The notes below the pieces were generated by a model. It was not told where the DNA came from. It saw nothing but the letters and a program-made list of their open reading frames with translations, and ran no database searches. Source: Halorussus salinus (GTDB taxonomy: Archaea > Halobacteriota > Halobacteria > Halobacteriales > Haladaptataceae). From it: a DNA stretch of 64,000 nt. Below, in pieces: positions 1-64,000 of this stretch (positions are counted from its first letter, which is position 1; every line of letters starts with the position of its first letter). Both the position numbers and the translations under genes were made by a program. Location: positions 310,001-374,000 of the forward strand of contig NZ_SBIS02000008.1 in assembly GCF_004765815.2 (NCBI RefSeq), given 5' to 3'.

Positions 1-1895
1 GTCGTCTCGGTCGGTTCTTCTTCCGCCGTCGTCGTGGTTTCGGTCGGCGGCTCTTCCGCCGTCGTCGTCGTTTCAGTCGGCGGCTCTTCTTCCGTGGTCG
101 TGGTTTCAGTGGGTTCCTCCTCGGTGGTCGTCTCGGTCGGCGTCTCCGTCACCGTCGTCGTCTCGGGCATCATCTCGTCCGGGAGGTCGAACTCCACGTC
201 CTCCGGCGCGGTCACGACGAACTCGACGTTCTGGACCGTGACGTTCCGGAAGACGAACCGAACGTCCTGCACGTCGGACGCGGCTATCTGCCCGGAGTCG
301 TTCGCGGCCTCGCCGACGGCCTCGGCGGGCGCGGCCCCGCTCAGAATCTTCGTGAGGTCCACCCGGACCGTCCGGTCGCTGACCGACACGTCCTCCACGA
401 CGACCGTGCGGTCAACGTCGGTCGCGTCACCGACGACGAGCGAGAACTCCTGAATTTGGAGGTTGTCGATGCGGAACTTGAACGTCTGTTCCGCGACCGG
501 CTCCTCGACGACTTCAGTGGTCGTCTCGGTCGCTTCGGTCGTGGTTTCGGTCTCCGTCGTCGTCGTCTCGATTTCTTCGGTCGTCGTCTCCGTCTCGGGC
601 GGCGCTTCCGTCGTCGTTTCGACCGGCTCCTCGGTCGTCGTCTCCTCGATTTCTTCAGTTGTCGTCGTCTCTGTCTCTTCGGTCGTCGTCTCCGTCTCTT
701 CAGTCGTGGTTTCGGTTTCTTCGGTCGTCGTCTCGACTTCCTCGGTCGTCGTTTCGACCGGTTCTTCGGTCGTGGTGGTCTCCTCGACCTCCTCGACGGT
801 CACCGCGGCGTCGTCCGCGACGACCTGCTCGTCAACCGTGTACGGGGCGTCCGCTTGGCCCTGCGTCTCCACGAAGTCGAACGTCTCGTTGTCGTTCGTG
901 TCCTGATACGCCAGCGCGAGGAGGGGCTGGGACTCCGTAATCGGCTCGTCCAGCGTCACCCGAATCTCCTCGTGGGTCCCCGGTTCCAGATACTCGGAGA
1001 CTCCGCGGACGCTCTCGACTACCGACCCGTCCAGCAGACTCGTGTCGTGAATCACGACGAAGCCACCCTCGGGGAGGGTCGCCTGCGAAATCGTGACGAC
1101 GGTCCCGTTCGAGGTCTGGTTCTCGAACGTGAGCGACGCCTCGGCCTCCTCGGTGGTCGTCTCGGTCGTGGTCTCCTCGGCTTCTTCCTCGGTCGTCGTC
1201 TCTTCTATTTCTTCAGTTGTCGTCGTGGTTTCCTCGACTTCTTCCGCAGTTGTCGTCGTCTCCTCGACTTCTTCTTCGGTCGTCGTTTCGACCGGCTCCT
1301 CGGTCGTCGTGGTCTCCTCGGCTTCTTCCGCAGTTGTCGTCGTCTCCTCGGCCTCCTCGACGGTCACCGTGGCATCGTCCGCAACGACCTGATTGTCCAC
1401 GGTGTAGGCGCTGTCGTCAGCGCCCTGCGACTCCACGAAGTCGAACGTCTCGTTGTCGTTCGTGTCCTGATACGCCAGCGCGAGGAGGCGCTGGGAGTCG
1501 TTGATCGGGTCGTCCAGTGTCACCCGAACCTCCTCGTAGGTCCCCGGTTCGAGATATTCGGACACCCCGCGGACGCTCCCGAGGACCGATCCCTCCAGCA
1601 GGCTCTCGTCGTGAACCACGACGAAGCCGCCCTCGGTCAGATTCACTTGCGAAACTGTGACGACGGTCCCGTTCGAGGTCTGGTTCTCGAACGTGACCGA
1701 CGTGTTCTCTATCGTCTGGTCTTGGCGGACCTCCTCGCTCGCGGGCGACCGGTCGCCCGCCGCGTCGGGTCCGGTCGCACCGAGCGTCGTCGCGACGCCC
1801 CCGGAAACTGTTCCCAAAACGAGCATGATAGCCAGAGCTACGTGCTTGCGGCTCACTTTTTTCTCCCCGAAGGTACTCACTTCGAGGAGCGGCAT
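1..1895 (-). CDS. Secreted DUF7282-type surface protein with Thr/Glu-rich stalks (3' end outside window)
   Basis: Read on the minus strand the frame stays open from 1895 to the left edge, so the C-terminus is missing. A signal-like segment (HVALAIMLVLGTVSGGVA) sits close to the N-terminus. Two related domains follow, at about residues 67-178 and 255-366. Each begins with a TFENQTSNGTVVT-type strand and includes GGFVVVHD, SEYLEPGT and LALAYQDTNDNETFDFVE. I recognise these as the haloarchaeal DUF7282 surface domain. Long (T)nEE linkers separate them, a third globular part (FKFRIDNLQIQEF, about residue 474) follows, and another Thr/Glu stretch runs off the edge. It is probably a cell-surface protein; the Thr-rich linkers could be O-glycosylated stalks (inference). 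ATG at 1895 is the first start; GTG at 1856, preceded by GGGGAG and placing the signal peptide at the extreme N-terminus, is an equally good alternative. Confidence 0.8.
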   Translation of the reverse strand, partial: MPLLEVSTFGEKKVSRKHVALAIMLVLGTVSGGVATTLGATGPDAAGDRSPASEEVRQDQTIENTSVTFENQTSNGTVVTVSQVNLTEGGFVVVHDESLLEGSVLGSVRGVSEYLEPGTYEEVRVTLDDPINDSQRLLALAYQDTNDNETFDFVESQGADDSAYTVDNQVVADDATVTVEEAEETTTTAEEAEETTTTEEPVETTTEEEVEETTTTAEEVEETTTTTEEIEETTTEEEAEETTTETTTEEAEASLTFENQTSNGTVVTISQATLPEGGFVVIHDTSLLDGSVVESVRGVSEYLEPGTHEEIRVTLDEPITESQPLLALAYQDTNDNETFDFVETQGQADAPYTVDEQVVADDAAVTVEEVEETTTTEEPVETTTEEVETTTEETETTTEETETTTEETETTTTEEIEETTTEEPVETTTEAPPETETTTEEIETTTTETETTTEATETTTEVVEEPVAEQTFKFRIDNLQIQEFSLVVGDATDVDRTVVVEDVSVSDRTVRVDLTKILSGAAPAEAVGEAANDSGQIAASDVQDVRFVFRNVTVQNVEFVVTAPEDVEFDLPDEMMPETTTVTETPTETTTEEEPTETTTTEEEPPTETTTTAEEPPTETTTTAEEEPTET

Positions 1896-1932
1896 AAATC
1901 CGCTGGCGGCCGATACCCCGATTCTCGGGGAT

Positions 1933-2490
1933 TCAGACCGAGAGACGGCGGCCGACCCACCGGGGAATCGCGGCGACCACCCGGAGTCCCGGCGCGCCGT
2001 CGTAGAGCCAGAGGAGAATCATCAACAGCGCGAACAGTCCCTCGTCGCTAACGAGAGCCGCCGGAGAGAGTTCCTGAAGGTGTGCCACGAAACTCTGTTC
2101 GGTCTCGTACTCTATCGGGGCCACGAGCGGCCACGCGAGAAAGCCCAGCGAGTAGAGGTCCCCCGCCAGTAGCGGGTCGAGTGCGTCGCCGAGCAGGTGC
2201 GAGAGGTAGCCGATGACGAACGCCGTGCCTATCGTCGCGTAGTCGAGGAGTCGGAGAACGAGCCACACCGCCGTCAGGAACACCGCCGCGACGACGAGCG
2301 AGTGGGCCAGCGACCGACCGTTCGGGATGACGCCGAACGTCCACGCGAGCGGTTTGTCCACCAAATCCGGAAGTTGCGTCCCGAACGCGAGCGCGACGGT
2401 CGCGTACCCGTCGGGCGCGCGTCGGGCGCTGGCGTGGACGAACGACGAGTACAGCAGATACCCTACCGCGAGATGCCCCCAAGGCCACAT
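1933..2490 (-). CDS. YdjM/DUF457-type metal-dependent hydrolase-like membrane protein
   Basis: This 185-residue multi-pass protein begins MWPWGHLAVGYLLYSS. It contains the dispersed His/Asp motifs typical of the LexA-regulated YdjM (DUF457) family: H6 near the N-terminus, PDLVDKP around residue 41, GRSLAHS around 58 and GYLSHLLGDALDP around 95-107. About five hydrophobic segments are visible. Family members are predicted membrane-associated metal-dependent hydrolases; the substrate is unknown. It reads in the same direction as the surface protein gene, with its stop only about 40 bp before that gene's start, so the two could be co-transcribed. The family call is reasonably firm, the catalytic role is inference. 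Confidence 0.8.
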   Translation of the reverse strand: MWPWGHLAVGYLLYSSFVHASARRAPDGYATVALAFGTQLPDLVDKPLAWTFGVIPNGRSLAHSLVVAAVFLTAVWLVLRLLDYATIGTAFVIGYLSHLLGDALDPLLAGDLYSLGFLAWPLVAPIEYETEQSFVAHLQELSPAALVSDEGLFALLMILLWLYDGAPGLRVVAAIPRWVGRRLSV

Positions 2491-2595
2491 GGAGTTCGGT
2501 TAGGGAAGAGAGCGCTTAGTCCTTCGGGCGAGAGCGCCGCGTTAGGCAGTGACAACCACGACTCGGTAGGGGCGAACAGTTCAAAGTGGCCGAGG

Positions 2596-2606
2596 ATTTT
2601 TTAAAA
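2596..2606 (+). promoter_or_regulatory. TATA box of the nucleotidyltransferase gene
   Basis: The T/A run ATTTTTTAAAA stands out in GC-rich DNA about 38 bp before the ATG at 2639, the expected place for an archaeal TATA element followed by a short leader. Confidence 0.5.
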
Positions 2607-2638
2607 CATCGAGTAGACGTGTCTGTGGGGAATGGGAA

Positions 2639-3448
2639 ATGAAAGCTGTTATTCTAGCCGCCGGAAAGGGCACTCGTCTGCGGCCGCTGACCGACGACAA
2701 GCCCAAGGGCATGGTAGAGGTAGACGGCGAACCGATTTTGACTCACTGTTTCGAGCAGTTGGCCGAACTGGGAGCCGACGAGTTCGTGGTCGTCGTGGGC
2801 TACCGCAAGCAGGACATCATCGAACACTACGACGACGAGTACGAGGGCGTGCCGATAACGTACTCACACCAGCGCGAGCAGAAGGGGCTAGCCCACGCGT
2901 TGCTGACCGTCGAAGAACACATCGACGACGACTTCATGCTGATTTTGGGGGACAACATCTTCGACGCCAACCTCGGGGACGTGGTCAAGCGCCAGCAGGA
3001 GGACCGCGCCGACGCCGCGTTCCTGACCGAGGAGGTACCGTACGACGAGGCCGACCGATACGGGGTGTGTGACACCAACGACTACGGCGAGATTACCGAC
3101 GTGGTCGAGAAGCCGGACGACCCGCCGAGCAACCTCGTGATGACGGGCTTCTACACCTTCACGCCCGCCATCTTCCACGCCTGTCACCTCGTTCAACCCT
3201 CCAACCGGGGAGAGTACGAAATCAGCGAGGCCATCGACCTCCTCATCCAGAGCGGCCGCACAATCGACGCCATCCGCATGGACGGCTGGCGCGTGGACGT
3301 GGGGTATCCGGAAGACCGCGAGCGAGCCGAACGGCTCCTCCGGGGCGAGGAGATAGAATCCGGCGACTTCTCCGAGTCGGAGGCCGACTCGGCGGAGGCC
3401 GACTCGGGCGAGTCGGCCCCCGACACCGCCGAGGCGTCGTCGGACTAA
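2639..3448 (+). CDS. aglF: AglF-like glucose-1-phosphate nucleotidyltransferase
   Basis: The 269-residue product starts MKAVILAAGKGTRLRPLTDD, the nucleotide-binding signature (GxGTRLRPLT) of sugar-1-phosphate nucleotidyltransferases. KPKGMVEVDG, LILGDNIF and VVEKPDDPPSN follow in the usual order, and YEISEAIDLLI and WRVDVGYPED mark the end of the GT-A fold. The family makes UDP- or dTDP-glucose from glucose-1-phosphate. The sequence resembles Haloferax AglF of the N-glycosylation pathway, hence the symbol, which is a probable rather than proven assignment. The last 35 residues are an acidic Ser/Glu/Asp/Ala tail (repeated EADS) beyond the catalytic fold. The stop overlaps the stop of the convergent downstream gene by 4 bp. 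Confidence 0.88.
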   Translation: MKAVILAAGKGTRLRPLTDDKPKGMVEVDGEPILTHCFEQLAELGADEFVVVVGYRKQDIIEHYDDEYEGVPITYSHQREQKGLAHALLTVEEHIDDDFMLILGDNIFDANLGDVVKRQQEDRADAAFLTEEVPYDEADRYGVCDTNDYGEITDVVEKPDDPPSNLVMTGFYTFTPAIFHACHLVQPSNRGEYEISEAIDLLIQSGRTIDAIRMDGWRVDVGYPEDRERAERLLRGEEIESGDFSESEADSAEADSGESAPDTAEASSD

Positions 3449-4572
3449 TCTCGTCGCTCGGTCACCGCTTCTCGAATCCGGCGTTCGACCGTCTCTCGCG
3501 TCCGCGACTGGACCGAGACCGTCGAGACGCGCCCGTGGACCAGTTCTAACAGGTTCAGCTCCGAGAGGAGTCGATGGGTCTGCTCGCGGTCGATACCCAA
3601 CTCGCGCTGGACCTCGTAGAGCGTCTTGGCGGTGCAGACCGCCTCGGTGACCCCGACCACCGAGAGGTCGCCGGGGAGGTTCACCTCGTCGGCGATATCC
3701 GCCGCGACATCGCCGCTGTCGGGCGTCACGTCGCGGTCCGAAGACGGAGCGTCGTCGGCCGGTAGCGCATCGCGGTCCGAGCCTCCGGCCACTAATTCGG
3801 ACTCGGACGGGTCCGCCTCGGGGTCGTGGATGCCGTACTCGACCATGTAGTGGCGCACCGTCTTCGGCGTCACGTCCACGCCCAACTCGTCGCGCATCTC
3901 CGGAAACGTCCGCCCGGCGTCGTACACCGCCGCCAACTCCTCGGGGTCCTTGTACGCCGGTTTCGGCCCGTCGTCGTCCGAGGGGACCGTCTCGGGGTCG
4001 TGGATACCGTACTCGACCATGTAGTGGCGCACCGTCTTCGGCGTCACGTCCACGCCCAACTCGTCGCGCATCTCCGGAAACGTCCGCTCGGCGTCGTACA
4101 CCGCTTCCAACTCCTCGGGGTCCTTGTACGCCGGGCGGTCCGCCGCCGTCGCTCCGGCCGAGGAGGGCGTCGAGACGATAGCCGTCCCGCCGTCCGTGAC
4201 CCCGCTGGCGGTCGCGTTCGCGTCGGTCGCTCCCTCTGGAGTCGTCTCCGCCTCGCGACCCATGTCGGTCGGGGAGGCGTCGCCGACCTCTGACGGGAGC
4301 GCGTCGATAGCCGACGCCTCCTCGTCTGCGCGGTCGATAGCCGTCGAGAACTGTATCGAGATATCGCCGTCGTCGGTCAAGCCCGCGTTCGTCACGGATA
4401 ACTCGGTGATACCGCCGTCTACGTCTGCGTGGAGCGGTATCTCCACCGATACGTCTGCTTCGATACCGCCGGTCTCCTCGTTGCGCGATTGTAGTTCGGT
4501 AATCTCCGGTTCCGACCCTTCGAGTCGTTCGGCGAAGGCCGCCAATCGTCTGAGTGAATGACTAACTCCCAT
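3445..4572 (-). CDS. Regulator-like protein with a duplicated HTH-like module
   Basis: The 375-residue acidic protein has an N-terminal alpha/beta part (residues 1 to about 95), a Ser/Thr/Ala-rich linker, and two nearly identical 46-residue modules (YKDPEELxAVYDAxRTFPEM through HYMVEYGIHDPE). These are spaced exactly 58 codons apart, at about residues 146-191 and 204-249. The module (acidic helix, then DELGVDVTPKTVRHYM) reads as a helix-turn-helix. A C-terminal part (about 300-375) has another HTH-like stretch, KTLYEVQRELGIDREQTHRL. I do not recognise a named family. A DNA-binding role is inferred from the helices only. The near-identity of the two copies at DNA level (3821-3960 and 3995-4134) indicates a recent internal duplication. 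Confidence 0.75.
   Translation of the reverse strand: MGVSHSLRRLAAFAERLEGSEPEITELQSRNEETGGIEADVSVEIPLHADVDGGITELSVTNAGLTDDGDISIQFSTAIDRADEEASAIDALPSEVGDASPTDMGREAETTPEGATDANATASGVTDGGTAIVSTPSSAGATAADRPAYKDPEELEAVYDAERTFPEMRDELGVDVTPKTVRHYMVEYGIHDPETVPSDDDGPKPAYKDPEELAAVYDAGRTFPEMRDELGVDVTPKTVRHYMVEYGIHDPEADPSESELVAGGSDRDALPADDAPSSDRDVTPDSGDVAADIADEVNLPGDLSVVGVTEAVCTAKTLYEVQRELGIDREQTHRLLSELNLLELVHGRVSTVSVQSRTRETVERRIREAVTERRD
3821..4134. repeat. Intragenic 174-bp tandem duplication
   Basis: The stretch 3821-3960 recurs at 3995-4134 with only a handful of differences (for example GGATGCCG versus GGATACCG, and CGCCCGG versus CGCTCGG). The offset is 174 bp = 58 codons, so the reading frame is preserved. 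It encodes the duplicated HTH-like module. Confidence 0.9.
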
Positions 4573-4792
4573 AGTTCTCCGTCGGTCGAAACTCCTCGTC
4601 GTCCAGTCTGATAGTTATTCCCTCGTATCTCCCCCGACAACGCGAGTTATGGGCGTTACAGGTTCTGAGTCGCGATTCTACTCGTGGTCCAAGGAGGACG
4701 TAACGTCGGCCGCCCGGTCGGTCGCTTCGTCCGGCCGCCCCACAGCGATTACAGGTCCGGTAGCTGACCTGTACCGTTTCGGTTACGCCGGG

Positions 4793-4800
4793 TTTATACC
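4793..4800 (+). promoter_or_regulatory. TATA box deciding the start at 4823
   Basis: TTTATACC lies about 27 bp before the ATG at 4823, the spacing of a leaderless archaeal transcript. This argues against the upstream in-frame ATG at 4649. Confidence 0.6.
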
Positions 4801-4822
4801 GGGCGGTTGGCGTCGTCTACGC

Positions 4823-6246
<1,424 letters not shown>

Positions 6247-6612
6247 TCACTCCCCGAGGTCGGACCGGTCGGCGAGTTTCATGAACGAGACGTTGCCGTC
6301 TTGGTCGAGTTCGATGCGGTAGCCGTGGTAGGAGAACTCGATTTCGGCCTGCGCCTCGGGCGGCGGCGGCGTGCTGAACAGGTGTTCGACCATGTGGTCT
6401 ACCTGCTCGTAGAGCGGCGGCAGGTCGGTCACCTCGCAGTTCTCCAAGTTGGCGATGAGTCGCAAGAGACTCTCGTTGGCCTCCTCGGCATCCGGCGTCA
6501 CCTTGCGGTGGCGTATCCGCCGAATCTCGTCTGACTCGGCGTCGCTATCAGTCGTCTCGCTCTCGCAGTCGCCCTCGTCTTCGTTCCCCACTTCTTCGTT
6601 CCCCCTCGGCAT
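6247..6612 (-). CDS. HalOD1 output-domain protein
   Basis: This 121-residue protein has an acidic N-terminal 30 residues. It continues with SLLRLIANLENCEVTDLPPL, YEQVDHMVEHLF and a C-terminal hairpin (EIEFSYHGYRIELDQDGNVSF). That order is the signature of the HalOD1 output domain, which in haloarchaea usually sits at the end of two-component response proteins or stands alone. Its role is presumed signalling; no receiver domain is present here. It lies 63 bp upstream of the cupin gene on the same strand. Confidence 0.82.
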   Translation of the reverse strand: MPRGNEEVGNEDEGDCESETTDSDAESDEIRRIRHRKVTPDAEEANESLLRLIANLENCEVTDLPPLYEQVDHMVEHLFSTPPPPEAQAEIEFSYHGYRIELDQDGNVSFMKLADRSDLGE

Positions 6613-6814
6613 CGCCTCTAACGTAGCGTTCGCGGGAGTGAAAAATTACTCCTGCGTTTCGACGGAAGTGCGTCGAAATGAACCACGAGTGGCGAACGAC
6701 GAGACCGCTTCGAGCGGATCGCCGACGACCCCTGAAATGTATTACGGCAAAATCCCGTCTAGAAGCCCTCTACGGTGGCCACGTAGCTTTTCCGCCGAGA
6801 GCGATTAGAGCCGA

Positions 6815-6834
6815 CGACCTCGACACCGAGGTCG
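6815..6834. repeat. 8+4+8 perfect inverted repeat just before the Tat protein start
   Basis: CGACCTCG-ACAC-CGAGGTCG lies 8 bp upstream of the ATG at 6843. It could be an operator or, if transcribed, a hairpin in the 5' leader that covers the start region. Confidence 0.6.
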
Positions 6835-6842
6835 ATTCATCA

Positions 6843-7691
6843 ATGACTGAGAACGACCAGCGATTGCTCGGGAGCGAGTCGCGACGTTCGTTCGTCAAGA
6901 AGGGGGCGCTCGCCTCCGGCGGACTCGCGTTCGGACTGAGCGGAACCGGCGCGGCCCAAGACGGTGGCGGAGGAAACGGCGGCGGAGGAAACGGCGGAAG
7001 TGACGGCGGTGGCGGTGCCCCCGCCGAGGGCGGCAAGGCGCTGATGTTCAACGACGAGTTCCGGCCGGGAGCGCAGTTCCGCGTCGTCTCGCCCGTCGTG
7101 GAACAGCAACCCGACGTGTCGGGCGTCAACCGAGGAGACATCTGGAGCGACTACAACACGCGCATCATCGAGTTCGTCAACACCAACGAGCGCGTGGTGA
7201 TCTTCCCGGCCCACGACGCCGAGGTTCAGCAGGGCCAAACCTACACGCTACAGGACAACTTCTCGCTGTTCGCCGACGACACCAACGACGAGGGCATCGT
7301 CTCGGTGTCGTTCGAGCCGGTGGGGCAGAACGAGGCCGTCGCCGACGACGACTGGGACGTGCTGGACGAGGGCGGCGGCAAGGCGCTCGTCAAGGCGAAC
7401 ACGTTCTACCCGAACGCGCTGTTCCGCGTCGTCTCGGGCGTCGTGGAGTGGCAACCGAAGAACAACGTGCAGGGTAGCGACATCTTCAGCACCTACAACA
7501 CGCGGTTCGGGGAGTATCTGAACGCCAATGACGAGTTCCTGTTCTACCCGGCGGCCGACGCCGAGGTACAGCGGGACGCAGTGTACGTGATGAACAAGGA
7601 GTTCGACATCACCGACCCCGAGGGGAACCTCGTGACGGTGGACTTCGAGCGCGTGGACGAGAACACGGTCAACGACGGTCTCCTCGACTGA
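6843..7691 (+). CDS. Tat-exported protein with two tandem ~95-residue repeats
   Basis: The ATG at 6843 gives 282 residues; the frame further upstream to 6678 lacks coding character. ESRRSFVKKGALASGG is a clear twin-arginine signal, followed by a Gly-rich linker. Two homologous domains then occupy about residues 62-165 and 178-279. Each has (A/L)FRVVSxVVExQP, a DI(W/F)SxYNTRxxE(F/Y)xNxN segment, a (I/L)FxPAxDAEVQ segment and a closing VSFEPV/VDFERV. I do not recognise a named fold; the repeat pair suggests a secreted beta-rich binding domain. No lipobox Cys follows the signal, so it is probably released to the outside. Confidence 0.82.
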   Translation: MTENDQRLLGSESRRSFVKKGALASGGLAFGLSGTGAAQDGGGGNGGGGNGGSDGGGGAPAEGGKALMFNDEFRPGAQFRVVSPVVEQQPDVSGVNRGDIWSDYNTRIIEFVNTNERVVIFPAHDAEVQQGQTYTLQDNFSLFADDTNDEGIVSVSFEPVGQNEAVADDDWDVLDEGGGKALVKANTFYPNALFRVVSGVVEWQPKNNVQGSDIFSTYNTRFGEYLNANDEFLFYPAADAEVQRDAVYVMNKEFDITDPEGNLVTVDFERVDENTVNDGLLD

Positions 7692-7815
7692 GCCGACGGG
7701 CCGACGGAGCTTTTTCTTCGACGCGGACACCGCTCGCCGGTCAGCGGTGCGTCCCCGTACCGACCCCCGAAACGCCGACAACCATTTGCCGGACGGCGTT
7801 GGCATTCGACTGAAG

Positions 7816-7986
7816 ATGTACAAGGCACAGATTGCCGACGGCGAACAGATAGAGTGCGAGGAGTACGACGAGGGCGACAACGGCGTCGAGTTGTTCGACG
7901 GTGACGGCGAGTTCATCGCGTTCGTCCCCTACGCCCACTTACTGTACGTCGGCACCATCACGGACGACGGCCAGATGGTCTGGTAG
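7816..7986 (+). CDS. Small conserved-looking haloarchaeal protein (56 aa)
   Basis: The ATG at 7816 gives MYKAQIADGEQIECEEYDEG through to DDGQMVW. The sequence is acidic and has strong GC3 codon bias. A short beta-strand pattern (VELFDGDGEFIAFVPYAHLLYV) looks like a single small domain. Similar 50-60 residue proteins starting MYKAQI are familiar from haloarchaeal genomes, but I know no function. The longer upstream extension of this frame (from 7747) is arginine/proline-rich and is not credible. Confidence 0.75.
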   Translation: MYKAQIADGEQIECEEYDEGDNGVELFDGDGEFIAFVPYAHLLYVGTITDDGQMVW

Positions 7987-8070
7987 CCCGGAGCGCCCGG
8001 CGTCCACGACGCTCGGACGCGTTCGACCGTCACCTCATCGGGTTTCACGGGCCGCGTACCGCGGACGCCG

Positions 8071-8658
8071 TCAGTGGAGACACTCGATGCCGTCGTCCGA
8101 GGCGGAGGGAGTGGTTCGTCCGTCACACCCGGAGTTCTCGTAGCTGACTTCGGCGACCACCGACCCCTGCGGGTCCCTCACGCGGACGGTGGCGCTCTCG
8201 CCGAGTACGGACGCGTCCGATCCGGTGCCGAATCCCGCGTATCGGAGGTAGACAGGTGGACTCGACGTGAGCGTCGCGTCGTCGCCGCTCCGAGTGAGAA
8301 TCGCGAGCTGTGCGCCCGGTTCGAGCGTGAGGTCTTCGATTCGATACGTCCGGTTGCCGGGGTACTCGACGGCGAATCCCGAGGCGTCCACGGCGTCGTC
8401 GGCGGTGTTCCTGAGAAGGACGTACTCGTCGTCCAGAAAGTCGCGGTCCGCCTCGTCCGGGTAGACACCCGCGAATCGCAGGCCGGTGTCCGGGGTCGTC
8501 TCGTCAGCCGTCGGCGTCTCGTCAGTCGTCGGCGTCTCGTCAGCCGTCGGCGTCTCGCCCGACTCCGACGCGACGGTCCCATCGAACGCCGCGATACAGC
8601 CGCTCGACGCCGCCGAAAGCCCCACGGCGGCCGACGCGAGGAGTGTTCGACGTTTCAC
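8071..8658 (-). CDS. Lamin-tail-domain lipoprotein
   Basis: The GTG at 8658 starts a 195-residue protein whose signal peptide (KRRTLLASAAVGLSAASSGC) ends in a lipobox Cys, so it is a membrane-anchored lipoprotein. A (PTADET) repeat linker at about 36-55 is followed by a lamin-tail-like beta domain: DDEYVLLRNTADDAVDASGF, TYRIEDLTLEPGAQL, and a closing SVVAEVSYENSGCDG. Lamin-tail domains in prokaryotes often accompany secreted nucleases or stand alone on surface proteins. Here the domain stands alone next to a secreted protease gene on the same strand. Confidence 0.82.
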   Translation of the reverse strand: MKRRTLLASAAVGLSAASSGCIAAFDGTVASESGETPTADETPTTDETPTADETTPDTGLRFAGVYPDEADRDFLDDEYVLLRNTADDAVDASGFAVEYPGNRTYRIEDLTLEPGAQLAILTRSGDDATLTSSPPVYLRYAGFGTGSDASVLGESATVRVRDPQGSVVAEVSYENSGCDGRTTPSASDDGIECLH

Positions 8659-8734
8659 GTTTGGACAGAGTGCGTAATCGGAAATAAGGATTCTCGAATG
8701 TCAAACGGCCGTTTCAGCTATCGGGCGGGGACGG

Positions 8735-9934
8735 CTACACCGTCACGCTGAACCGGCTCTCTATCTCGGTCATCTTGGTGACCTGCGCGGGGTCGGCACC
8801 GCGGAGGACGCCGCCGATGTAGGTGTACGTGGCGAACGAGTCCGTCCGATTCTTGTAGAACGGACAGCCGGAGTCGCCGCCGTTGATAGTCGTGTCCACC
8901 TCGAAGTACGTGTCGTAGACCTCTTTGACCGTCCCCGAAGTGATGCCGGTGCGAGCGCCCTGTTTCGTGACGTTGTAGCCGTTGTCTTCGAGTTGGTGGA
9001 GCCAGTCGTCGTCCATCGTCCCCGCGATGCCGGGGTCGCGGTAGGTGTCGCACTGCTCGTCGGCGAGGTCCCGGCGAACGTCGGTCCCGGAGTTCAGATC
9101 GACTACCGCGGCGTCGAAGAGGTTCGGCGGGTGATCGAAGTTTATTTTGTCCTTGTCTCTGGTCCCGATTTTGTCGCCCGACCCGGCGTTCTGACGACAG
9201 TCGGTCGCGTCGTAGCTCAGGAAGCAGTGGGAAGCCGTGACGAGTCGGTTCTCGTCGTGTTCCTCGTCGTAGACGGGCGTCCCGGTGGTACAGACGTTGC
9301 CCTTCTCGGTGCGCCACGCACACCCTGCGGGGACCGGGCGGTAGTTGCAGTCGTAGTCGTACGACGCGGCGGTCGAGACGGCGTCGTCCGTGAAATCGAC
9401 CTGCTGTTGCTTGGTCACGACCGGAATGCCCTTCACGGCCCTCGCTTTCTCCGTGCCGCGACCGGCGACGCCCGTCACCGTCGCCGGAAGCGCGTCGCGG
9501 AGTTTCTCGGCGGAGACCCCCGGCGAGAAGTCGGCCTGCCAGTCGTACTCCTCGGTCTGGTGTTTCACGACGACCGCCTTCCGGGGCTTCTGGCCGCGCG
9601 TGACCGTCGTCACACCGACCTGCACGCCGGGAATATCGAGTCGGTTCCGGAGCTGTTCGGCGGCGTCGCGGGCGCTCTGGACTTTCACCCACTGGTCGCG
9701 CGACACGCCGAAGTACTCCGGCTCGCGCTCGGGTTTCGCGCCGTTCTCCACGACCTCCTCGTGGTTCGTGTGTTTCCACGCCCGCACCATCGGGACCTCG
9801 TTACCGAGGTCCACGTCGGACTTCGCGAGTGCGGACTTCGAGGCGTTGGCCAACGCGGTGCCGGTCACACCGAGCGCGGCGAGCGATTCCACGAACCGTC
9901 GGCGACCCATTTTCGTTATCTTGTCAAGCCGCAT
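8735..9934 (-). CDS. Tat-exported trypsin-like serine protease
   Basis: The 399-residue protein begins with a Tat signal (MGRRRFVESLAALGVTGTAL, possibly starting at the second ATG, 9910). A pro-region-like stretch occupies residues 40-190. The catalytic part shows VTASHCF (His), LFDAAVVDL (Asp) and NGGDSGCPFY (Ser), in that order, as in the chymotrypsin fold. Cysteines in the catalytic half (CNYRPVPAGCAW, SHCFLSYDATDC) may form disulfides. A TATA-like GAAATAATT (9958-9966) 28 bp upstream of 9934 supports that start as a leaderless transcript. It is probably an extracellular halophilic protease; the substrate is unknown. Confidence 0.85.
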   Translation of the reverse strand: MRLDKITKMGRRRFVESLAALGVTGTALANASKSALAKSDVDLGNEVPMVRAWKHTNHEEVVENGAKPEREPEYFGVSRDQWVKVQSARDAAEQLRNRLDIPGVQVGVTTVTRGQKPRKAVVVKHQTEEYDWQADFSPGVSAEKLRDALPATVTGVAGRGTEKARAVKGIPVVTKQQQVDFTDDAVSTAASYDYDCNYRPVPAGCAWRTEKGNVCTTGTPVYDEEHDENRLVTASHCFLSYDATDCRQNAGSGDKIGTRDKDKINFDHPPNLFDAAVVDLNSGTDVRRDLADEQCDTYRDPGIAGTMDDDWLHQLEDNGYNVTKQGARTGITSGTVKEVYDTYFEVDTTINGGDSGCPFYKNRTDSFATYTYIGGVLRGADPAQVTKMTEIESRFSVTV

Positions 9935-10436
9935 GTAAAATTCATCCGTTTCGGTGTGAAATAATTCTCCGCGAACGAGAGGAAACCGCCGACAGCAAAA
10001 AGTTAATTTTTCTATAATTCTACTCTTAATTTTATTTTGGCTAGCTATTGTAACTTTATTCGACGAGACGACTCTCTCGTCGTGTCGTCGTTCGAGAAGC
10101 GAAAAGTGTGAGCGCTAGCGATAGCGAGAGGACCGTTCGACCGGTTCGACCGACTCTACCGGACCGGCGGGTACGCACCGTCCGGTTTTGTAACGTCGCG
10201 GACCGAATCGAACGATTACCGCACCCCGTACTTCCGTCGCGGGCCGCCTTCCGGCCGGGAGGGGAACACTCGGCGATTCGTCACGTAACCGTCTTGGCGG
10301 TGGTGCGTGCCGACGAAAATAAGATAGCTAACCGTTTCACACGTTCCATTACTGGGCTGAATCCGAGTTAATTGGGTCCGAACCGATGCAAGCATCGCCT
10401 GCGTCTAATAGCGTCTAGGACGGAGTGTCGGGCGAG
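9935..10436. other. Intergenic region, AT-rich core, no gene seen
   Basis: The stretch holds the protease promoter (9958-9966) and an unusually AT-rich block at about 9997-10060 (TTAATTTTTCTATAATTC...). A GTG-started frame at 10108-10371 encodes an arginine/proline-rich, non-acidic product and is not accepted. Confidence 0.5.
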
Positions 10437-10604
10437 ATGAGTTCCGGCATAACCGACGACGACAGGGAACGCATCGCGTCATTTTGCGAGACCCCGTCGC
10501 ACGCTCGTTCGCCCGACGACCTGACCCCGCAACACGACGACCAACCGACCGAGGAGTCCCCGAAGTCGCTGTTCAGTACGGTCTGGCACCGGTTACGGGG
10601 GTGA
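10437..10604 (+). CDS. Small acidic hypothetical protein (55 aa)
   Basis: ATG at 10437 to TGA at 10604 encodes MSSGITDDDRERIASFCETP... ending STVWHRLRG. The codon use is strongly host-like (GAC, CCG, GAG) and the product is hydrophilic and acidic, with a short amphipathic C-terminus. A purine-rich GGGCGAG precedes the start. It is too short for routine calling. I know no function; the evidence is composition only. Confidence 0.5.
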   Translation: MSSGITDDDRERIASFCETPSHARSPDDLTPQHDDQPTEESPKSLFSTVWHRLRG

Positions 10605-10978
10605 CTGCGGGACCGCGGGTCTCGTCGCCCGTGATGCGGGCGCGACGCGAATGACACCTATTTTTACGTGTGGGACGCAACATCGCGCCACGAGGAGTGT
10701 AGTATGGGTTGGATTAACTGGTCGTCGGCTGAAACGATGCGGGAACGGGCGACCGAAGCGCGGTCGCAGTGGCGCAGGTCGCCGCGAGCGAGCGAGCGAC
10801 GGGGGCAATCCGGCGTGCGGAGTGGGGAAACTTATTTCTATCACAATCGACGAGCAAGCAGACGAATACGAACGGAGGTCGGACCGAGCCGCCGACTCGT
10901 CGCTCCCGGCGTTCACCGCGAGTGCGAGGAGGACGACGGCGAGCGTAGGCAGCGTCCGGAAGGGGCCCGAGAACGAGC
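10605..10978. other. Intergenic leader region of the histidine kinase gene
   Basis: Two TATA-like elements are visible, TATTTTTACG near 10660 and AACTTATTTCTATC near 10830, the second about 140 bp before the kinase start. Frames here encode Arg-rich products and are not accepted. Confidence 0.4.
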
Positions 10979-12529
10979 ATGACCGAACAGTTACGCGAAG
11001 AAAAGCGGAAGATAGAGGAGTTGCACGAGGTCGCCTCCGAGATGGAGGCCTGTACCAGTAAAGACGAGGTCTATCGTCTCGGCGTGGACGCCGCGGAGGG
11101 AATTCTGGAGTTCGACATCTGTGGCATCGACATGGAGGAGAACGGCTACCTCGTCCCGAAGGCGAGTTCGTCGGAGATGCCCAACGACGGGTACGACGCG
11201 CTCGAAGCCGACAAGGGACTGGCCGGACGGACGTTCCAGAACGGCGAGTCGTTCCTGATTCAGGACGTGCGGACGATGGACGAGGCCGAACCGGTCCAAG
11301 AGCAGTACCGGTCCATCCTCAGCGTGCCCGTCGGCGACTACGGCGTGTTTCAGGCCGGGTCCCGCAAGGCGGAGGCGTTCGACGAGGACGACCTCGAACT
11401 CGCGGAACTCCTGATGAGCCACGTCACGGAGGTCATCTCGCGCATCGACTCCCAGTCCGCGCTCCGCGAGAGCGAGGAGAAGTACCGGACGCTCGTGGAG
11501 GGGAGCCACGACGCCATCTTCATCCACAGCGGCACGGAGTTCCAGTTCGTCAACGACCGCGTCTCGGAGATGACGGGCTACAGCGAGGAGGAACTCCTCG
11601 GGATGCCCGTCTGGAACGTCGTCCACGAAGAGGACCGCGACCGAGTGCAGAGTCTCATCGAGCGCCGCGAGCAGGAGGGCGAGACGCCCCACTACCAGTT
11701 GCGCATCCGGACGAAAGAAGGCGAGGTTCGCTACGTCGAGTTGAGCGTGCAGGCCATCTCCTACGACGGCGAGAAAGCCCACCTCGGGTCGGCCCGCGAC
11801 GTGACCGAGCGCCGCAAGCGCAAGCAGAAGGTAGAGCGCCAGAACGAGCGTCTCAAGGAGTTCGCCAGCGTCGTCAGCCACGACCTCCGCAACCCGCTGA
11901 ACGTCGCGCAGGGCCACCTCGAACTCGCCCGCGAAACCGGCGAACAGCGCCACTTCGAGAAGACCGGGTCGGCGCTCGGCCGGATGGAGTCGCTCATCGA
12001 GGACCTGCTCAAACTCGCCCGGCAGGGCCAAGACGTGAGCGAGACCGAATCCGTCGGCTTGGAGACGGTCGTCCGGCGCGCGTGGTCCACCGTCTCGACC
12101 GGCACCTCGACCCTCGACGTGGCCGACGACCTCGGCGAAGTCGAGGCCGACGACGGGCGACTCCAAGAACTGTTCGAGAATCTGTTCCGGAACGCAGTCG
12201 AACACGCTGGCGACGACGTGACCATCTCGGTCGGCAGGCTGTCGGACGGCGGGACGCGCTGTTCGGAACCCGAAATCGAGGAGTCGGAACCGGAGACCGA
12301 CGCCCCGCCCGTCGAGTTCGGCGAGACGGGCTTCTACGTCGCCGACGACGGGCCGGGCATCCCCGTCGGCGAGCGCGAGAAGGTCTTCGAACACGGGCAC
12401 ACGACCGCCGACGACGGGTCGGGGTTGGGCCTCTCCATCGTCAGTAGCATCGTGGACGCCCACGGGTGGACGGTTCGGGTCTGCGAGGGCGAGGCGGGCG
12501 GCGCGCGCTTCGAGATTTCCACCGTCTGA
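10979..12529 (+). CDS. GAF-PAS sensor histidine kinase
   Basis: The 516-residue protein has no membrane segment. A short coiled coil (residues 1-20) leads into a GAF domain (about 20-155, with KGLAGRTFQNGE and SVPVGDYGVF). A PAS domain follows (about 165-285: YRTLVEGSHDAIFIH, NDRVSEMTGYSEEELLG). The HisKA dimerisation helix carries the phosphoacceptor His in SVVSHDLRNPL. The HATPase part has NLFRNAVEHAG (N box), DDGPGIP (G1) and GSGLGLSIV (G2). It should autophosphorylate in response to a cytoplasmic signal sensed by GAF/PAS. No response regulator gene is adjacent, which is usual for haloarchaea. Confidence 0.93.
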   Translation: MTEQLREEKRKIEELHEVASEMEACTSKDEVYRLGVDAAEGILEFDICGIDMEENGYLVPKASSSEMPNDGYDALEADKGLAGRTFQNGESFLIQDVRTMDEAEPVQEQYRSILSVPVGDYGVFQAGSRKAEAFDEDDLELAELLMSHVTEVISRIDSQSALRESEEKYRTLVEGSHDAIFIHSGTEFQFVNDRVSEMTGYSEEELLGMPVWNVVHEEDRDRVQSLIERREQEGETPHYQLRIRTKEGEVRYVELSVQAISYDGEKAHLGSARDVTERRKRKQKVERQNERLKEFASVVSHDLRNPLNVAQGHLELARETGEQRHFEKTGSALGRMESLIEDLLKLARQGQDVSETESVGLETVVRRAWSTVSTGTSTLDVADDLGEVEADDGRLQELFENLFRNAVEHAGDDVTISVGRLSDGGTRCSEPEIEESEPETDAPPVEFGETGFYVADDGPGIPVGEREKVFEHGHTTADDGSGLGLSIVSSIVDAHGWTVRVCEGEAGGARFEISTV

Positions 12530-12565
12530 GTACCTGACACCGCGAGCGTCGCCGTTACCGCCCGA

Positions 12566-13597
12566 TTATCTGAACCCGCGAACGTCGCCGATGGCGAGCG
12601 GACTCGTCGGGAGGTTCTCGGGGGATTCCAAGTCGTTGTACTCGCTCGGAGCCACGTCGTTGGGCGACTCCGGGTAGAACAGCGACGCCAGCAGGTGGAG
12701 GTGGCGACGCCCCACGTCGAGTTCGAACTGGCCGCCGCCGTACATCCTGATGTCGTTCTCCTCGCAGAACTCGACGGTGTCGAGGAGAGACCGGACCGAC
12801 CCGAACCGCGAGGGCTTGATGTTCAGCCAGTCGGGGTCGATGGGCAGGTCGCGGACGCTCTCGACGCTCGTGACGGGATAGTCCCACGAGAGGCGGTGGC
12901 GAGCGTCCGCGAGCGCGTCGGCGGTCTCGTCGGTCCACGCCGAGTCTTCGAGAATTGCCTCCGGGAACGCCTCGGCGACCGTCCGGTAGAGGTCGGGGTC
13001 CGCGCTCCCGGCGACCTCCTCGTCCTCGTAGTGGGCTTTGAAATCAACCACGCGGACGCCCTCACCCGAGAGGTCCGCCAGCAGGTCGTCGGTCCACGAC
13101 TCGTCGGCGTCGAGTTTGAATTCGAGGCCGGGGACGCGCTCGTGCCACTCGCGGATGGGGTCGGCGCTCGGCGGGTCGCCGAGGACCGGACTGGCGACGA
13201 ACCGGACCGGCTCGTACTCGCGGTCCAGCAGTGCGCCCAAGTCGGTGTCGGCCTGCCGGAGCGCGAGGTCGAGCGCGGCGCTCTCGACCGCCCACCGGCG
13301 GTAGTGTCGGTAGTGGTCGTCCACTGCGTCGGCGGACTGGTCGGGGAAGAGGTCCAACTCCGCTACCTCGTCGGCGAACGAGTCGAGGGTGTACTCGCCC
13401 GCGAGGTCGAACTCGTCGGGGATGGGGTGTAACTCGGCGTCGTAGGTCACGTCCTCGCCCCGGCCCTCCTCGCCGTCGCCGGACAGCGAGACCACGGTGG
13501 TCGCGCGGGTGAACTTGGTCGTCTCGCGCTCGCGGCGCTCGTACTCCACGGCTTCGACTGTCAGCGGGAGGTCGGCGACCTCCTCGTAGAGACTCAT
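12566..13597 (-). CDS. Enolase-superfamily protein
   Basis: The 343-residue protein follows the layout of the muconate-lactonising/mandelate racemase branch of the enolase superfamily. A capping domain (1-110) precedes the barrel. LEFKLDADESW holds the Lys strand. VVDFKAHYEDE, AILEDSAWTD and HRLSWDYPVTS supply the Asp/Glu/Asp metal-ligand positions. LNIKPSRFGSV supplies a second Lys, and MYGGGQFELDVGRRHLHLLA the closing strand. The superfamily abstracts a proton alpha to a carboxylate. The substrate cannot be told from sequence; dipeptide epimerase, sugar-acid dehydratase or succinylbenzoate synthase-like roles are all possible. The gene is monocistronic with no pathway neighbours. Confidence 0.75.
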   Translation of the reverse strand: MSLYEEVADLPLTVEAVEYERRERETTKFTRATTVVSLSGDGEEGRGEDVTYDAELHPIPDEFDLAGEYTLDSFADEVAELDLFPDQSADAVDDHYRHYRRWAVESAALDLALRQADTDLGALLDREYEPVRFVASPVLGDPPSADPIREWHERVPGLEFKLDADESWTDDLLADLSGEGVRVVDFKAHYEDEEVAGSADPDLYRTVAEAFPEAILEDSAWTDETADALADARHRLSWDYPVTSVESVRDLPIDPDWLNIKPSRFGSVRSLLDTVEFCEENDIRMYGGGQFELDVGRRHLHLLASLFYPESPNDVAPSEYNDLESPENLPTSPLAIGDVRGFR

Positions 13598-13695
13598 ACC
13601 CCAATACTCGGACGCTGGCGGGATAGTCGTTGGCCTCGCAGTGAGTCGGACTGCGAATGCGGTCGATTCCCGTGTTCGAGTCCGAGGCTAGCTCG

Positions 13696-13741
13696 TTTCG
13701 GGCGTCCGCGTTCGGCTCTCATGAACCGACGACGCCCGAAA
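13696..13741. terminator. 11-bp stem hairpin downstream of the universal stress gene
   Basis: TTTCGGGCGTC (13696-13706) and GACGCCCGAAA (13731-13741) are perfect complements around a 24-nt loop that itself can pair TCGG with CCGA. On the minus strand, a T-run enters the stem about 25 bp after the stop at 13773. It is a plausible transcription end or mRNA-stabilising hairpin. Confidence 0.5.
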
Positions 13742-13772
13742 AATCCGAAACCGAACGACCGCTACCCGGACG

Positions 13773-14219
13773 CTACTCCGTCACGACCGTCACCGGGCCG
13801 TCGAAGTTCAGGATGATGGACTGGGTGAGGTCGCCGAACAGCGCCTTTCCGGCGGGCGAGCGCTTGTCGCCCGCGATGAAGAGGTGGTCACAGTTCCGGT
13901 CGGCCGCCGTGTCGAGAATTTGGCGCTGTTCGTCGCCGAGCGCGCCGACCGCCTCCCACTCGACGGCGACATCCTCCAGCGCCTCGCGGCCCACGTCGGC
14001 CGCGAAGTTCTCGGCCCCGTTGCGGGCCTGCTCGGCGGAGTAGCCGACCGACTGGCTCGGAATCGACTCCATCGTCTGGCGAGTCTTCTCGTATTCCTCG
14101 TCGGTCGTGACGTGGAGGAGGACGAGTTCGGCGTCCACGGCGGCGGCGAGTTCCCCGGCCTCGTGGACCAACGCTTTGGTTGACTCCTCGGCATCGACGA
14201 CTGCGAGCGCGCGTTCCAT
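13773..14219 (-). CDS. Universal stress protein (UspA family)
   Basis: From the ATG at 14219 the product is 148 residues, the usual UspA length. MERALAVVDAEESTKALVHE is the first strand and helix, ELVLLHVT the second strand, and GDKRSPAGKALFGDLTQSI is the ATP-binding G-2xG-9xG(S/T) region in slightly modified form, followed by GPVTVVTE. The long upstream extension of the frame is rejected: a TATA element (14245-14252) sits 29 bp before 14219. USP proteins bind nucleotides and respond to stress; the precise role is unknown. It is divergent from the PhoD gene. Confidence 0.9.
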   Translation of the reverse strand: MERALAVVDAEESTKALVHEAGELAAAVDAELVLLHVTTDEEYEKTRQTMESIPSQSVGYSAEQARNGAENFAADVGREALEDVAVEWEAVGALGDEQRQILDTAADRNCDHLFIAGDKRSPAGKALFGDLTQSIILNFDGPVTVVTE

Positions 14220-14244
14220 ATAAGGGCCATGAAGTGACCGGTAC

Positions 14245-14252
14245 ATAAATAA
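14245..14252 (-). promoter_or_regulatory. TATA box of the universal stress gene
   Basis: On the minus strand TTATTTAT is centred about 29 bp before the ATG at 14219, matching leaderless initiation. It lies in a short divergent promoter region shared with the phosphatase gene. Confidence 0.6.
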
Positions 14253-14315
14253 TACGATTAGGTGGTAATAATTAGCACGACGGGGACGCACGGAGCGAGC
14301 GCCGCCCGCAGTTAT

Positions 14316-16109
14316 ATGACGGTCGATAGCGTCAGAGCCTCCGTGCCAGAACGACAGTCGACGCGCCGAGGAGTTCTGAAAGCGGCGGGCGCGACCACGC
14401 TCGGGTCCGCACTGTCGGCGCTCGCCGCGGCGGACGCCACCGCGCCGCGACTCGTTCCCGAACCGCACGACGAGAGCGACGAGAATGCCGAGACGTTCGA
14501 CGTTCGACAGGAGGCGGCCGAGGAGGTCTTTCCCCACTCGGTCGCCAGCGGCGGTCCGACGCCGAACGGGGTTCTCCTCTGGACGCGAATCGCGCGCGAC
14601 GCCTTCTCCGAGGGGACGAAACTGGGCGTCGAAGTCGCCGAAGACGAGCAGTTCGGGAACACGGTCTACCGCGGGACGGTTCCGGCCGAGCAGGTCGGTC
14701 CGAAGCGCGACTACACCGCGACGGTGGACGTAGACGGGGAGTTGAACCCCGACAGTGAGTATTTTTACCGGTTCGTCTACGACGGCGCGGCCAGTCGGGT
14801 CGGTCGGTGTCGGACGCTCCCGAAACCCGGCGCGAGTCCCGACTCGCTCAGTCTCGCGGTCGCCTCGTGCAACCACTACCTACAGGGCTACTTCGGCGCG
14901 TTCGCGCACGTCGCCGACGAGGACGTGGACTTCCTCGTCCACCTCGGGGACCTCATCTACGAGATGGGTGGCGACGGTATCGGCGACCGGTCGCTCGACC
15001 TCCCGACCGGCCACGAGAAGGCCCACGGGCTGGTGGACTTTCGATACCTCTACCGGCAGTATCGGAGCGACGAGTTCCTCCGGCGTGCGCTTCGGAACCA
15101 CACGCTGATTCACACGTGGGACGACCACGAGATAGTCGGCGACCGGTGGTGGGACTACGACGCCGACGCGCCGAAGACGGAGAAACACCCCCGCGGCGAC
15201 GACCCGGAGTTCATGCGCCAGTTGTACGTGGACGGGATTCGGGCCTACACCGAGTACGTCCCGGTGAGAGCGCGATACGACCCTTCGGGCGAGGAGCTAG
15301 CGCCCGACGCCATCCGGGAGAACTTCCGGCTCTACCGGTCGTTGCAGTTCGGCGACCTCGCGGACCTGTTCGTGACCGACGAGCGGCTCTACCGGTCGGA
15401 GCCGCCGGGGACCGACGACGAGACGGTCGCGGTCCCGGTCGAGGCCGCCGTCGAGAACTCCGGGCGGACGATGCTCGGGGACGACCAGCGGTCGTGGCTC
15501 ACGTCGGGGATGGCCGACTCGGACGCCCGGTGGAAGCTCTGGGCCAACGAGGTGTTGGCGGCCTCGTTCCGGTTCCTCGAAGACGGCCGGATAACGGTCA
15601 ACGCCGACGCGTGGGACGGCTACGCGACCGAGCGCGAGCGGGTCCTCTCGCAACTCGCCGAGGCCGACGTGTCAAACGTCGTCGCGCTGACCGGCGACAT
15701 GCACAGCTACCTCGCCAGCTATCTCGCGACCGACTTCGAGTTGACCGCGGGAGGCGACGGTGGCGGCGGTGAGGAAAGCGGTGGCGACGACGGGAGCGAG
15801 CGCGTCGGCGTCGAGTTCATGGCTCCCGCGATAAGTAGCGACAACCTCGTCGCGTCGGGGCAGTTGCCCGAGTCGGGGACCGACGTGCTGGTCGCCGCGC
15901 TCCGCGCGGAGAACCCCCACGTCCAGTGGTTCGACAGCAGTCACTGGGGGTACGCGGTCGTGGACGTGACCCGCGACGAGTTGGTCTACTCGGCCTACGC
16001 CGTGGACCGCACCGTGGACGCCGCCGACGCGCCGAAGGAACTCCTCCGGCGCTACCGGGTGCCCGCGGGGTCGGTCGAGATGGAGCGGACCGACGGAAGC
16101 GAGGACTGA
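14316..16109 (+). CDS. phoD: PhoD-like alkaline phosphatase, Tat-exported
   Basis: The ATG at 14316 gives 597 residues. QSTRRGVLKAAGATTLGSAL is the twin-arginine signal. The PhoD N-terminal domain (HSVASGGPTPNGVLLWTRIA) follows, and then the metallophosphatase core: LAVASCNHYLQGYFGAF, LVHLGDLIYEMG, HTWDDHEIVGDRWWD and VALTGDMHSYLAS give the expected Asp, Asn/His and His metal ligands. PhoD enzymes are Ca/Fe-dependent phosphodiesterase/monoesterases that release phosphate outside the cell. An upstream start at 14262 is unlikely because the TATA-like AATAATTAG (14266-14274) lies in it. A Gly/Glu-rich insert at about 486-500 is a halophile-type surface loop. Confidence 0.9.
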   Translation: MTVDSVRASVPERQSTRRGVLKAAGATTLGSALSALAAADATAPRLVPEPHDESDENAETFDVRQEAAEEVFPHSVASGGPTPNGVLLWTRIARDAFSEGTKLGVEVAEDEQFGNTVYRGTVPAEQVGPKRDYTATVDVDGELNPDSEYFYRFVYDGAASRVGRCRTLPKPGASPDSLSLAVASCNHYLQGYFGAFAHVADEDVDFLVHLGDLIYEMGGDGIGDRSLDLPTGHEKAHGLVDFRYLYRQYRSDEFLRRALRNHTLIHTWDDHEIVGDRWWDYDADAPKTEKHPRGDDPEFMRQLYVDGIRAYTEYVPVRARYDPSGEELAPDAIRENFRLYRSLQFGDLADLFVTDERLYRSEPPGTDDETVAVPVEAAVENSGRTMLGDDQRSWLTSGMADSDARWKLWANEVLAASFRFLEDGRITVNADAWDGYATERERVLSQLAEADVSNVVALTGDMHSYLASYLATDFELTAGGDGGGGEESGGDDGSERVGVEFMAPAISSDNLVASGQLPESGTDVLVAALRAENPHVQWFDSSHWGYAVVDVTRDELVYSAYAVDRTVDAADAPKELLRRYRVPAGSVEMERTDGSED

Positions 16110-16118
16110 GTCGGCCCG

Positions 16119-16203
16119 CAACCGAACCGGGTCAGCGCGTGGCCGAACCGGGTCAGCGCGTGGCCGAACCGGGTCAGCGCGCGGCCGAACCGAGTCGGCA
16201 CGC
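16119..16203. repeat. Four tandem copies of a 21-bp unit
   Basis: The unit GGCCGAACCGGGTCAGCGCG(T/C) occurs at about 16120-16140, 16141-16161 and 16162-16182, and in diverged form at 16183-16203. It lies between the PhoD stop and the CHAT protease promoter. It could be a regulatory binding-site array or a simple slippage repeat. Confidence 0.85.
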
Positions 16204-16300
16204 GACCGGCGACCGTTCCGCGCGAAACCGACGTGCAACGGGACCGAGGATTTTTAGGGTTTCACTGAGACGAAACGTACAGTTCCGGAGGCCGCAACCA

Positions 16301-18688
16301 ATGTCCACGCAACCGACGTTCAGTCCCCTGTCCGACGCGACCGGCCTCGACATCGTAGACCCCATCGAGACGCGTCACTTCTCGCTGCTGACCGACTCGC
16401 CGGTGACGCCGACCGCGGCCGACACCGACCGGTTCGCGTTTCCGGTCGCGACCGCGTGCCGGATTACGACCGGTCGCTTCGCGTTTCCCTACATGGTCCC
16501 GATGGAGGTCAGGACGCCCGAGGGCGACCATCTGGCGTCCATCGACCTGCCGACGACCCGCGAGTTTTCCGACGACGAGTACCTGCTGGAACTCCACTCG
16601 CCCATCAAGGTCTACTTGCGAGCGACCGGTGGGATGACCATCGACGCGAGCGACGACGCCGTGGCCGTCGAGTTCGACGGCGAGGTCTCGGTCGCGGTCG
16701 GCGCGCGGTCGTACCACAGTTCCCCGGCGGCGACGATTACGGTCCCCGACGACCCCGAGGCCGTGATGGCGGCGGTGTCGGCGTTCCCGTCGGCGCTGAA
16801 GACGACCAGCCCCGAGCGCGCGTGGCCGACCCTGCGCGGGCATCCTCCTCGGGTCGAGCGCGGCGAGGAGTTGTCGATTCCGGACGCGCTGGAGACCCCC
16901 GACACCGGCATCGAAATTGCGGTGCCGCCGGAGTACGGCCACGTCTACACCGTCGCGCCGCTGGCCTACTACCTCGGCGCGGAGGTGGTGCCCGGCGAGA
17001 CCGCGCGCCTCACGGCCGACTCGGGCGTGAACCGGTTCTTGGGCGAGGACGTGGCCGCCGTCGGCGAGGAGGTCGAGGCGATTCTCAAGCGCGTGTTCCT
17101 GCTGGACTGCGTGACCCGAACCGAGGGGCTGTACCCCGACGAACTCCACGAGCGGGAACTCCTCGAATCGGTCGGCGAGTTCGACTTCGAGGCGCTGTAC
17201 GAGGCGTCGCCCGCCGACCGACTCGCGGCGTACCTCGCGGTGGACGACGACGCCTTCGCGGCCATCGAGTCGCCGTGGCACCGCGTCACGCACGTCGAGG
17301 CTGACCCCGGTCCCGACGCGGCGGAACTCCTGCCGTACGTCGTCAACGACCTCTCGCTGGTCCGGGTCAAGCCCGGCCGCGACGAGGCGTGGTCGCCGAG
17401 CGAGTCCCAGCAGGAGACCAACGAGGCGCTGAACGCGTTCGTCAGGTCGCCCGGCGGCGCGGACGACCGCTCGACCGCGGGCGAGTCCGAGACTCCGACG
17501 ACGGGCGAGTCGAAGGCTCCGGCGGCGGACGAGTCCCGACCTCCGACCGCGGCCGCGGGCGAGGAGCGCGAGGACTTCCTCCGGTCGGCGAGTCTGCGAC
17601 GTTCGACGCGCCGGAGCCAGTTCGACGAGTTGGAGGACCCCGACGCCGGAGACGGCGAGGAGAGCGGCGGTGACGGAGCGGAGAGCGACGGCGACGGGCC
17701 GGAGAACGCCAGTGGCGAGTCGGGGAACGACGCGGACGCCGCGGCCGACCCCGAGGAGGCCCGCGGCGTGCCCGGCGAGGGCGGCTACATGCCCCTGCCC
17801 GAGACCGACGCGCTCGAACAGGCGTGGATCGGCGACCGGACGCCGGTGGAGGGGACGAAGCTCCTCAAACCGGCCTTCGAACACGAGTCGGCCGCGTCGG
17901 AGGACGGCACGGTCGAGATTACGGTCGCCTGCAACGACGAGCAGATGCGGAGCGAGTGGGACTCGGCGGCCGAAATCTACGCCGACCGCGACGACCTGCG
18001 GGCCAGCGTCACCTGCGAGTTCGGCGTGACCACCGAGCGCCTGCGCGACCTGCTGGCCGAGGAGACCGACATGTTCCACTTCGTCGGCCACATCGACGGA
18101 CTGGGCTTCCAGTGTTCGGACGGCGTCTTGGACGCCGCCGCAATCGAGGAGACCGGTGCGACCACGGTTCTCCTCAACGGCTGTCGCTCCCACGACCAAG
18201 GCGTCGCGCTGGTCGAGGCGGGCGCGAGCGCGGCGGTCGTGAGCCTCGGGGACCTCTGGAACGAGGGAGCCGTGGAGGTCGGCGAGACGCTGGCGGGGCT
18301 ATTCCGCCACGGGTTCAGTATCGGCCACGCGATGACCATCGTCCGCGAACACACCTCGCTCGGGAAGGAGTACGTTGTCGTTGGCAGTCCTAGCGTAACG
18401 CTCTGCCAATCTGAAAACGGGATTCCATTCATGTACCATATTTTTCATGAAGGAGAGGAATCTGAGTCGTTCGAGGTCCAGATGTATTCATACCCCATGT
18501 GGGGGTTCAGTATCGGGGGAACTATCGTGAGCTATCTTCCACAAATCGAGAGACATCATGTAGCCATCGGTGAATGTGGAAAAGGAGAGACGACGATGGA
18601 CCAATTCAAAGAAATTCTCGAATCCTATCCTGAGCCGTTACTCGTCAATGGAGAATTAACTTGGTCGGACGTGTGGGCTGGTATTTAA
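16301..18688 (+). CDS. CHAT-domain (caspase-like) protease
   Basis: The ATG at 16301 gives 795 residues. Residues 1-380 are an uncharacterised N-terminal region (strand-rich, then helical). Residues 390-500 are an acidic Ser/Gly/Asp-rich linker. Residues about 510-720 form the CHAT domain, with the catalytic His in FHFVGHIDG (His597) and Cys in LLNGCRSHDQG (Cys628), then VVSLGDLWNEGAV and VVGSPSVTLC. CHAT proteases belong to the caspase/gingipain clan; bacterial members act in defence and programmed cell death. The last ~105 codons (from about 18372) switch to AT-rich codons unlike the rest. GGATTTTTAGGG (about 16250-16261) is a likely promoter element. The stop overlaps the stop of the convergent peptide gene. 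Confidence 0.88.
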   Translation: MSTQPTFSPLSDATGLDIVDPIETRHFSLLTDSPVTPTAADTDRFAFPVATACRITTGRFAFPYMVPMEVRTPEGDHLASIDLPTTREFSDDEYLLELHSPIKVYLRATGGMTIDASDDAVAVEFDGEVSVAVGARSYHSSPAATITVPDDPEAVMAAVSAFPSALKTTSPERAWPTLRGHPPRVERGEELSIPDALETPDTGIEIAVPPEYGHVYTVAPLAYYLGAEVVPGETARLTADSGVNRFLGEDVAAVGEEVEAILKRVFLLDCVTRTEGLYPDELHERELLESVGEFDFEALYEASPADRLAAYLAVDDDAFAAIESPWHRVTHVEADPGPDAAELLPYVVNDLSLVRVKPGRDEAWSPSESQQETNEALNAFVRSPGGADDRSTAGESETPTTGESKAPAADESRPPTAAAGEEREDFLRSASLRRSTRRSQFDELEDPDAGDGEESGGDGAESDGDGPENASGESGNDADAAADPEEARGVPGEGGYMPLPETDALEQAWIGDRTPVEGTKLLKPAFEHESAASEDGTVEITVACNDEQMRSEWDSAAEIYADRDDLRASVTCEFGVTTERLRDLLAEETDMFHFVGHIDGLGFQCSDGVLDAAAIEETGATTVLLNGCRSHDQGVALVEAGASAAVVSLGDLWNEGAVEVGETLAGLFRHGFSIGHAMTIVREHTSLGKEYVVVGSPSVTLCQSENGIPFMYHIFHEGEESESFEVQMYSYPMWGFSIGGTIVSYLPQIERHHVAIGECGKGETTMDQFKEILESYPEPLLVNGELTWSDVWAGI

Positions 18689-18822
18689 GGACCAAGCTTT
18701 GCGCCGCCGGAACCTGCCGCCACGTTCCCTGCCTGCGAGAGCAGTAGCATCAGTGTAAAGAGCGCGCCCATCATCCGCGGGTTCTCTGCGAGCCATTCCG
18801 TGAGGTCTGTCTTCTGTGCCAT
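18685..18822 (-). CDS. 45-aa single-helix membrane peptide (DUF7503-like)
   Basis: ATG at 18822 to TAA at 18685 encodes MAQKTDLTEWLAENPRMMG, then ALFTLMLLLSQAGNVAAG and a Gly-rich end SGGAKLGP. The charged N-terminal helix followed by one hydrophobic helix and a small-residue tail is a recurring haloarchaeal small-protein pattern (ENPRM(I/M)GxLFTxxLLLSQAG), which I recall as DUF7503. It probably sits in the membrane; the function is unknown. It is convergent with the CHAT protease gene, the two stop codons sharing TTAA, and is easily missed because of its length. Confidence 0.75.
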   Translation of the reverse strand: MAQKTDLTEWLAENPRMMGALFTLMLLLSQAGNVAAGSGGAKLGP

Positions 18823-19061
18823 TACAGTAGTATATCGAACGCCGGGAATTATCTAATTTTCTAAATATTTCCTAGAGCAAAAAGAAGATAGAATGTCAGA
18901 GGCTATAACTTACGTGTCTATGTCACGGTCAACGAACTTGGAAGTATCGTCCGGACTCCTCGTTCGGCGCGTCACTCGGCCGCGGGCTGGCAGTAGGCTC
19001 TGAATCGGTAATAATCTCCGGATTCTGGCCACAACCTTATTGTATCCACTCGTTTTCAGGA

Positions 19062-19075
19062 GGAAAATTTATAAG
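19062..19075 (+). promoter_or_regulatory. BRE/TATA promoter of the DUF7504-like gene
   Basis: GGAAAATTTATAAG is a textbook purine-rich BRE plus TATA element, about 37 bp before the ATG at 19109. It rules out the longer frame beginning at 19040. Confidence 0.7.
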
Positions 19076-19108
19076 CTAATAGGTGGAACCTCTGATACGG
19101 TAACAGTT

Positions 19109-19861
19109 ATGACGACGGATAGTTCCACACCTCGGGGAGGAGACGACGGCCCGCCCGACGACCAGATAAACGAGTTCCTCAACGTGCTAAACGAGCTGAA
19201 AGCGACCGGCTGTAACCTGCTGGTCGTCGGGGACGCTCCGCGAGAGGTGTTCACCCGCGCGAGCAGTCAGCTACTGGGAGACCCGGATATACTCCGCTAT
19301 CGAGTGCTGGCCGTCACCGACGCGACGACCCAGAGCGTCGCCGACCGACTTCCGGACGCCGAGACGACGCCCCGGCCGCTGACCGAGACGACTCGTATCG
19401 TCAACCACGCTGGCGCGCCGCGGTCGGTCACGGCCCAGAGCGAGGCCGCGCCGCCCGAACTCGCCGGGATTCACGAGACCTGCGTGGCCGACCCGCAGTT
19501 GCAGGGCCTCCAGTCGAGTCTCGCGGAAGCGATTCAGGCGGTCGCGCGCAACGCCGGGGCGCTCGACCCCTCGGACCTCCGCGTCGGCGTCGATTCGCTC
19601 ACGCCGCTGGTCGAACACCACGGCGAGGAGGTCGTCCGGAACTGCCTCGAACTGGTCGGCGCGTACGTCCGGGACAACGACGCAATGGCCCACTACGTCC
19701 TGCCGGACGAGTACGACGCCGAGCGCGTCCAGTCGCTCGTCCCGTCGGTCGATGCGGTCATCGAACTCCGGACGGTGAACCCCGACGAGCGCGGCCACGA
19801 CGTAGAGCAACGCTGGCACGTCCCCGACCGCGACATCACGAGCGGTTGGACGCCGCTGTAG
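19109..19861 (+). CDS. DUF7504-like haloarchaeal protein
   Basis: The 250-residue acidic protein starts MTTDSSTPRGGDDGPPDDQI. Its core reads ATGCNLLVVGDAPREVFTRA, LRYRVLAVTDA and LRVGVDSLTPLVEHHGEEVV, then MAHYVLPDEYDAERVQSL and DAVIELRTV. The alternating strand/helix pattern looks like a degenerate RecA/KaiC-type nucleotide-binding fold without a Walker A motif. I associate this pattern with the haloarchaeal DUF7504 family; that label is from memory and the function is unknown. It lies 286 bp beyond the small membrane peptide gene, on the opposite strand. Confidence 0.75.
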   Translation: MTTDSSTPRGGDDGPPDDQINEFLNVLNELKATGCNLLVVGDAPREVFTRASSQLLGDPDILRYRVLAVTDATTQSVADRLPDAETTPRPLTETTRIVNHAGAPRSVTAQSEAAPPELAGIHETCVADPQLQGLQSSLAEAIQAVARNAGALDPSDLRVGVDSLTPLVEHHGEEVVRNCLELVGAYVRDNDAMAHYVLPDEYDAERVQSLVPSVDAVIELRTVNPDERGHDVEQRWHVPDRDITSGWTPL

Positions 19862-19915
19862 CGGTCGGCGAACCCCCGAGGAGACGGTCCGTCGTCTCGC
19901 GATTTTCTCCCCGAC

Positions 19916-20890
19916 TCAACTCTCGACAGGCCCGCCCAAACGCATCGCGTCGGCTTCGAGGCGGTCCACGACCGCCTCGCCCCACGCGACGGCCGCGCGA
20001 GCGTCGGTGTGGACGAACCCGACCAGTTGCCCGTCGTCGTATATCATCGCGCCGACTCGCTTGGCCGGTCGGTCCGAGTCGCGGCCCCGAGCGGACCGAG
20101 CGGCGTCGGTCCCGCGCGACCGGTCGGCGTCGGGCGCGCTCTCGTGTGCGTCCGCGGCCGTGTCCGCGAGCGCGTTCGCGGACGCGCGGTCGTGATTTTT
20201 CGTCGGTTCGTCCTCGCGTCGTCCTCCCGACTCGCTCCCGTCGCTCGCCGCGTCGGGGTCCTCGCGCTCGGTCACGACGAGACTGACGGCTCGGTCGGCG
20301 CTCGTCTCCCACAGCGTCACGCCGTTGCACTCGGCGATAGCGGTCAGTTGCTCCTCGCGTCGGGCGAGAATCCAGTCGAGGACGCCCTCCGCGCAGACGA
20401 TGTCGGCGGTCATGCCCTTCTCGACTATCTGCTCGTAGTAGATGTCCACGTAGGCGGGGATGACCGCCGTGGCGAACACGCGGGCGTGGTCGGCACCGTC
20501 GAGGAGCGACTCCAGCGCCTCGACCGGCGCGTGGGGCGAACACGACGTGGGGAGCGAGACGGTGGCCTCCTCGAAGAGCGCGCCGTCGAGCGCCGCGTCG
20601 GTCCCTAACGGGTCGAGGGCCTCGCGGGCCGCGGCGAGTCCGTCGAGGCGGGCGCTGTAGCGTCTGTAGGCTTCGAGCGCGAGTTCGCCGGTCAGCGTCG
20701 TCCGGTAGCCGCGGTCGGCGCGCTCGACGAACTCGGCGTCTTCCAGTTCCCTGAGCGCGCGGTCGATGGTCGAGCGCGATTCTTCGAGGTTGTCGGCCAG
20801 TTCGCACTTCTGGCGAGGACGGCGGAGGTGGGCCAAAAAGTGACTTCGCGCTCGAAGACACTTCTGGAGGTCGGCGGAGCGGGAGCGCAT
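19916..20890 (-). CDS. FilR1-type winged-helix transcriptional regulator
   Basis: The 324-residue protein starts with a winged helix: FLAHLRRPRQKCELADNLEE, SRSTIDRALRELEDAEFVER and GYRTTLTGELALEAY. The middle domain (PVEALESLLDGADHARVFAT, IVEKGMTADIVCAEGVLDWI) and the C-terminal end (GAMIYDDGQLVGFVHTDARA) match the FilR1/DUF1724-type regulators common in haloarchaea and methanogens. A roughly 65-residue Asp/Ser/Arg-rich insert (about 215-275) splits the sensor domain between DRAVSLVVTERED and KRVGAMIYDD and is probably a disordered loop. The target and ligand are unknown. Confidence 0.88.
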   Translation of the reverse strand: MRSRSADLQKCLRARSHFLAHLRRPRQKCELADNLEESRSTIDRALRELEDAEFVERADRGYRTTLTGELALEAYRRYSARLDGLAAAREALDPLGTDAALDGALFEEATVSLPTSCSPHAPVEALESLLDGADHARVFATAVIPAYVDIYYEQIVEKGMTADIVCAEGVLDWILARREEQLTAIAECNGVTLWETSADRAVSLVVTEREDPDAASDGSESGGRREDEPTKNHDRASANALADTAADAHESAPDADRSRGTDAARSARGRDSDRPAKRVGAMIYDDGQLVGFVHTDARAAVAWGEAVVDRLEADAMRLGGPVES

Positions 20891-21200
20891 ATCCGACCGT
20901 AGTCACCCGCCTCACAAGAAACCATGCGAAATCGTGCATTTAAGTCGTCGCCGGACTTTTATAGTAGTAACTACGATTTGAGTGAAATCTCCAACGAGTG
21001 AGATAAAGCAGGTAGGGTTCGTTCGTCCAATCGCTGGTGCCGTAGACCAGCCGCTGCGTGCGTCTGACACCGGCCATACCATTGTCTGACGGGGAGGACT
21101 CCTCCCCACAACTTCGCAGTGTACAGTGTCTCGGACGACTCGCAGTGACTGGCGACGAGCGAGTCTCGCAGGTCCCCGCAAAAAATGTTCTCCCGAGCGG
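20891..21200. other. Intergenic region between FilR1 regulator and binding protein genes
   Basis: It holds the regulator promoter (on the minus strand ACTATAAAAG near 20960 and CTTAAATGC near 20940) and a perfect GGGGAGG-ACT-CCTCCCC hairpin at 21091-21107. No credible gene is seen. Confidence 0.45.
21091..21107. terminator. 7-bp GC stem, 3-nt loop hairpin
   Basis: GGGGAGG (21091-21097) and CCTCCCC (21101-21107) pair perfectly. It lies about 95 bp past the end of the binding-protein gene and could mark transcript termination; an operator is also possible. Confidence 0.4.
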
Positions 21201-22976
21201 TTATTCCAGTTCGGTCGTGTTGTACATCTGGCGACTCGTCCCCGCGGCACCGAACCGCGAGATGTCCACGTTGTCGTACCAGAACCGCTGGTCGGTCCGG
21301 TGGTACACCGGCAGGAACACCACGTCCTCCCAGTTGGCCTCCTCCATCTGGACGTACGACTCGTTGCGCGCCGCCTCGGCCTCGTCGGTCGGCGCGGGGT
21401 TGTCCTGCACCTGCTCGTAGGCGCTGGTCGCCCGCTGGGCCGCCTGCGTGCCCGACCAGTTGACGTACGAGATGGGCGCGTCCTGCGAGGTGTCGGTCTG
21501 TGGCGGGTTCAACAGTTGCAGGAAGTTGTCCGGCGCGGGCCAGTCCATTATCCACCCCAGCGAGTAGGCCTGTAGGTTCCCTTCCCGGCCCCGCTGGAGG
21601 AGCGTCGAGAACGGCGCGGTCTCGACGTTCATCGAGATGTGCGCGCTCGCCAACTGGTCGCGCAGGAGTTGTGCCGTCTGTTGCCACGTGTCCGACCCCG
21701 AGTAGATGGTGAAGGTGAACTCGTACTGGTTGTTCGGCCCGTACCCGGCCTCCTCCATCACCTGCCGGGCCTGCTGAATCTGGGTCTGGTCGTAACCGTA
21801 CGGGTAGTTCTGCTCGGCGTGCTGGTCGTAGGCGTCGGGGCCGCCGGGGTAGATGCTCGGCGGCGTGAAGTGGTAGGCGGCCTGTCCCCGCTCCTTGAAA
21901 ATCTGGTCGATGACCTGATTCTGGTTCATCGCGTACGCCGCGGCCTGCCGCGCGGGCTTCTCGACTTGCGCCGTGTTGAACCCGATGTAGAAGGCGTTTA
22001 TCGTCGGCACCGCGAGGAAGTTCAGCGTCGCGCCGTTCCGGACCGGCCCGTAGGTGCCGAACTGCCGCCCGAGGTCGTCGGTCTCCTCGACAGTGACGTT
22101 GTTCGGGTTGTAGAACGGCGTCGGAATCGGGAAGTAGTCGGCGTTCCGGTTCATCGCGTAGGTGTACCGGGCGTTGTCGTCCTCGATGATGCGCCAGTTG
22201 ACCGCCTCGACCTGCGCGGGTTGGCCGTGGTAGTTCGCGAACCGCGAGACCTCCGCCTCGTCGTTGGACTGCCAGCGGACGAACTCGAACGGCCCAGCAC
22301 CCACGGGGTTCGAGGTCGCGAACTCCTGATACGGAATCTCGCCGTCGTAGCCTTGGATGTCGCCGACGATGCCCTCCGGGAGCGCCGCGAACGACGTGTA
22401 CGCCAGCATCGGGAGCGTGGCGTGGAACGGCTCTTCGAGGTTCACTTCCAGCGTGTAGTCGTCCACCGCGTTCACCGCGAGCGTCCCCGGCTGGTAGTTG
22501 CCCTCGTCGTCGGTCTCGTGCTGGACGCCGATGGAGTCGAGGATGAAGTACGCCCGCCGGGATTCGTCCGAGGCCGCGAGTCGCTCCCACGCATACACGA
22601 AGTCCTGTGCGGTGACTTCGCCGAAGTCACCGTGGAACTGCGCGCCCTGTTTGAGGTTGAACGTGTACGTCGAGAAGTCCTCGGAGGTCTCGAACCCCTG
22701 TGCGAGTTGCGTCTGGACCTCTATCTCCCCGTCCGGATAGTTCATCAGCGCGTCGAAAATCTGCTGGATAACCGTCCCCGAGGCGGTGTCGGTCGCCTTG
22801 ATGGGGTCCAGCGTACTCATCGTGGAGTTGATGAGGTTCAGCGTCCCCTGTGCCGCCCCGTCACCCTGAGTGGTCGTCTCTTGGCCCGCCGCGCTCCCCG
22901 TAATCGCGACAGCCGATGCCGCCCCGCCGGTCGCCTTCAGGAACGACCGACGAGACATGTTGGATTTCTCGGACAT
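21201..22976 (-). CDS. Oligopeptide-type ABC transporter substrate-binding protein (orphan)
   Basis: The 591-residue protein has a Tat signal (MSRRSFLKATGGAASAVAIT) and no lipobox Cys. The mature part is a family-5 solute-binding protein (DppA/OppA type). STLDPIKATDTASGTVIQQI, LKQGAQFHGDFGEVTAQDFV, NPVGAGPFEFVRW and YHFTPPSIYPGGPDAYD follow the usual order, ending VVFLPVYHRTDQRFWYDNVD. Such proteins bind peptides or similar solutes outside the membrane and pass them to an ABC permease. No permease or ATPase gene is nearby. A TATA-like element (minus strand GCATTATAAATAATT, about 23010-23025) gives a short leader. Confidence 0.92.
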   Translation of the reverse strand: MSEKSNMSRRSFLKATGGAASAVAITGSAAGQETTTQGDGAAQGTLNLINSTMSTLDPIKATDTASGTVIQQIFDALMNYPDGEIEVQTQLAQGFETSEDFSTYTFNLKQGAQFHGDFGEVTAQDFVYAWERLAASDESRRAYFILDSIGVQHETDDEGNYQPGTLAVNAVDDYTLEVNLEEPFHATLPMLAYTSFAALPEGIVGDIQGYDGEIPYQEFATSNPVGAGPFEFVRWQSNDEAEVSRFANYHGQPAQVEAVNWRIIEDDNARYTYAMNRNADYFPIPTPFYNPNNVTVEETDDLGRQFGTYGPVRNGATLNFLAVPTINAFYIGFNTAQVEKPARQAAAYAMNQNQVIDQIFKERGQAAYHFTPPSIYPGGPDAYDQHAEQNYPYGYDQTQIQQARQVMEEAGYGPNNQYEFTFTIYSGSDTWQQTAQLLRDQLASAHISMNVETAPFSTLLQRGREGNLQAYSLGWIMDWPAPDNFLQLLNPPQTDTSQDAPISYVNWSGTQAAQRATSAYEQVQDNPAPTDEAEAARNESYVQMEEANWEDVVFLPVYHRTDQRFWYDNVDISRFGAAGTSRQMYNTTELE

Positions 22977-23423
22977 GCAAATAGAAGGACCACGCTATTG
23001 CATATGTAGTTAATTATTTATAATGCGGTATCGGGGGATTAGTAAAACGGCCTCCTCTATCGCGGGTTTGAGACGACGAGGAGTTGTGAAATCCACTCCG
23101 AACGCTAACCTGAATCCCGGCCGGTCGGAAGAAAGAACAATCTACTGAGTGGGTACGCGGTCCCTAACCCGCCCTCGGAGCGGTTGTGGCATCTCATCGA
23201 AACTACAGCGGTCGGAGAAGACGGGACCGACGACGGAGCCACCCGACCGACACCGGCGACCCCGCAGACGGCGACGACAGACCCCCGCCGACGAGAACGA
23301 AGCGACCCCGCGGACGGCGACGACGCTGGCGCTCCTCGCGCGGCGGCGAAGCGAGTCGTGACCGACCTCCCGCCGCTGGGGAACGGGAAGCAGACATTTC
23401 ATCGTGGCTCTCGTACCCGCTGT
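22977..23423. other. Intergenic region
   Basis: It contains the binding-protein promoter around 23010-23025. The remainder reads as Arg/Pro/Asp-rich frames in all phases without convincing coding signal. Confidence 0.4.
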
Positions 23424-23777
23424 ATGAGCATCGGCCGGGCGCGACACGGGGACCGCGAGACGGCGTTCGACTGGCTCGCCGCCCTGCTGGCGGCACTGCT
23501 GGGGGGCATCCACCTCTATCTCGGGGTTACGGGCGACGAACCACAGTTCTTGGTCGTGGCCGCGCTGTTCTTCGGCGGCGTGGTGTTTTTCTTCACGGAG
23601 TTCTGGCGCGCGGTGGTCTACCTCCTCGCGGCGCTGTACGTCGCCATGCTCGGGGTCCTCTGGCTGTTCGAGGGGATGCAGTACCGCCAAATCGGGCTGG
23701 TGACCGGCGCGGTGAGTACCGTCTTCTTTCTCCTCGTCATCTACCTCTTCTACGCCGAGTCAGAGCTATTCGAGTGA
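23424..23777 (+). CDS. Small four-helix membrane protein (117 aa)
   Basis: The ATG at 23424 gives MSIGRARHGDRETAFDWLAA, then four hydrophobic helices: WLAALLAALLGGIHLYLGV, FLVVAALFFGGVVFFFTEFW, AVVYLLAALYVAMLGVLWLF and LVTGAVSTVFFLLVIYLFY. I recognise no named family; many haloarchaea encode similar small membrane proteins. The frame open upstream to 23184 encodes Arg/Asp/Pro-rich sequence and is not part of the gene. Confidence 0.8.
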   Translation: MSIGRARHGDRETAFDWLAALLAALLGGIHLYLGVTGDEPQFLVVAALFFGGVVFFFTEFWRAVVYLLAALYVAMLGVLWLFEGMQYRQIGLVTGAVSTVFFLLVIYLFYAESELFE

Positions 23778-23806
23778 GACGCAGAATTCGAGGACGCAGA
23801 ATGGAG

Positions 23807-23870
23807 CGAGGAGAACCCTCGCTACTCGACGAGGGAAAACCCTCGCTACACGAGGAGAACCCTCGCTACT
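23807..23870. repeat. Three imperfect direct repeats of about 20 bp
   Basis: CGAGGAGAACCCTCGCTACT (23807), CGAGGGAAAACCCTCGCTAC (23830) and CGAGGAGAACCCTCGCTACT (23851) lie between two convergent genes. Each unit contains a short dyad (CGAGG...CCTCG), so the array may serve as a bidirectional terminator. The third copy reaches the stop of the next gene. Confidence 0.75.
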
Positions 23871-24150
23871 CCACGTACAACGAGTACGTGATAACGCCGA
23901 ATCCGGCCGCGGTCAAGGTACTCTCGATGACGAGGACGACCTCGCGGTCGATGCCGACTATCTGGTCGGCGATGCCCGCCAGAAACGCGCCGAGGGTGAC
24001 GACGCCGAACCCGAGCGCGAGCGCCCGGAGCGCCGGGGAGTCGGTCCGGCGGTAGGCCTTGAACGCGAAGAACGTGATGAGGCCGCCGAGCAGGAGCGTG
24101 ACTGTCTTCAGCGCCACTACCAGCGAGGTGAGTTGGGTCAGTTCGTTCAT
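23866..24150 (-). CDS. DUF7521-type small membrane protein
   Basis: The ATG at 24150 gives 94 residues with three hydrophobic helices (VVALKTVTLLLGGLITFFAF, LRALALGFGVVTLGAFLAGI, VVLVIESTLTAAGFGVITYS) and a conserved-looking FKAYRRTDSPALRAL loop. The start overlaps the stop of the winged-helix gene upstream by 4 bp (ATGA), so the two are translationally coupled. This pairing of a winged-helix regulator with a small membrane protein recurs in haloarchaea; I recall the membrane partner as DUF7521. The function is unknown. Confidence 0.85.
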   Translation of the reverse strand: MNELTQLTSLVVALKTVTLLLGGLITFFAFKAYRRTDSPALRALALGFGVVTLGAFLAGIADQIVGIDREVVLVIESTLTAAGFGVITYSLYVE

Positions 24151-24524
24151 GTCTCTTTGCGCACCTCCGACCACATGTCCGCGAGGCGCTCCTCGGCGCT
24201 CCGGGCCGGGCGGGAGACGGCCACGTCGAACTCGTTCTCCTCGGTCAGTGAGAGGTTCACGTCCTCGAAGTCGAGGTCGTAGCGAGTCGTGTGGTGGCCG
24301 TCGCTCCGGACCTCGGTGAGTTCCGAGAGGAGCGACGCCTCGGTCAGCATGTCCAGTTTGCGGTAGACCGTCGAGAGCGGGATGTCGGTCGCGTCCGAAA
24401 TCTCGCTCGCGGTCATGGGTTCGTCGATTCGTTTGACGATGGCCCGGCAGTCCGGGTCGTCGAGCGCGTCGAGGAGCGTCTGGAGGTCGGGGTCCTCCTC
24501 GATACCCGCCGGGTCTCGAACCAT
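24147..24524 (-). CDS. Winged-helix transcriptional regulator
   Basis: The product from ATG 24524 is 125 residues. DPDLQTLLDALDDPDCRAIV, EPMTASEISDATDIPLSTVY and RKLDMLTEASLLSELTEVRS form an ArsR-like winged helix, followed by HHTTRYDLDFEDVNLSL and a short C-terminal helix. A TTG six codons upstream (24542) is the only other start. The minus-strand TATA-like GAATTATG near 24555 is too close to 24542 but fits leaderless initiation at 24524. It probably regulates itself and its coupled membrane partner (inference). Confidence 0.85.
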   Translation of the reverse strand: MVRDPAGIEEDPDLQTLLDALDDPDCRAIVKRIDEPMTASEISDATDIPLSTVYRKLDMLTEASLLSELTEVRSDGHHTTRYDLDFEDVNLSLTEENEFDVAVSRPARSAEERLADMWSEVRKET

Positions 24525-24723
24525 CTCCTCGAACGTTTCCAAAGGCGATACATAATTCGTTCGACTTCAGTGACGAACTCGCTCGGGACCGGCGTCCGAG
24601 TCGAGCGTCGGTCGTCCGAATCGGGCGTCGCTCCTCCCGAGGACCGACCGTACCGTTTGTGAGCGCACGACACACCGAACACGTTCGAGTCCCGTCCCAT
24701 CCGCTGAGAATCACCTCCAGCGC

Positions 24724-24732
24724 TCTTTAAGT
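24724..24732 (+). promoter_or_regulatory. TATA box of the multicopper oxidase gene
   Basis: TCTTTAAGT is centred about 31 bp before the ATG at 24759, giving an essentially leaderless transcript for the oxidase-halocyanin pair. Confidence 0.55.
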
Positions 24733-24758
24733 AGCCCCCATAAGCTGGAACTGTAACA

Positions 24759-25907
24759 ATGACCGACATCGGAGCCCCCGGCGACGGACCCTCGCGACGC
24801 GACTTTCTGAAAGCGACCGGTGCTGGCGGTCTGGCGGCCGCGGCCGGTTGTACTGCACCGAGCGGTCAGACCAGCGAAACCCGACGGACGACCCAACAGC
24901 AAGCCATGAACGCACAGAGTTCCCTTCCGACGACGAGTCCCCCCGAAGTGGTGAACGTAGACGAGCAGGGCGGTTCGGTCACGCTCAAGTCCGCACCCGC
25001 CAAACACGAGGTCCACCCCCTCGACTCGATGGGCGGCCCGGTCGAACTCCCCCGCGTGTGGGCGTTCCAAGCCGACGACCGCGACCCGAGCGTCCCCGGT
25101 CCCATCCTCCGAACGACCGAGGGCGAGGACATGGAAGTCACGCTCGACAACACCGACGGCAAGCGACCGCACACCGTCCACTTCCACGGCGTCCAGAAGA
25201 CGTGGAAGAACGACGGCGTGCCCACGACGACCGGCATCACGGTCGAACCCGGCGAGAAACACACCTACCAGATTCCCGCGAACGTGCCCGGCACCCACCT
25301 CTATCACTGCCACTTCCAGACGCCGCGGCACATCGAGATGGGGATGTTCGGCATCCTGCGCGTGGACCCGAAGGGGTACGAACCCGCCGACAAGGAGTAC
25401 TTCATGACGGTGAAAGAGTGGGACTCGTCGCTCTCCCGGATGATGGCCGGACAGAGCGCGAGCTACAACCCGCGCAAGCGCAACCCCGACGTGTTCACCG
25501 TCAACGGGAAGTCCGCTCCTCGGACGCTCCACCCCGAGGACGGCTCGCCCATCATCGTCAAACAGGGCGAGACGGTGCGCCTGCACCTCGTCAACGGCGG
25601 GTACATGTCCCACCCGATGCACATCCACAACCACCGCTTCGAGCGGGTCGAGAAGGACGGCGGCCGGATTCCGGAGGCCGCCCGTCACGGCATGGACGTG
25701 ACCAACATCGCGCCCGCCGAGCGCCACACCATCGAGTTCGAGGCCAACGCCGACCCCGGCATCTACCTGATGCACTGTCACAAAGTCAACCACGTCATGA
25801 ACGGCCGGAGCTACCCCGGCGGGATGCTCAACGGCGTCGTCTACGAGGAGGCCATGGACACGGACATCTTCAAGCAACTGATGCAGTACGCCGGATACGA
25901 GGGGTGA
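24759..25907 (+). CDS. Two-domain multicopper oxidase lipoprotein
   Basis: The 382-residue protein has a Tat signal (SRRDFLKATGAGGLAAAAGC) ending in a lipobox Cys. Domain 1 has HTVHFHG and HLYHCHFQTPRHIEMGM, a full type-1 copper set (His, Cys, His, Met). Domain 2 has HPMHIHNHRF and YLMHCHKVNHVMNG, again with HxH and HCH. Two cupredoxin domains place it with two-domain laccases and copper nitrite reductases. I would not call it NirK because its motifs differ from the NirK pattern I know. It should oxidise a substrate outside the membrane and reduce O2 or nitrite. The halocyanin gene starts 4 bp downstream and is a likely electron partner. Confidence 0.85.
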   Translation: MTDIGAPGDGPSRRDFLKATGAGGLAAAAGCTAPSGQTSETRRTTQQQAMNAQSSLPTTSPPEVVNVDEQGGSVTLKSAPAKHEVHPLDSMGGPVELPRVWAFQADDRDPSVPGPILRTTEGEDMEVTLDNTDGKRPHTVHFHGVQKTWKNDGVPTTTGITVEPGEKHTYQIPANVPGTHLYHCHFQTPRHIEMGMFGILRVDPKGYEPADKEYFMTVKEWDSSLSRMMAGQSASYNPRKRNPDVFTVNGKSAPRTLHPEDGSPIIVKQGETVRLHLVNGGYMSHPMHIHNHRFERVEKDGGRIPEAARHGMDVTNIAPAERHTIEFEANADPGIYLMHCHKVNHVMNGRSYPGGMLNGVVYEEAMDTDIFKQLMQYAGYEG

Positions 25908-25911
25908 GACG

Positions 25912-26556
25912 ATGACCACTACTGACGAAACGATGGCAGACGGAGAGGCGACGCGACCGACCGCGACGAGACGGACCGTACTGAAAGCGGGCGCGGCGGC
26001 GACGGCGACGGCGGCCGGGACCGCCGGACTCGCCGGGTCGGCGAGCGCCCAGTCCGGTCTCGGTTCGTGGTTCGAGAACGTGTCGAACTACGACGGCGTG
26101 GTCGATAAGACCGGCAACAGCGAGGTGACGATAGAAGTCGGCGCGACGGGCAACCAAGGCAACTTCGCGTTCGGTCCCGCGGCGGTCCGCGTTGACCCCG
26201 GCACGACGGTCGTCTGGAAGTGGACCGGGAAAGGCGGGTCGCACAACGTCGTCGCCGAGGACGGTTCGTTCGAGAGCCAGATGACGGGCAGTTCGGGCCA
26301 CACCTTCGAGCAAACCTTCGACGAGGAGGGCGTCACGAAGTACGCCTGCACGCCTCACAAGACGATGGGCATGAAGGGTGCCGTCGTCGTCGGGAGCGCC
26401 GGAGCGTCCGCGGGCGGCGAGTCGAGCCACGGGATTTCGCTCTCGGCCGACGAGTACGCCGTCGGCGGGAGCGTTCTCCTCGGTCTGCTGTCGCCCATCG
26501 CGTTCGGCGCGGTGCTGTTCGGACGCGACCCGGACGGCGACCTCCGTCGGCCGTGA
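25912..26556 (+). CDS. Membrane-anchored halocyanin
   Basis: The 214-residue protein has a Tat signal (TARRTVLKAGAAAT-like, ending SASAQ). A halocyanin domain spans about residues 48-160, with copper ligands in GSHNVV (His) and YACTPHKTMGMKG (Cys, His, Met). A C-terminal hydrophobic helix, VGGSVLLGLLSPIAFGAVLF, sits near residue 190. Halocyanins are plastocyanin-like one-electron carriers of haloarchaea. The gene follows the multicopper oxidase stop by 4 bp, so both are surely one transcript. Together they look like a small electron-transfer module at the outer face of the membrane. Confidence 0.92.
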   Translation: MTTTDETMADGEATRPTATRRTVLKAGAAATATAAGTAGLAGSASAQSGLGSWFENVSNYDGVVDKTGNSEVTIEVGATGNQGNFAFGPAAVRVDPGTTVVWKWTGKGGSHNVVAEDGSFESQMTGSSGHTFEQTFDEEGVTKYACTPHKTMGMKGAVVVGSAGASAGGESSHGISLSADEYAVGGSVLLGLLSPIAFGAVLFGRDPDGDLRRP

Positions 26557-26733
26557 GAGCGGAGCGTCGCGGGCGATAGTCGTGTTTGGGTTGGGTATTC
26601 GGTTCGGGTTCTCCTCTCTCGGTTTGAGATATGTTCATCAGTGTTAGGAGTGGTTGTGGATATTTTGTAGCAGTGTATAAGTACCTCAAAGATAGAAATA
26701 GTAGTGCTACCAGAATACGGTAGAAATTGAATC

Positions 26734-26887
26734 GAAGCGAACTACTGCCGACTCAAAGGAGTCCGCCCTACAGCACTGCAACAGCCTCACACCTCCCCAA
26801 CCGATTGCGTTGCTCGCTTCGCTGCGCGACTCATCCCTCGCGCGCCTAGGCGCGCTCACGAGAGAGCGCGCCCCACGCGCCGGTCGA
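26734..26887 (+). repeat. Dispersed intergenic element, copy 1
   Basis: Starts GAAGCGAACTACTGCCGACTC, shares the 18-bp core CCTCACACCTCCCCAACC (26785-26802), and ends with a 9-bp hairpin GGCGCGCTC-ACGAGA-GAGCGCGCC (26849-26872) followed by CGCGCCGGTCGA. Copies 2 and 3 lie at 30340-30502 and 43777-43928 in the same orientation. It sits between the convergent halocyanin and gamma-glutamyltransferase genes. It may be a MITE-like element or a structured ncRNA; no ORF fits it. Confidence 0.8.
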
Positions 26888-26950
26888 AAAAGAGTCACGG
26901 AGCGCGCCCAAAACCAAACACGTCCGAAAATCAGTGAGCCGAAATCCGGC

Positions 26951-28633
26951 TCAGTAGCCCGTCGCGTTGCCGTCCTTGCGCGGTTCGGTCGCGCCCGAGA
27001 GGACCGGCTCGCCCGAGTCGAGACCTTCGATGCGGCTAATCTGGGCACCGCCGAACATCACCGGCGGGAGGACGCGCACGTCGTGGCCCTTCCGGGCGAG
27101 TTTCGACTGCGTGGCCCCGTCGAGTCGCCCCTCGACCGCCAACTCGCCCGACTCGCGGTAGCGCCAGCGCGGGTGGTCGAGCGCGGCCTGCAGGGGCATG
27201 TCGTAATCCACGATATTCGAAATTAGTTGGACGTGGCCCTGCGGTTGCATGTACCCGCCCATCACGCCGAAGGCCGCCCAGTCGTCGTCGCCGAACTTCG
27301 CGAGGCCCGGAATCAGCGTGTGGAACGGGCGTTTGCCCGGTTCGAGGCTGTTGGGGTGGTCGGGGTCCAGCGAGAAGGAGGCCCCGCGGTTCTGCAACGC
27401 GATGCCGGTGTCGCCCGCGACGAGTCCCGACCCGAAGCCAGCGAACCGCGAGTTGATGAACGAGACCAGATTCCCCTCGCTGTCGGCGACGGTCAACAGC
27501 ACCGTGTCGGCGTCCTCGGCGTGGGCGTCGGGCACGCCGAACGTCACGTCGTCGTCGGCCGTCTCGCCGATGCCCGCCGCGCGCTCCTCGGCCCACGATT
27601 CGGACGCGAGGGGCGGAATCTCCTCGTATTCGGGGTCGGTGATGTAGCGGTGGCCGTCGTGGAACGCCCGCTTCATCGCTTCCGCGAAGTAGTGGATGCG
27701 CTCGGGCGAGTCGAGCGGGTAGTCGCCAGCGCCGACCTCCTCGGCGACGTTGAGGGCTTCGAGCGCGACGAGACCCTGATTGTTCGGCGGGAGTTCGTAG
27801 ATTTCCGCGCCGTTGTAGGTCGTCGAGACCGGGTCGAGGAACTCCGGTTCGAAGTCGGCCAAGTCCTCGACGGTCATGAACCCGCCCTGCGCTTGGACTT
27901 CATGGGCGATTTTCTCCGCGATTTCGCCCTCGTACACCACGTCCGCGCCCTCCTCGGCGATTTTGCGCATCGACTCGCCGAGTCGTGGGAGGGCCATCCG
28001 CTCGCCGACCTCCGGCGCGCGACCGTCTTTGAGGTACGCCTCGCGGGCGTGGTCGTCGGTGAACAACTCCTCCGCGCCGGTCCAGTGAGACGCGATGATT
28101 TCGGAGACGGGGTACCCCTCGGTCGCGTACTCGATTGCTGGCTGGAGTGCGTCGGCGAGCGACAACTCGCCCAACTCCTGCACGGTGGCCTCCCACCCGC
28201 GGGCCGTGCCGGGCACCGTGACCGCGTGGGGACCGAGGAACGGCATCCCCGCGTCGGCATCGGCGTCGGTCGCGTAGCCCCGCGATTCGGGGTAGTACTC
28301 GGCGGCGTCAGCGTCGGCCTCCAGCGCCGCCTCGACGTTCTCGATGGTCGCCTCCGCGGGCGCGCCGCCGCAGGAGCGCATCGCGCCGACCTCGCCGTCG
28401 GCGGTCCGGTAGAGCGCGAACACGTCGCCGCCGAGGCCGGTACTGGTCGGTTCCACGACGTTGAGCGCCGCGGCGGTCGCCACCGCGGCGTCGAAGGCGT
28501 TGCCGCCCTCGCGCAACAACTGGACGCCCGCCTCGGCGGCGAGCGGTTGGCTGGTGGCGACGAGTCCGTTCGGCGCGTGGACGGTCGAGCGTCGGGACGT
28601 GAAGCGGTCGGGGTCCGGGTCCGAGTCGGTCAT
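26951..28633 (-). CDS. ggt: Gamma-glutamyltransferase family protein
   Basis: The 560-residue Ntn-hydrolase precursor begins at ATG 28633 (MTDSDPDPDRFTSRRSTVHA). GLVATSQPLAAEAGVQLLRE, GGNAFDAAVATAAALNVVEP and TGLGGDVFALYRT form the usual start. The autoprocessing site is in HAEDADTVLLTVADSEGN, with the nucleophilic Thr after Asp. GYMQPQGHVQLISN and DHPRWRY end the small subunit. No signal peptide is present, so a cytoplasmic enzyme is expected. The family transfers or hydrolyses gamma-glutamyl groups; haloarchaea use gamma-glutamylcysteine as thiol. The Asp-rich DADADAG stretch at about 143 is a halophilic insert. It lies downstream of an amidohydrolase gene on the same strand. Confidence 0.92.
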   Translation of the reverse strand: MTDSDPDPDRFTSRRSTVHAPNGLVATSQPLAAEAGVQLLREGGNAFDAAVATAAALNVVEPTSTGLGGDVFALYRTADGEVGAMRSCGGAPAEATIENVEAALEADADAAEYYPESRGYATDADADAGMPFLGPHAVTVPGTARGWEATVQELGELSLADALQPAIEYATEGYPVSEIIASHWTGAEELFTDDHAREAYLKDGRAPEVGERMALPRLGESMRKIAEEGADVVYEGEIAEKIAHEVQAQGGFMTVEDLADFEPEFLDPVSTTYNGAEIYELPPNNQGLVALEALNVAEEVGAGDYPLDSPERIHYFAEAMKRAFHDGHRYITDPEYEEIPPLASESWAEERAAGIGETADDDVTFGVPDAHAEDADTVLLTVADSEGNLVSFINSRFAGFGSGLVAGDTGIALQNRGASFSLDPDHPNSLEPGKRPFHTLIPGLAKFGDDDWAAFGVMGGYMQPQGHVQLISNIVDYDMPLQAALDHPRWRYRESGELAVEGRLDGATQSKLARKGHDVRVLPPVMFGGAQISRIEGLDSGEPVLSGATEPRKDGNATGY

Positions 28634-28747
28634 GGTTCGGGATTGCGTGGCGGGGGTCAAAAACGACCGGGAAGGGGCAGGACAGGACCGTTTTCTGCGG
28701 CCGGTTCCGGAACCGCGACTCGAACCGCTCGCACGGCGTCGCCGCAC

Positions 28748-30175
28748 TCAGTTCCGAACGACGCCCTCCGGCCCGCGCGCAAGATACTCCCGGCCGCCTT
28801 TCTCGACCTGCAACTCGCCGTCCTCCACGACGACCTCGCCGCCGACGATGGTGTGAGTCGGGAGACCGGTTAGCTCCTCGCCGTGGAACGTCGAGTAGCG
28901 CGGTTCCATCGTGTGGTAGAAATCGTCGTCCACGACCGCGGACTTTTCGAGGTCCACCAGCACCATGTCGGCGTCCGACCCCTCGACCAGCGCGCCCTTC
29001 CGGGGGTAGAGACCCCACCGCCGGGCGTTGTTCTCGCAGGCGACTTCCACGAGACGCTCCATCGAGATGCGGTTTCTGTTGACGCCCTCGCTCATCATCA
29101 CCGGCAGGAAGTACTCGATGCCGTTGTTGTCGCCGGGAATCGCGTCCCACACGTCGCCGTGCTTGCCCTCGCCCTTCTCCTTGAACTCGATTTTGTGCGG
29201 GCAGTGGTCGGTCCCGAGGTACTCGACGGTACCGGTTCGCAGGCCCTCCCAGAGGCGCTTCCTGCTCTCCTCGCCCCGGAGCGGCGGCGAAATCTTCCCC
29301 CAGACGCCCAACTCGTCGTCGTCTTTCGTGTGGCTGAGGAACGCGGGCAGGGTCTCGGCGTGGAGGTTGACGCCCCGCTCCTGAAACCGCTCGCAGATAT
29401 CCACGCCCTCGCCCGTGGACATGTGGACGATGTACGCCCGCGAGTCGGTGTACTCCGTGAGGCGGCCGATCTGCTCTATCTGCATCGCCTCGCAGATGTT
29501 GGGTGCAGATTCCGACCACGCTTCGAGGTCGTTACGCCCCTCGTCCCGTAACTCTTTCCGGCGCTCGACGGCCAAGTCCTCGTTCTCGGCGTGGAACATC
29601 ACCACGCCGTCGTTAATGTCCGACACTTTGTCGAGGACCTTGTAGACTCGTCCGGCGTCGGAGTGGTCGATGCCCAACTCGGGCGAAGCGTGCTTGTACC
29701 AGTTGAAGAATACCTTGAACGAGCGAACGCCCTCGTCGGCGAGGTCGCGTATCTCCTCGACGTGGTGGTCCTGATGCACGATGGCGTGGTACGCGAAGTC
29801 GATGTAGGAGTTCTCGCGGCCGACCTCGCGGAAGAAGTCCATGTCGGGCAGGTAGGGTTCGGGCTGGAGGAGAAAGTTGACCACGGTGGTCACGCCGCCG
29901 TGGACCGCTCCTCGGGTCTCGGTCTCGAAGTCGTGGGCCAGCCCCTCGTGGTAATCGTACTCGTAGCGCGACAGCCCCCAGTGGACGTGCGGGTCGATGA
30001 AGCCGGGAATCAGGTAGTTGCCGTCGGCGTCGATGGTCCGGTCGGCCTCGGGGAGATTCCGGTCGCTCCCGACCGTGACAATTCGGCCGTCTTCGGCCGC
30101 GACGCCGCCGTCGATGGTCCCGCTGGGCGTGACGACGCGGGCGTTGGTGACTCGGAGGTCTGCATGAGTATCCAT
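28748..30175 (-). CDS. Dihydroorotase/dihydropyrimidinase-family amidohydrolase
   Basis: The ATG at 30175 gives 475 residues; a GTG four codons upstream (30187) is possible. PGFIDPHVHWGLSRYEYDY supplies the metal HxH, RSFKVFFNWYK the carboxylated Lys, VMFHAENEDLAVERRKELRD and AYIVHMSTGEG the next His ligands, and VEYLGTDHCPHKIEFKE the catalytic Asp. Members hydrolyse cyclic amide rings (dihydropyrimidine, allantoin, hydantoin). The exact substrate is not clear. Its partner downstream on the same strand (114 bp away) is a gamma-glutamyltransferase, so a route for cyclic amide or peptide degradation is conceivable (inference). Confidence 0.88.
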   Translation of the reverse strand: MDTHADLRVTNARVVTPSGTIDGGVAAEDGRIVTVGSDRNLPEADRTIDADGNYLIPGFIDPHVHWGLSRYEYDYHEGLAHDFETETRGAVHGGVTTVVNFLLQPEPYLPDMDFFREVGRENSYIDFAYHAIVHQDHHVEEIRDLADEGVRSFKVFFNWYKHASPELGIDHSDAGRVYKVLDKVSDINDGVVMFHAENEDLAVERRKELRDEGRNDLEAWSESAPNICEAMQIEQIGRLTEYTDSRAYIVHMSTGEGVDICERFQERGVNLHAETLPAFLSHTKDDDELGVWGKISPPLRGEESRKRLWEGLRTGTVEYLGTDHCPHKIEFKEKGEGKHGDVWDAIPGDNNGIEYFLPVMMSEGVNRNRISMERLVEVACENNARRWGLYPRKGALVEGSDADMVLVDLEKSAVVDDDFYHTMEPRYSTFHGEELTGLPTHTIVGGEVVVEDGELQVEKGGREYLARGPEGVVRN

Positions 30176-30187
30176 AACATGTGTCAC

Positions 30188-30568
30188 AGACGGCCGGGAC
30201 TTAGAGTTACGGGTGCGCTAGGGCCGACTCGGGACGAGGAGTGGAATCGTCGGAAGGACCGAAATAGAGATCAGGAGCAAGGAGAATCGAGATGGAGGGA
30301 CAAAGAGAGTTGAGAGGGAGAAACGAGGAGAATCGAGATGAAGCGAACTGATGCCGACACCACGGAGTCACTGCGCCGCGACCACACGAACCCGCGACCG
30401 CGGGCCTCACACCTCCCCAACCTCGTCGGCCGCATCCGCGGCCGACATCCCTCGCGCGGATGGGCGCGCTCACGAGGGAGCGCGCCCGCACGCGCCGGTC
30501 GATTAACGCAGTTTCCGGATTCGGTGGACAAACTGGGAAGATTGCTCGGATTTGCTCGTCGCCGGGAC
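30188..30568. other. Intergenic region carrying repeat copy 2
   Basis: It contains direct repeats of AGGAGAATCGAGATG (about 30281 and 30326) next to the dispersed element copy 2 (30340-30502). No gene is visible. Confidence 0.5.
30340..30502 (+). repeat. Dispersed intergenic element, copy 2
   Basis: Starts GAAGCGAACTGATGCCGACAC, has the identical 18-bp core CCTCACACCTCCCCAACC (30405-30422), an internal GGCCGC-ATCC-GCGGCC hairpin (about 30429-30444), and a 10-bp terminal hairpin GGGCGCGCTC-ACGAGG-GAGCGCGCCC (30462-30487), ending CGCGCCGGTCGA. Same orientation as the other copies. Confidence 0.8.
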
Positions 30569-31027
30569 TCACGCCGACTCGTCGTCCTCGCGCTCATCGC
30601 TCGACTCGATGTCCAGCAGTGGCCGAAGCGCCTCCGCGAAAGCGTCCGTGTCGGCCGGGAAGACGGAAATCGGCTTCGCGCGACCTTCGACCCGGATGCG
30701 GACCTTCCCGCGCTTGCGGTACGTCCAGTAGAGGCTGACCGCGCCGAACGCCGCGAACGCGAGTCCGAGGAGCGCGCTTCCTCGAACCGAGTAGAGCCCG
30801 TAGCCGACCAACAGGACGCTCAAGACGGCGAGGAAGGTGTCGAACTCCTCGACCGTAACCTCGGCCACGTCGTCCAGCGCGACGCGGGTCAGGTCCGGGT
30901 CGTCCGAGTCCGCGTCGGTGACGACCAGCAGGTAGTCGTCGGAGAGCGCGACGGACCCGCCGGTCCGGAGCGACAGGCGCTCGCGGACCGACTCGCCGTC
31001 GGGGAGCGCGTCGGAGATGGCAGTCAT
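30569..31027 (-). CDS. Membrane protein with two helices, PH-like ends
   Basis: The ATG at 31027 gives 152 residues (MTAISDALPDGESVRERLSL). An N-terminal strand-rich part (LRTGGSVALSDDYLLVVTDA, LTRVALDDVAEVTVEEFDTF) precedes two hydrophobic helices (LAVLSVLLVGYGLYSV, ALLGLAFAAFGAVSLYWTYR). A second strand-rich part follows (GKVRIRVEGRAKPISVFPAD), then an acidic tail. The strand parts resemble halves of a PH-like domain split by the helices. No function is known to me. Confidence 0.75.
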   Translation of the reverse strand: MTAISDALPDGESVRERLSLRTGGSVALSDDYLLVVTDADSDDPDLTRVALDDVAEVTVEEFDTFLAVLSVLLVGYGLYSVRGSALLGLAFAAFGAVSLYWTYRKRGKVRIRVEGRAKPISVFPADTDAFAEALRPLLDIESSDEREDDESA

Positions 31028-31243
31028 CGTTTGGGGTTGTAATCGGGGTGGCAAAAAGTGTGGGTTCGCGGTCGCGAGTCAGGAGTGATTTGGAGGTAAC
31101 CACGAGAGTCCCCGAAGAAGGAGTTTAGAAAGCCCCCCGCTCGCGGTCACTCCGCCCACACAATCGGGTGATCAGTCGAGCGTCTGCCGGTGGTCTGGTC
31201 AATCGAGCGTCCGAGAAAGAGGAGAAAAGGTCGAAACGAAGGC

Positions 31244-31834
31244 TCAGGCCGCTTCCTTTAGCTCCTCGTACTGCTCCTCGAAGCGGGACTTGCACGACGA
31301 ACAGCAGAACTGGTAGAGGTCGCCGTCGATGCGCGCCGACTCGCCCTCGCTGGTGACGGAGTTGCCACACTCGTCACACTCCAGCGCGAACTCGACGCCG
31401 CGGGGGTCGGGGTGCCACGCCGAGTCCGCCAACAGACGGACCTCGTACTCCCGGATGTCGTCGGTGTCCAGCACGTCGTCCAGCAGGGGTTCGACCGCGC
31501 CGTCCTGCAGGCGCGCGTGGAAGACGACGTGTCCGTCCGCGGTCACGAAGACGTGTTCGACGCCCTCGATTTTCTCGACGCCGTCCCGGACCGAGGAGAC
31601 CCGGCCGGGTTCGACGTGGAGGTCCACGAGGACCGCCACGCCCTCCGAGAGGAGCGAGCGGTCCACGTCCACGGTGAATCGCTCCACGACGCCGATTTCG
31701 CGCAGTCGGTCGATGCGGTCGGAGACCGTCGGCGGCGAGAGGTTCACCGCGTCGGCGATCTCCTTGTACGGTCGGCGGGCGTCGGCCACGAGGAGTTGCA
31801 GGATTTCGAGGTCGGTCTCGTCGAGTTCTCGCAT
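31244..31834 (-). CDS. Lrp/AsnC regulator with C-terminal TRASH metal-binding domain
   Basis: The ATG at 31834 gives 196 residues. MRELDETDLEILQLLVADAR and EIADAVNLSPPTVSDRIDRL are an AsnC-type HTH. Residues about 60-135 form the ligand-binding ferredoxin-like domain. The C-terminus is a TRASH zinc-ribbon-like domain, LECDECGNSVTSEGE...YQFCCSSCKSRFEEQYEEL, with CxxC and CCxxC. Archaeal regulators of this build (CopR/CopT type) sense copper or other soft metals. No copper ATPase or chaperone gene is adjacent, though a multicopper oxidase and halocyanin lie 5 kb away. It probably controls metal homeostasis (inference). Confidence 0.88.
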   Translation of the reverse strand: MRELDETDLEILQLLVADARRPYKEIADAVNLSPPTVSDRIDRLREIGVVERFTVDVDRSLLSEGVAVLVDLHVEPGRVSSVRDGVEKIEGVEHVFVTADGHVVFHARLQDGAVEPLLDDVLDTDDIREYEVRLLADSAWHPDPRGVEFALECDECGNSVTSEGESARIDGDLYQFCCSSCKSRFEEQYEELKEAA

Positions 31835-31946
31835 TATCAAACGAGTTGTCTGTCCACGATAGAAACACTTTTCGTCATCTTTCGGCCGCGAACGTACGAA
31901 AAAAGTCGCTCGGCGGGTCAGCGGGCGCGCGACGACCGGCCGCCGC

Positions 31947-33074
31947 TCAGTCGTCGGCGACCGCCGCGTTCGCCTCGGTCTGCGCCTCCGCGATGCGGGC
32001 CTGCACGTCCACGGTCCGACCCGTCTCGGCGGCCTCGTAGGCGGCCTCAGTCAGCGCCGTCACCTGCAAGCCGAACGACCCCGGCACCGCGGGGTCCGAG
32101 TCTTCTTCGACCGCGCGCACGAAGTCCGAGAGCTTTCGCCGGGTGAGCGCGAGGAAGTCCCTGTCGCCCGAAACCTCGCCCTCGTAGGTCGCGCCCTCCT
32201 CGGAGACGGTGAGGCGGTCCTCGTCGTACCGGACGTGGCCCTCGGTGCCCCAGAACACGATTCCCTCGTCGGGGTCGCCGTGGGTGCCGTCGCCGACGAC
32301 GCCGACGCTGGCCGTGACGAGCGAGAAGGGCAGTCGCTCCTCGCCGTCGCAGTCCTCGTCACTGTGGCCGTCGCGGGCGTCCTCGCGGTCGCCGTTACGG
32401 GCGACTCCGGCATCGCGGTCCAGCGTGACCGCCAGCGCAGAGTTCACGTCTACCTCCTCGCCGCGGTCGTCGGTGACTGCGGCGACGCGTCGGGGTTCGG
32501 CGTCGAGCGTCCAGAGGAGGGCGTCCAGCAAGTGGCTCCCCGAGTCGTAGAGTTGGCCGCCGCCAGAGAGGTCGGGGGCGGTGCGCCACGTCCCGCGCTG
32601 GAGGGCTATCCAGTCCTGCCCGAGGTAGGCGTTGACGGCGTGAACGTCGCCGATTCGACCCGAGGAGACCACGCGCTTGAGTTCCCGGAACAGCGGGTCG
32701 AAGTGGCGCTGGTAGCCCACTTGGAGGATTCGGCCCTGCTCGTCGGCCGCGGCGACGAGCGAGACGGCGTTCTCGACGCCGGTCACCATCGGCTTTTCGA
32801 GGAACACGTCCGCGCCCGCCGCGAAGCAGTCCATCGCCTGCTCGTAGTGGAGCGTGTGGGGCGTGACGATGCTGACGGCGTCGAGGTCGTGGGCCGCCAG
32901 CATCTCGTCGTGGCGCTCGTAGGTCGGCGCGTCGGAGGTCGCGGCGAACTCCTCGCGGGCCTCCTCGGACACGTCCGCGCCCGCGACGACTTCCACGTCG
33001 TCCATCTCGTCGTACAATTCGAGTTCGATGCTCCCGAGACCGCCCAACCCGACGGCCCCCAGTCGTACTGTCAT
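31947..33074 (-). CDS. Gfo/Idh/MocA family oxidoreductase
   Basis: The ATG at 33074 gives 375 residues. MTVRLGAVGLGGLGSIELE has the Rossmann GxGxxG, DAVSIVTPHTLHYEQAMDCF the second strand region, and VFLEKPMVTGVENAVSLV the family EKP motif. DSGSHLLDALLW carries the D...H catalytic-site region. An acidic insert at about 213-232 (NGDREDARDGHSDEDCDGEE) is unlike typical family members. These enzymes oxidise sugars, inositols or their nucleotide-linked forms with NAD(P). It is divergent from a glycosyltransferase gene, which hints at sugar metabolism but does not identify the substrate. Confidence 0.9.
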   Translation of the reverse strand: MTVRLGAVGLGGLGSIELELYDEMDDVEVVAGADVSEEAREEFAATSDAPTYERHDEMLAAHDLDAVSIVTPHTLHYEQAMDCFAAGADVFLEKPMVTGVENAVSLVAAADEQGRILQVGYQRHFDPLFRELKRVVSSGRIGDVHAVNAYLGQDWIALQRGTWRTAPDLSGGGQLYDSGSHLLDALLWTLDAEPRRVAAVTDDRGEEVDVNSALAVTLDRDAGVARNGDREDARDGHSDEDCDGEERLPFSLVTASVGVVGDGTHGDPDEGIVFWGTEGHVRYDEDRLTVSEEGATYEGEVSGDRDFLALTRRKLSDFVRAVEEDSDPAVPGSFGLQVTALTEAAYEAAETGRTVDVQARIAEAQTEANAAVADD

Positions 33075-33302
33075 ACCGTCCGCGGGGTAGTTCTTCAATG
33101 TAAATCCGTCGATTTAAATTAGTTGCCGGTGATAAAGCGTTCGCGCTGTCAACCCGAACGGCTAACGGTCTCCGGCGTCGCGTCACTTTCCGACAATACG
33201 TTCGTCGCGTTATACCCGCTCGTACCCGGCCGGTGACGTATCGCGCTTCGCCCAGAATGCCTAACTTCGGCCGGGCGTTGGTTCTCACAGGAGACCGATA
33301 CG

Positions 33303-34520
33303 ATGGGGGAAATTGCCGTTATTCATATGGATCTGATGTCCAAAGGGGGTGGCGAAGCGGTCGCGATGAACGTCTTGGAGGCACTACAGGACGACCACGA
33401 CCTGACGGTCCTAACGCTGACCGACCCCGACCTCCGGGAGTTGAACGACTACTTCGACACCGACGTTGACCCCGCGGCCCTGAGCGTCGAACGGGCGGGC
33501 CTCCTCGCGCCGTGGCTCAACGACGAGTTCGGCCTCAAATACTACGTCCTCCAGAACGCCCTGTTGGGTCGCTACGCCCGGCGGCACGGCGACGAGTACG
33601 ACCTCCTCGTCAGCACCATCAACGAGTTGGGACTCGAATCGAACTCGGTCCAGTACGTCCACTTCCCGTTCGACTGGACGGTGAGTAGCGACGAGCGAGA
33701 CCACATCTTCCACCCGACCGTCGAGGAGGACTCCCTCTACGAGCGACTGGCGACGCGGGTCGCTGGCGTCGAGCGCGAGGACATCCAGCAGAACGCCCTG
33801 CTGGCCAACTCCGGGTGGACCGCCGACGTGGTCGAAGACGCCTACGGAACCCGGCCCGAGGTCCTGCACCCGCCGATAGACACCCGCGAATTCGAGGAGC
33901 GACCGTGGGACGACCGCGAGGAGGGCATCGTCACGGTCGGGCGAATCGAGCGGAGCAAGCGCATCAAGGAACTGATTCGAATTACCGAAGGCGTCCGCGA
34001 GCGCGGTCACGACCTCCACCTGCACGTCATCGGGCCGACCGTGGACGACGAGTACCGCCGCGAGGTACAAGCCCTCGCGTCGGGCCGCGAGTACGTCGAG
34101 TTGGAGGGCGAGGTGCCCCGCGACGAGTTGGTCGAGCGCATCTGCACCCACAAGTACGGCATCCACGGCAAGGAGTACGAACACTTCGGGATGGCCGTCG
34201 CGGAACTGGCCGCGGGCGGGGCGATTCCGTTCGTGCCGAACGAGGGCAGTCAGCACGCCATCGTGGACGACCGCGAGGAGTTACTCTACGGGAGCGTCGA
34301 GGACGCGAAAGCGAAAATCGCTGAGGTGGCCGCGGACCCCGACCTCCAGCGCGAGTTGCGCGAACCGATGGGTCCCGAGGCGATTCGCCGCCGGTTCGGC
34401 CGCGAGCGGTTCCAGCGCCGGATTCGGAAGGTCGTCGCGGAAGCGATGGACCGGCCCGCCGGACGGGTCTCGGAGACGCCGACCGACGCGCCCGCGGAAC
34501 GACCGGCCAGCGGGGACTGA
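33303..34520 (+). CDS. GT-B glycosyltransferase (family 4-like)
   Basis: The 405-residue protein starts MGEIAVIHMDLMSKGGGEAV, the N-terminal Rossmann half with a Gly-rich acceptor loop. VVEDAYGTRPEVLHPPIDTR links the halves. GIVTVGRIERSKRIKELIRI and YEHFGMAVAELAAGGAIPFV supply the C-terminal donor site, including the E-x7-E pair. An AGGAGA ribosome-binding sequence precedes the ATG. The enzyme should transfer a sugar from a nucleotide donor, in surface glycan or glycoprotein synthesis. It is convergent with a second glycosyltransferase gene 4 bp away. Confidence 0.9.
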   Translation: MGEIAVIHMDLMSKGGGEAVAMNVLEALQDDHDLTVLTLTDPDLRELNDYFDTDVDPAALSVERAGLLAPWLNDEFGLKYYVLQNALLGRYARRHGDEYDLLVSTINELGLESNSVQYVHFPFDWTVSSDERDHIFHPTVEEDSLYERLATRVAGVEREDIQQNALLANSGWTADVVEDAYGTRPEVLHPPIDTREFEERPWDDREEGIVTVGRIERSKRIKELIRITEGVRERGHDLHLHVIGPTVDDEYRREVQALASGREYVELEGEVPRDELVERICTHKYGIHGKEYEHFGMAVAELAAGGAIPFVPNEGSQHAIVDDREELLYGSVEDAKAKIAEVAADPDLQRELREPMGPEAIRRRFGRERFQRRIRKVVAEAMDRPAGRVSETPTDAPAERPASGD

Positions 34521-34524
34521 TTTC

Positions 34525-35874
34525 TCAGACGAGTTCGCGGTACGTCGCTTCCAGCGCGTCGGCCGTCGAGTCCCACGTGTAGTTCTCGCGAGCGTGGTCG
34601 CGGCAGGCCCGACCCGCGGCCGCGCGCTCGGCGGGCGCGAGCGCGGCCCACGCTCGCATGCGCTCGGCCAGCGCGTCGGCCGTGACCGATTCGACGACCT
34701 GCTCGGTCGGCACCCTGTCGTCGTCCGACAGTCCGGCCAAAATCTCGGTCGTGCCGCCGACCGGCGTGGCGACGACCGGCGTGCCCGACGCGAGGGCTTC
34801 GAGCGTCGCGAGACCGAACCCCTCCAACTCGCGGGTCGGCAGGACGAAGCAGTCGGCCGTGGCGTACGCTCGGGGCAGGTCCTCGTCGGGCACGTAGCCC
34901 AAGAAGGTCACGTCGTCGGCGATACCGAGCGTCGCGGCCTTCTGTTCTAGCTCCTCGCGGAGCGGCCCGTCGCCCGCGACGTAGAGGTGGGGTCGGTGGT
35001 CGGAGGCGCGCGACTCCTCGGCGCAATCGGCGAGGACGCGCTCGAACGCCTCCAAGAGCATCCCGTGGCCCATCCGAGGAGCGAGGCGTCGGACCGTCAG
35101 GAAGTCGGTTGGACTCGCCGGGCCGCCGTCGGCCGCCGCGTCGGGGGTCGCGGGGTCGCGCTCGACCATCGGGTCGTAGACGCCCGCGTCGGGGCGGTAG
35201 CGGTCCGCATCGACGCCGCCGGGGACGACGGCGGGGTCGGGAATCCCGGCGTCGGCGGCCGGGCCGTGGACCGCCCGGAGTTTCCCGGCCATGAACTCGC
35301 TCAGGGCGAGGACCTGCTGGCAGTCGGCGAGGACCGACCGCTCGATTCGCTCGCGGAGCGCGGCGTTGAGGCGTCGGCGCGGGGCCGAGAGCGCGGCGTC
35401 GTCCGGACCGGCGGGGTCCGTCGCGGGACCGGTCTCGTCCGCCACGTCGTCGGCGCGGTCGGCCGCGTGGCCCGCGCGGATTCGGTACTCGGTCGGCCAC
35501 GGGCTGTGGAAGGTGGCGCTCCGGGGCACGCCATCGGACACGAGGAGGTCCGCCAGCGGGTCGGTGACGGTCCCCTGAAGGCTCAGGAGGTCGGGGTCGG
35601 GCAGGGCCGCGAGGAGGTCCCGGACTTCCCGGACGGCGCTCGGGAGTTGGCGGGCGATTGCCGGTGCCGAACGCTCGGCGATGTCGAGGTCGTAGCGCGC
35701 GACACGGACTCCCGCAATCGTCTCCCGGCGGGGGACCTCGCCCCGGCGGCGCGTCAGGACCGACACGTCGTGGCCCCGCGACGCGAGGCGGCGGGCGGTC
35801 TCGTGGACGTACCGGCCGGTGCCGCCGGAACCGGGGTCGGGGTAGAAGTCGTGCGCCGCCACGACGAGGTGCAT
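34525..35874 (-). CDS. GT-B glycosyltransferase (GT4 type)
   Basis: The 449-residue protein starts MHLVVAAHDFYPDPGSGGTG (acceptor loop) and includes RYVHETARRLASRGHDVSVL. The donor half has VPGGVDADRYRPDAG, VRRLAPRMGHGMLLEAFERV, GYVPDEDLPRAYATADCFVL and LEGFGLATLEALASGTPVVA (E-x7-E). Acidic and Ala/Asp-rich inserts (about residues 135-160 and 245-255) enlarge the usual fold. It is convergent with the neighbouring glycosyltransferase, the stops being only 4 bp apart. Both probably serve surface glycan assembly. Confidence 0.9.
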   Translation of the reverse strand: MHLVVAAHDFYPDPGSGGTGRYVHETARRLASRGHDVSVLTRRRGEVPRRETIAGVRVARYDLDIAERSAPAIARQLPSAVREVRDLLAALPDPDLLSLQGTVTDPLADLLVSDGVPRSATFHSPWPTEYRIRAGHAADRADDVADETGPATDPAGPDDAALSAPRRRLNAALRERIERSVLADCQQVLALSEFMAGKLRAVHGPAADAGIPDPAVVPGGVDADRYRPDAGVYDPMVERDPATPDAAADGGPASPTDFLTVRRLAPRMGHGMLLEAFERVLADCAEESRASDHRPHLYVAGDGPLREELEQKAATLGIADDVTFLGYVPDEDLPRAYATADCFVLPTRELEGFGLATLEALASGTPVVATPVGGTTEILAGLSDDDRVPTEQVVESVTADALAERMRAWAALAPAERAAAGRACRDHARENYTWDSTADALEATYRELV

Positions 35875-35958
35875 GGAGGAGCAACGCCGGAGGCGGCCAA
35901 ATGCTCGGCGGCCGGAGCGGGAGTACGATTTATCCGTCGGGAGTGAGACGCGCTCGAT

Positions 35959-36453
35959 ATGCTATCGTCCCCGAAGCGGTTGGCCCTCGAAGCCCTCCCG
36001 GTCGCCGGAATACTGCTGTTCTGGAACCTGCTCGCTGGCATCGCGCACTTTCAGAACGTCGGCGGTTCGGTCGGGAGCGCGGGCGTCGTGATGGCCGCGC
36101 TCTACGTCGTGGTGCGCGGCGTGGCGCTGGCGTCGGACGTGCTACCTCCGGCGACCGACAACGTGGCCACGATTCTCTACCAGAACGCCCTCCTCGCGCT
36201 CCCGGCCGGAGCGTGGTTCGTCGCCGCGATGGTCGTCGGCGCGGTCGAGGCGTACGTCTACGAGTTCACGTGGGTCCTCGCGTCGGTCAAGACCGCGCTC
36301 GGCGGCGCTGGCCTCGGCGTCGTCGGTCTCTACGCCGTCGCGGCCGGGCACCGCGAACTCGTCGGCGAGGAGCCAACGGGCGGGCGACCGTCGCCGGACC
36401 GGGAGGGCGCGGACGGCGAATCGAGGAGCGGAGGCTCCTCGGCCGACGACTGA
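35959..36453 (+). CDS. Four-helix membrane protein, hypothetical
   Basis: The 164-residue protein has helices around ALEALPVAGILLFWNLLAGI, GVVMAALYVVVRGVALASDV, ALLALPAGAWFVAAMVVGAV and ALGGAGLGVVGLYAVAAGHR, then a Gly/Ser/Asp-rich tail of about 35 residues. I recognise no family. Upstream, GATTTATCCG (about 35929-35938) is the probable TATA element for a short-leader transcript. It is divergent from the glycosyltransferase gene. Confidence 0.78.
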   Translation: MLSSPKRLALEALPVAGILLFWNLLAGIAHFQNVGGSVGSAGVVMAALYVVVRGVALASDVLPPATDNVATILYQNALLALPAGAWFVAAMVVGAVEAYVYEFTWVLASVKTALGGAGLGVVGLYAVAAGHRELVGEEPTGGRPSPDREGADGESRSGGSSADD

Positions 36454-36799
36454 ACGGTGCCGATTTCGCGCGTGTTCGTCCCTTAGCGGTCGCACAAACC
36501 GTCGCTTTCCACCGGTCGCGGGGACCGCAGACCGCCACGGGACGCGCCGCGCCCGAGCGAGCGAAGCGAGCGGCGGCGCGGCGGGGAGGTACGGGGCGCG
36601 GTCCGCGGTGCGGCGCTGTCGCGGTCGGCGGCGCTGTCGCGGTCCGATAGGCGTCGGCGATGGTTCACGATGCGGACGCGGTTCGCAGGCGACGGGGCCG
36701 CCGTCCGGTCACGGGTGACGCCATCGAGGCAAAGACAACTCTACAATTCCATCGAAATTCTATAGAGACGTTACGAGATTACGAAGGTATGTCTGAAGA
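36454..36799. other. GC-rich intergenic region with short repeats
   Basis: It includes GAGCGAGCGAAGCGAGCGG (about 36554-36572) and a near-perfect tandem GGCGCTGTCGCGGTC (about 36611 and 36629). It ends in an AT-rich stretch (36737-36800). No gene is seen; the extreme GC part may be a convergent terminator zone. Confidence 0.45.
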
Positions 36800-37318
36800 T
36801 TACATATCGTTCTCGGAGTCCCGTCGGTAGTCGTCCAGCCACGGCGGCGCGGACCGGCCGCCCGACCACTCGAACACGTCGCGCTTCTCGTTGGCGTAGT
36901 AGCGCCGGTAGGCCTCCACGTAGTCGTCGGCGGTCCACTCGCCGGTCACCTGCGGCGGGTCGCTCGGCTCGCCCGGCCAGTCGAGGTCGGCCAGAAGCGA
37001 CTCGTCCAGCGATTCGACCGTCGCCCAACTGCCGTGGGTCTCCTCGGGCGGGTGGTCCCACCGGTAGCGCCACTCGTCGTGAGCCGCCGCGGTGTAGGCG
37101 TAGAGGAGGTCCCAGTTGTCGCGGTGCGCGGCGGCCCACCGCGTGAGCGGGTGGTCGGCGTGAGTGTAGTAAAGGTCGTCAGATTCCGGGTAGCCGTTCA
37201 GTTGGACCGCCGTCGTCAGGACCATCGCGTTCTCGAACACCGACGAGAGGACGTGCGGGTCCGCGAGCCACCGCGCCGTCCGGTCCAAATCCCGGTCCAG
37301 CCAGAAGGCGTTGACCAT
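36800..37318 (-). CDS. Hypothetical protein resembling a tailed-phage protein family
   Basis: From ATG 37318 (or 37333, five codons earlier) the product starts MVNAFWLDRDLDRTARWLAD, continues with HVLSSVFENAMVLTTAVQL, YYTHADHPLTRWAAAHRDNW and DLLYAYTAAAHDEWRYR, and ends YVEAYRRYYANEKRDVFEWS, PPWLDDYR. The order (short strand, helix with LETAQ-like segment, NHPxxxW, W-LY, then YRxYYxxEK near the end) recalls an uncharacterised family found in T4-like phages and cyanophages, whose members begin NIFVLDxDP. The family HCDKH motif is not kept here. The function is unknown; the relationship is from memory and needs a profile search. Confidence 0.7.
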   Translation of the reverse strand: MVNAFWLDRDLDRTARWLADPHVLSSVFENAMVLTTAVQLNGYPESDDLYYTHADHPLTRWAAAHRDNWDLLYAYTAAAHDEWRYRWDHPPEETHGSWATVESLDESLLADLDWPGEPSDPPQVTGEWTADDYVEAYRRYYANEKRDVFEWSGGRSAPPWLDDYRRDSENDM

Positions 37319-37357
37319 GAAGCGAGGAGGCATCCGAGCGGCTTAGGCACGGCGGCG

Positions 37358-38092
37358 TCAGTCCGCGCCGGACGGCGCGGACCGACCGAACTCCGCGGGC
37401 GAGTGGTCGTCGCCGGTCTCGTCCCGACCGTCCGTAGCATCGAGCGCGTCGATGTTGGCGAACAGGAAGCCAGCGAAGCCGACTCGAATCAACAGGGCGA
37501 TGTACTGGTTGAGGACGTTCCCGCCGAACGTCGTGAACAGCCCCGTCAGCGAGAGGAAGGCGAAGGCGATGAGCATCCCGATGAGGAACAACAGGAGGTT
37601 GCGCGACTTCCAGTGGAGCAGTCGCCGCTCGTCGGGGAGCGCCTGCGCGGTCCGCCAGACGGGACCCACGAACAGGTACGCGACGACGAGATGGCCGCCG
37701 ATGACGACCACCGTCGAGACGAGAGCTATCAGCCCGCCCATCGGAGTGCCGAACTGGAACGCCACGACCTGCACGAACGGGAGCGCCGTGACGACGGCGA
37801 GCATCCGACGCGAGACCCCCGCCAGCATCGCGGTGACGAACCACAGCACCGAGTAGGCGACGACATCGTTGACGAAGGTCGGGAGGAGGACCGTCTGCCC
37901 GCCGACCGCGACCCCGCCGAGTCCCGCGGCCGCGAGGAAGCTGGTCGCCCCGCCGAGACCGACCACGAGCAACAGGAGGTGGCAGTATCGCCGGAGCCGG
38001 TCCGGCACGCTCCGAGTCCGCAGGAGCAACACGACGAACGTCAGGACGTACACGCCGCCCGAAATCGAGTGCAGCGCCGAGACGCTAATCAT
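37358..38092 (-). CDS. Seven-helix opsin-like protein lacking the retinal lysine
   Basis: From ATG 38092 the product has 244 residues and seven hydrophobic helices (about 6-27, 38-58, 71-94, 98-119, 120-149, 166-189, 193-213). Helix spacing and helix G ([20 protein letters not shown]) resemble microbial rhodopsins, where the same place reads LDVSAKVGFGLILL. The Schiff-base Lys position is Arg203 (codon 37484-37486) and the counter-ion Asp four residues earlier is Ala199. The only Lys in the protein lies in a loop (LLHWKSRN). The gene overlaps the end of the HtrII-like transducer gene by 8 bp, the order seen in htr-sop sensory rhodopsin operons. It should therefore be a transducer-coupled sensor that cannot bind retinal covalently. 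Confidence 0.75.
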
Positions 38093-39770
38093 CGTCACCA
38101 CCCCCGACGCCGCCGGGAGCGGTCCGAGGAGGCCCGGCGCTGGTACCGTCGTCCCGGTCGAGGCGCGTCGGTTCCTCGTCCCGGTCGAGGCGGGCGGTCC
38201 CGTCGCCCGTCGCGTCGTCGCGCGTCTCGAACGCGGTCAGCATCGAACGCAGGTCCTCGGTGCGGTCGGCGAGCGCGTCGGCGCGCTCGCGCACGTCGCC
38301 CATCGTCTCGACGGTCTCGTCGGCCGTCCGCGCGAGTTCGTGAGACCGGTCGGCGACGTTCGTCGCGGCCTCGCGGACCGTCTCGACGGTCGCGGCGACC
38401 TCCTCGGTCGCGGCCGCGCCGTCGTCGGTCGCGCGACTGATCTCCGACATGGCGTCGTCCACCTCGCCGACCGTCGTGGTCAGGTCCTGAAGCGTCTCGC
38501 CGGTACCGGTCACCGTCTCGACGCTCGTGTCGATTCGGGACCTCGTGACGGCCATCTCGTCGGTCACGTCGGTCACGTCGGCGCGAGCCCCCTCGATTAT
38601 CGCGTCGATCTCGTCTATTGCGTTCTGCGTCTCGGTCGCGAGGGCCTTCACCTCGTCCGCGACGACGGCGAACCCGTCGCCGTCGGCGTCCGCGTGGGCG
38701 GCCTCGATGTTGGCGTTCAGCGCGAGCATGTTGGTCTGTTCGGCGATGTCGTCGATGAGACCAGTCGTCGAACCCACCTCGTCCATGCGGTCGTCGAGTT
38801 CGTCCACCAACTCGGCGAGCCCCGCGACGGCCTCCTCGATCTGCTCGATGGCCTCGATGGCCTCGGTCGCGCGTTCCGCGCCCGTCTCGCCGACCTCGGC
38901 CGCGGCGGCCGCGTCCGTCGCCACTTGGTCGGTCGTCGAGGCGACCTCCTCGATGGTGGCCGAGAGGTCGTTGGCCTCCTCGGCGACGTTCGCGAGCTGG
39001 TCGGTCTGGTCGGTGATGGCGTCCGCGAGTTCGCGGATGTCGTCCGCGAGCGCCTCGTGGGACTTCTCGACCGCGGCGGCGTCGTCCGCGACGGCGTTGC
39101 TGGCGCGTTCGACCTCGGCGGCGAAGTCGAGAATCTCCTCGATGGTGGCCGAGAGCGACACCGCCATCTCGTCGTACGCGCCGCCGATTCGGTCTATCGC
39201 CTCGATTTCGCCGTCCGTGTTCAGTTCGGTCGTGAAGTCGCCGTCCGCCGCCGCCGACATCGCGTCGCCGATCTCCGCGGCGCGGTCGAGGAGCAGTTCG
39301 TTTCGCTCCTCGGCCCGGCGCTTGGCGCGTTCGGCCTCCGTGCGAGCCGACTCCGCGCGTTCGCGCTCGTTCTGGGCCTCGGCTCTGGCGGCCTCCGACT
39401 CCTCGAACGCCTCGTCGAGCGACCGCCGCATGGTGTCGAACGACGACGCGAGCCGTCCGAACTCGTCGGCCCGCTCGCTCTCCGGTGCCACGTCGAGGTT
39501 CCCCTCCTCGATGGCCTCGGCGGCGTCGGTCAGGTCCCGGAGTTCCACCCCGACGCTACCGCCGAGGACGATGCCGAGGAGTCCGACGTGAAGCGCGACG
39601 ACGAACAGCGTTCCGGCGACTGCTTGGACGGCGTTACCCCCAGTCCGTGCCGCGTCCATCGCAAAGAGGACGCCGAAGGCGATAGTCACCGCGAGCGTGA
39701 CGCCGAGCGTAGCCCCGATTCGACGACTGTACTTTCGTAAGACCCACCGAAGTGGCGACCGTAGCTCCAT
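38085..39770 (-). CDS. HtrII-like methyl-accepting transducer
   Basis: From ATG 39770 the product has 561 residues. TM1 is about residues 18-38 and TM2 about 50-71, with only a 12-residue outer loop, so no extracellular ligand domain. Two HAMP units follow ([40 protein letters not shown]), then the signalling coiled coil with the hairpin tip [20 protein letters not shown] and [13 protein letters not shown]. The layout and the N-terminal 200 residues resemble Natronomonas HtrII closely. It should relay a signal from a membrane partner to CheA/CheW. The gene lies upstream of, and overlaps, the opsin-like gene. The in-frame extension to 39842 is rejected because a TATA box lies at 39794-39802. 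Confidence 0.93.
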
Positions 39771-39793
39771 CGACAGTCGCTTTTTGACAATTG

Positions 39794-39802
39794 TATTTAT
39801 AA
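39794..39802 (-). promoter_or_regulatory. TATA box of the transducer-opsin operon
   Basis: The minus strand reads TTATAAATA, centred 28 bp before the ATG at 39770, which fits leaderless transcription and fixes the start. Confidence 0.65.
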
Positions 39803-39848
39803 TCCACGGACGACTTATCACGCGATATAACATCGGTTTCAAGCCCCT

Positions 39849-39862
39849 GAAAACGCGTTTTC
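39849..39862. promoter_or_regulatory. 14-bp perfect palindrome GAAAACGCGTTTTC
   Basis: It lies about 50 bp upstream of the TATA box of the transducer operon and 180 bp before the SDR gene. A dimeric regulator could bind it; no direct evidence. Confidence 0.45.
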
Positions 39863-40039
39863 TGGCGGATGCCGAGCTAGTTCCAGTCCAGTAATATTAA
39901 TTTGCCTTAATTATAGTGTGGGTAACAAACAGTTTGCGCGGAACTGGTGCGTGGACGACGAAGGGACCGAGAGCGTCCCGACCGGCGGCCGACGGCGAAC
40001 AGCGTTTTACCCGTCGCTATCGTGCATCTGCAGGAGACT

Positions 40040-40852
40040 ATGGCGGAGTACGACTTCGACGGACGGGTAGCGTTCGTCACGGGAGCGGCGCGGGGACAGG
40101 GGCGCTCGCACGCCGTCCACTACGCCGAGAACGGGGCCGACGTGGTGTGTGCCGACATCTGCGAGACCGCCGACGAATCGACCTACGAGTTGGGCGACGA
40201 GACCGAACTGGACGAGACCGTGCGCGCGGTCGAAGAGCGCGGCCAGTCGGCCCTCGGCGTCCAGATGGACGTGGCCGACGAGGCCGAGGTCGAGGCGGGC
40301 GTCGAGACGGCCCTCGCGGAGTTCGGTCGCATCGACATTCTGGCGAACAACGCCGGAGTCGCGCCGGTCTCGGGGCTGATGGAGTTGGACGAGGAGACGT
40401 GGGACCACGCCCTCGACGTGAACCTCAAGGGGATGTGGCTCTGCGCGAAACACGTCGGCCAGCACATGGTAGAGCGCGGCGAAGGCGGGCGCATCGTCAA
40501 CACCTCCTCGACCGCCGGGATGGTCGCCTCGCCGGGGTTGGGCCACTACACCGCCGCGAAACACGGCGTCTTGGGCCTGACGAAGACGCTGGCGATGGAG
40601 TTGGCCCGGTACGACGTGACGGTCAACGCGGTCTGCCCCACGGCGGTCGATACCGCGATGACCGGCGGCATCGTCGAGTCCATCGGCGAGGAGATGGCCG
40701 AAGTCGCCGAGCAGTCCGGCCCGGACAACGTGCTGGGCGAAATCGTCCAACCCGAAGACGTGAGCGCGGCGTTCATGTGGCTGTCGAGCGACGACGCCCG
40801 GTTCGTCACCGGCATCGCCTTACCCGTGGCCGCGGGGGCGACCGCGATTTGA
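40040..40852 (+). CDS. Short-chain dehydrogenase, mycofactocin-type SDR subfamily
   Basis: The ATG at 40040, preceded by CAGGAG, gives 270 residues. FVTGAARGQGRSHAVHYAE is the cofactor loop (TGxxxGxG), NNAGVAP the NNAG motif, VNTSSTAGM the catalytic Ser, and HYTAAKHGVLG the Tyr and Lys. The long segment after the second strand (CADICETADESTYELGDETE) is the extra loop of the carveol-dehydrogenase/mycofactocin-coupled SDR group. Those enzymes hold NAD(H) tightly and oxidise secondary alcohols. No mycofactocin biosynthesis gene is in the window. The substrate is unknown. Confidence 0.9.
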   Translation: MAEYDFDGRVAFVTGAARGQGRSHAVHYAENGADVVCADICETADESTYELGDETELDETVRAVEERGQSALGVQMDVADEAEVEAGVETALAEFGRIDILANNAGVAPVSGLMELDEETWDHALDVNLKGMWLCAKHVGQHMVERGEGGRIVNTSSTAGMVASPGLGHYTAAKHGVLGLTKTLAMELARYDVTVNAVCPTAVDTAMTGGIVESIGEEMAEVAEQSGPDNVLGEIVQPEDVSAAFMWLSSDDARFVTGIALPVAAGATAI

Positions 40853-40883
40853 CCGACTCCGACCCGACAGGGAGGCATCATCC

Positions 40884-42083
40884 GTGAACTGGAACGAATT
40901 CATCGACTACGACCGGAATCGAATCGCGTGGTGGCTCTACCTGCTGGTGCTGGCGGTCGGCGTCGTCTACGTCGGCTACTCGTTCGTCGGGATGTTCGTG
41001 CTGGGCGTGTTCCTCTACTACGCCTCGCGGCCCGTCTGCGACCGCGTGAGCAGTCACGTGGACAACGACGGTCTGGCCGCGGGCCTGACGCTGGCGGGCA
41101 TCGTGACGCCGATACTTCTCGTCGTGGGCTACGTCCTCTTGGCGGGACTGCGCGACGCGGCAACGCTGTCGGGAATGCCGGGAAGCGGCCTACTCGCTCC
41201 GTTGCTAAACGTGGACCAACTCACGACGAACCAGCAGAGCCTCGTCCAGACGCTCGTGGAGAACCCGTCGAGAGTGGGGTCGCTGGGTACCGACCGAATC
41301 AGACAGGTGGCGACCGCCGCGACGACCGCGCTCGGTGCGGTGTTCGGAACGCTCGTCCTCCTGTCGCTATCCTTCGGGTTGGCGTTCTTCCTCCTGCGGG
41401 ACGACGACCGCATCGCGGCGTGGTTCCGCGACGAGGTGGCCTCGCCGGGGTCGGCGGCCCACGCCTACGCCTACGCGGTGGACGACGAACTGGAGACGGT
41501 CTTCTTCGGGAACGTGCTGTTCGTGGCCACGATGGCGATTCTGGCGGCGGTCGTCTACTACGGATTCAACTTCATCGCGCCGCCCGCACTGACCATCCCC
41601 TTCGCCATCCTGCTCGCGCTGCTGACAGGGGTCGCCAGCCTCGTCCCGCTCGTGGTCGGGAAAATCGTCTACGTGCCGGTGGTCGGCTACCTCGCGTGGG
41701 TCGCGGCCGGGAGCGGGAGCGCGTCGATGATATACCCCGTCGGTCTGCTGGTGGTGTCGTTTCTCGTCCTCGACATCCTGCCCCAGACGTTCCTCCAGCC
41801 CTACATCTCGGGCAACGAGATTCACATGGGCATCATGATGTTCGCGTACCTCCTCGGGCCGATGCTGTTCGGGTGGTACGGGTTCTTCCTGCTTCCCCTC
41901 TTCTTCGTGCTAGTGATTCAGGCGGTCCGCATCGTCGTGACCGACCTCATCCACGCCGACGAGTTGACGCCGGACGTAGACGCCGCGCCCTCGCTCGGCG
42001 AGCGCGACCTCGGTGACTTGGGCGACGAGGACGACGAGGACACCGACGACTCGTCGGAGGGTGCCTCGTCGGCGTCGTCGTAG
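40884..42083 (+). CDS. AI-2E family membrane transporter
   Basis: A GTG at 40884 after a GGGAGG ribosome-binding sequence starts a 399-residue membrane protein. It shows the AI-2E/TqsA/PerM layout: an N-terminal helical pair (WWLYLLVLAVGVVYVGYSFV, VLGVFLYYASRP), a helical cytoplasmic part (LLNVDQLTTNQQSLVQTLVE), and then the core helices. LFVATMAILAAVVYYGFNFI, TIPFAILLALLTGVASLVPL and MFAYLLGPMLFGWYGFFLLP are typical. An acidic Asp/Glu/Ser tail ends the protein. Family members export small molecules or act as Na/H antiporters; the substrate here is unknown. It lies 31 bp behind the SDR gene and is probably co-transcribed. Confidence 0.9.
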   Translation: MNWNEFIDYDRNRIAWWLYLLVLAVGVVYVGYSFVGMFVLGVFLYYASRPVCDRVSSHVDNDGLAAGLTLAGIVTPILLVVGYVLLAGLRDAATLSGMPGSGLLAPLLNVDQLTTNQQSLVQTLVENPSRVGSLGTDRIRQVATAATTALGAVFGTLVLLSLSFGLAFFLLRDDDRIAAWFRDEVASPGSAAHAYAYAVDDELETVFFGNVLFVATMAILAAVVYYGFNFIAPPALTIPFAILLALLTGVASLVPLVVGKIVYVPVVGYLAWVAAGSGSASMIYPVGLLVVSFLVLDILPQTFLQPYISGNEIHMGIMMFAYLLGPMLFGWYGFFLLPLFFVLVIQAVRIVVTDLIHADELTPDVDAAPSLGERDLGDLGDEDDEDTDDSSEGASSASS

Positions 42084-42119
42084 CGTCTCGCCGACGCGGA
42101 CGAACTTCTCTCTCCGACG

Positions 42120-43616
42120 CTACGGCAGGACGAACACTGGCGTCCCCGGATTCCCGGCGTCCCGGTACCCGAGCGACCGGAGCGCGTACACGAGGTCCGC
42201 CAGCGCGTAGTCTCGGCGCTCTGTCGCCGGGTTCCCCGCGTCGGTGAACTCGGCGGTGCGCGCGCGGAGCGCGTCCAAGTCCACGGTACGAGGGCGCTCG
42301 CTCGCGGACTCGTCGGCGGGCGCGTCCCCCGACGGTGTGTCGCCCGACAGCGCGTCAAGCGCGGAGCGAACGGGCGCGTCCGCGGCGTCGAGGTCGTACC
42401 GGTCGCGTTTCCGTTCGACGCGCGCACGGAGGTCGTCGTGAGTCCGACGCGAGGAGGCTTCGGGGTCCCGGACCTCCTCGACATGGGCGACGAGTCGGCG
42501 GTTCTCCTCGACCGCTTCGGTCCAGTTCTCGACCGCTTCGACCGCGAGGTCCCCCAAATCGTCCGCGTCGCCAGCGAACCGGTACTCGTCGGGCACGCAG
42601 TCGTAAATCCACGGCTCGTCGCGCACCACGAGGACCTGCCCGCTGGCGGCCTGCTCGAAGGGCGTCCGGGCCAGCGTCTCGTACTCGCTGGCACAGACCG
42701 CGAGGTCGCCGCGAGCGAGGGCCTCGTCGTAGGTCTCGCGGTCGGCCTCGGGGTACGCCTCGACCCACGGCAGGTCGGCGTAGGCGTCGGGAATCGGCTC
42801 CATGCTGGTCAGCAGGGTCTCGACGCCGAACTCGTCGTTGAGGCGCTCGCCGACCGCCAGTAGCCTGTCGGCGTGCTTCTTCTCCCAGAGCGACCCCGCG
42901 AGGTGGAGCAGTCGCGGTTCGTCGGCGTAGGACTCGGAGAACGCCGAGGAGTCGATGGGACTGCCAGTCTCGATTGCATCTTCGAGCGCGGCATCGACGA
43001 CTTCGGGTCGCAGGACCTCGGTCGCGTACTCGCGGAGTCGGTCGGCGTCCACGCCCGCTTTGAACCAGATGCCGTCGGTGAAGACGCTACTGGCCATCTC
43101 CATCCGGCTCTGGAACGCGTCGCGGTGGTCGCAGTAGCGGTACTTGAACGGCACCTGCAGGTCGTGGACGTTGGCGATGACCGCGAACGGAGCCACGTCG
43201 GCCGCCCAGCGGTCGGTCTGGCGACACAGCCACTTGCGCAGGTCGAACCGGCCGGTCCGGCGCTGGTCGATGACGGCGTCGAGGTAGGCTCCTCGGTCGT
43301 AGATTTCCCGCTCGACGGCGGCGAGTTCGGCCCAACTGTAGCCGCCCTCGGTGAAGAGGTCGGCCGCGTCGGTGGCGGCCGCATCGTCGGCCGAGGAGTC
43401 CCCGTCGGGACCGAACGGCTCGGCTCGAATCGCGGTGACGCGCTGGCGGTCGGCCGCGATTGCGTCGTCGGGCACGCTCGGCGGGACCAGCCAGTAGACG
43501 TGCATCGAGGAGTCGCGGTCGAGCCACCCCCGGACCCACGTCACCGCGTCGGACAGCGTGCCGTTGGCGCTCGGGTCGTCGGGGCGATAGAGTTCCGGGA
43601 TGACGAGGACGCGCAT
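42120..43616 (-). CDS. Glycosyltransferase-like protein
   Basis: The ATG at 43616 gives 498 residues; the upstream 42 codons of the frame overlap non-coding DNA. MRVLVIPELYRPDDPSANGT starts a Rossmann-like half. RLLHLAGSLWEKKHADRLLA, PWVEAYPEADRETYDEALAR and DLAVCASEYETLARTPFEQAASG resemble the donor-binding half of GT-B glycosyltransferases, followed by QVLVVRDEPWIYDCVP. The last 110 residues are an acidic low-complexity segment and a helical end (YALADLVYALRSLGYRDAGN). The family label is likely but not certain. It is divergent from hemE with repeat copy 3 between them. Confidence 0.72.
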   Translation of the reverse strand: MRVLVIPELYRPDDPSANGTLSDAVTWVRGWLDRDSSMHVYWLVPPSVPDDAIAADRQRVTAIRAEPFGPDGDSSADDAAATDAADLFTEGGYSWAELAAVEREIYDRGAYLDAVIDQRRTGRFDLRKWLCRQTDRWAADVAPFAVIANVHDLQVPFKYRYCDHRDAFQSRMEMASSVFTDGIWFKAGVDADRLREYATEVLRPEVVDAALEDAIETGSPIDSSAFSESYADEPRLLHLAGSLWEKKHADRLLAVGERLNDEFGVETLLTSMEPIPDAYADLPWVEAYPEADRETYDEALARGDLAVCASEYETLARTPFEQAASGQVLVVRDEPWIYDCVPDEYRFAGDADDLGDLAVEAVENWTEAVEENRRLVAHVEEVRDPEASSRRTHDDLRARVERKRDRYDLDAADAPVRSALDALSGDTPSGDAPADESASERPRTVDLDALRARTAEFTDAGNPATERRDYALADLVYALRSLGYRDAGNPGTPVFVLP

Positions 43617-44057
43617 GGTGGAGCAGTCGGGTCCGCGGACGGGGAAGACGGGAGCCAGCGGTTTGTAAATCTCGGCCGGTGCGTCGGAGTTGCAGTCGGG
43701 GGCGAGAGGACATTCAAGATTCGAGTGCGAGAAGACTTTCAAGATTCGAGTGTGAGCAGGCGTTCGAAGGGAGAGAGAAGCGGGCTACTGCCGACTCCAA
43801 GGAGTCACCGCACAGCTACCGCGAGCCTCGCGCCTCCCCAACCGCCTGTGCTACTCGCTCCGCTGCGTTGCTCGTCCCTCGCACGAGTTGGCGCGCCACG
43901 GAGGGCGCGCCAGCGCGCGCCGGGTGGAGAAGTTCATCGGATGATACTGCGAGATGGTACCACCGCGATACGAGTCCCGACTTCGGAGTCCGGGACGGTA
44001 GCCCGTCGCGGACCTGATTCCGAAACCCTTAGCCACCGGAGCGCCAAGCCCGAGCCA
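43617..44057. other. Divergent intergenic region with repeat copy 3
   Basis: It contains direct repeats TTCAAGATTCGAGTG (about 43712 and 43738) and the dispersed element copy 3 (43777-43928). The hemE promoter must lie in 43930-44050, but no clear TATA box is visible. Confidence 0.45.
43777..43928 (+). repeat. Dispersed intergenic element, copy 3
   Basis: Starts GAAGCGGGCTACTGCCGACTC. The core is CCTCGCGCCTCCCCAACC (43826-43843) and the terminal hairpin is TGGCGCGCC-ACGGAG-GGCGCGCCA (43889-43912). Relative to copies 1 and 2 one T and its partner A are both missing, so the stem is preserved. Same orientation as the other copies. Confidence 0.8.
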
Positions 44058-45068
44058 ATGAGCGACCTACTGGTCCGCGCCGCCCGAGGAGAGCGAACCG
44101 AGCGACCGCCGGTCTGGCTGATGCGACAGGCGGGACGCTACATCCCCGAGTACCGCGAGATTCGGGAGGACTACACGTTCAAGGAGGCCATCTCGACGCC
44201 CGAAGTCGCAGAGCGAATCACCCTTCTTCCGTGGGACATCTTCGAGCCGGACGGTCTCGTTATGTTCTCGGACATCCTGACGGTGCTGGAACCGCTCGGA
44301 CTGGACTACCACATCGAGAGCGGGACCGGCCCGGTCATCGAGAACCCCGTGACCCGGCCCTCCGAAGTGCCGGAGGACCACACCGACGTGCGCGAGGAGC
44401 TAGATTACGTGGGGGCACTCCTCGAACGCCTCCAAGAGAGCGTCGGCGACCGGACCTCCATAATCGGCTTCGCTGGCGGTCCCTTCACCCTCGCGGCCTA
44501 CGCCGTCGCTGGCCAGCCAGCGGGCAAGAAACAGAAGCCCATCCGGCGCTTCCGCGTCGAGTACCCCGAAGCGTTCCGGAGCCTGCTCGAACGCTTCGCC
44601 GATGTAGTGGTCGAGTACGTCGAGTATCAGGTCGAGGCGGGCGCGGACGTGATTCAACTGTTCGACACCTACGCCGGACTGCTGACGCCCGACGACTACC
44701 GGGAGTTCGTCCAACCGCTCCACCAGCGCATCTTCGAGGCCTGCGACGTGCCGGGCATCGTCTTCGCCCGGAATCCCGGCGGAAAGCTCGACCTGCTGGC
44801 GAACTCGGGCGCGGACGTAGTGAGCCTCGACTGGACGATGGACATGGCCGAGGCCCGCGACCAGTTGGGCGAGATGCCGGTACAGGGCAACCTCGACCCG
44901 AGCTATCTGCTGGGCGACGACGAGTTCGTCCGCGAGCAGACCGAGCGCGTCATCGAGAAGGCCGGGCCGGAGGGCCACATCCTCAATCTCGGCCACGGCA
45001 TCGACCGGGAGACGCCCGTCGAGAACGCGAAGGCGTTCGTGGAGACGGCGAAGAACTGGGAGTGGTAG
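44058..45068 (+). CDS. hemE: Uroporphyrinogen decarboxylase
   Basis: The ATG at 44058 gives 336 residues, the usual HemE length. PPVWLMRQAGRYIPEYREIR is the family signature with the substrate-binding Arg residues. MFSDILTVLEPLGL contains the catalytic Asp, and IIGFAGGPFTLAAYAV, GADVIQLFDTYAGLLTPDDY and ILNLGHGIDRETPVEN follow as expected. The enzyme converts uroporphyrinogen III to coproporphyrinogen III by four decarboxylations. hemG and hemH lie 2.7 kb downstream on the opposite strand, with a Tat beta-propeller gene and a low-GC gene between. Together they cover the coproporphyrin part of heme synthesis. Confidence 0.95.
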   Translation: MSDLLVRAARGERTERPPVWLMRQAGRYIPEYREIREDYTFKEAISTPEVAERITLLPWDIFEPDGLVMFSDILTVLEPLGLDYHIESGTGPVIENPVTRPSEVPEDHTDVREELDYVGALLERLQESVGDRTSIIGFAGGPFTLAAYAVAGQPAGKKQKPIRRFRVEYPEAFRSLLERFADVVVEYVEYQVEAGADVIQLFDTYAGLLTPDDYREFVQPLHQRIFEACDVPGIVFARNPGGKLDLLANSGADVVSLDWTMDMAEARDQLGEMPVQGNLDPSYLLGDDEFVREQTERVIEKAGPEGHILNLGHGIDRETPVENAKAFVETAKNWEW

Positions 45069-45129
45069 GGGCACGGGGAGTCGTAGGAGCAGAAGACTGA
45101 CGACACCGCCAGTCACCAGCGGACGACCG

Positions 45130-46383
45130 TTACCGGAGCGCGTACAGCGCGCCGTTGCGACCGCTCTCGGAGACGTTTTCCGTCGCGACGAACACGGTCC
45201 GGCCGACCGACGCGACTCCTCGGACCGCGCCCCCGGCGTCGAACGACCACCGCTCGCGCCCATCGAGCGCGAACCCGAGGAGTCGATTCCGTGCCTCGCC
45301 CGGCGTGTCGGGGTCGGCGGACGTGCCCACGAGGACCGTCTCGCCGCCGACTGCGACGGCAGTGACCCAGTCGCCAGTCTCGACGCGCCAGCGTTCGGTC
45401 CCGTCGGAAAGGGAGTGGGCGACGACGGCGTGGTATCGCTCGCTGTCCTGACCGCGGCGAAGTGACGAGAAACACTGCCTGCCACGGACTGCGGGCGACC
45501 CGACCGCGACGGGAGCCTCGTCGTCCGTGACATCGACCGCGCTCCACTGGCGTTCGCCCGCGTCGGCGCGGAACGACGAGAGCGCGCCCTCCTCGGGCGC
45601 TTGTGAGTAGCTTTCCGACCCGACGAGGACGCGGCCCTCGGCGACGACCGGGGAACGCGTGAACCCCGAAATCTCGGCCCGCCAGTCCGTCGGCGGCGAA
45701 CTGCCGGTGAGTACGTTGCTGACTCGTCTGGGACTGTACCGATGGAGGTCGTACGTATCCGTCACAAACAGCGACCCGTCGGCGATTGCAGGATGGGCTT
45801 GAGGGCCGCCGTCACCGGTCCAGCGTACCCGACCCGAGTCGGCGTCTAGCGCGGCGGAGTCGGGGTTTCCGCCAGCGAACACAGTCCCGTCGGCGACGGC
45901 GACGCCGTGTACGTCGCCGACCGAGGAGCGCCAGCGTCGCTCGCCGGTCGCGGCATCGAGTGCGGTGAGATCGGTCGAGTTACCCCAGCGCGCCCCGGCG
46001 TAGAGCGTGTCGCGGTGGAGGGCCAACGTCTCGCCGCCGACGCTCGCGGTCCACTCGACGCGGCCCTCCTCGGGGTCGAGCGCCGCGACGCCCTTCCCGC
46101 CAGCGTGGATTTCGCCGCCGACGTAGACGCGCTCGGGACCGACGACGACGCACTCGGGTTTTTCGACCGGGCGGGCGCGCCACGCGACCGCGGGGTCGGT
46201 CGGCGGGTCGGCGTGGCGATTCGCGGCGCGATTCCGGAGGTCGTAGCGGTCGCGGGGCCACGTGCCGAACGAGGGCCGCCCCGTCTCGATGGAACCGATA
46301 CCGACGAGCATGCTGGCACCGCCGAGCGCGACGACGCCGACACCCGAGGCGAGGAGGCGGCGGCGAGAGCAGTCGGAGGGCAT
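45130..46383 (-). CDS. Tat-exported PQQ-like beta-propeller protein
   Basis: The ATG at 46383 gives 417 residues. SRRRLLASGVGVVALGGASM is a twin-arginine signal. The mature part is built of repeats of the PQQ/quinoprotein type: VVVGPERVYVGGEIHAGGKG, ALDPEEGRVEWTASVGG, ALDAATGERRWRSSVGD, ALDADSGRVRWTGDG and GFALDGRERWSFDAGGA. No catalytic quinoprotein ligands are evident, so a binding or scaffold role is more likely than dehydrogenase activity. The frame extends upstream to 46548 only through AT-rich non-coding DNA. Confidence 0.85.
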   Translation of the reverse strand: MPSDCSRRRLLASGVGVVALGGASMLVGIGSIETGRPSFGTWPRDRYDLRNRAANRHADPPTDPAVAWRARPVEKPECVVVGPERVYVGGEIHAGGKGVAALDPEEGRVEWTASVGGETLALHRDTLYAGARWGNSTDLTALDAATGERRWRSSVGDVHGVAVADGTVFAGGNPDSAALDADSGRVRWTGDGGPQAHPAIADGSLFVTDTYDLHRYSPRRVSNVLTGSSPPTDWRAEISGFTRSPVVAEGRVLVGSESYSQAPEEGALSSFRADAGERQWSAVDVTDDEAPVAVGSPAVRGRQCFSSLRRGQDSERYHAVVAHSLSDGTERWRVETGDWVTAVAVGGETVLVGTSADPDTPGEARNRLLGFALDGRERWSFDAGGAVRGVASVGRTVFVATENVSESGRNGALYALR

Positions 46384-46522
46384 CGTTCGGCGTGAGACGG
46401 AACTGCGGGAAAGAGCCTTCGGTTCGCCAACAGGAAAAGGCATCAAGGGACTATGGAAAACACATGTAGAAAGCCATTGAGTGAAATCGTATAAAAAATA
46501 TTGACTAATATAATATAAATCA

Positions 46523-47644
46523 TTAACTCTCCGGTGGTATCGAGTCATCTGAATCTTTTTTCTTTGTTGTTGCTATCAATTGTAGAACTTCGTTAACTCC
46601 TGCCACAAGGAGCCGGTCAGAAAAACCAGCAACAAATGCAACCGCAAGTATAAATCCAGTAGTCATAAACCGGGTAGACAAAATTCCGGACATAATCACA
46701 ATATAAAAGAACATAGCTGCGACGCCTCCGACAAGAATTCTAGCTGTTACAAGACGGAAAGCTATACTCAATTGTGGAGAACCAAAATCAGGGCTGATTT
46801 CGAAAACTTGATTTGACCATGTGCGTATATTATTTACGACCGATCCTAATAGCCCAAATAAGAATACTAAAACGAAAAATATATTATTATTTAATAGAGG
46901 CGAATAATTTAGGTTTGGTGGGCAGTTCTCTAAACCACTCGTTCCAATTATACAACTTAAATCATTAAATCGTTGAGGAGCAGCTAAAATAAGTAGAAAA
47001 AACGAAGATATAAATAAAGTAAGTAATATTATAAAGATTGAGAGAAGAGATTTAATTGTTGTAATTGCTTCTAGCTCATGAACAACCGGTTCGTAAGCTC
47101 GTTGATATTTTGACCTAAGTTCCTCGGGCGAAATATCGTCTTTAAGCTCTCCAGAGTTGAATAAACTTTCAGTTAGTTCTTTAACCTCGTCCTTATCATA
47201 ATATGCAGCTGCAATTTGTGGAACTTGCTTGGCAAACGACTCTAATTTTGAATGATCTTCTATTATTTTCTCATCTAGATATTTAAATATGTATACTTTT
47301 TCTTCTGTTGACTTATAGAAATATCTAAGCGAAGACAAATAATCACCGGATTCCAGTGCAGCATCTGCCCATCGAAGAAAGCGCCTTGCCGTTTCTATAG
47401 CATTTTTTGCTTTTTCTTTAGAAGAATTATCTTGGTTATTGTCAAGTAGAACCTCATATCGCCTCAGCTCCTGTCGGTAAGAAATAATTGATGTTTCTAA
47501 ATGTCTTCCTAGCCGTTGATCGCTCTTTAGTATTTCATGTTCTCGTGGCTCTTGCTCAGAGGTTTCATTATCCAATAGGGAGTCTAAGAGTTTATCCAGT
47601 AATTGAGTAGAGCCATTTCCACCATTTGATTGGTCATCTGTCAT
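46523..47644 (-). CDS. Low-GC accessory membrane protein with coiled coil and four helices
   Basis: The 373-residue product is encoded with AT-rich codons (AAT, ATA, TTA, AAA) utterly unlike the neighbouring genes, a strong sign of recent acquisition. Residues 1-190 are charged and helical (YRQELRRYEVLLDNNQDN, RFLRWADAALESGDYLSSLR, YFYKSTEEKVYIFKYLDEKI). Four membrane helices follow (about 198-222, 250-268, 295-320, 325-348). The last contains FVAGFSDRLLVAGVNEVL, reminiscent of bacterial membrane proteins with an AGFSERL motif. I do not recognise the family. The Lys/Asn-rich composition contrasts with the acidic host proteome. A function in defence or signalling is possible but unsupported. 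Confidence 0.85.
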   Translation of the reverse strand: MTDDQSNGGNGSTQLLDKLLDSLLDNETSEQEPREHEILKSDQRLGRHLETSIISYRQELRRYEVLLDNNQDNSSKEKAKNAIETARRFLRWADAALESGDYLSSLRYFYKSTEEKVYIFKYLDEKIIEDHSKLESFAKQVPQIAAAYYDKDEVKELTESLFNSGELKDDISPEELRSKYQRAYEPVVHELEAITTIKSLLSIFIILLTLFISSFFLLILAAPQRFNDLSCIIGTSGLENCPPNLNYSPLLNNNIFFVLVFLFGLLGSVVNNIRTWSNQVFEISPDFGSPQLSIAFRLVTARILVGGVAAMFFYIVIMSGILSTRFMTTGFILAVAFVAGFSDRLLVAGVNEVLQLIATTKKKDSDDSIPPES

Positions 47645-47721
47645 TCTTCATCTGTGAAAAGGACAACTTTTTCCAACTATTTTCTTTCGGTTGGGGTCAT
47701 CCCCCCACGATATTATTTGAA

Positions 47722-49107
47722 CTAATTTATATTTTTATTATTTATACTATCCGCGAGGAGTTCGGCTTCTCGAAGCCGACTCGGGACGCCCATCCGGGCG
47801 GTGTAGTTGGTCGCCAGTCGGACGCCTTCGGGCAACTCGACGCGCTCGATTGCGTCCCACGAGGAGTCGTAGGCCGGGAACCCCCGGCGGTGGTGAGCCA
47901 CGTCCACGACCTCGGCTCGCGCGCCGGTGACCTGCTCGAACTCCTCGGCCGCAATCTCGCCCATCGTCTCGTCGCTCTCGTCCAGAATCTCGGGGTCGTG
48001 CATCCCGCCGAGGAACGCCGTGACGACGCCGCGGTCGAACATGCTCGCGTTCCACGAGACGCCCAGCGTCCGGAGGTCGGCGTCGAAGCCGACCTGATAG
48101 CCGAGTGCTGGCTCGACGCCCGCCGCGTCGAGGTCGGTTTCGAGGTAGACCATCGCCAGCGGATTGTAGTTCAGTTCGCGGAGCGCGTCCGCCGCGTCCG
48201 GTGCGAGGTCGCTCACGAGGTCGGCCGTGAGGTCCGCGGGCGTCGTGAGGACGATGCGGTCGAACTCGTCGGTCCCGTCGGGCGTGTCCAGTTCGTAGGT
48301 CGGGGGCTCCTCGCCGTCGCCCTCGTTGCCGTCCTCGTCACCGGTCTCTCCCTCTCGAATCGCCGTCACGGGCGTCTCGAAGCGGACGTTCCCGGCGTGG
48401 GCCTCGGCAAGCGCTTCCGGAAGTCGTTGGAGACCGGCGTCGAACGAGATGGCCGGGGGCGTGTCGCGCCCGCCCGCGGTCCGGTGGATGGCGGCCTTCA
48501 GCAGACTGCCGTATCGCTGTTCGAGTTTCACGAAGCCAGCGAGCGCGTGGGCAACCGGCATCTCCGCGGGGTCCGAGCCGTAGATGCCGCCGAAGAGGGG
48601 ACCGAGCAAGTTCCGGTAGGTCTCCTCGCCGAACTTACGGGTGAACAGTTCGGCGGCGGACTCCTCGGGGTCGGCGGGGTCGGTGAACGGCTCCGCGAGG
48701 ACCTGCCGCTTGGCCTCCGCCGACAGCAGGTCGGTCTCGCCGAACTCGGTCGGGGAGAACGGCGCTGGTCGAATCGCGCCGTCGGCGTAGACGCAGATGG
48801 GGAGGTCGGGGTCCGCGGTGCGGACCGCCGATTCGAGGTCGAGGTCCCGAATCAGCGCGTCGATGCGCTCGGTGCGCCGGACCCGCTGTGGCCCCCACTC
48901 CACGACGTGGCCGTCGATGCGGTCGCTCCGAATCACGCCGCCGGGTTCGGCCGCGGCCTCGAAGACGGTAAACTCGACGCCGCGGTCGGCGAGGTAGTGG
49001 GCCAGCGTCAGGCCGGTGATGCCAGCGCCGACGATTCCGACTGAGGTTTCCAACGGTTCGGCGACCGACGCGTCGTCGCCGTCGGTTCCGTTCTCGCCGG
49101 TCGTCAT
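47722..49107 (-). CDS. hemG: Protoporphyrinogen/coproporphyrinogen oxidase
   Basis: The ATG at 49107 gives 461 residues. SVGIVGAGITGLTLAHYLAD is the FAD dinucleotide-binding motif, GGVIRSDRIDGHVVEWGPQR the second FAD region, and LFGGIYGSDPAEMPVAHA, VLTTPADLTADLV and FPAYDSSWDAIERVELPEGV the HemY/CgoX core. It should oxidise proto- or coproporphyrinogen with O2. Its start overlaps the hemH stop by 4 bp. The last residues (after LLADS) read INNKNIN, AT-rich codons that belong to the adjacent low-GC DNA, so the native C-terminus appears to have been replaced. Which oxidase (classical or coproporphyrin-dependent) cannot be settled here. Confidence 0.92.
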   Translation of the reverse strand: MTTGENGTDGDDASVAEPLETSVGIVGAGITGLTLAHYLADRGVEFTVFEAAAEPGGVIRSDRIDGHVVEWGPQRVRRTERIDALIRDLDLESAVRTADPDLPICVYADGAIRPAPFSPTEFGETDLLSAEAKRQVLAEPFTDPADPEESAAELFTRKFGEETYRNLLGPLFGGIYGSDPAEMPVAHALAGFVKLEQRYGSLLKAAIHRTAGGRDTPPAISFDAGLQRLPEALAEAHAGNVRFETPVTAIREGETGDEDGNEGDGEEPPTYELDTPDGTDEFDRIVLTTPADLTADLVSDLAPDAADALRELNYNPLAMVYLETDLDAAGVEPALGYQVGFDADLRTLGVSWNASMFDRGVVTAFLGGMHDPEILDESDETMGEIAAEEFEQVTGARAEVVDVAHHRRGFPAYDSSWDAIERVELPEGVRLATNYTARMGVPSRLREAELLADSINNKNIN

Positions 49108-50168
49108 ATCCGTTCGACGGGGGCGTTCAGGCACATCGCGTCGGGCGAGTCCGAACACTGACACTGGCGGTACTGGTAGTAGCCGGGGTCGAACTCGCCG
49201 ACGAACGGTTCCACGAGGTCGCCCAGCACGGACCGGAATCGGTCGTCGTCGTGCGGGACCGGCACGCGGTAGAAGTCGAGGCCGACCGCTTCGGCCTCCT
49301 CGCGGAGTTCGTCGTCCAGTTCCGAGAGGGTCTCGCTCTGCTCGTGCATGAAGCTGATGGGTTCGACCACGATGCGCTCCACGGAGTCGTCCTCGCCGAG
49401 TTCTTCCACGACCTCCTCGACCTCGGGTTCGGTCCACGGGATGTCGCGGTTCTCGTGGTTCTGGTAGCCCAGCGAGTAGTCCTCGACGCCGAGTTTCCGC
49501 CCGACGACTTCGCAGAACTCCTCGACGTAGGTGTCGTAGCGGCTCCCCTCGTTCAGGTAGTGGCGCGGCGTGCCGTGGGCGGAGTAGACGAGTTCGGTGC
49601 CTTCGTCGTGGAGGTCCACCCCGTGGGCGTCGGCGAAGCGTCGGACGTTGTCGGCCCGAATCGCGTTGTACTGGGGGTGGCGGTGCCAGCCCGTAATCTC
49701 GGCGACGGGCACGTCCCAGTCGAGGTCGTCGGCCGCGTTCCGAAGCTCCTCGTTGGCCGCGATGGTCGTGGAGGCACCGCAGAGCGGGTAGATGGGCAGG
49801 GCGACGAGTTGGTCCACGCCGTCGTCGTGGGCCGCTTCCACGGCGTCGGCGATGAACGGCTCGGTGAACTGCATCCCGAGGTACGTCTCCACGTCGTAGC
49901 CCCGGTCGAGGAGTTCGTCGGCCAGCGCGTCGGCTTGGGCCTTCGCCTGCGGGTCGAGCGGGGAGCCGCCGATCTCCTCGTACTCCTCGATGAGACCGGG
50001 CGCGCGGCGTTCGGCGAGTTGGCGGGCGCGCTCGCGCTTCTCTTCTTCGGTGTCGGCCTCCTCCAGCGAGGCGTTGTTGAGGAAGATGCGTTCGAGGTAG
50101 GCGACGACGTTCTCGCGGGTCGGTTCCGCAGGCTCACCGAAGTTGAGCAAGACGACTCCTGTGGTCAT
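49104..50168 (-). CDS. hemH: Ferrochelatase (proto- or coproporphyrin)
   Basis: The 354-residue protein starts MTTGVVLLNFGEPAEPTREN. It has LPIYPLCGASTTIAANEELR, TELVYSAHGTPRHYLNEGSR (SAHG with the catalytic His) and IVVEPISFMHEQSETLSELD (the second metal-side His/Glu), as in HemH. It inserts Fe(II) into the porphyrin. A C-terminal Cys cluster, YRQCQCSDSPDAMCLN, resembles the [2Fe-2S] ligand tails known in some ferrochelatases. It is the first gene of the hemH-hemG pair (4-bp overlap). Together with hemE this suggests a coproporphyrin-dependent route, in which case the enzyme would be CpfC (inference). Confidence 0.93.
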   Translation of the reverse strand: MTTGVVLLNFGEPAEPTRENVVAYLERIFLNNASLEEADTEEEKRERARQLAERRAPGLIEEYEEIGGSPLDPQAKAQADALADELLDRGYDVETYLGMQFTEPFIADAVEAAHDDGVDQLVALPIYPLCGASTTIAANEELRNAADDLDWDVPVAEITGWHRHPQYNAIRADNVRRFADAHGVDLHDEGTELVYSAHGTPRHYLNEGSRYDTYVEEFCEVVGRKLGVEDYSLGYQNHENRDIPWTEPEVEEVVEELGEDDSVERIVVEPISFMHEQSETLSELDDELREEAEAVGLDFYRVPVPHDDDRFRSVLGDLVEPFVGEFDPGYYQYRQCQCSDSPDAMCLNAPVERI

Positions 50169-50304
50169 AATCGGGTCTTAGGACAGTGCAATGTAATAGC
50201 TGTCGCTTGCGGAGAAGGCGTCGCGATTCGGCGCGATTATCAATCGGCTCACGGACGTATCACTTTTAATACCCCTCGGTCTAAGCTACTGTGTAGACCA
50301 TCGA

Positions 50305-51024
50305 ATGACACTCTCGGCGATTATCGAGGAGGTAACCGGAACCGAGCGAACCCTGCGGGTGTACGACCCCAGCGACGGGCGGGCCGTCTCGGAACTCGAA
50401 CGTCACTTCGAGGTACAGAACGTCGCAGTCGAGGAGACCGCGCTCCCCGAGGGACCCGACGACTTCGTGGTGTTACAGGACGGCGACGAGTTCCTCGCGG
50501 CGGCCGACCTCGAAACGCTCCGGCGAGCGGTCACGTTCGAGGCGGGCCTCCTCGACGCGACCGACTTCGAGGAGACCCGAGTGCCGGACGTACTCAAGCA
50601 CGTCAACGACACCACGTTCACGGCGTACGGGAAACAGCGGATGATTTTGGCCTCCCGCGAAATCGAGGAGCGGGCGTATCGCACCCGCGAGGGCGAACTC
50701 CACTCGGGGTTCCAGCGACTGTCGCTGTTGTGCGACCAGTGGGACCTCTACAATCGCATCGCCGACCGCGGCGTGGACGTTCACGTCTACGGCGTGCCCG
50801 ACTGGCGACCGCCGGAGACCGACTGGCTGACCGTCCACGCCGAGGAGACCGACGAGATACGCGAGGCGTGGTTCGTGGCGTTCGACGCGCCGGAAAACGG
50901 CGACTGCGCGCTCGTCGCGGCCGAGGAGGACGACGACGAGTTCGAGGGGTTCTGGACTTACGATTCGGCGCTCACCGGCGACGTGTTGGGCTACCTGCGC
51001 GACGAGTACGGGACCGCTCGGTAG
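50305..51024 (+). CDS. DICT sensory-domain protein
   Basis: The 239-residue protein has a helical and strand-rich N-terminal half. A clear DICT domain then occupies about residues 115-235: RTREGELHSGFQRLSLLCDQ, YNRIADRGVDVHVYGVPDW, TVHAEETDEIREAWFVAFDA and GFWTYDSALTGDVLGYLRDE. DICT domains occur with kinases and phytochrome-like sensors and are thought to sense light or redox signals; here it stands alone. CTTTTAATACC (about 50267-50277) is the likely TATA element. It is divergent from hemH. Confidence 0.9.
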   Translation: MTLSAIIEEVTGTERTLRVYDPSDGRAVSELERHFEVQNVAVEETALPEGPDDFVVLQDGDEFLAAADLETLRRAVTFEAGLLDATDFEETRVPDVLKHVNDTTFTAYGKQRMILASREIEERAYRTREGELHSGFQRLSLLCDQWDLYNRIADRGVDVHVYGVPDWRPPETDWLTVHAEETDEIREAWFVAFDAPENGDCALVAAEEDDDEFEGFWTYDSALTGDVLGYLRDEYGTAR

Positions 51025-51108
51025 CTCTCGGGAGTGTTCTGATTCGCCGGGAGGGGAACGTACCGGTCGGAATCGGGTTTCAAGGGCGTGGCGCGTCTAC
51101 GTCGGGAT

Positions 51109-51390
51109 ATGTCCACCGACGACCAGTCGCGGCGACCGACCGAGGTGCCGGACCGACGCGAGGGCGGCGCTCACTCCCGCGACCCGCTCGCCCGACCGCG
51201 CGAGGAGACCGACGTAACCGACGGCGCGCGTCACGAGGACCGAGAGGCGGCGCGACCGCCGTCGGGCGGTCGCGCCGGACGGTCGGGCGACCGCCGGGTG
51301 ACGCGACCCGACGACGAGACCATCGACCGACTCCTCGGGTCGCTCCCGACGGTCCGCGTCTCGCGATTGTTCGAGGACCGCAACCGGTAG
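51109..51390 (+). CDS. Small Arg/Asp/Glu-rich hypothetical protein (93 aa)
   Basis: The ATG at 51109 gives MSTDDQSRRPTEVPDRREGG... ending VTRPDDETIDRLLGSLPTVR and VSRLFEDRNR. The first 60 residues look disordered; the last 30 may form a helix. Codon use is host-like, but the high Arg content makes it uncertain. No family recognised. Confidence 0.5.
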   Translation: MSTDDQSRRPTEVPDRREGGAHSRDPLARPREETDVTDGARHEDREAARPPSGGRAGRSGDRRVTRPDDETIDRLLGSLPTVRVSRLFEDRNR

Positions 51391-51779
51391 CGACCGTCGT
51401 CGTTTAACGAGTTCTGTGTTTGTGTTCCACAGAGAGAGAGAATCTATAGAAATATTTTTACGGTTCGAAGCAATCTATATGTGTCTTCGAATCGAACCCG
51501 GTACGCTCGAAGAGCAGGAACGGAGCGACGTACCGACACGGAGACCGGCGCTACGTATCGGAAGGGGACCTGAAAGTTACGTCGAATCGCGAAAAATTCG
51601 ACGGCCAGTCGTCGGCTAAACTGCCTTCGACGACCGCGAGACGCCACAATCGACCGGGCACCGAAGTGTTTAGACACGTTCTTTTTAAGTCGGTCCGCCG
51701 TCGGTCGGGTCGAATGACAAGACATTTTAGTTAGTTAGCTCAGAGCTAGGTTAATTTCCGGAGTCAAAAAGAAGAAACT
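51391..51779. other. Intergenic region upstream of the restriction-modification gene
   Basis: It is AT-richer than its surroundings, with AATCTATAG and AATCTATAT (about 51442 and 51473), TTCTTTTTAAG (about 51679-51689) as a TATA candidate, and the short dyad TAGCT-CAG-AGCTA near 51736-51748. A Cys-poor frame at 51416-51619 is not credible. Confidence 0.45.
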
Positions 51780-54700
51780 ATGCAAGCTACACTGGATTAT
51801 CGAACGAATCGGGACCTGTTCTCGAACTACTATCTCGACGAACACCTCCCGGAGACCGACGACTGGACCGCGGCCGACGAAGCCGAGGTCCGGGCGGCAT
51901 ACGACGAGATTCGGGACCGCTATCGGCGCGAGTCCGACCTCGTGGACGACTACAACGAGCGCCAACTCCGCGAGAACCTGCTCGACCCCGTCTTCGAGAC
52001 GCTGGGACTGACGACCGCGGTCGAGGAGTCCGTCGATGGCGAGCGCCTCCGGCCGGACTACACCCTGTTCGGAAGCGAGCGCGCCAGAGCCGACGCCTTC
52101 GAGCGCCGCCGGGACGGCCGGTCGTTCCACGCGAACGCGCTCGCGGTCGCCGACGCCAAGCGGTGGGACCAGTCGCTCGACGGCGGCACGGACCGCGATT
52201 TCACCAACCCGAGCTATCAGATTCACGTCTACCTCGACGCGACGGGGCTGAACCGGGGCATCCTCACGAACGGCCGGAAGTGGCGACTCTACTACGGGCC
52301 GACCAGCCACCGCCTCGATTCGTACTACGAAATCGACCTGCCGACCCTGCTGGAGACCGGCGACCGGGAGGCGTTCAAGTACTTCTACCTGTTCTTCCGC
52401 CGGGAGGCGTTCGTCGGCGGAGGCGGCGGACAGAGCGGGACTGGCGGGGGCGGCCGGAGCGCGACCGCCGGAGACGGAACCGGCGGGCGGGCGAGCGACG
52501 CGAGCGCCGGGGCGACGGCCGCGGGTCGCCTCGCCGCGAACCGCCCGTTCGTCGAGCGCGTCCACCGCGAGAGCAACCTCTTCGCCGAGGAGTTGAGCGA
52601 AGACCTCCGGGAGAACGTCTACGACGCGCTGGCCCTCCTCGCGCAGGGGTTCGTTGAGGGGAGCGACGACGTGACCGACGACGACCTCGACACGGTGTAC
52701 GAGGCGTCGCTGACCTACCTCTATCGGCTCATCTTCGTCCTCTACGCCGAGAGCGACGGCCGGGACCTGCTCGACACCGACAACGAGGTCTACCGCAAGC
52801 GATACAGCCTCAACGCGCTCAAGCGCCGCGTCGCCGACGAACTCGACAGTCCGGACCCCATCTATCGGTCGTGGCAGACGACCCTCTGGGACCGACTGGA
52901 GAAGCTGTTCGCGCTCGTGGACCGCGGGAGCGAGTCCCAAGGCATCCCCCGCGAAGACCTCTACGTCCCGGCGTACAACGGCGGCCTGTTCGACTCCGAC
53001 CCGGAGTCGGGTGAGGCGACGGCCCTCCTCGATTCGCACGCGGTCGGGGACACCTACCTCGCGCGAGTGCTGGAACTGCTCACCCGACGGGAGAGCGCGC
53101 GCGGCGACGGCCGGGTGTTCGTGGACTACTCGTCGCTCGACGTGCGCCACCTCGGGAGCATCTACGAGGGTCTGCTGGAGTACGACCTCGAAATCGCGGA
53201 CCGACCGCTCGCGGCGGTCCGAGACGAGGGCGAGCAGGTGTGGGTCCCCGCCGAGGAGGCCCCGGCAGACGGGACAATCGAGCGCGTCGAGGAGGGCGAG
53301 GTCTATCTCTCGACGGACGCGGGCAAGCGCAAGGCCACGGGGTCGTACTACACGCCGGAGTTCGTCGTGGAGTACGTCGTCGAGCGCACGCTCGAACCGC
53401 TACTGGACGAGATTCGCGCCGACTTGGACCCCGCGGACCCCGACTACCCCGACCGGTTCGCCGAGCGCGTGTTCGACCTGTCGGTGCTGGACCCCGCGAT
53501 GGGAAGCGGCCACTTCCTCGTCAAGACCGTCGAGTACCTCGCCAGAGCGGTCGTGGAGGCCCATCAGGAGTGCGTCGAGCGTGCGACCGAACGCGACGAT
53601 ACGGCGAGGAACGGCGATACGGCGAGGAACGGCGATGCGGCGAGAGACGGCGATGCGGCGAGAGACGAGAAGGTCGGCGATCCGCCGGACGTTCACTGGG
53701 CGCGCAGGCAGGTCGCCCAGCAGTGCATCTACGGCGCGGACGAGAACGGGATGGCCGTGGAGTTGGCGAAGGTGTCGCTGTGGCTCCGGACGCTCGCGGC
53801 CGAACAACCGCTGGCGTTCTTGGACCACCACCTCGTGCGGGGCGACTCGCTGGCCGGGACCGACGTGGCCGAGGTCGAGGAGATGGCCCGTGACACCGGC
53901 CCGAACGCCAGCCTCGCGGCGTTCGGCGCGACCCGAGCCGACGCAATCGGCGACCTGATGGCGGCCTACCGGGAGTTTCTGGCCATCGAGAACGAGAGCC
54001 TCGCGGACGTGAAGGAGATGGAACGGCGCTACGCCGAGATTCGACGCGACGACCTGCGGCGGCGACTCACCGCGATGGCGAACGTCCACGCCGCCGAGCG
54101 GTTCGGCGTGCGAGTCCCCGACGACGCCTACGAGCGCATGGGTCGGGCGTTGGACGACGCCGACGACTGGGCCGCCCTCGAAGCGCAGTCGTGGTTCGCG
54201 GCGGCACAGCGAGTCGCCGACGAGCGCGACTTCCTCCACTGGAAACTCGCGTTCCCCGAGGTGTTCTACGACGCCGAGGGGTCGCCGCTGGCCGAGCGCG
54301 AGGCCGGGTTCGACGCGGTGGTCGGCAACCCGCCCTACGTCCGGAGCCGGAACCTCCCCGACGACCGCAAGGAGTACTACCGCGAGGAGTTCGACACCGC
54401 GCGAGGAGCCTACGACCTCTACGTTCCATTCGCGGAACTCGCCGGGGACCTCGGCCGCCGGGTCTCGCTGGTCGTCCCGAACAAGTGGACGACGACCGAC
54501 TACGGCCGGGCGCTCCGGGACCGACTCTTGGACGACGACGGACTCCGGGAGATTCTGGACGCCTCGAACCTCGACGTGTTCCCGGACGCCGATATCTACC
54601 CCGTCGTCGTCACCTACGGCGAGTCGCCCGCCCCGAAGGCTGGCGGCTCGTCGTCGCGGACCGGCGAGTCGCCGTCCGGGACGGACGGCGACGACTGCGA

Positions 54701-56171
54701 GGAGACCGTCCGAATCCGCCACCCCGACGCGGACCGCGACCTCGCGGCCGCCGACGCCACCGCGGTCCCCCGGTCGCTCGTGGACCGACTCGGCGGCCAG
54801 GTGATACCCCTCGACGCGGCTCCGGAGTTCGCCGAGTTGGCGGCCGACGTGCTGGCCGACTGCGACCGACTCGGCGACCACGTGACGATGACCGAGGGCG
54901 TCCACACCGGGAACGTCCGCGAGAAACTGCTGGTCGATGGCGAAGCCGACGGAAGCGGAGAGGGCGCTCGCGGGTCCGACGACGAGACCGACCGGCCGAG
55001 AGTCGTGGACGGGAAGTCGGTCGGCCGGTACCGCCTCGACTGGGACGGGACGCGACTCCGGTACGACGAGTCGCTGGTCGGCGACGGCGAGTACGCCGAC
55101 CTCCGGAGTCCCGGCCATTTCGAGGGCGAGAAGTTGCTCGTCCGGGACATCAGCGACCGACCGGTCGCGGTCTACGACGACGACGAGTTCTACGCGCTCA
55201 ACACCCTCTACAGCGTCCAGTCGCGCGAAGAGTCGGACCTCGACCTGCGCTACCTCCTCGGCGTCTTCAACTCGTCGTTCGTGGCGACCTACTACCGACA
55301 ACTGTACGGCGGCACCCACGTCAGCGGCGACTACCTCCGGTTCAAGCCGATGTTCGCCGAGGAGATACCGGTCCCCGACCCCGCCGAGGCCCCGGTCGAT
55401 GGCGACGACGTGGCGGAAGTCTTGGCGGCCTGCGAGGTCGAAGACGCGCTGGAAGACGCCACGGCGGCCGCCGAGTCGGACCCCGAGTCCGCGATGGCGA
55501 CGCTGACCGAGCGCGTCCGCGAGGCCCGCGACGAGCGTGCCGCGCTGAACTGCGACGTGTTGGACTACCTCGGGACGGGCGCGGGGGCTGACGAGGCCGG
55601 AGGACCGACCCTCGGCGAGGTCTCGGTCCCGGCCGAGGGCGTCGGCGACTCGATTCTCGCGGAGACGACGACCGACCGCGATGGACTCCGAATCGGCGAG
55701 GTCCGCGTCCGCGAGGACGAGCGCGGTACCCTCGCGCTCGCCGCGACCGCGCGCTACAAGCCCGGCGACGGCGAGCGCACCGAGCGCACCGACCCCGAGC
55801 GGCGAGACCACCCCGACCGCGAGACCGACCGCTGGGGCTACGTCGAGACCGACCCCGTGACCGCACTGCGGGTGCCGGACGCGACCGAGACCGAGCGCAC
55901 GCTCTTGGAGGCGTTCGTCCCGGCCGCCGCCGAGCGCGCCGAGGGGTTCGCGGGGTTCCGCGAGTGCGCGACGAAGACCAACTCCTTGCTAGACCGACTG
56001 CGCGCGCTAACCCTGCCCGACCCCGAGCGCGTCGCCGACGAGACGGCGCGCTACCGGGAGGTCCGGGCGCGGGCCGCAAAACTGGACGACAGAATCGCCG
56101 CGCTGGAGGAGGCCATCGACCGACTCGCGTACCGGCTGTACGGAGTCGACGAGATAGAAACGCTTACCTGA
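51780..56171 (+). CDS. Single-chain restriction-modification enzyme (Eco57I-type N6-adenine methylase)
   Basis: The 1463-residue protein combines a putative PD-(D/E)xK nuclease at the N-terminus (P92-D93, then LAVADAK with D125-x-K127), a long helical region, and the methylase. KATGSYYTPEFVVEYVVERT is the conserved entry. LDPAMGSGHF (about 570-579) is SAM-binding motif I, and VVGNPPYVRS (Asn about 850) the NPPY catalytic motif. The following domain (about 1000-1300), including NTLYSVQ, YLLGVFNSSF and YLRFKPMFAEEIPVP, is the target-recognition part. This is the type IIG/IIL plan: one polypeptide that methylates and probably cuts. Four 18-bp in-frame repeats lie at 53598-53669. No BREX or DISARM partner genes are present. 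Confidence 0.9.
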   Translation: MQATLDYRTNRDLFSNYYLDEHLPETDDWTAADEAEVRAAYDEIRDRYRRESDLVDDYNERQLRENLLDPVFETLGLTTAVEESVDGERLRPDYTLFGSERARADAFERRRDGRSFHANALAVADAKRWDQSLDGGTDRDFTNPSYQIHVYLDATGLNRGILTNGRKWRLYYGPTSHRLDSYYEIDLPTLLETGDREAFKYFYLFFRREAFVGGGGGQSGTGGGGRSATAGDGTGGRASDASAGATAAGRLAANRPFVERVHRESNLFAEELSEDLRENVYDALALLAQGFVEGSDDVTDDDLDTVYEASLTYLYRLIFVLYAESDGRDLLDTDNEVYRKRYSLNALKRRVADELDSPDPIYRSWQTTLWDRLEKLFALVDRGSESQGIPREDLYVPAYNGGLFDSDPESGEATALLDSHAVGDTYLARVLELLTRRESARGDGRVFVDYSSLDVRHLGSIYEGLLEYDLEIADRPLAAVRDEGEQVWVPAEEAPADGTIERVEEGEVYLSTDAGKRKATGSYYTPEFVVEYVVERTLEPLLDEIRADLDPADPDYPDRFAERVFDLSVLDPAMGSGHFLVKTVEYLARAVVEAHQECVERATERDDTARNGDTARNGDAARDGDAARDEKVGDPPDVHWARRQVAQQCIYGADENGMAVELAKVSLWLRTLAAEQPLAFLDHHLVRGDSLAGTDVAEVEEMARDTGPNASLAAFGATRADAIGDLMAAYREFLAIENESLADVKEMERRYAEIRRDDLRRRLTAMANVHAAERFGVRVPDDAYERMGRALDDADDWAALEAQSWFAAAQRVADERDFLHWKLAFPEVFYDAEGSPLAEREAGFDAVVGNPPYVRSRNLPDDRKEYYREEFDTARGAYDLYVPFAELAGDLGRRVSLVVPNKWTTTDYGRALRDRLLDDDGLREILDASNLDVFPDADIYPVVVTYGESPAPKAGGSSSRTGESPSGTDGDDCEETVRIRHPDADRDLAAADATAVPRSLVDRLGGQVIPLDAAPEFAELAADVLADCDRLGDHVTMTEGVHTGNVREKLLVDGEADGSGEGARGSDDETDRPRVVDGKSVGRYRLDWDGTRLRYDESLVGDGEYADLRSPGHFEGEKLLVRDISDRPVAVYDDDEFYALNTLYSVQSREESDLDLRYLLGVFNSSFVATYYRQLYGGTHVSGDYLRFKPMFAEEIPVPDPAEAPVDGDDVAEVLAACEVEDALEDATAAAESDPESAMATLTERVREARDERAALNCDVLDYLGTGAGADEAGGPTLGEVSVPAEGVGDSILAETTTDRDGLRIGEVRVREDERGTLALAATARYKPGDGERTERTDPERRDHPDRETDRWGYVETDPVTALRVPDATETERTLLEAFVPAAAERAEGFAGFRECATKTNSLLDRLRALTLPDPERVADETARYREVRARAAKLDDRIAALEEAIDRLAYRLYGVDEIETLT
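53598..53669. repeat. Four in-frame 18-bp tandem repeats inside the methylase
   Basis: GATACGGCGAGGAACGGC occurs twice exactly (53598, 53616) and twice as GATGCGGCGAGAGACG(GC/AG) (53634, 53652). They encode DTARNG-DTARNG-DAARDG-DAARDE at residues 607-630. Copy-number change would alter protein length by six residues without a frameshift. Confidence 0.92.
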
Positions 56172-56191
56172 CGTAGCTCTCGACGGTCGGT

Positions 56192-56422
56192 GTGACCCGA
56201 CGAACGCCCGACGACTCGCTCACCGTCCCCGACGCGCTCTCGTCGCTCGGCCGCGAACTGCTCGCGCTCGACCTCGAACTCCTCGGCGTCCACCTCGTGG
56301 CGACGTGCGTCGCGGTGTACTTCGCGGTCAGGTTCGACGTGGGCGCGTGGCGCGGCTTCGTCGTCGGACTGGTCGCGTATCTGGTCGCGCTGTTGCGGCA
56401 TCCGGAGAGAAGTCGGTCGTAG
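56192..56422 (+). CDS. Small membrane protein (76 aa)
   Basis: A GTG at 56192, 20 bp after the restriction-modification gene, starts TRRTPDDSLTVPDALSSLG, with the hydrophobic segments LLALDLELLGVHLVATCVAV and GFVVGLVAYLVALLRHP. Two short membrane helices are likely. It may share the upstream transcript. No known family; the GTG start is not certain. Confidence 0.6.
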   Translation: MTRRTPDDSLTVPDALSSLGRELLALDLELLGVHLVATCVAVYFAVRFDVGAWRGFVVGLVAYLVALLRHPERSRS

Positions 56423-56433
56423 CCCGCGTCGGC

Positions 56434-57189
56434 TCACTCGTCCGGCACGTACGGGTCGAACACGTCGGCTCGCAGGCTCCCGTGGACGTGTTCGAGGAGG
56501 TCCCGCAAATTCTCGGTGTCCTCGCGGTTGTACTTCACGAGGCGGTCGAGCGCGGCGTCGTCCTCGTTGCGGTCGTAGCGGTGCCAGAGGCGGACCGCCT
56601 CGCGGCCGTCCACGTCGTCGTCGGCGCGGTCGATGCCGACCTCGCGCTCGACGTTCTTCAGGCCGCCGGAGAGACCGATTTGCTTGCAGGTGTACATCAA
56701 ATCGAGGTGGGGCGTCGTCACGTCGAGTTCGAAACTGTCCTCCAAGAACGGCTGGTCGAACCGTTTGCCGTTGAACGAGACCAGCATGCTCGACTCGGCG
56801 AACTCGTCGCGAAGCGCCTCGGCGGTGAGGTCTCTCCCCTGCACGTAGGTCCGGGTGTCGCCGCCGCGGTGGAGGCTGACCGTGGTCACGTCGTGGCGCG
56901 CGCTGTCGAGGCCGGTGGTCTCGATGTCGAAGAAACAGACGCTATCCGCGAAGTTGTCGTAGGCCCGCCAGAGGCTCCCGCTGGGAAGGTTCTGGCCGAA
57001 GAAGTCGGCGTCCCCGGCGTCGAGTCGGTCGCGCGCGGCGTCGATGAACTCTCGGACGTTCCGCCCCGTTTTGGGGCCGAGGAGGTCCTCCTCGAAGTCG
57101 TCCCAGTGGGTGACGCCCCGTTTCCAGAGCTTCTGCTCGGTCTTCTCGCCCACCCCGCTCGCGGCGATGAAGGAGTTCTGGAGTTTCAT
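56434..57189 (-). CDS. RNase H-like 3'-5' exonuclease (YprB-type)
   Basis: The 251-residue protein begins with a helix-hairpin-helix-like stretch (FIAASGVGEKTEQKLWKRGV). It continues with the DEDD exonuclease core: VCFFDIETTGLDSARHDVTT (DxE), LVSFNGKRFDQPFLE (motif II Asp), PHLDLMYTCKQIGLSGG, and LVKYNREDTENLRDLLEH (YxxxD, motif III). This is the YprB/RNase_H_2 family found in many archaea. It probably acts on DNA or RNA 3' ends. It is convergent with the small membrane protein gene. Confidence 0.88.
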   Translation of the reverse strand: MKLQNSFIAASGVGEKTEQKLWKRGVTHWDDFEEDLLGPKTGRNVREFIDAARDRLDAGDADFFGQNLPSGSLWRAYDNFADSVCFFDIETTGLDSARHDVTTVSLHRGGDTRTYVQGRDLTAEALRDEFAESSMLVSFNGKRFDQPFLEDSFELDVTTPHLDLMYTCKQIGLSGGLKNVEREVGIDRADDDVDGREAVRLWHRYDRNEDDAALDRLVKYNREDTENLRDLLEHVHGSLRADVFDPYVPDE

Positions 57190-57309
57190 TGGGGAGTCGG
57201 TTGGCGGGAAGGCTCTTAATCGTAGGTGATTCGGGGGCGGCGGAGTGGCTGGCGGTCGGAGGCGAGCGTGACTATCGGCGGGCGGTGGGACGGCAAACGA
57301 CGGGTCGAA

Positions 57310-57432
57310 CTACGCCTCGACGCGGATGCTGGCGCGACAGATCGGACAGTGGTAGTCGTCGCCGCTCCGGTCGAGTTTCGATTCGGTCCCGGTCCAACCG
57401 CAATCGGGGCAGAGGTAGGTGTCGCTCCCCAT
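57310..57432 (-). CDS. Small zinc-ribbon protein (40 aa)
   Basis: ATG 57432 to TGA 57310 encodes MGSDTYLCPDCGWTGTESKL and then HCPICRASIRVEA. Two CPxC knuckles 22 residues apart form a rubredoxin-like zinc ribbon, a common type of haloarchaeal small protein. Its role is unknown. The longer frame upstream is not needed. It lies between the exonuclease and the permease genes, same strand as both. Confidence 0.8.
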   Translation of the reverse strand: MGSDTYLCPDCGWTGTESKLDRSGDDYHCPICRASIRVEA

Positions 57433-57521
57433 GTGCGGGCCTTCGAGACTACTGACAGAAAAGTGTGGGGTACTGCGAGCGGCGAGGACCGCGACGGGAG
57501 CGACGAGTGCGGAGACGGAGG

Positions 57522-59147
57522 TCAGTCGGCGCGCTGTGCCGGGTCGTCGGCGTCCGAGGAGCGCCGGTCGAGGAACGACTGGAACTCGCCGTCGTCCTCG
57601 GTCAGGTCCGCCCACGCGGTCAGGCCGCGCTCCTCGCGGGTGCCGGGGATGGTGTTGTCGAGGAAGAACGCGACGATGCCGCCGACCGCCATCCCGGTGC
57701 CGCCGATGACGAAGATGGTGGTCGAAACCACGTCGGTCCCGAGAACCGGACCGAGGAGCGGCACGGAGGCCAGTCCCTGCTGGAACGCGGCGGAGGCCGA
57801 CATCTCCATGCCAGCGCCGACGTTGGACATGTAGCCCGGAATCGCGAGGCCCGCGAACAGCGCGAACCCGACGATGAAGACGTTGCGGTTGGCGTCCAAG
57901 TCCACGTACTTCAACTGCGAGAGGCCGACCGCGGCGATTTGGCCGAACATCACGATGTAGAGACCCCCGATGATGGGTGCCGGAATCGTGGCGAACAGCG
58001 CGCCGACCGGGCCGAAGTAGCCGACGAGAATCATCACCGCGGCCCCGATTTGGACGACGTAGCGCGAGGCGACGCCCGTGATGCCTATCGCGCCGACGTT
58101 CTCGGTGTAGGAGGTCGAACCGTTCCCGGTGCCCATGATACCCGCGAAGGTGTTACCCAGTCCCTCCATGCCGATGCCGTGGTCGATGCGCTTGGCGTTG
58201 GGCGCGCCGCGTCCGGCCATCCGGGCGACGGCGTGGTAGTCGCCGAAACTCTCGATGGCAGAGGCGAGCATCCCCGCGACCATCCCGATGATGAAACCCG
58301 GCGTGAACAGTGGCATGCCCCACTGGAAGGGGTAGATTGGCTGAAGCAAGGGCGCGCTGGCGACCGACCCGAGGTTCACGTAGCTGACCGACCCCGAGGC
58401 GAAGACGCCCATCACCGAGAGGAGCGCGGCTATCGACCACGCCGACGCGATGCCGAGCAGGACCGGGAAGAGTCGGAACGACCGGTGGTAGCGGTCGAGG
58501 TACTGGGAGAACGCGACGATGAGCGCCATCGTCAGCCCCAACAGCCACCAGTTCTGCCCGGTGCCGGGCGCGCCGAAGTTCGGGTTCTGAATCTGGGGGA
58601 CGTTGAACAGCGCCAGTCCGATGAGCGCGATGACCGGCGCGATGACCACCGGTCCCATGTGGCGCTTGAGCCAACCCATGACGCCGAAGTAGCCTATCAA
58701 CACCTCCACCAACCCGGCGACGATGACCGCGCCCATGAGTTCGCGTATCATTATCTCCCACCCGCCGCCGTTCGACGCGATGACGCCGATGATGGCGAGA
58801 CCGGGCGCGAGCATCGAGAACGTCCCGCCCTGCACGATGGGGTAGCGGTTCCCGATGGTCGTCTGGGCCAGCGTGCCGATGCCCGAGACGACGAAGAACG
58901 TGCCGATGAGCCGCGCGGTCGTGCCGCCGGGCATCCCCATCGCGCCCGCCAGCGCGAGGGGAATCGCCACCGTTGCACCGATCATCGTCAGGTAATGCTG
59001 GAAGCCCAACAGCACCGACTCGGCGAGGGGCGGCTTGTCGTCGATGCCGTAGGCGATGTCCACCGAGGCCTCGGCGTCCGCGCTCGCCGACGGCCCCTCG
59101 GGCGCGAAGTCTTTCTCTACCTCCTCGAAGTCGTCGGACCCGCTCAT
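57522..59147 (-). CDS. NCS2-family purine/pyrimidine permease
   Basis: The 541-residue protein has an acidic N-terminal tail of about 35 residues. The NCS2 (UraA/XanQ) core follows: SVLLGFQHYLTMIGATVAIP (QH motif), GGTFSMLAPGLAIIGVIASN, SAIESFGDYHAVARMAGRGA (ESxGDY) and GTGNGSTSYTENVGAIGITG (NxGxxxxTxNxG). AIPGYMSNVGAGM and FFLDNTIPGTREERG lie near the end. It should import uracil, xanthine or related bases with protons or sodium. A 32-codon membrane-peptide ORF overlaps the start by 4 bp. An amidohydrolase of the dihydropyrimidinase family is encoded 27 kb away, which is only suggestive. Confidence 0.93.
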   Translation of the reverse strand: MSGSDDFEEVEKDFAPEGPSASADAEASVDIAYGIDDKPPLAESVLLGFQHYLTMIGATVAIPLALAGAMGMPGGTTARLIGTFFVVSGIGTLAQTTIGNRYPIVQGGTFSMLAPGLAIIGVIASNGGGWEIMIRELMGAVIVAGLVEVLIGYFGVMGWLKRHMGPVVIAPVIALIGLALFNVPQIQNPNFGAPGTGQNWWLLGLTMALIVAFSQYLDRYHRSFRLFPVLLGIASAWSIAALLSVMGVFASGSVSYVNLGSVASAPLLQPIYPFQWGMPLFTPGFIIGMVAGMLASAIESFGDYHAVARMAGRGAPNAKRIDHGIGMEGLGNTFAGIMGTGNGSTSYTENVGAIGITGVASRYVVQIGAAVMILVGYFGPVGALFATIPAPIIGGLYIVMFGQIAAVGLSQLKYVDLDANRNVFIVGFALFAGLAIPGYMSNVGAGMEMSASAAFQQGLASVPLLGPVLGTDVVSTTIFVIGGTGMAVGGIVAFFLDNTIPGTREERGLTAWADLTEDDGEFQSFLDRRSSDADDPAQRAD

Positions 59148-59242
59148 CGAGTCTCACCCGCGGTTCGGTCGTCGTGTAGTTCATGTGACGTGATAACGGT
59201 GCGCACGAGCAGCATAGCTACCAATGCATAAACAGGTGGCAT
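59144..59242 (-). CDS. 32-aa membrane peptide coupled to the permease gene
   Basis: ATG 59242 to TGA 59144 encodes MPPVYALVAMLLVRTVITSH and ELHDDRTAGETR, with one short hydrophobic segment. Its stop overlaps the permease ATG (ATGA, 59144-59147), a typical sign of translational coupling. A TATA-like AAATTTACC lies just upstream (about 59253-59261). It could be a small auxiliary subunit or a regulatory leader ORF. Too short for certainty. Confidence 0.45.
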   Translation of the reverse strand: MPPVYALVAMLLVRTVITSHELHDDRTAGETR

Positions 59243-59378
59243 AAATATACCGGTAAATTTTTCGGGTTCTACGGCCGGAAGACTCGGATTCGAGGAGAAC
59301 CGCGAAATCGACCTCCTCGGTCGTCGCTCCCGACGGTCGCGGGGCAATCTATTTGGCCGTGCCTCGAAAGTGTGGGGT

Positions 59379-61304
59379 ATGGTCTCACGACCCACTTACG
59401 GCGTCCACGCCGACCTGAACGTCCCCGTCGAGACCCGCGACGGCGTGGCGCTGGCGACCGACGTGTACCGGCCCGCCGACCCCCAATCCGGCGAGCCGAT
59501 AGCCGAGCCGAAACCGGCCCTGCTCGACCGCACGCCGTACGGGAAACGCGGCCGGATGGAGCGCCACGGCGAGTGGTTCGCCGAGCGGGGCTACGTCGTG
59601 GCGATTCAGGACTGCCGGGGCCGGTTCGATAGCGACGGCGACTACTACATCTTCGCCAACGAGGCCGAGGACGGTCACGACGCCGTGGAGTGGCTCGGCG
59701 AGCGCGACTACTGCGACGGGCAGGTCGGGACCGTCGGCACCTCCTACGGCGCGTGGGTCCAGTCGGCGCTCGCCACTCAGGACCCCGACCACCTCGCGGC
59801 GATGTTCGTGAATCAGGGCGCGTCGAACGGCCGCGAGGCGACGTTTCGGCACAACGGGGCCTTCGAGTTGCGGTGGCTCTGCTGGGCGCTGACCTTGGGC
59901 GGCGGGTTCGCCGAGCGCGCGCTGGACGATTCGAGTATCCAACAGCGACTCGCCAACGTGGACGTGCGCGAGGTGCTGGCCGACGGCCCGGTCCACCGCG
60001 GGCAGTCGCCGCTTCGCCACGTCCCCGAGTACGAGGAGTGGCTGTTCGACATCGCGGAGTCGGGCGACGCGGAAGACGACCTCTGGCAGTCGCCCGGAAT
60101 CAACTTCGAGCGATTCCGCGACGAGAGCGCGGACGTGCCGACGGTGTACGCCGGGGCGTGGTACGACTCGTACACCAAGGCGACCTGCGACAACTTTGAG
60201 GAGTTGGCCGCGGCGAAGGAGGCCGACCACTTCTTGCTCCTCGGGCCGTGGACTCACGGCTGGAACGCCTACCCCCTGCCGTCGTGGAACAAGCCCTACT
60301 CGGGCGAGTTGGCGTTCGGCGAGGCGGCCCTGCGGGACTACCAAGAGACGCGTCTCCGATTCTTCGACCACTACCTGAAAGGCGAGGAGACGTGGAGCGA
60401 CCAGCCGACGGTCGAGTACTTCCGGATGGGCGCGACTGGCGGAGCGGAGGCAGAAAAGGACCAGAAGCCGAAAGGAAGCCAGACCGGCGAGGGCCGCCTG
60501 TTCCACGGTGGGCGGTGGGCCGAGGCCGACGAGTGGCCACTGCCGGGCACGAAGTTCACGAAGTACTTCGCGCACGGAGACGGGACGCTCGCGCCCGAGA
60601 AGCCGGACGCCGACGAGTCGGCGACGACCTACGAGTTCGACCCGAAGAATCCGGTGCCGACGCTCGGGGGCAACTGCTCGTCGTACATCAGCTACGAACC
60701 CCGCGACGAGTCGATTCTGGAGTACCCCCTCGCGGAGCGCAAACTGCTGGACATGACCGGCCGAGGAGGCTTCGACCAGCGCACCCGCGAGGACACCTAC
60801 TTCGCGGACCCGCCGTACCGGCCCCTCGAAGAGCGCGACGACGTGTTGGTGTTCCGGACGCCGCCGCTTTCCGAGGCGGTCGAAATCGCCGGGCCGATTC
60901 GGGTCCGGGTGTTCGGTTCGACCGACGCGCCCGACACGGACTTCACGGCGAAACTCATCGACGAGTATCCGCCGAGTAGCGAGTTCCCGGACGGGTTCGC
61001 GCTCAACCTCTCAGACTCCATCTGTCGGGCGCGCTACCGGGGGTATCGGGACCACCCGGACTTCGTGGAACCGGGCGCAGTCTACGAGTTCTACATGGAA
61101 CCGTACCCGACCGCGAACGTCTTCGGCGAGGGCCACCGGATTCGGCTCGACATCTCGTCTTCGAACTTCCCGCGCTACGACGTGAACCACAACACAGGCG
61201 GGCCGTTGTACGGCGACCGGGAGTATCAGGTAGCGAAGAACACGGTGTACCACGAAGCGGACAACCCGACCCACGTCGAGTTGCCGATTCGACCACGGGA
61301 GTGA
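59379..61304 (+). CDS. CocE/NonD family alpha/beta-hydrolase
   Basis: The ATG at 59379 gives 641 residues. VPVETRDGVALATDVYRPAD is the first strand pair. LLDRTPYGKRGRM, YVVAIQDCRGRFDSDGDYY and GTVGTSYGAWVQSALAT (nucleophile Ser in GTSYG) follow, along with YDSYTKATCDNFEEL and LLLGPWTHGWNAY (catalytic His region). A C-terminal jelly-roll (GPIRVRVFGSTDAPDTDF, IRLDISSSNFPRYDVNHNTG) completes the X-Pro dipeptidyl-peptidase/cocaine-esterase fold. It has no signal peptide, so it acts inside the cell. It hydrolyses ester or amide bonds; the physiological substrate is unknown. Confidence 0.92.
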   Translation: MVSRPTYGVHADLNVPVETRDGVALATDVYRPADPQSGEPIAEPKPALLDRTPYGKRGRMERHGEWFAERGYVVAIQDCRGRFDSDGDYYIFANEAEDGHDAVEWLGERDYCDGQVGTVGTSYGAWVQSALATQDPDHLAAMFVNQGASNGREATFRHNGAFELRWLCWALTLGGGFAERALDDSSIQQRLANVDVREVLADGPVHRGQSPLRHVPEYEEWLFDIAESGDAEDDLWQSPGINFERFRDESADVPTVYAGAWYDSYTKATCDNFEELAAAKEADHFLLLGPWTHGWNAYPLPSWNKPYSGELAFGEAALRDYQETRLRFFDHYLKGEETWSDQPTVEYFRMGATGGAEAEKDQKPKGSQTGEGRLFHGGRWAEADEWPLPGTKFTKYFAHGDGTLAPEKPDADESATTYEFDPKNPVPTLGGNCSSYISYEPRDESILEYPLAERKLLDMTGRGGFDQRTREDTYFADPPYRPLEERDDVLVFRTPPLSEAVEIAGPIRVRVFGSTDAPDTDFTAKLIDEYPPSSEFPDGFALNLSDSICRARYRGYRDHPDFVEPGAVYEFYMEPYPTANVFGEGHRIRLDISSSNFPRYDVNHNTGGPLYGDREYQVAKNTVYHEADNPTHVELPIRPRE

Positions 61305-61347
61305 CTTCGTCCGATTCGACCGCGGGAGCGACGAGTCGGCCCCGAGA

Positions 61348-61722
61348 CTACGAGAGGTGGGCGGTCACGTCCGTCGAGGAGACCATCCCCACGTAGCCGT
61401 CGTCCACGACCGGGAGGTGTTTGATGCCGTAGGTGGTCATCATCGCGGCGACCTCCTCCATGTAGAGGTCCGGCGTCGCGGTTTCGACATCGGTCGTCAT
61501 CACGTCCGAGACCCGTAACTCCGAGGTGTCGCGTCCGTCGGCCACGGCGTCGAGAACGTCCGTACTGCTGACGATCGCCCGCGGCGTGGTCGGGACGACC
61601 AGCGCGCTGATGTCCTCCTCGCGCATCCGCTGGGCGGCTTCCATCACCGTCGCGTCCTTCGAAATCGTCTCCAGTGGCGAAGACATTACGTCGCCGACGG
61701 TCGGCCTGTCGTTGGAACTCAT
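61348..61722 (-). CDS. Two-CBS-domain protein
   Basis: The 124-residue protein consists of two CBS motifs: VGDVMSSPLETISKDATVME / ISALVVPTTPRAIVSSTDVL, and VSDVMTTDVETATPDLYMEE / IKHLPVVDDGYVGMVSSTDV. Together they form one Bateman module, which usually binds adenine nucleotides and may act as an energy sensor. No catalytic domain is attached. It lies 71 bp upstream of nothing on its own strand except the CocE hydrolase stop, so it is monocistronic. Confidence 0.93.
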   Translation of the reverse strand: MSSNDRPTVGDVMSSPLETISKDATVMEAAQRMREEDISALVVPTTPRAIVSSTDVLDAVADGRDTSELRVSDVMTTDVETATPDLYMEEVAAMMTTYGIKHLPVVDDGYVGMVSSTDVTAHLS

Positions 61723-61793
61723 ACCCGCAAAACGGGAGGGACGGACAAGGGAGTTTCCATAGCGTCAGTATCTCTGGCGATTGTTCCGGCGAC

Positions 61794-63584
61794 CTACCCC
61801 GACGAGAGTCGGTACACGGTCGCCTCGTAGGGCCGCAGGTCGAGCGCGGTAGGGTCCGCTGGCGTGTCGTCGTAGTTGCTCGCCAGCAGTCGCGGGTCGC
61901 CGACCGCCACCTCGTCGGGCAACTCGAAGCGAGCGGATTCTTCGGACCAGTTCAGGACGACGAGTGCGCGCTCGGCGTCAGTGCGCTCGCCGGTGGTTCG
62001 GCCGTCTGCTCGGTCTTCATCCGCCAGTGTCCGCGTGTAGGCGTAAATCTGCTCGTGGTCAGGGAACAGCAGGTCGTAGTCGCCGTAGACCAGCACCTCC
62101 TCGTCGCCGCGCAACTCGATGAGTTCCCGGTAGTAGTGCCAGACCGACTCGGAGTCGGCGCGGGCCTCCTCGACGTTGATGCGGTCGGCGTCGTCGTTGA
62201 CTTTTATCCACGGCTCGCCCTCGGTGAAGCCCGCGGTCTCGTCGGCGGACCACTGGACCGGCGTGCGGGCGTTGTCCCGGCTTCGGTGGGTCACGACCGA
62301 CGAGATGTCCTCGAAGTCGCAGTCGTACCGGTCCATCAGTTTCCGGGCGTGGCCGACGGCCTCCACGTCGCGGCACTCTTCGAGCGACTCCCACTCGACG
62401 TTCGTCATGCCGATTTCGTCGCCCTGATAGACGAACGGCGTCGCGCGCATCGTCAGGAGGAACGTGGCGATGAGCGTGGCGGACTCGCGGTGGTACTCGC
62501 CGTCGTCGCCGAACCGCGAGACGACGCGCGCTTGGTCGTGGCTGCCCAGATAGAGGCTGTTCCAGCCCTCGGATTCGAGGCCGTCCTGCCACTTACCCAT
62601 CACCTCCTTGAGGTCCCGGAGGTCCCACTCGTCTAGCAGGTCGCCGGGGTCGTCGCTCGCCGCGAGCGCGTCGAGGTCGAGGTGGTCGATGCTCCACTTG
62701 CCGCCCGGCCCGTACGTAACGTCCATGTGGTCGAAGTGGACGAGCATGTCCATCCCGTCGCGGCTGTACTCGCGGGCCTGCTCCATCGTCACGCCCGGCG
62801 TCTCGCCGATGGTCACGCAGTCGTAGTCCGAAAGAGCCTCGTCGTAGAGTTCCCGGATGTACTCGTGAATTCGCGGGCCGTTGAAGAACTCCGCGCCGAA
62901 CCAGTCGGTTTCGAGGTCGGTGTCGGGCAGGCCCTCCTCCTTCGAGATGAGACTGATGGCGTCCATCCGCCAGCCGTCCACGCCCTTCTCCATCCACCAG
63001 CGAATCGTCTCGTAGATTCGCTCGCGGACCTCGGGATTGCGCCAGTTGAGGTCGGGTTGGCTCTCGTCGAACAGGTGGAGGTAGTACTGGTCGCGCTCGT
63101 CGTCGTAGGTCCACGCCGACCCGCCGAACAGCGAAATCCAGTTGTTCGGCGGGTCGCCGTTCTCGTCGGGGTCGCGCCAGTAGTAGAACTCGTCGTAACC
63201 CTCGTCGCGCCGCCGGGACTTCTGGAACCACTCGTGTTGGGAACTCGTGTGGTTGACCACGAGGTCCATCACGAGTCGCATGCCTCGCTCGTGGAGCGCG
63301 TCCCGAAGGTCCTCCCAGTCGGCCATCGTGCCCATCTCGTCGGCGATGGCCCGGTAGTCGCGGATGTCGTAGCCGTTGTCGTGCATCGGCGAGTCGTACA
63401 CCGGCGAGAGCCACAGGATATCGACGCCGAGGTCGTCCAGATACGGCACCTTCTCGACCACGCCGCGCAGGTCGCCCACGCCGTCGCCGTCCGAGTCGTT
63501 GAAACTCCGCGGATAGACTTGGTAGACGACGGCCTCTTTCCACCACGCCCGGTCGGGGTCCGTCGAGTCCGAATTGTCCGTCAC
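61794..63584 (-). CDS. GH13 alpha-glucosidase (oligo-1,6-glucosidase type)
   Basis: The GTG at 63584 gives 596 residues (the frame upstream to 63812 lacks coding character). WWKEAVVYQVYPRSFNDSDG is the typical start. DLVVNHTSSQHEWF, GVDGWRMDAISLISKEEGLP (nucleophile Asp), CVTIGETPGVTMEQAREYS (acid/base Glu) and YLGSHDQARVVSRFGDD (third Asp) are the four GH13 regions. GDEIGMTNVEW follows. No signal peptide is present, so it is cytoplasmic. It should hydrolyse alpha-1,4 or alpha-1,6 glucosidic bonds of maltose- or isomaltose-type sugars. An acidic insert (EDRADGRTTGERTDAERA) sits near residue 545. Confidence 0.93.
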   Translation of the reverse strand: MTDNSDSTDPDRAWWKEAVVYQVYPRSFNDSDGDGVGDLRGVVEKVPYLDDLGVDILWLSPVYDSPMHDNGYDIRDYRAIADEMGTMADWEDLRDALHERGMRLVMDLVVNHTSSQHEWFQKSRRRDEGYDEFYYWRDPDENGDPPNNWISLFGGSAWTYDDERDQYYLHLFDESQPDLNWRNPEVRERIYETIRWWMEKGVDGWRMDAISLISKEEGLPDTDLETDWFGAEFFNGPRIHEYIRELYDEALSDYDCVTIGETPGVTMEQAREYSRDGMDMLVHFDHMDVTYGPGGKWSIDHLDLDALAASDDPGDLLDEWDLRDLKEVMGKWQDGLESEGWNSLYLGSHDQARVVSRFGDDGEYHRESATLIATFLLTMRATPFVYQGDEIGMTNVEWESLEECRDVEAVGHARKLMDRYDCDFEDISSVVTHRSRDNARTPVQWSADETAGFTEGEPWIKVNDDADRINVEEARADSESVWHYYRELIELRGDEEVLVYGDYDLLFPDHEQIYAYTRTLADEDRADGRTTGERTDAERALVVLNWSEESARFELPDEVAVGDPRLLASNYDDTPADPTALDLRPYEATVYRLSSG

Positions 63585-63696
63585 GCCTCGGAGGAGACGC
63601 GAAGCGCGATAATAAGCGTGTCCGACTTCGAGAAAATCGCCGGAGGTCCCCCAAAGTCGATTCGACTGTCCGGAAAGGAGACGCGCGCGCCGGTCG

Positions 63697-64000
63697 TCAC
63701 TTCTCGCCGTAGCCCGCCAACGGCGTTCGTTCGAGACCGACGGCGTCGTAATCCTTCTCGCTCGACAGCACACGACCCTCACTGGTTGCGACGACCCCGG
63801 CATGGAGTGCATCGAACGGTGTCAAATCGTACTCGTCCAGAAAGGCGGCCGCGGCGAGAACGGCCTCTTCGTGTTCGTCGGGCCTGATGGGAACCAACTC
63901 AAGTAAGTTAGAGATGGCCCGCAGTGCGTCGATTTCGTACTCGGACCGTCCGCGGTCGTAGAACAACACCAGTACTTCGGCGTACGCCAGAATCGACGTG
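63697..64000 (-). CDS. PIN-domain (VapC-type) toxin, 5' end outside window
   Basis: The minus-strand frame is open to the right edge, so the N-terminus (with the first Asp) is missing. The visible part begins TSILAYAEVLVLFYDRGRSE and includes ELVPIRPDEHEEAVLAAAAF, LTPFDALHAGVVATSEGRVL and SSEKDYDAVGLER. These match the second half of PIN ribonucleases, with conserved Asp in the DALHA and SSEKDYD segments. VapC toxins cleave tRNA or rRNA and pair with a VapB antitoxin, which would lie outside the window. The GTG at 63969 is an internal codon, not the true start. Confidence 0.8.
   Translation of the reverse strand, partial: TSILAYAEVLVLFYDRGRSEYEIDALRAISNLLELVPIRPDEHEEAVLAAAAFLDEYDLTPFDALHAGVVATSEGRVLSSEKDYDAVGLERTPLAGYGEK

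What the first reader, a model, noticed from the sequence alone, without database searches (positions are those of the whole stretch)
16301..18822. CHAT protease facing a convergent 45-aa membrane peptide
The CHAT protease (His597/Cys628) shares its stop codons with a 45-aa single-helix membrane peptide on the opposite strand. CHAT proteases in bacteria activate pore-forming or toxic partners in abortive defence. A tiny membrane peptide fixed at the 3' end is a candidate substrate, effector or regulator. Peptides of this type occur elsewhere in haloarchaea, so the link may be incidental.
Basis: partly seen in the sequence, partly recalled or inferred. Interest (0 to 1): 0.62.

Follow-up and report, generated by a model that had tools for sequence, protein, structure and literature searches.

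The report
Archaeal caspase-like protease with Gly-Pro peptide partner
Salt-loving archaea carry a caspase-like protease whose gene almost always ends against a tiny gene for a peptide with an invariant Gly-Pro tail, and because some species swap the peptide's membrane anchor for up to 14 copies of that tail, the tail looks like a dedicated signal or handle for the protease.

Summary
A CHAT protease gene (16301-18688, +) and a 45-aa membrane peptide gene (18685-18822, -) overlap by their stop codons. The peptide is Pfam DUF7503.

The link is not incidental. In this genome 10 of 11 CHAT paralogues have such a peptide tail-to-tail. In 28 genomes of the family 134 of 140 DUF7503 hits face a CHAT. 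Across the class 120 genomes have both, 14 neither, 11 CHAT only, none DUF7503 only. Of 80 CHATs fetched without reference to the peptide, 74 have it.

Nearly all peptides end in Gly-Pro, using every Gly and Pro codon. Between an AxA motif after the helix and this end lies a short neutral variable tail. In one genus, 9 of 12 species keep the CHAT and the stop overlap but replace the helix by 2-14 tandem copies of the tail (GNGGGISGP type). Units are identical in amino acids within an array despite synonymous divergence up to 0.54. So the tail, not the helix, is the essential part, which argues against a pore-forming toxin. A degenerate KaiC-fold gene (DUF7504) is a frequent third member.

Best reading: the tail is a cognate ligand or recognition tag of its CHAT. 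Pairing is shown; binding, cleavage and phenotype are inferred.

The parts
16301..18688 (+). CHAT (clan CD, caspase/separase-like) protease gene, 795 aa: beta-rich N domain ~1-148, alpha/beta region ~149-381, disordered acidic linker ~382-480, catalytic CHAT domain ~530-703 (His597, Cys628), C-terminal extension ~704-795
18685..18822 (-). 45-aa DUF7503 peptide, tail-to-tail with the CHAT gene: charged N part with NPRMMG, one hydrophobic helix, VAA (AxA-type) motif, variable tail ending Gly-Pro
18685..18688 (.). TTAA in which the two stop codons overlap; the commonest arrangement (42 of 172 pairs)
18688..18714 (-). codons of the C-terminal tail GSGGAKLGP, the presumed functional unit of the peptide
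   Evidence: repeat form in a related genus
19109..19861 (+). DUF7504 gene (250 aa), KaiC/RecA fold without a Walker A lysine, third member of the module (in other loci usually directly upstream of the CHAT gene)

Best explanation
This is a conserved haloarchaeal module of a CHAT protease, a tail-to-tail small peptide, and often a KaiC-fold DUF7504 protein. SHOWN: pairing, stop-to-stop overlap, invariant Gly-Pro end, invariant catalytic dyad, and replacement of the membrane helix by tandem tail copies in one genus. INFERRED: the short tail ending in Gly-Pro is a cognate ligand or recognition tag that its own CHAT protein binds, and this sets the state of the protease. The helix serves to place the tail at (or pass it through) the membrane, and many copies on a soluble chain can do the same job. 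Paralogous pairs with different tails would be separate channels, and DUF7504 a second input. Whether the tail inhibits, activates or is itself cut is not known. Ligand is preferred over substrate because the CHAT S1 pocket probably carries Asp546 (basic P1), and the repeat arrays have no Lys or Arg between units.
For: 10 of 11 own CHATs paired; 134 of 140 DUF7503 hits in the family; 30 of 30 class loci; 74 of 80 CHAT-fetched loci, 69 with GP ends; genome-level 120/11/0/14, Fisher p 4e-13. GP written with all four Gly and all four Pro codons, so selection acts on the protein. Tail-repeat form in 9 of 12 species of one genus at the same stop overlap with an orthologous CHAT; units identical in amino acids within every array while pS between units is 0.19-0.54, but different between species. 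Tail distance tracks CHAT domain distance (r 0.35) better than it tracks the peptide's own core (r 0.19) (suggestive only). His/Cys invariant. Fold of the catalytic domain confirmed.
Against: No binding, cleavage or phenotype data. K/R counts put the N terminus inside and the tail outside in the helix form, whereas CHAT has no export signal by eye, so how a cytosolic protease meets the tail is unexplained; the repeat forms have no visible export signal. About 20 CHATs of the family have no detectable peptide, so the protease can exist without it. 10 of 172 peptides do not end in GP.
Confidence: 0.5

Rival explanations
1. Peptide signal precursor: the helix is a Sec-type signal peptide, signal peptidase cuts after AxA, and the released 6-10 aa tail ending in Gly-Pro is an extracellular pheromone that returns to a cytosolic receptor (CHAT or DUF7504), as in RRNPP systems; the repeat arrays are multi-copy precursors like yeast alpha-factor.
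For: -1 position A/G in 151 of 166 and -3 position A/V in 145 of 166, N side charged and C side neutral; tail is the fast-evolving part; tandem multi-copy forms with conserved spacer xTAD or xNAD; receptor and precursor genes adjacent.
Against: The helix and HPRMMG segment are far more conserved than ordinary signal peptides; the repeat forms have no visible signal peptide; no exporter or oligopeptide transporter is a recurrent neighbour, the SBP_bac_5 gene in the window being incidental; no TPR receptor.
Confidence: 0.25
2. Direct substrate: CHAT cuts the peptide (for instance at the conserved H/N-P-R/K just before the helix) and the pieces act.
For: R/K before the helix in 155 of 166 peptides; Asp546 in 76 of 79 homologues lies where RgpB has its S1 aspartate (inference and family knowledge); catalytic dyad invariant.
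Against: The repeat forms lack that site and have no K or R between units, yet keep the tail; the basic residue is also explained by membrane topology.
Confidence: 0.15
3. Membrane-disrupting toxin released or restrained by CHAT (abortive defence).
For: Small single-helix peptide; CHAT/caspase proteases gate pore formers in bacterial gasdermin and related systems (family knowledge).
Against: Nine species have a partner with no hydrophobic helix at all; no PADLOC hit; near-universal, single copy per genome in many genera rather than island-like; conserved features are at the tail.
Confidence: 0.07
4. The conserved thing is the convergent transcription itself (antisense control), the peptide being secondary.
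For: Stops overlap or lie within a few bases: median offset +4, 121 of 172 within -15..+10.
Against: GP uses all synonymous codons; repeat units keep their amino acids while synonymous sites diverge; offsets up to 209 bases occur.
Confidence: 0.03

Closest known systems
DUF7503 (Pfam PF24335)
   Same: The peptide is a clear member.
   Different: Pfam gives no function; the CHAT pairing, the Gly-Pro end and the repeat form were found here. No paper in the searched library names the family.
CHAT proteases with a dedicated partner: Csx29-Csx30 (Craspase) and SAVED-CHAT with its caspase
   Same: Same catalytic fold (SAVED-CHAT Z 18.9, rmsd 2.2 over 169 residues; Csx29 Z about 14) and a protease with an adjacent dedicated partner.
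   Different: No CRISPR or SAVED part seen, no TPR array; the partner is a 45-aa GP-ended peptide on the opposite strand.
Separase-securin
   Same: Clan CD protease of related fold (Z about 17) controlled by a dedicated bound protein.
   Different: Securin is a long disordered pseudosubstrate; no sequence relation seen or tested.
RRNPP peptide signalling (PMC10075063)
   Same: Small signal-peptide-like precursor gene next to a putative cytosolic receptor gene; functional part at the C terminus.
   Different: No TPR receptor; convergent genes; conserved helix; archaeal.
Yeast alpha-factor type multi-copy precursors
   Same: Several identical short units on one chain with a conserved spacer.
   Different: No known processing sites or export signal here; resemblance recalled, not tested.
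Caspase-like activity of Haloferax volcanii (PMC3615174)
   Same: A caspase-family activity in haloarchaea whose gene was not known; H. volcanii has a DUF7503 hit.
   Different: That activity is basal and caspase-4-like; the CHAT S1 pocket here looks acidic, so it is probably not the same enzyme (inference).

Membership tests
CHAT / clan CD cysteine proteases | caspase-like fold of the catalytic domain | tested here: met
   AF2 pTM 0.85; Foldseek E about 1e-7 to separase and SAVED-CHAT; VIA Z 18.9 to 8tl0, 17.3 to separase
CHAT / clan CD cysteine proteases | His-Cys dyad in HxxGH and NxCxS contexts | tested here: met
   H593, G596, H597, N626, C628, S630 in 79 of 79
CHAT / clan CD cysteine proteases | sequence profile match in curated libraries | tested here: inconclusive
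   no Pfam, NCBIfam or PADLOC hit and no PDB sequence match; too divergent, although some plasmid relatives are annotated as CHAT or caspase family
CHAT / clan CD cysteine proteases | peptidase activity | not testable with these tools
   needs an assay
DUF7503 (PF24335) | profile match above gathering score | tested here: met
   75.2 bits against a cut-off of 27
DUF7504 (PF24336) | profile match above gathering score | tested here: met
   window 19109-19858, 154.6 bits against 27; KaiC fold
Craspase (Csx29/Csx30) | adjacent Cas7-11/CRISPR and a TPR array | tested here: not met
   no recurrent Cas neighbour; the predicted N part is beta-rich, not TPR
RRNPP quorum sensing | TPR peptide receptor of 250-500 aa | tested here: not met
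   795 aa, no TPR in the model
RRNPP quorum sensing | adjacent small propeptide with a Sec signal | tested here: inconclusive
   AxA motif and charge pattern fit; no signal-peptide predictor available; repeat forms lack one
Pore-forming effector gated by a CHAT protease | membrane-spanning partner | tested here: not met
   nine orthologous partners in one genus have no hydrophobic helix, although the window peptide itself has one

The most novel reading that the evidence does not exclude
A so far undescribed archaeal peptide-ligand system: each CHAT protease has its own short Gly-Pro-ended peptide, delivered either by a membrane or signal helix or as a multi-copy chain, and paralogous pairs in one cell form separate channels that control a caspase-like protease.
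Probability: 0.4. Interest if true: 0.9.

Novelty: new variant of a known kind. Interest (0 to 1): 0.78.

Why it matters
CHAT and caspase proteases sit at the root of cell death and immunity, and which genes provide caspase-like functions in haloarchaea has been open. This module is in most haloarchaea (131 of 145 sampled genomes have the protease), has an obvious minimal partner to test, and occurs in laboratory species. The switch between a membrane-anchored single tail and a soluble multi-copy tail is a natural experiment that shows which part matters, and it would give archaea a specific peptide signal or protease-control tag.

Tried and rejected
Incidental neighbourhood: rejected. Pore-forming toxin: disfavoured. 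Nucleotide-level constraint on GP: rejected by codon use and array pN/pS. Positive selection on the tail: not shown; tail pN/pS 0.28-0.65, above the core but with synonymous sites near saturation. Oligopeptide transporter as part of the module: SBP_bac_5 at 21204-22976 is not a recurrent neighbour. Viral origin: no relative in viral contigs. Solved relatives by sequence: none. Literature: no paper in the library with DUF7503, DUF7504, or CHAT domain plus haloarchaea or Haloferax volcanii.

Full report
WHAT IS THERE. The CHAT gene spans 16301-18688 (+, 795 aa) and the 45-aa peptide gene 18685-18822 (-). Their stop codons overlap in TTAA. The peptide is DUF7503 (E 2.9e-21). The protease matches no curated profile, but the AlphaFold model (pTM 0.85) has a catalytic domain of CHAT/separase/gingipain type. 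VIA-align Z is 18.9 to SAVED-CHAT (rmsd 2.2, 169 residues), 19.9 to RgpB, 17.3 to separase and about 14 to Csx29. His597 and Cys628 are present in 79 of 79 homologues.

THE PAIR IS CONSERVED. The window genome has 11 CHAT paralogues. Ten have a tail-to-tail membrane peptide of 44-57 aa within a few bases of the stop, and all ten peptides end in Gly-Pro. In 28 genomes of the family, 107 of 140 DUF7503 hits face a CHAT in the listed hits, and fetching the rest gave 27 more, so 134 of 140. One of these (L055) is a pair in which protease and peptide are both decayed. CHATs without a DUF7503 hit often have a diverged peptide that also ends in GP. In other families 30 of 30 top loci are paired and all end in GP. 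In an unbiased set fetched by the CHAT alone, 74 of 80 have the peptide and 69 end in GP; one more has it 318 bases away. Among 145 genomes of the class, 120 have both, 11 only CHAT, 14 neither and none only the peptide (Fisher p 4e-13). At least four of the 11 have a partner that Pfam misses (L233, L234, L252, and the G149 loci). A sample of the phylum found the peptide only in this order.

ANATOMY OF THE PEPTIDE. In 166 distinct peptides the order is: charged N part; H/N-P-R/K-M-x-G; helix; Q-A-G; then A/V-x-A; then a short neutral variable stretch; then G-P. K and R are 385 of 2893 residues before the helix and 31 of 1667 after it, which suggests N inside and tail outside. GP uses all four codons of each residue. 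The tail evolves faster than the core.

THE KEY OBSERVATION. Two genomes with a strong CHAT and no DUF7503 hit led to one genus (g44, same order) with 12 species. Three have the ordinary helix peptide, such as MSESDSGTVATYLKNNPRMMGVLFTMLLLLSQAGTVAAGNSGAISGP. Nine have, at the same stop overlap, a protein with a similar N terminus, no hydrophobic helix, and 2 to 14 tandem copies of the tail, such as GNGGGISGP with spacer YTAD or MNAD (one array, L244, is cut by a run of N). Within each of eight arrays examined all nonamers are identical in amino acids, although synonymous sites between units differ by 0.19-0.54; between species the nonamer differs. This is protein-level selection on every unit. 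At least two to three switches between forms are needed in the genus, and the repeat form was found in no other of 86 genera sampled. So the tail is the essential part and the helix can be replaced.

THIRD MEMBER. The only family that recurs at a fixed place beside the pair across genera is DUF7504. It lies next to the pair in 67 of 106 loci: 46 directly upstream of CHAT on the same strand, 21 just beyond the peptide, a few of these being distant relatives. The window has it at 19109-19861. Its model (pTM 0.85) has the KaiC fold, and the alignment shows no Walker A lysine.

MECHANISM. A partner conserved only in a short C-terminal tail, matched to its species, and multiplied when the anchor is lost, behaves like a ligand or recognition tag. 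The tail also tracks the CHAT domain more closely than the peptide's own core does (r 0.35 against 0.19), though shared descent confounds this. I therefore favour a tail that binds its own CHAT and sets its state. A secreted pheromone is the main rival, since the AxA motif is that of a signal peptide. A direct substrate is possible. A pore-forming toxin is unlikely. Asp546 lies 51 residues before the catalytic His, where RgpB has its S1 aspartate (family knowledge), so basic P1 is expected; the arrays have no K or R between units, which speaks against cutting between units by CHAT itself.

LIMITS. Lists are truncated; many loci were fetched by the peptide, so the 80 CHAT-fetched loci are the fair sample. 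No biochemical evidence exists. Absence from the paper library does not show absence from all literature.

Noticed in passing
window 18300-19100: GC falls from about 0.70 to 0.47-0.52 at the 3' end of the CHAT gene and stays low through the peptide; possible recombination of the 3' module.
   Followed up: no
window 16122-16208: About four copies of a 21-bp tandem repeat between the PhoD gene and the CHAT start.
   Followed up: no
window 46523-47644: Low-GC gene for a 373-aa protein with hydrophobic, probably membrane, segments, in a region of GC 0.476; probably acquired.
   Followed up: no
L252, L255, L261-L269 (genomes G135, G149): A distant CHAT group, up to 11 matches in one genome, whose tail-to-tail membrane peptides have longer tails, several ending in GP or GPxNP.
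   Followed up: partly
L020, L216, L217, L199; L075, L077, L186: CHATs without a peptide fall mostly in two groups of the tree; several keep DUF7504 upstream, so they may have another partner.
   Followed up: partly
L055 (G003:C1:1704900-1711000): A pair in which CHAT is broken into several frames and the peptide is truncated: joint decay.
   Followed up: no
peptide core, several genera: Synonymous differences are lower in the peptide core (pS 0.25-0.5) than in the tail (0.68-0.89); cause unknown.
   Followed up: no
L130 (G039:C1:486534-486796): Two near-identical DUF7503 peptides in tandem beside one CHAT.
   Followed up: no
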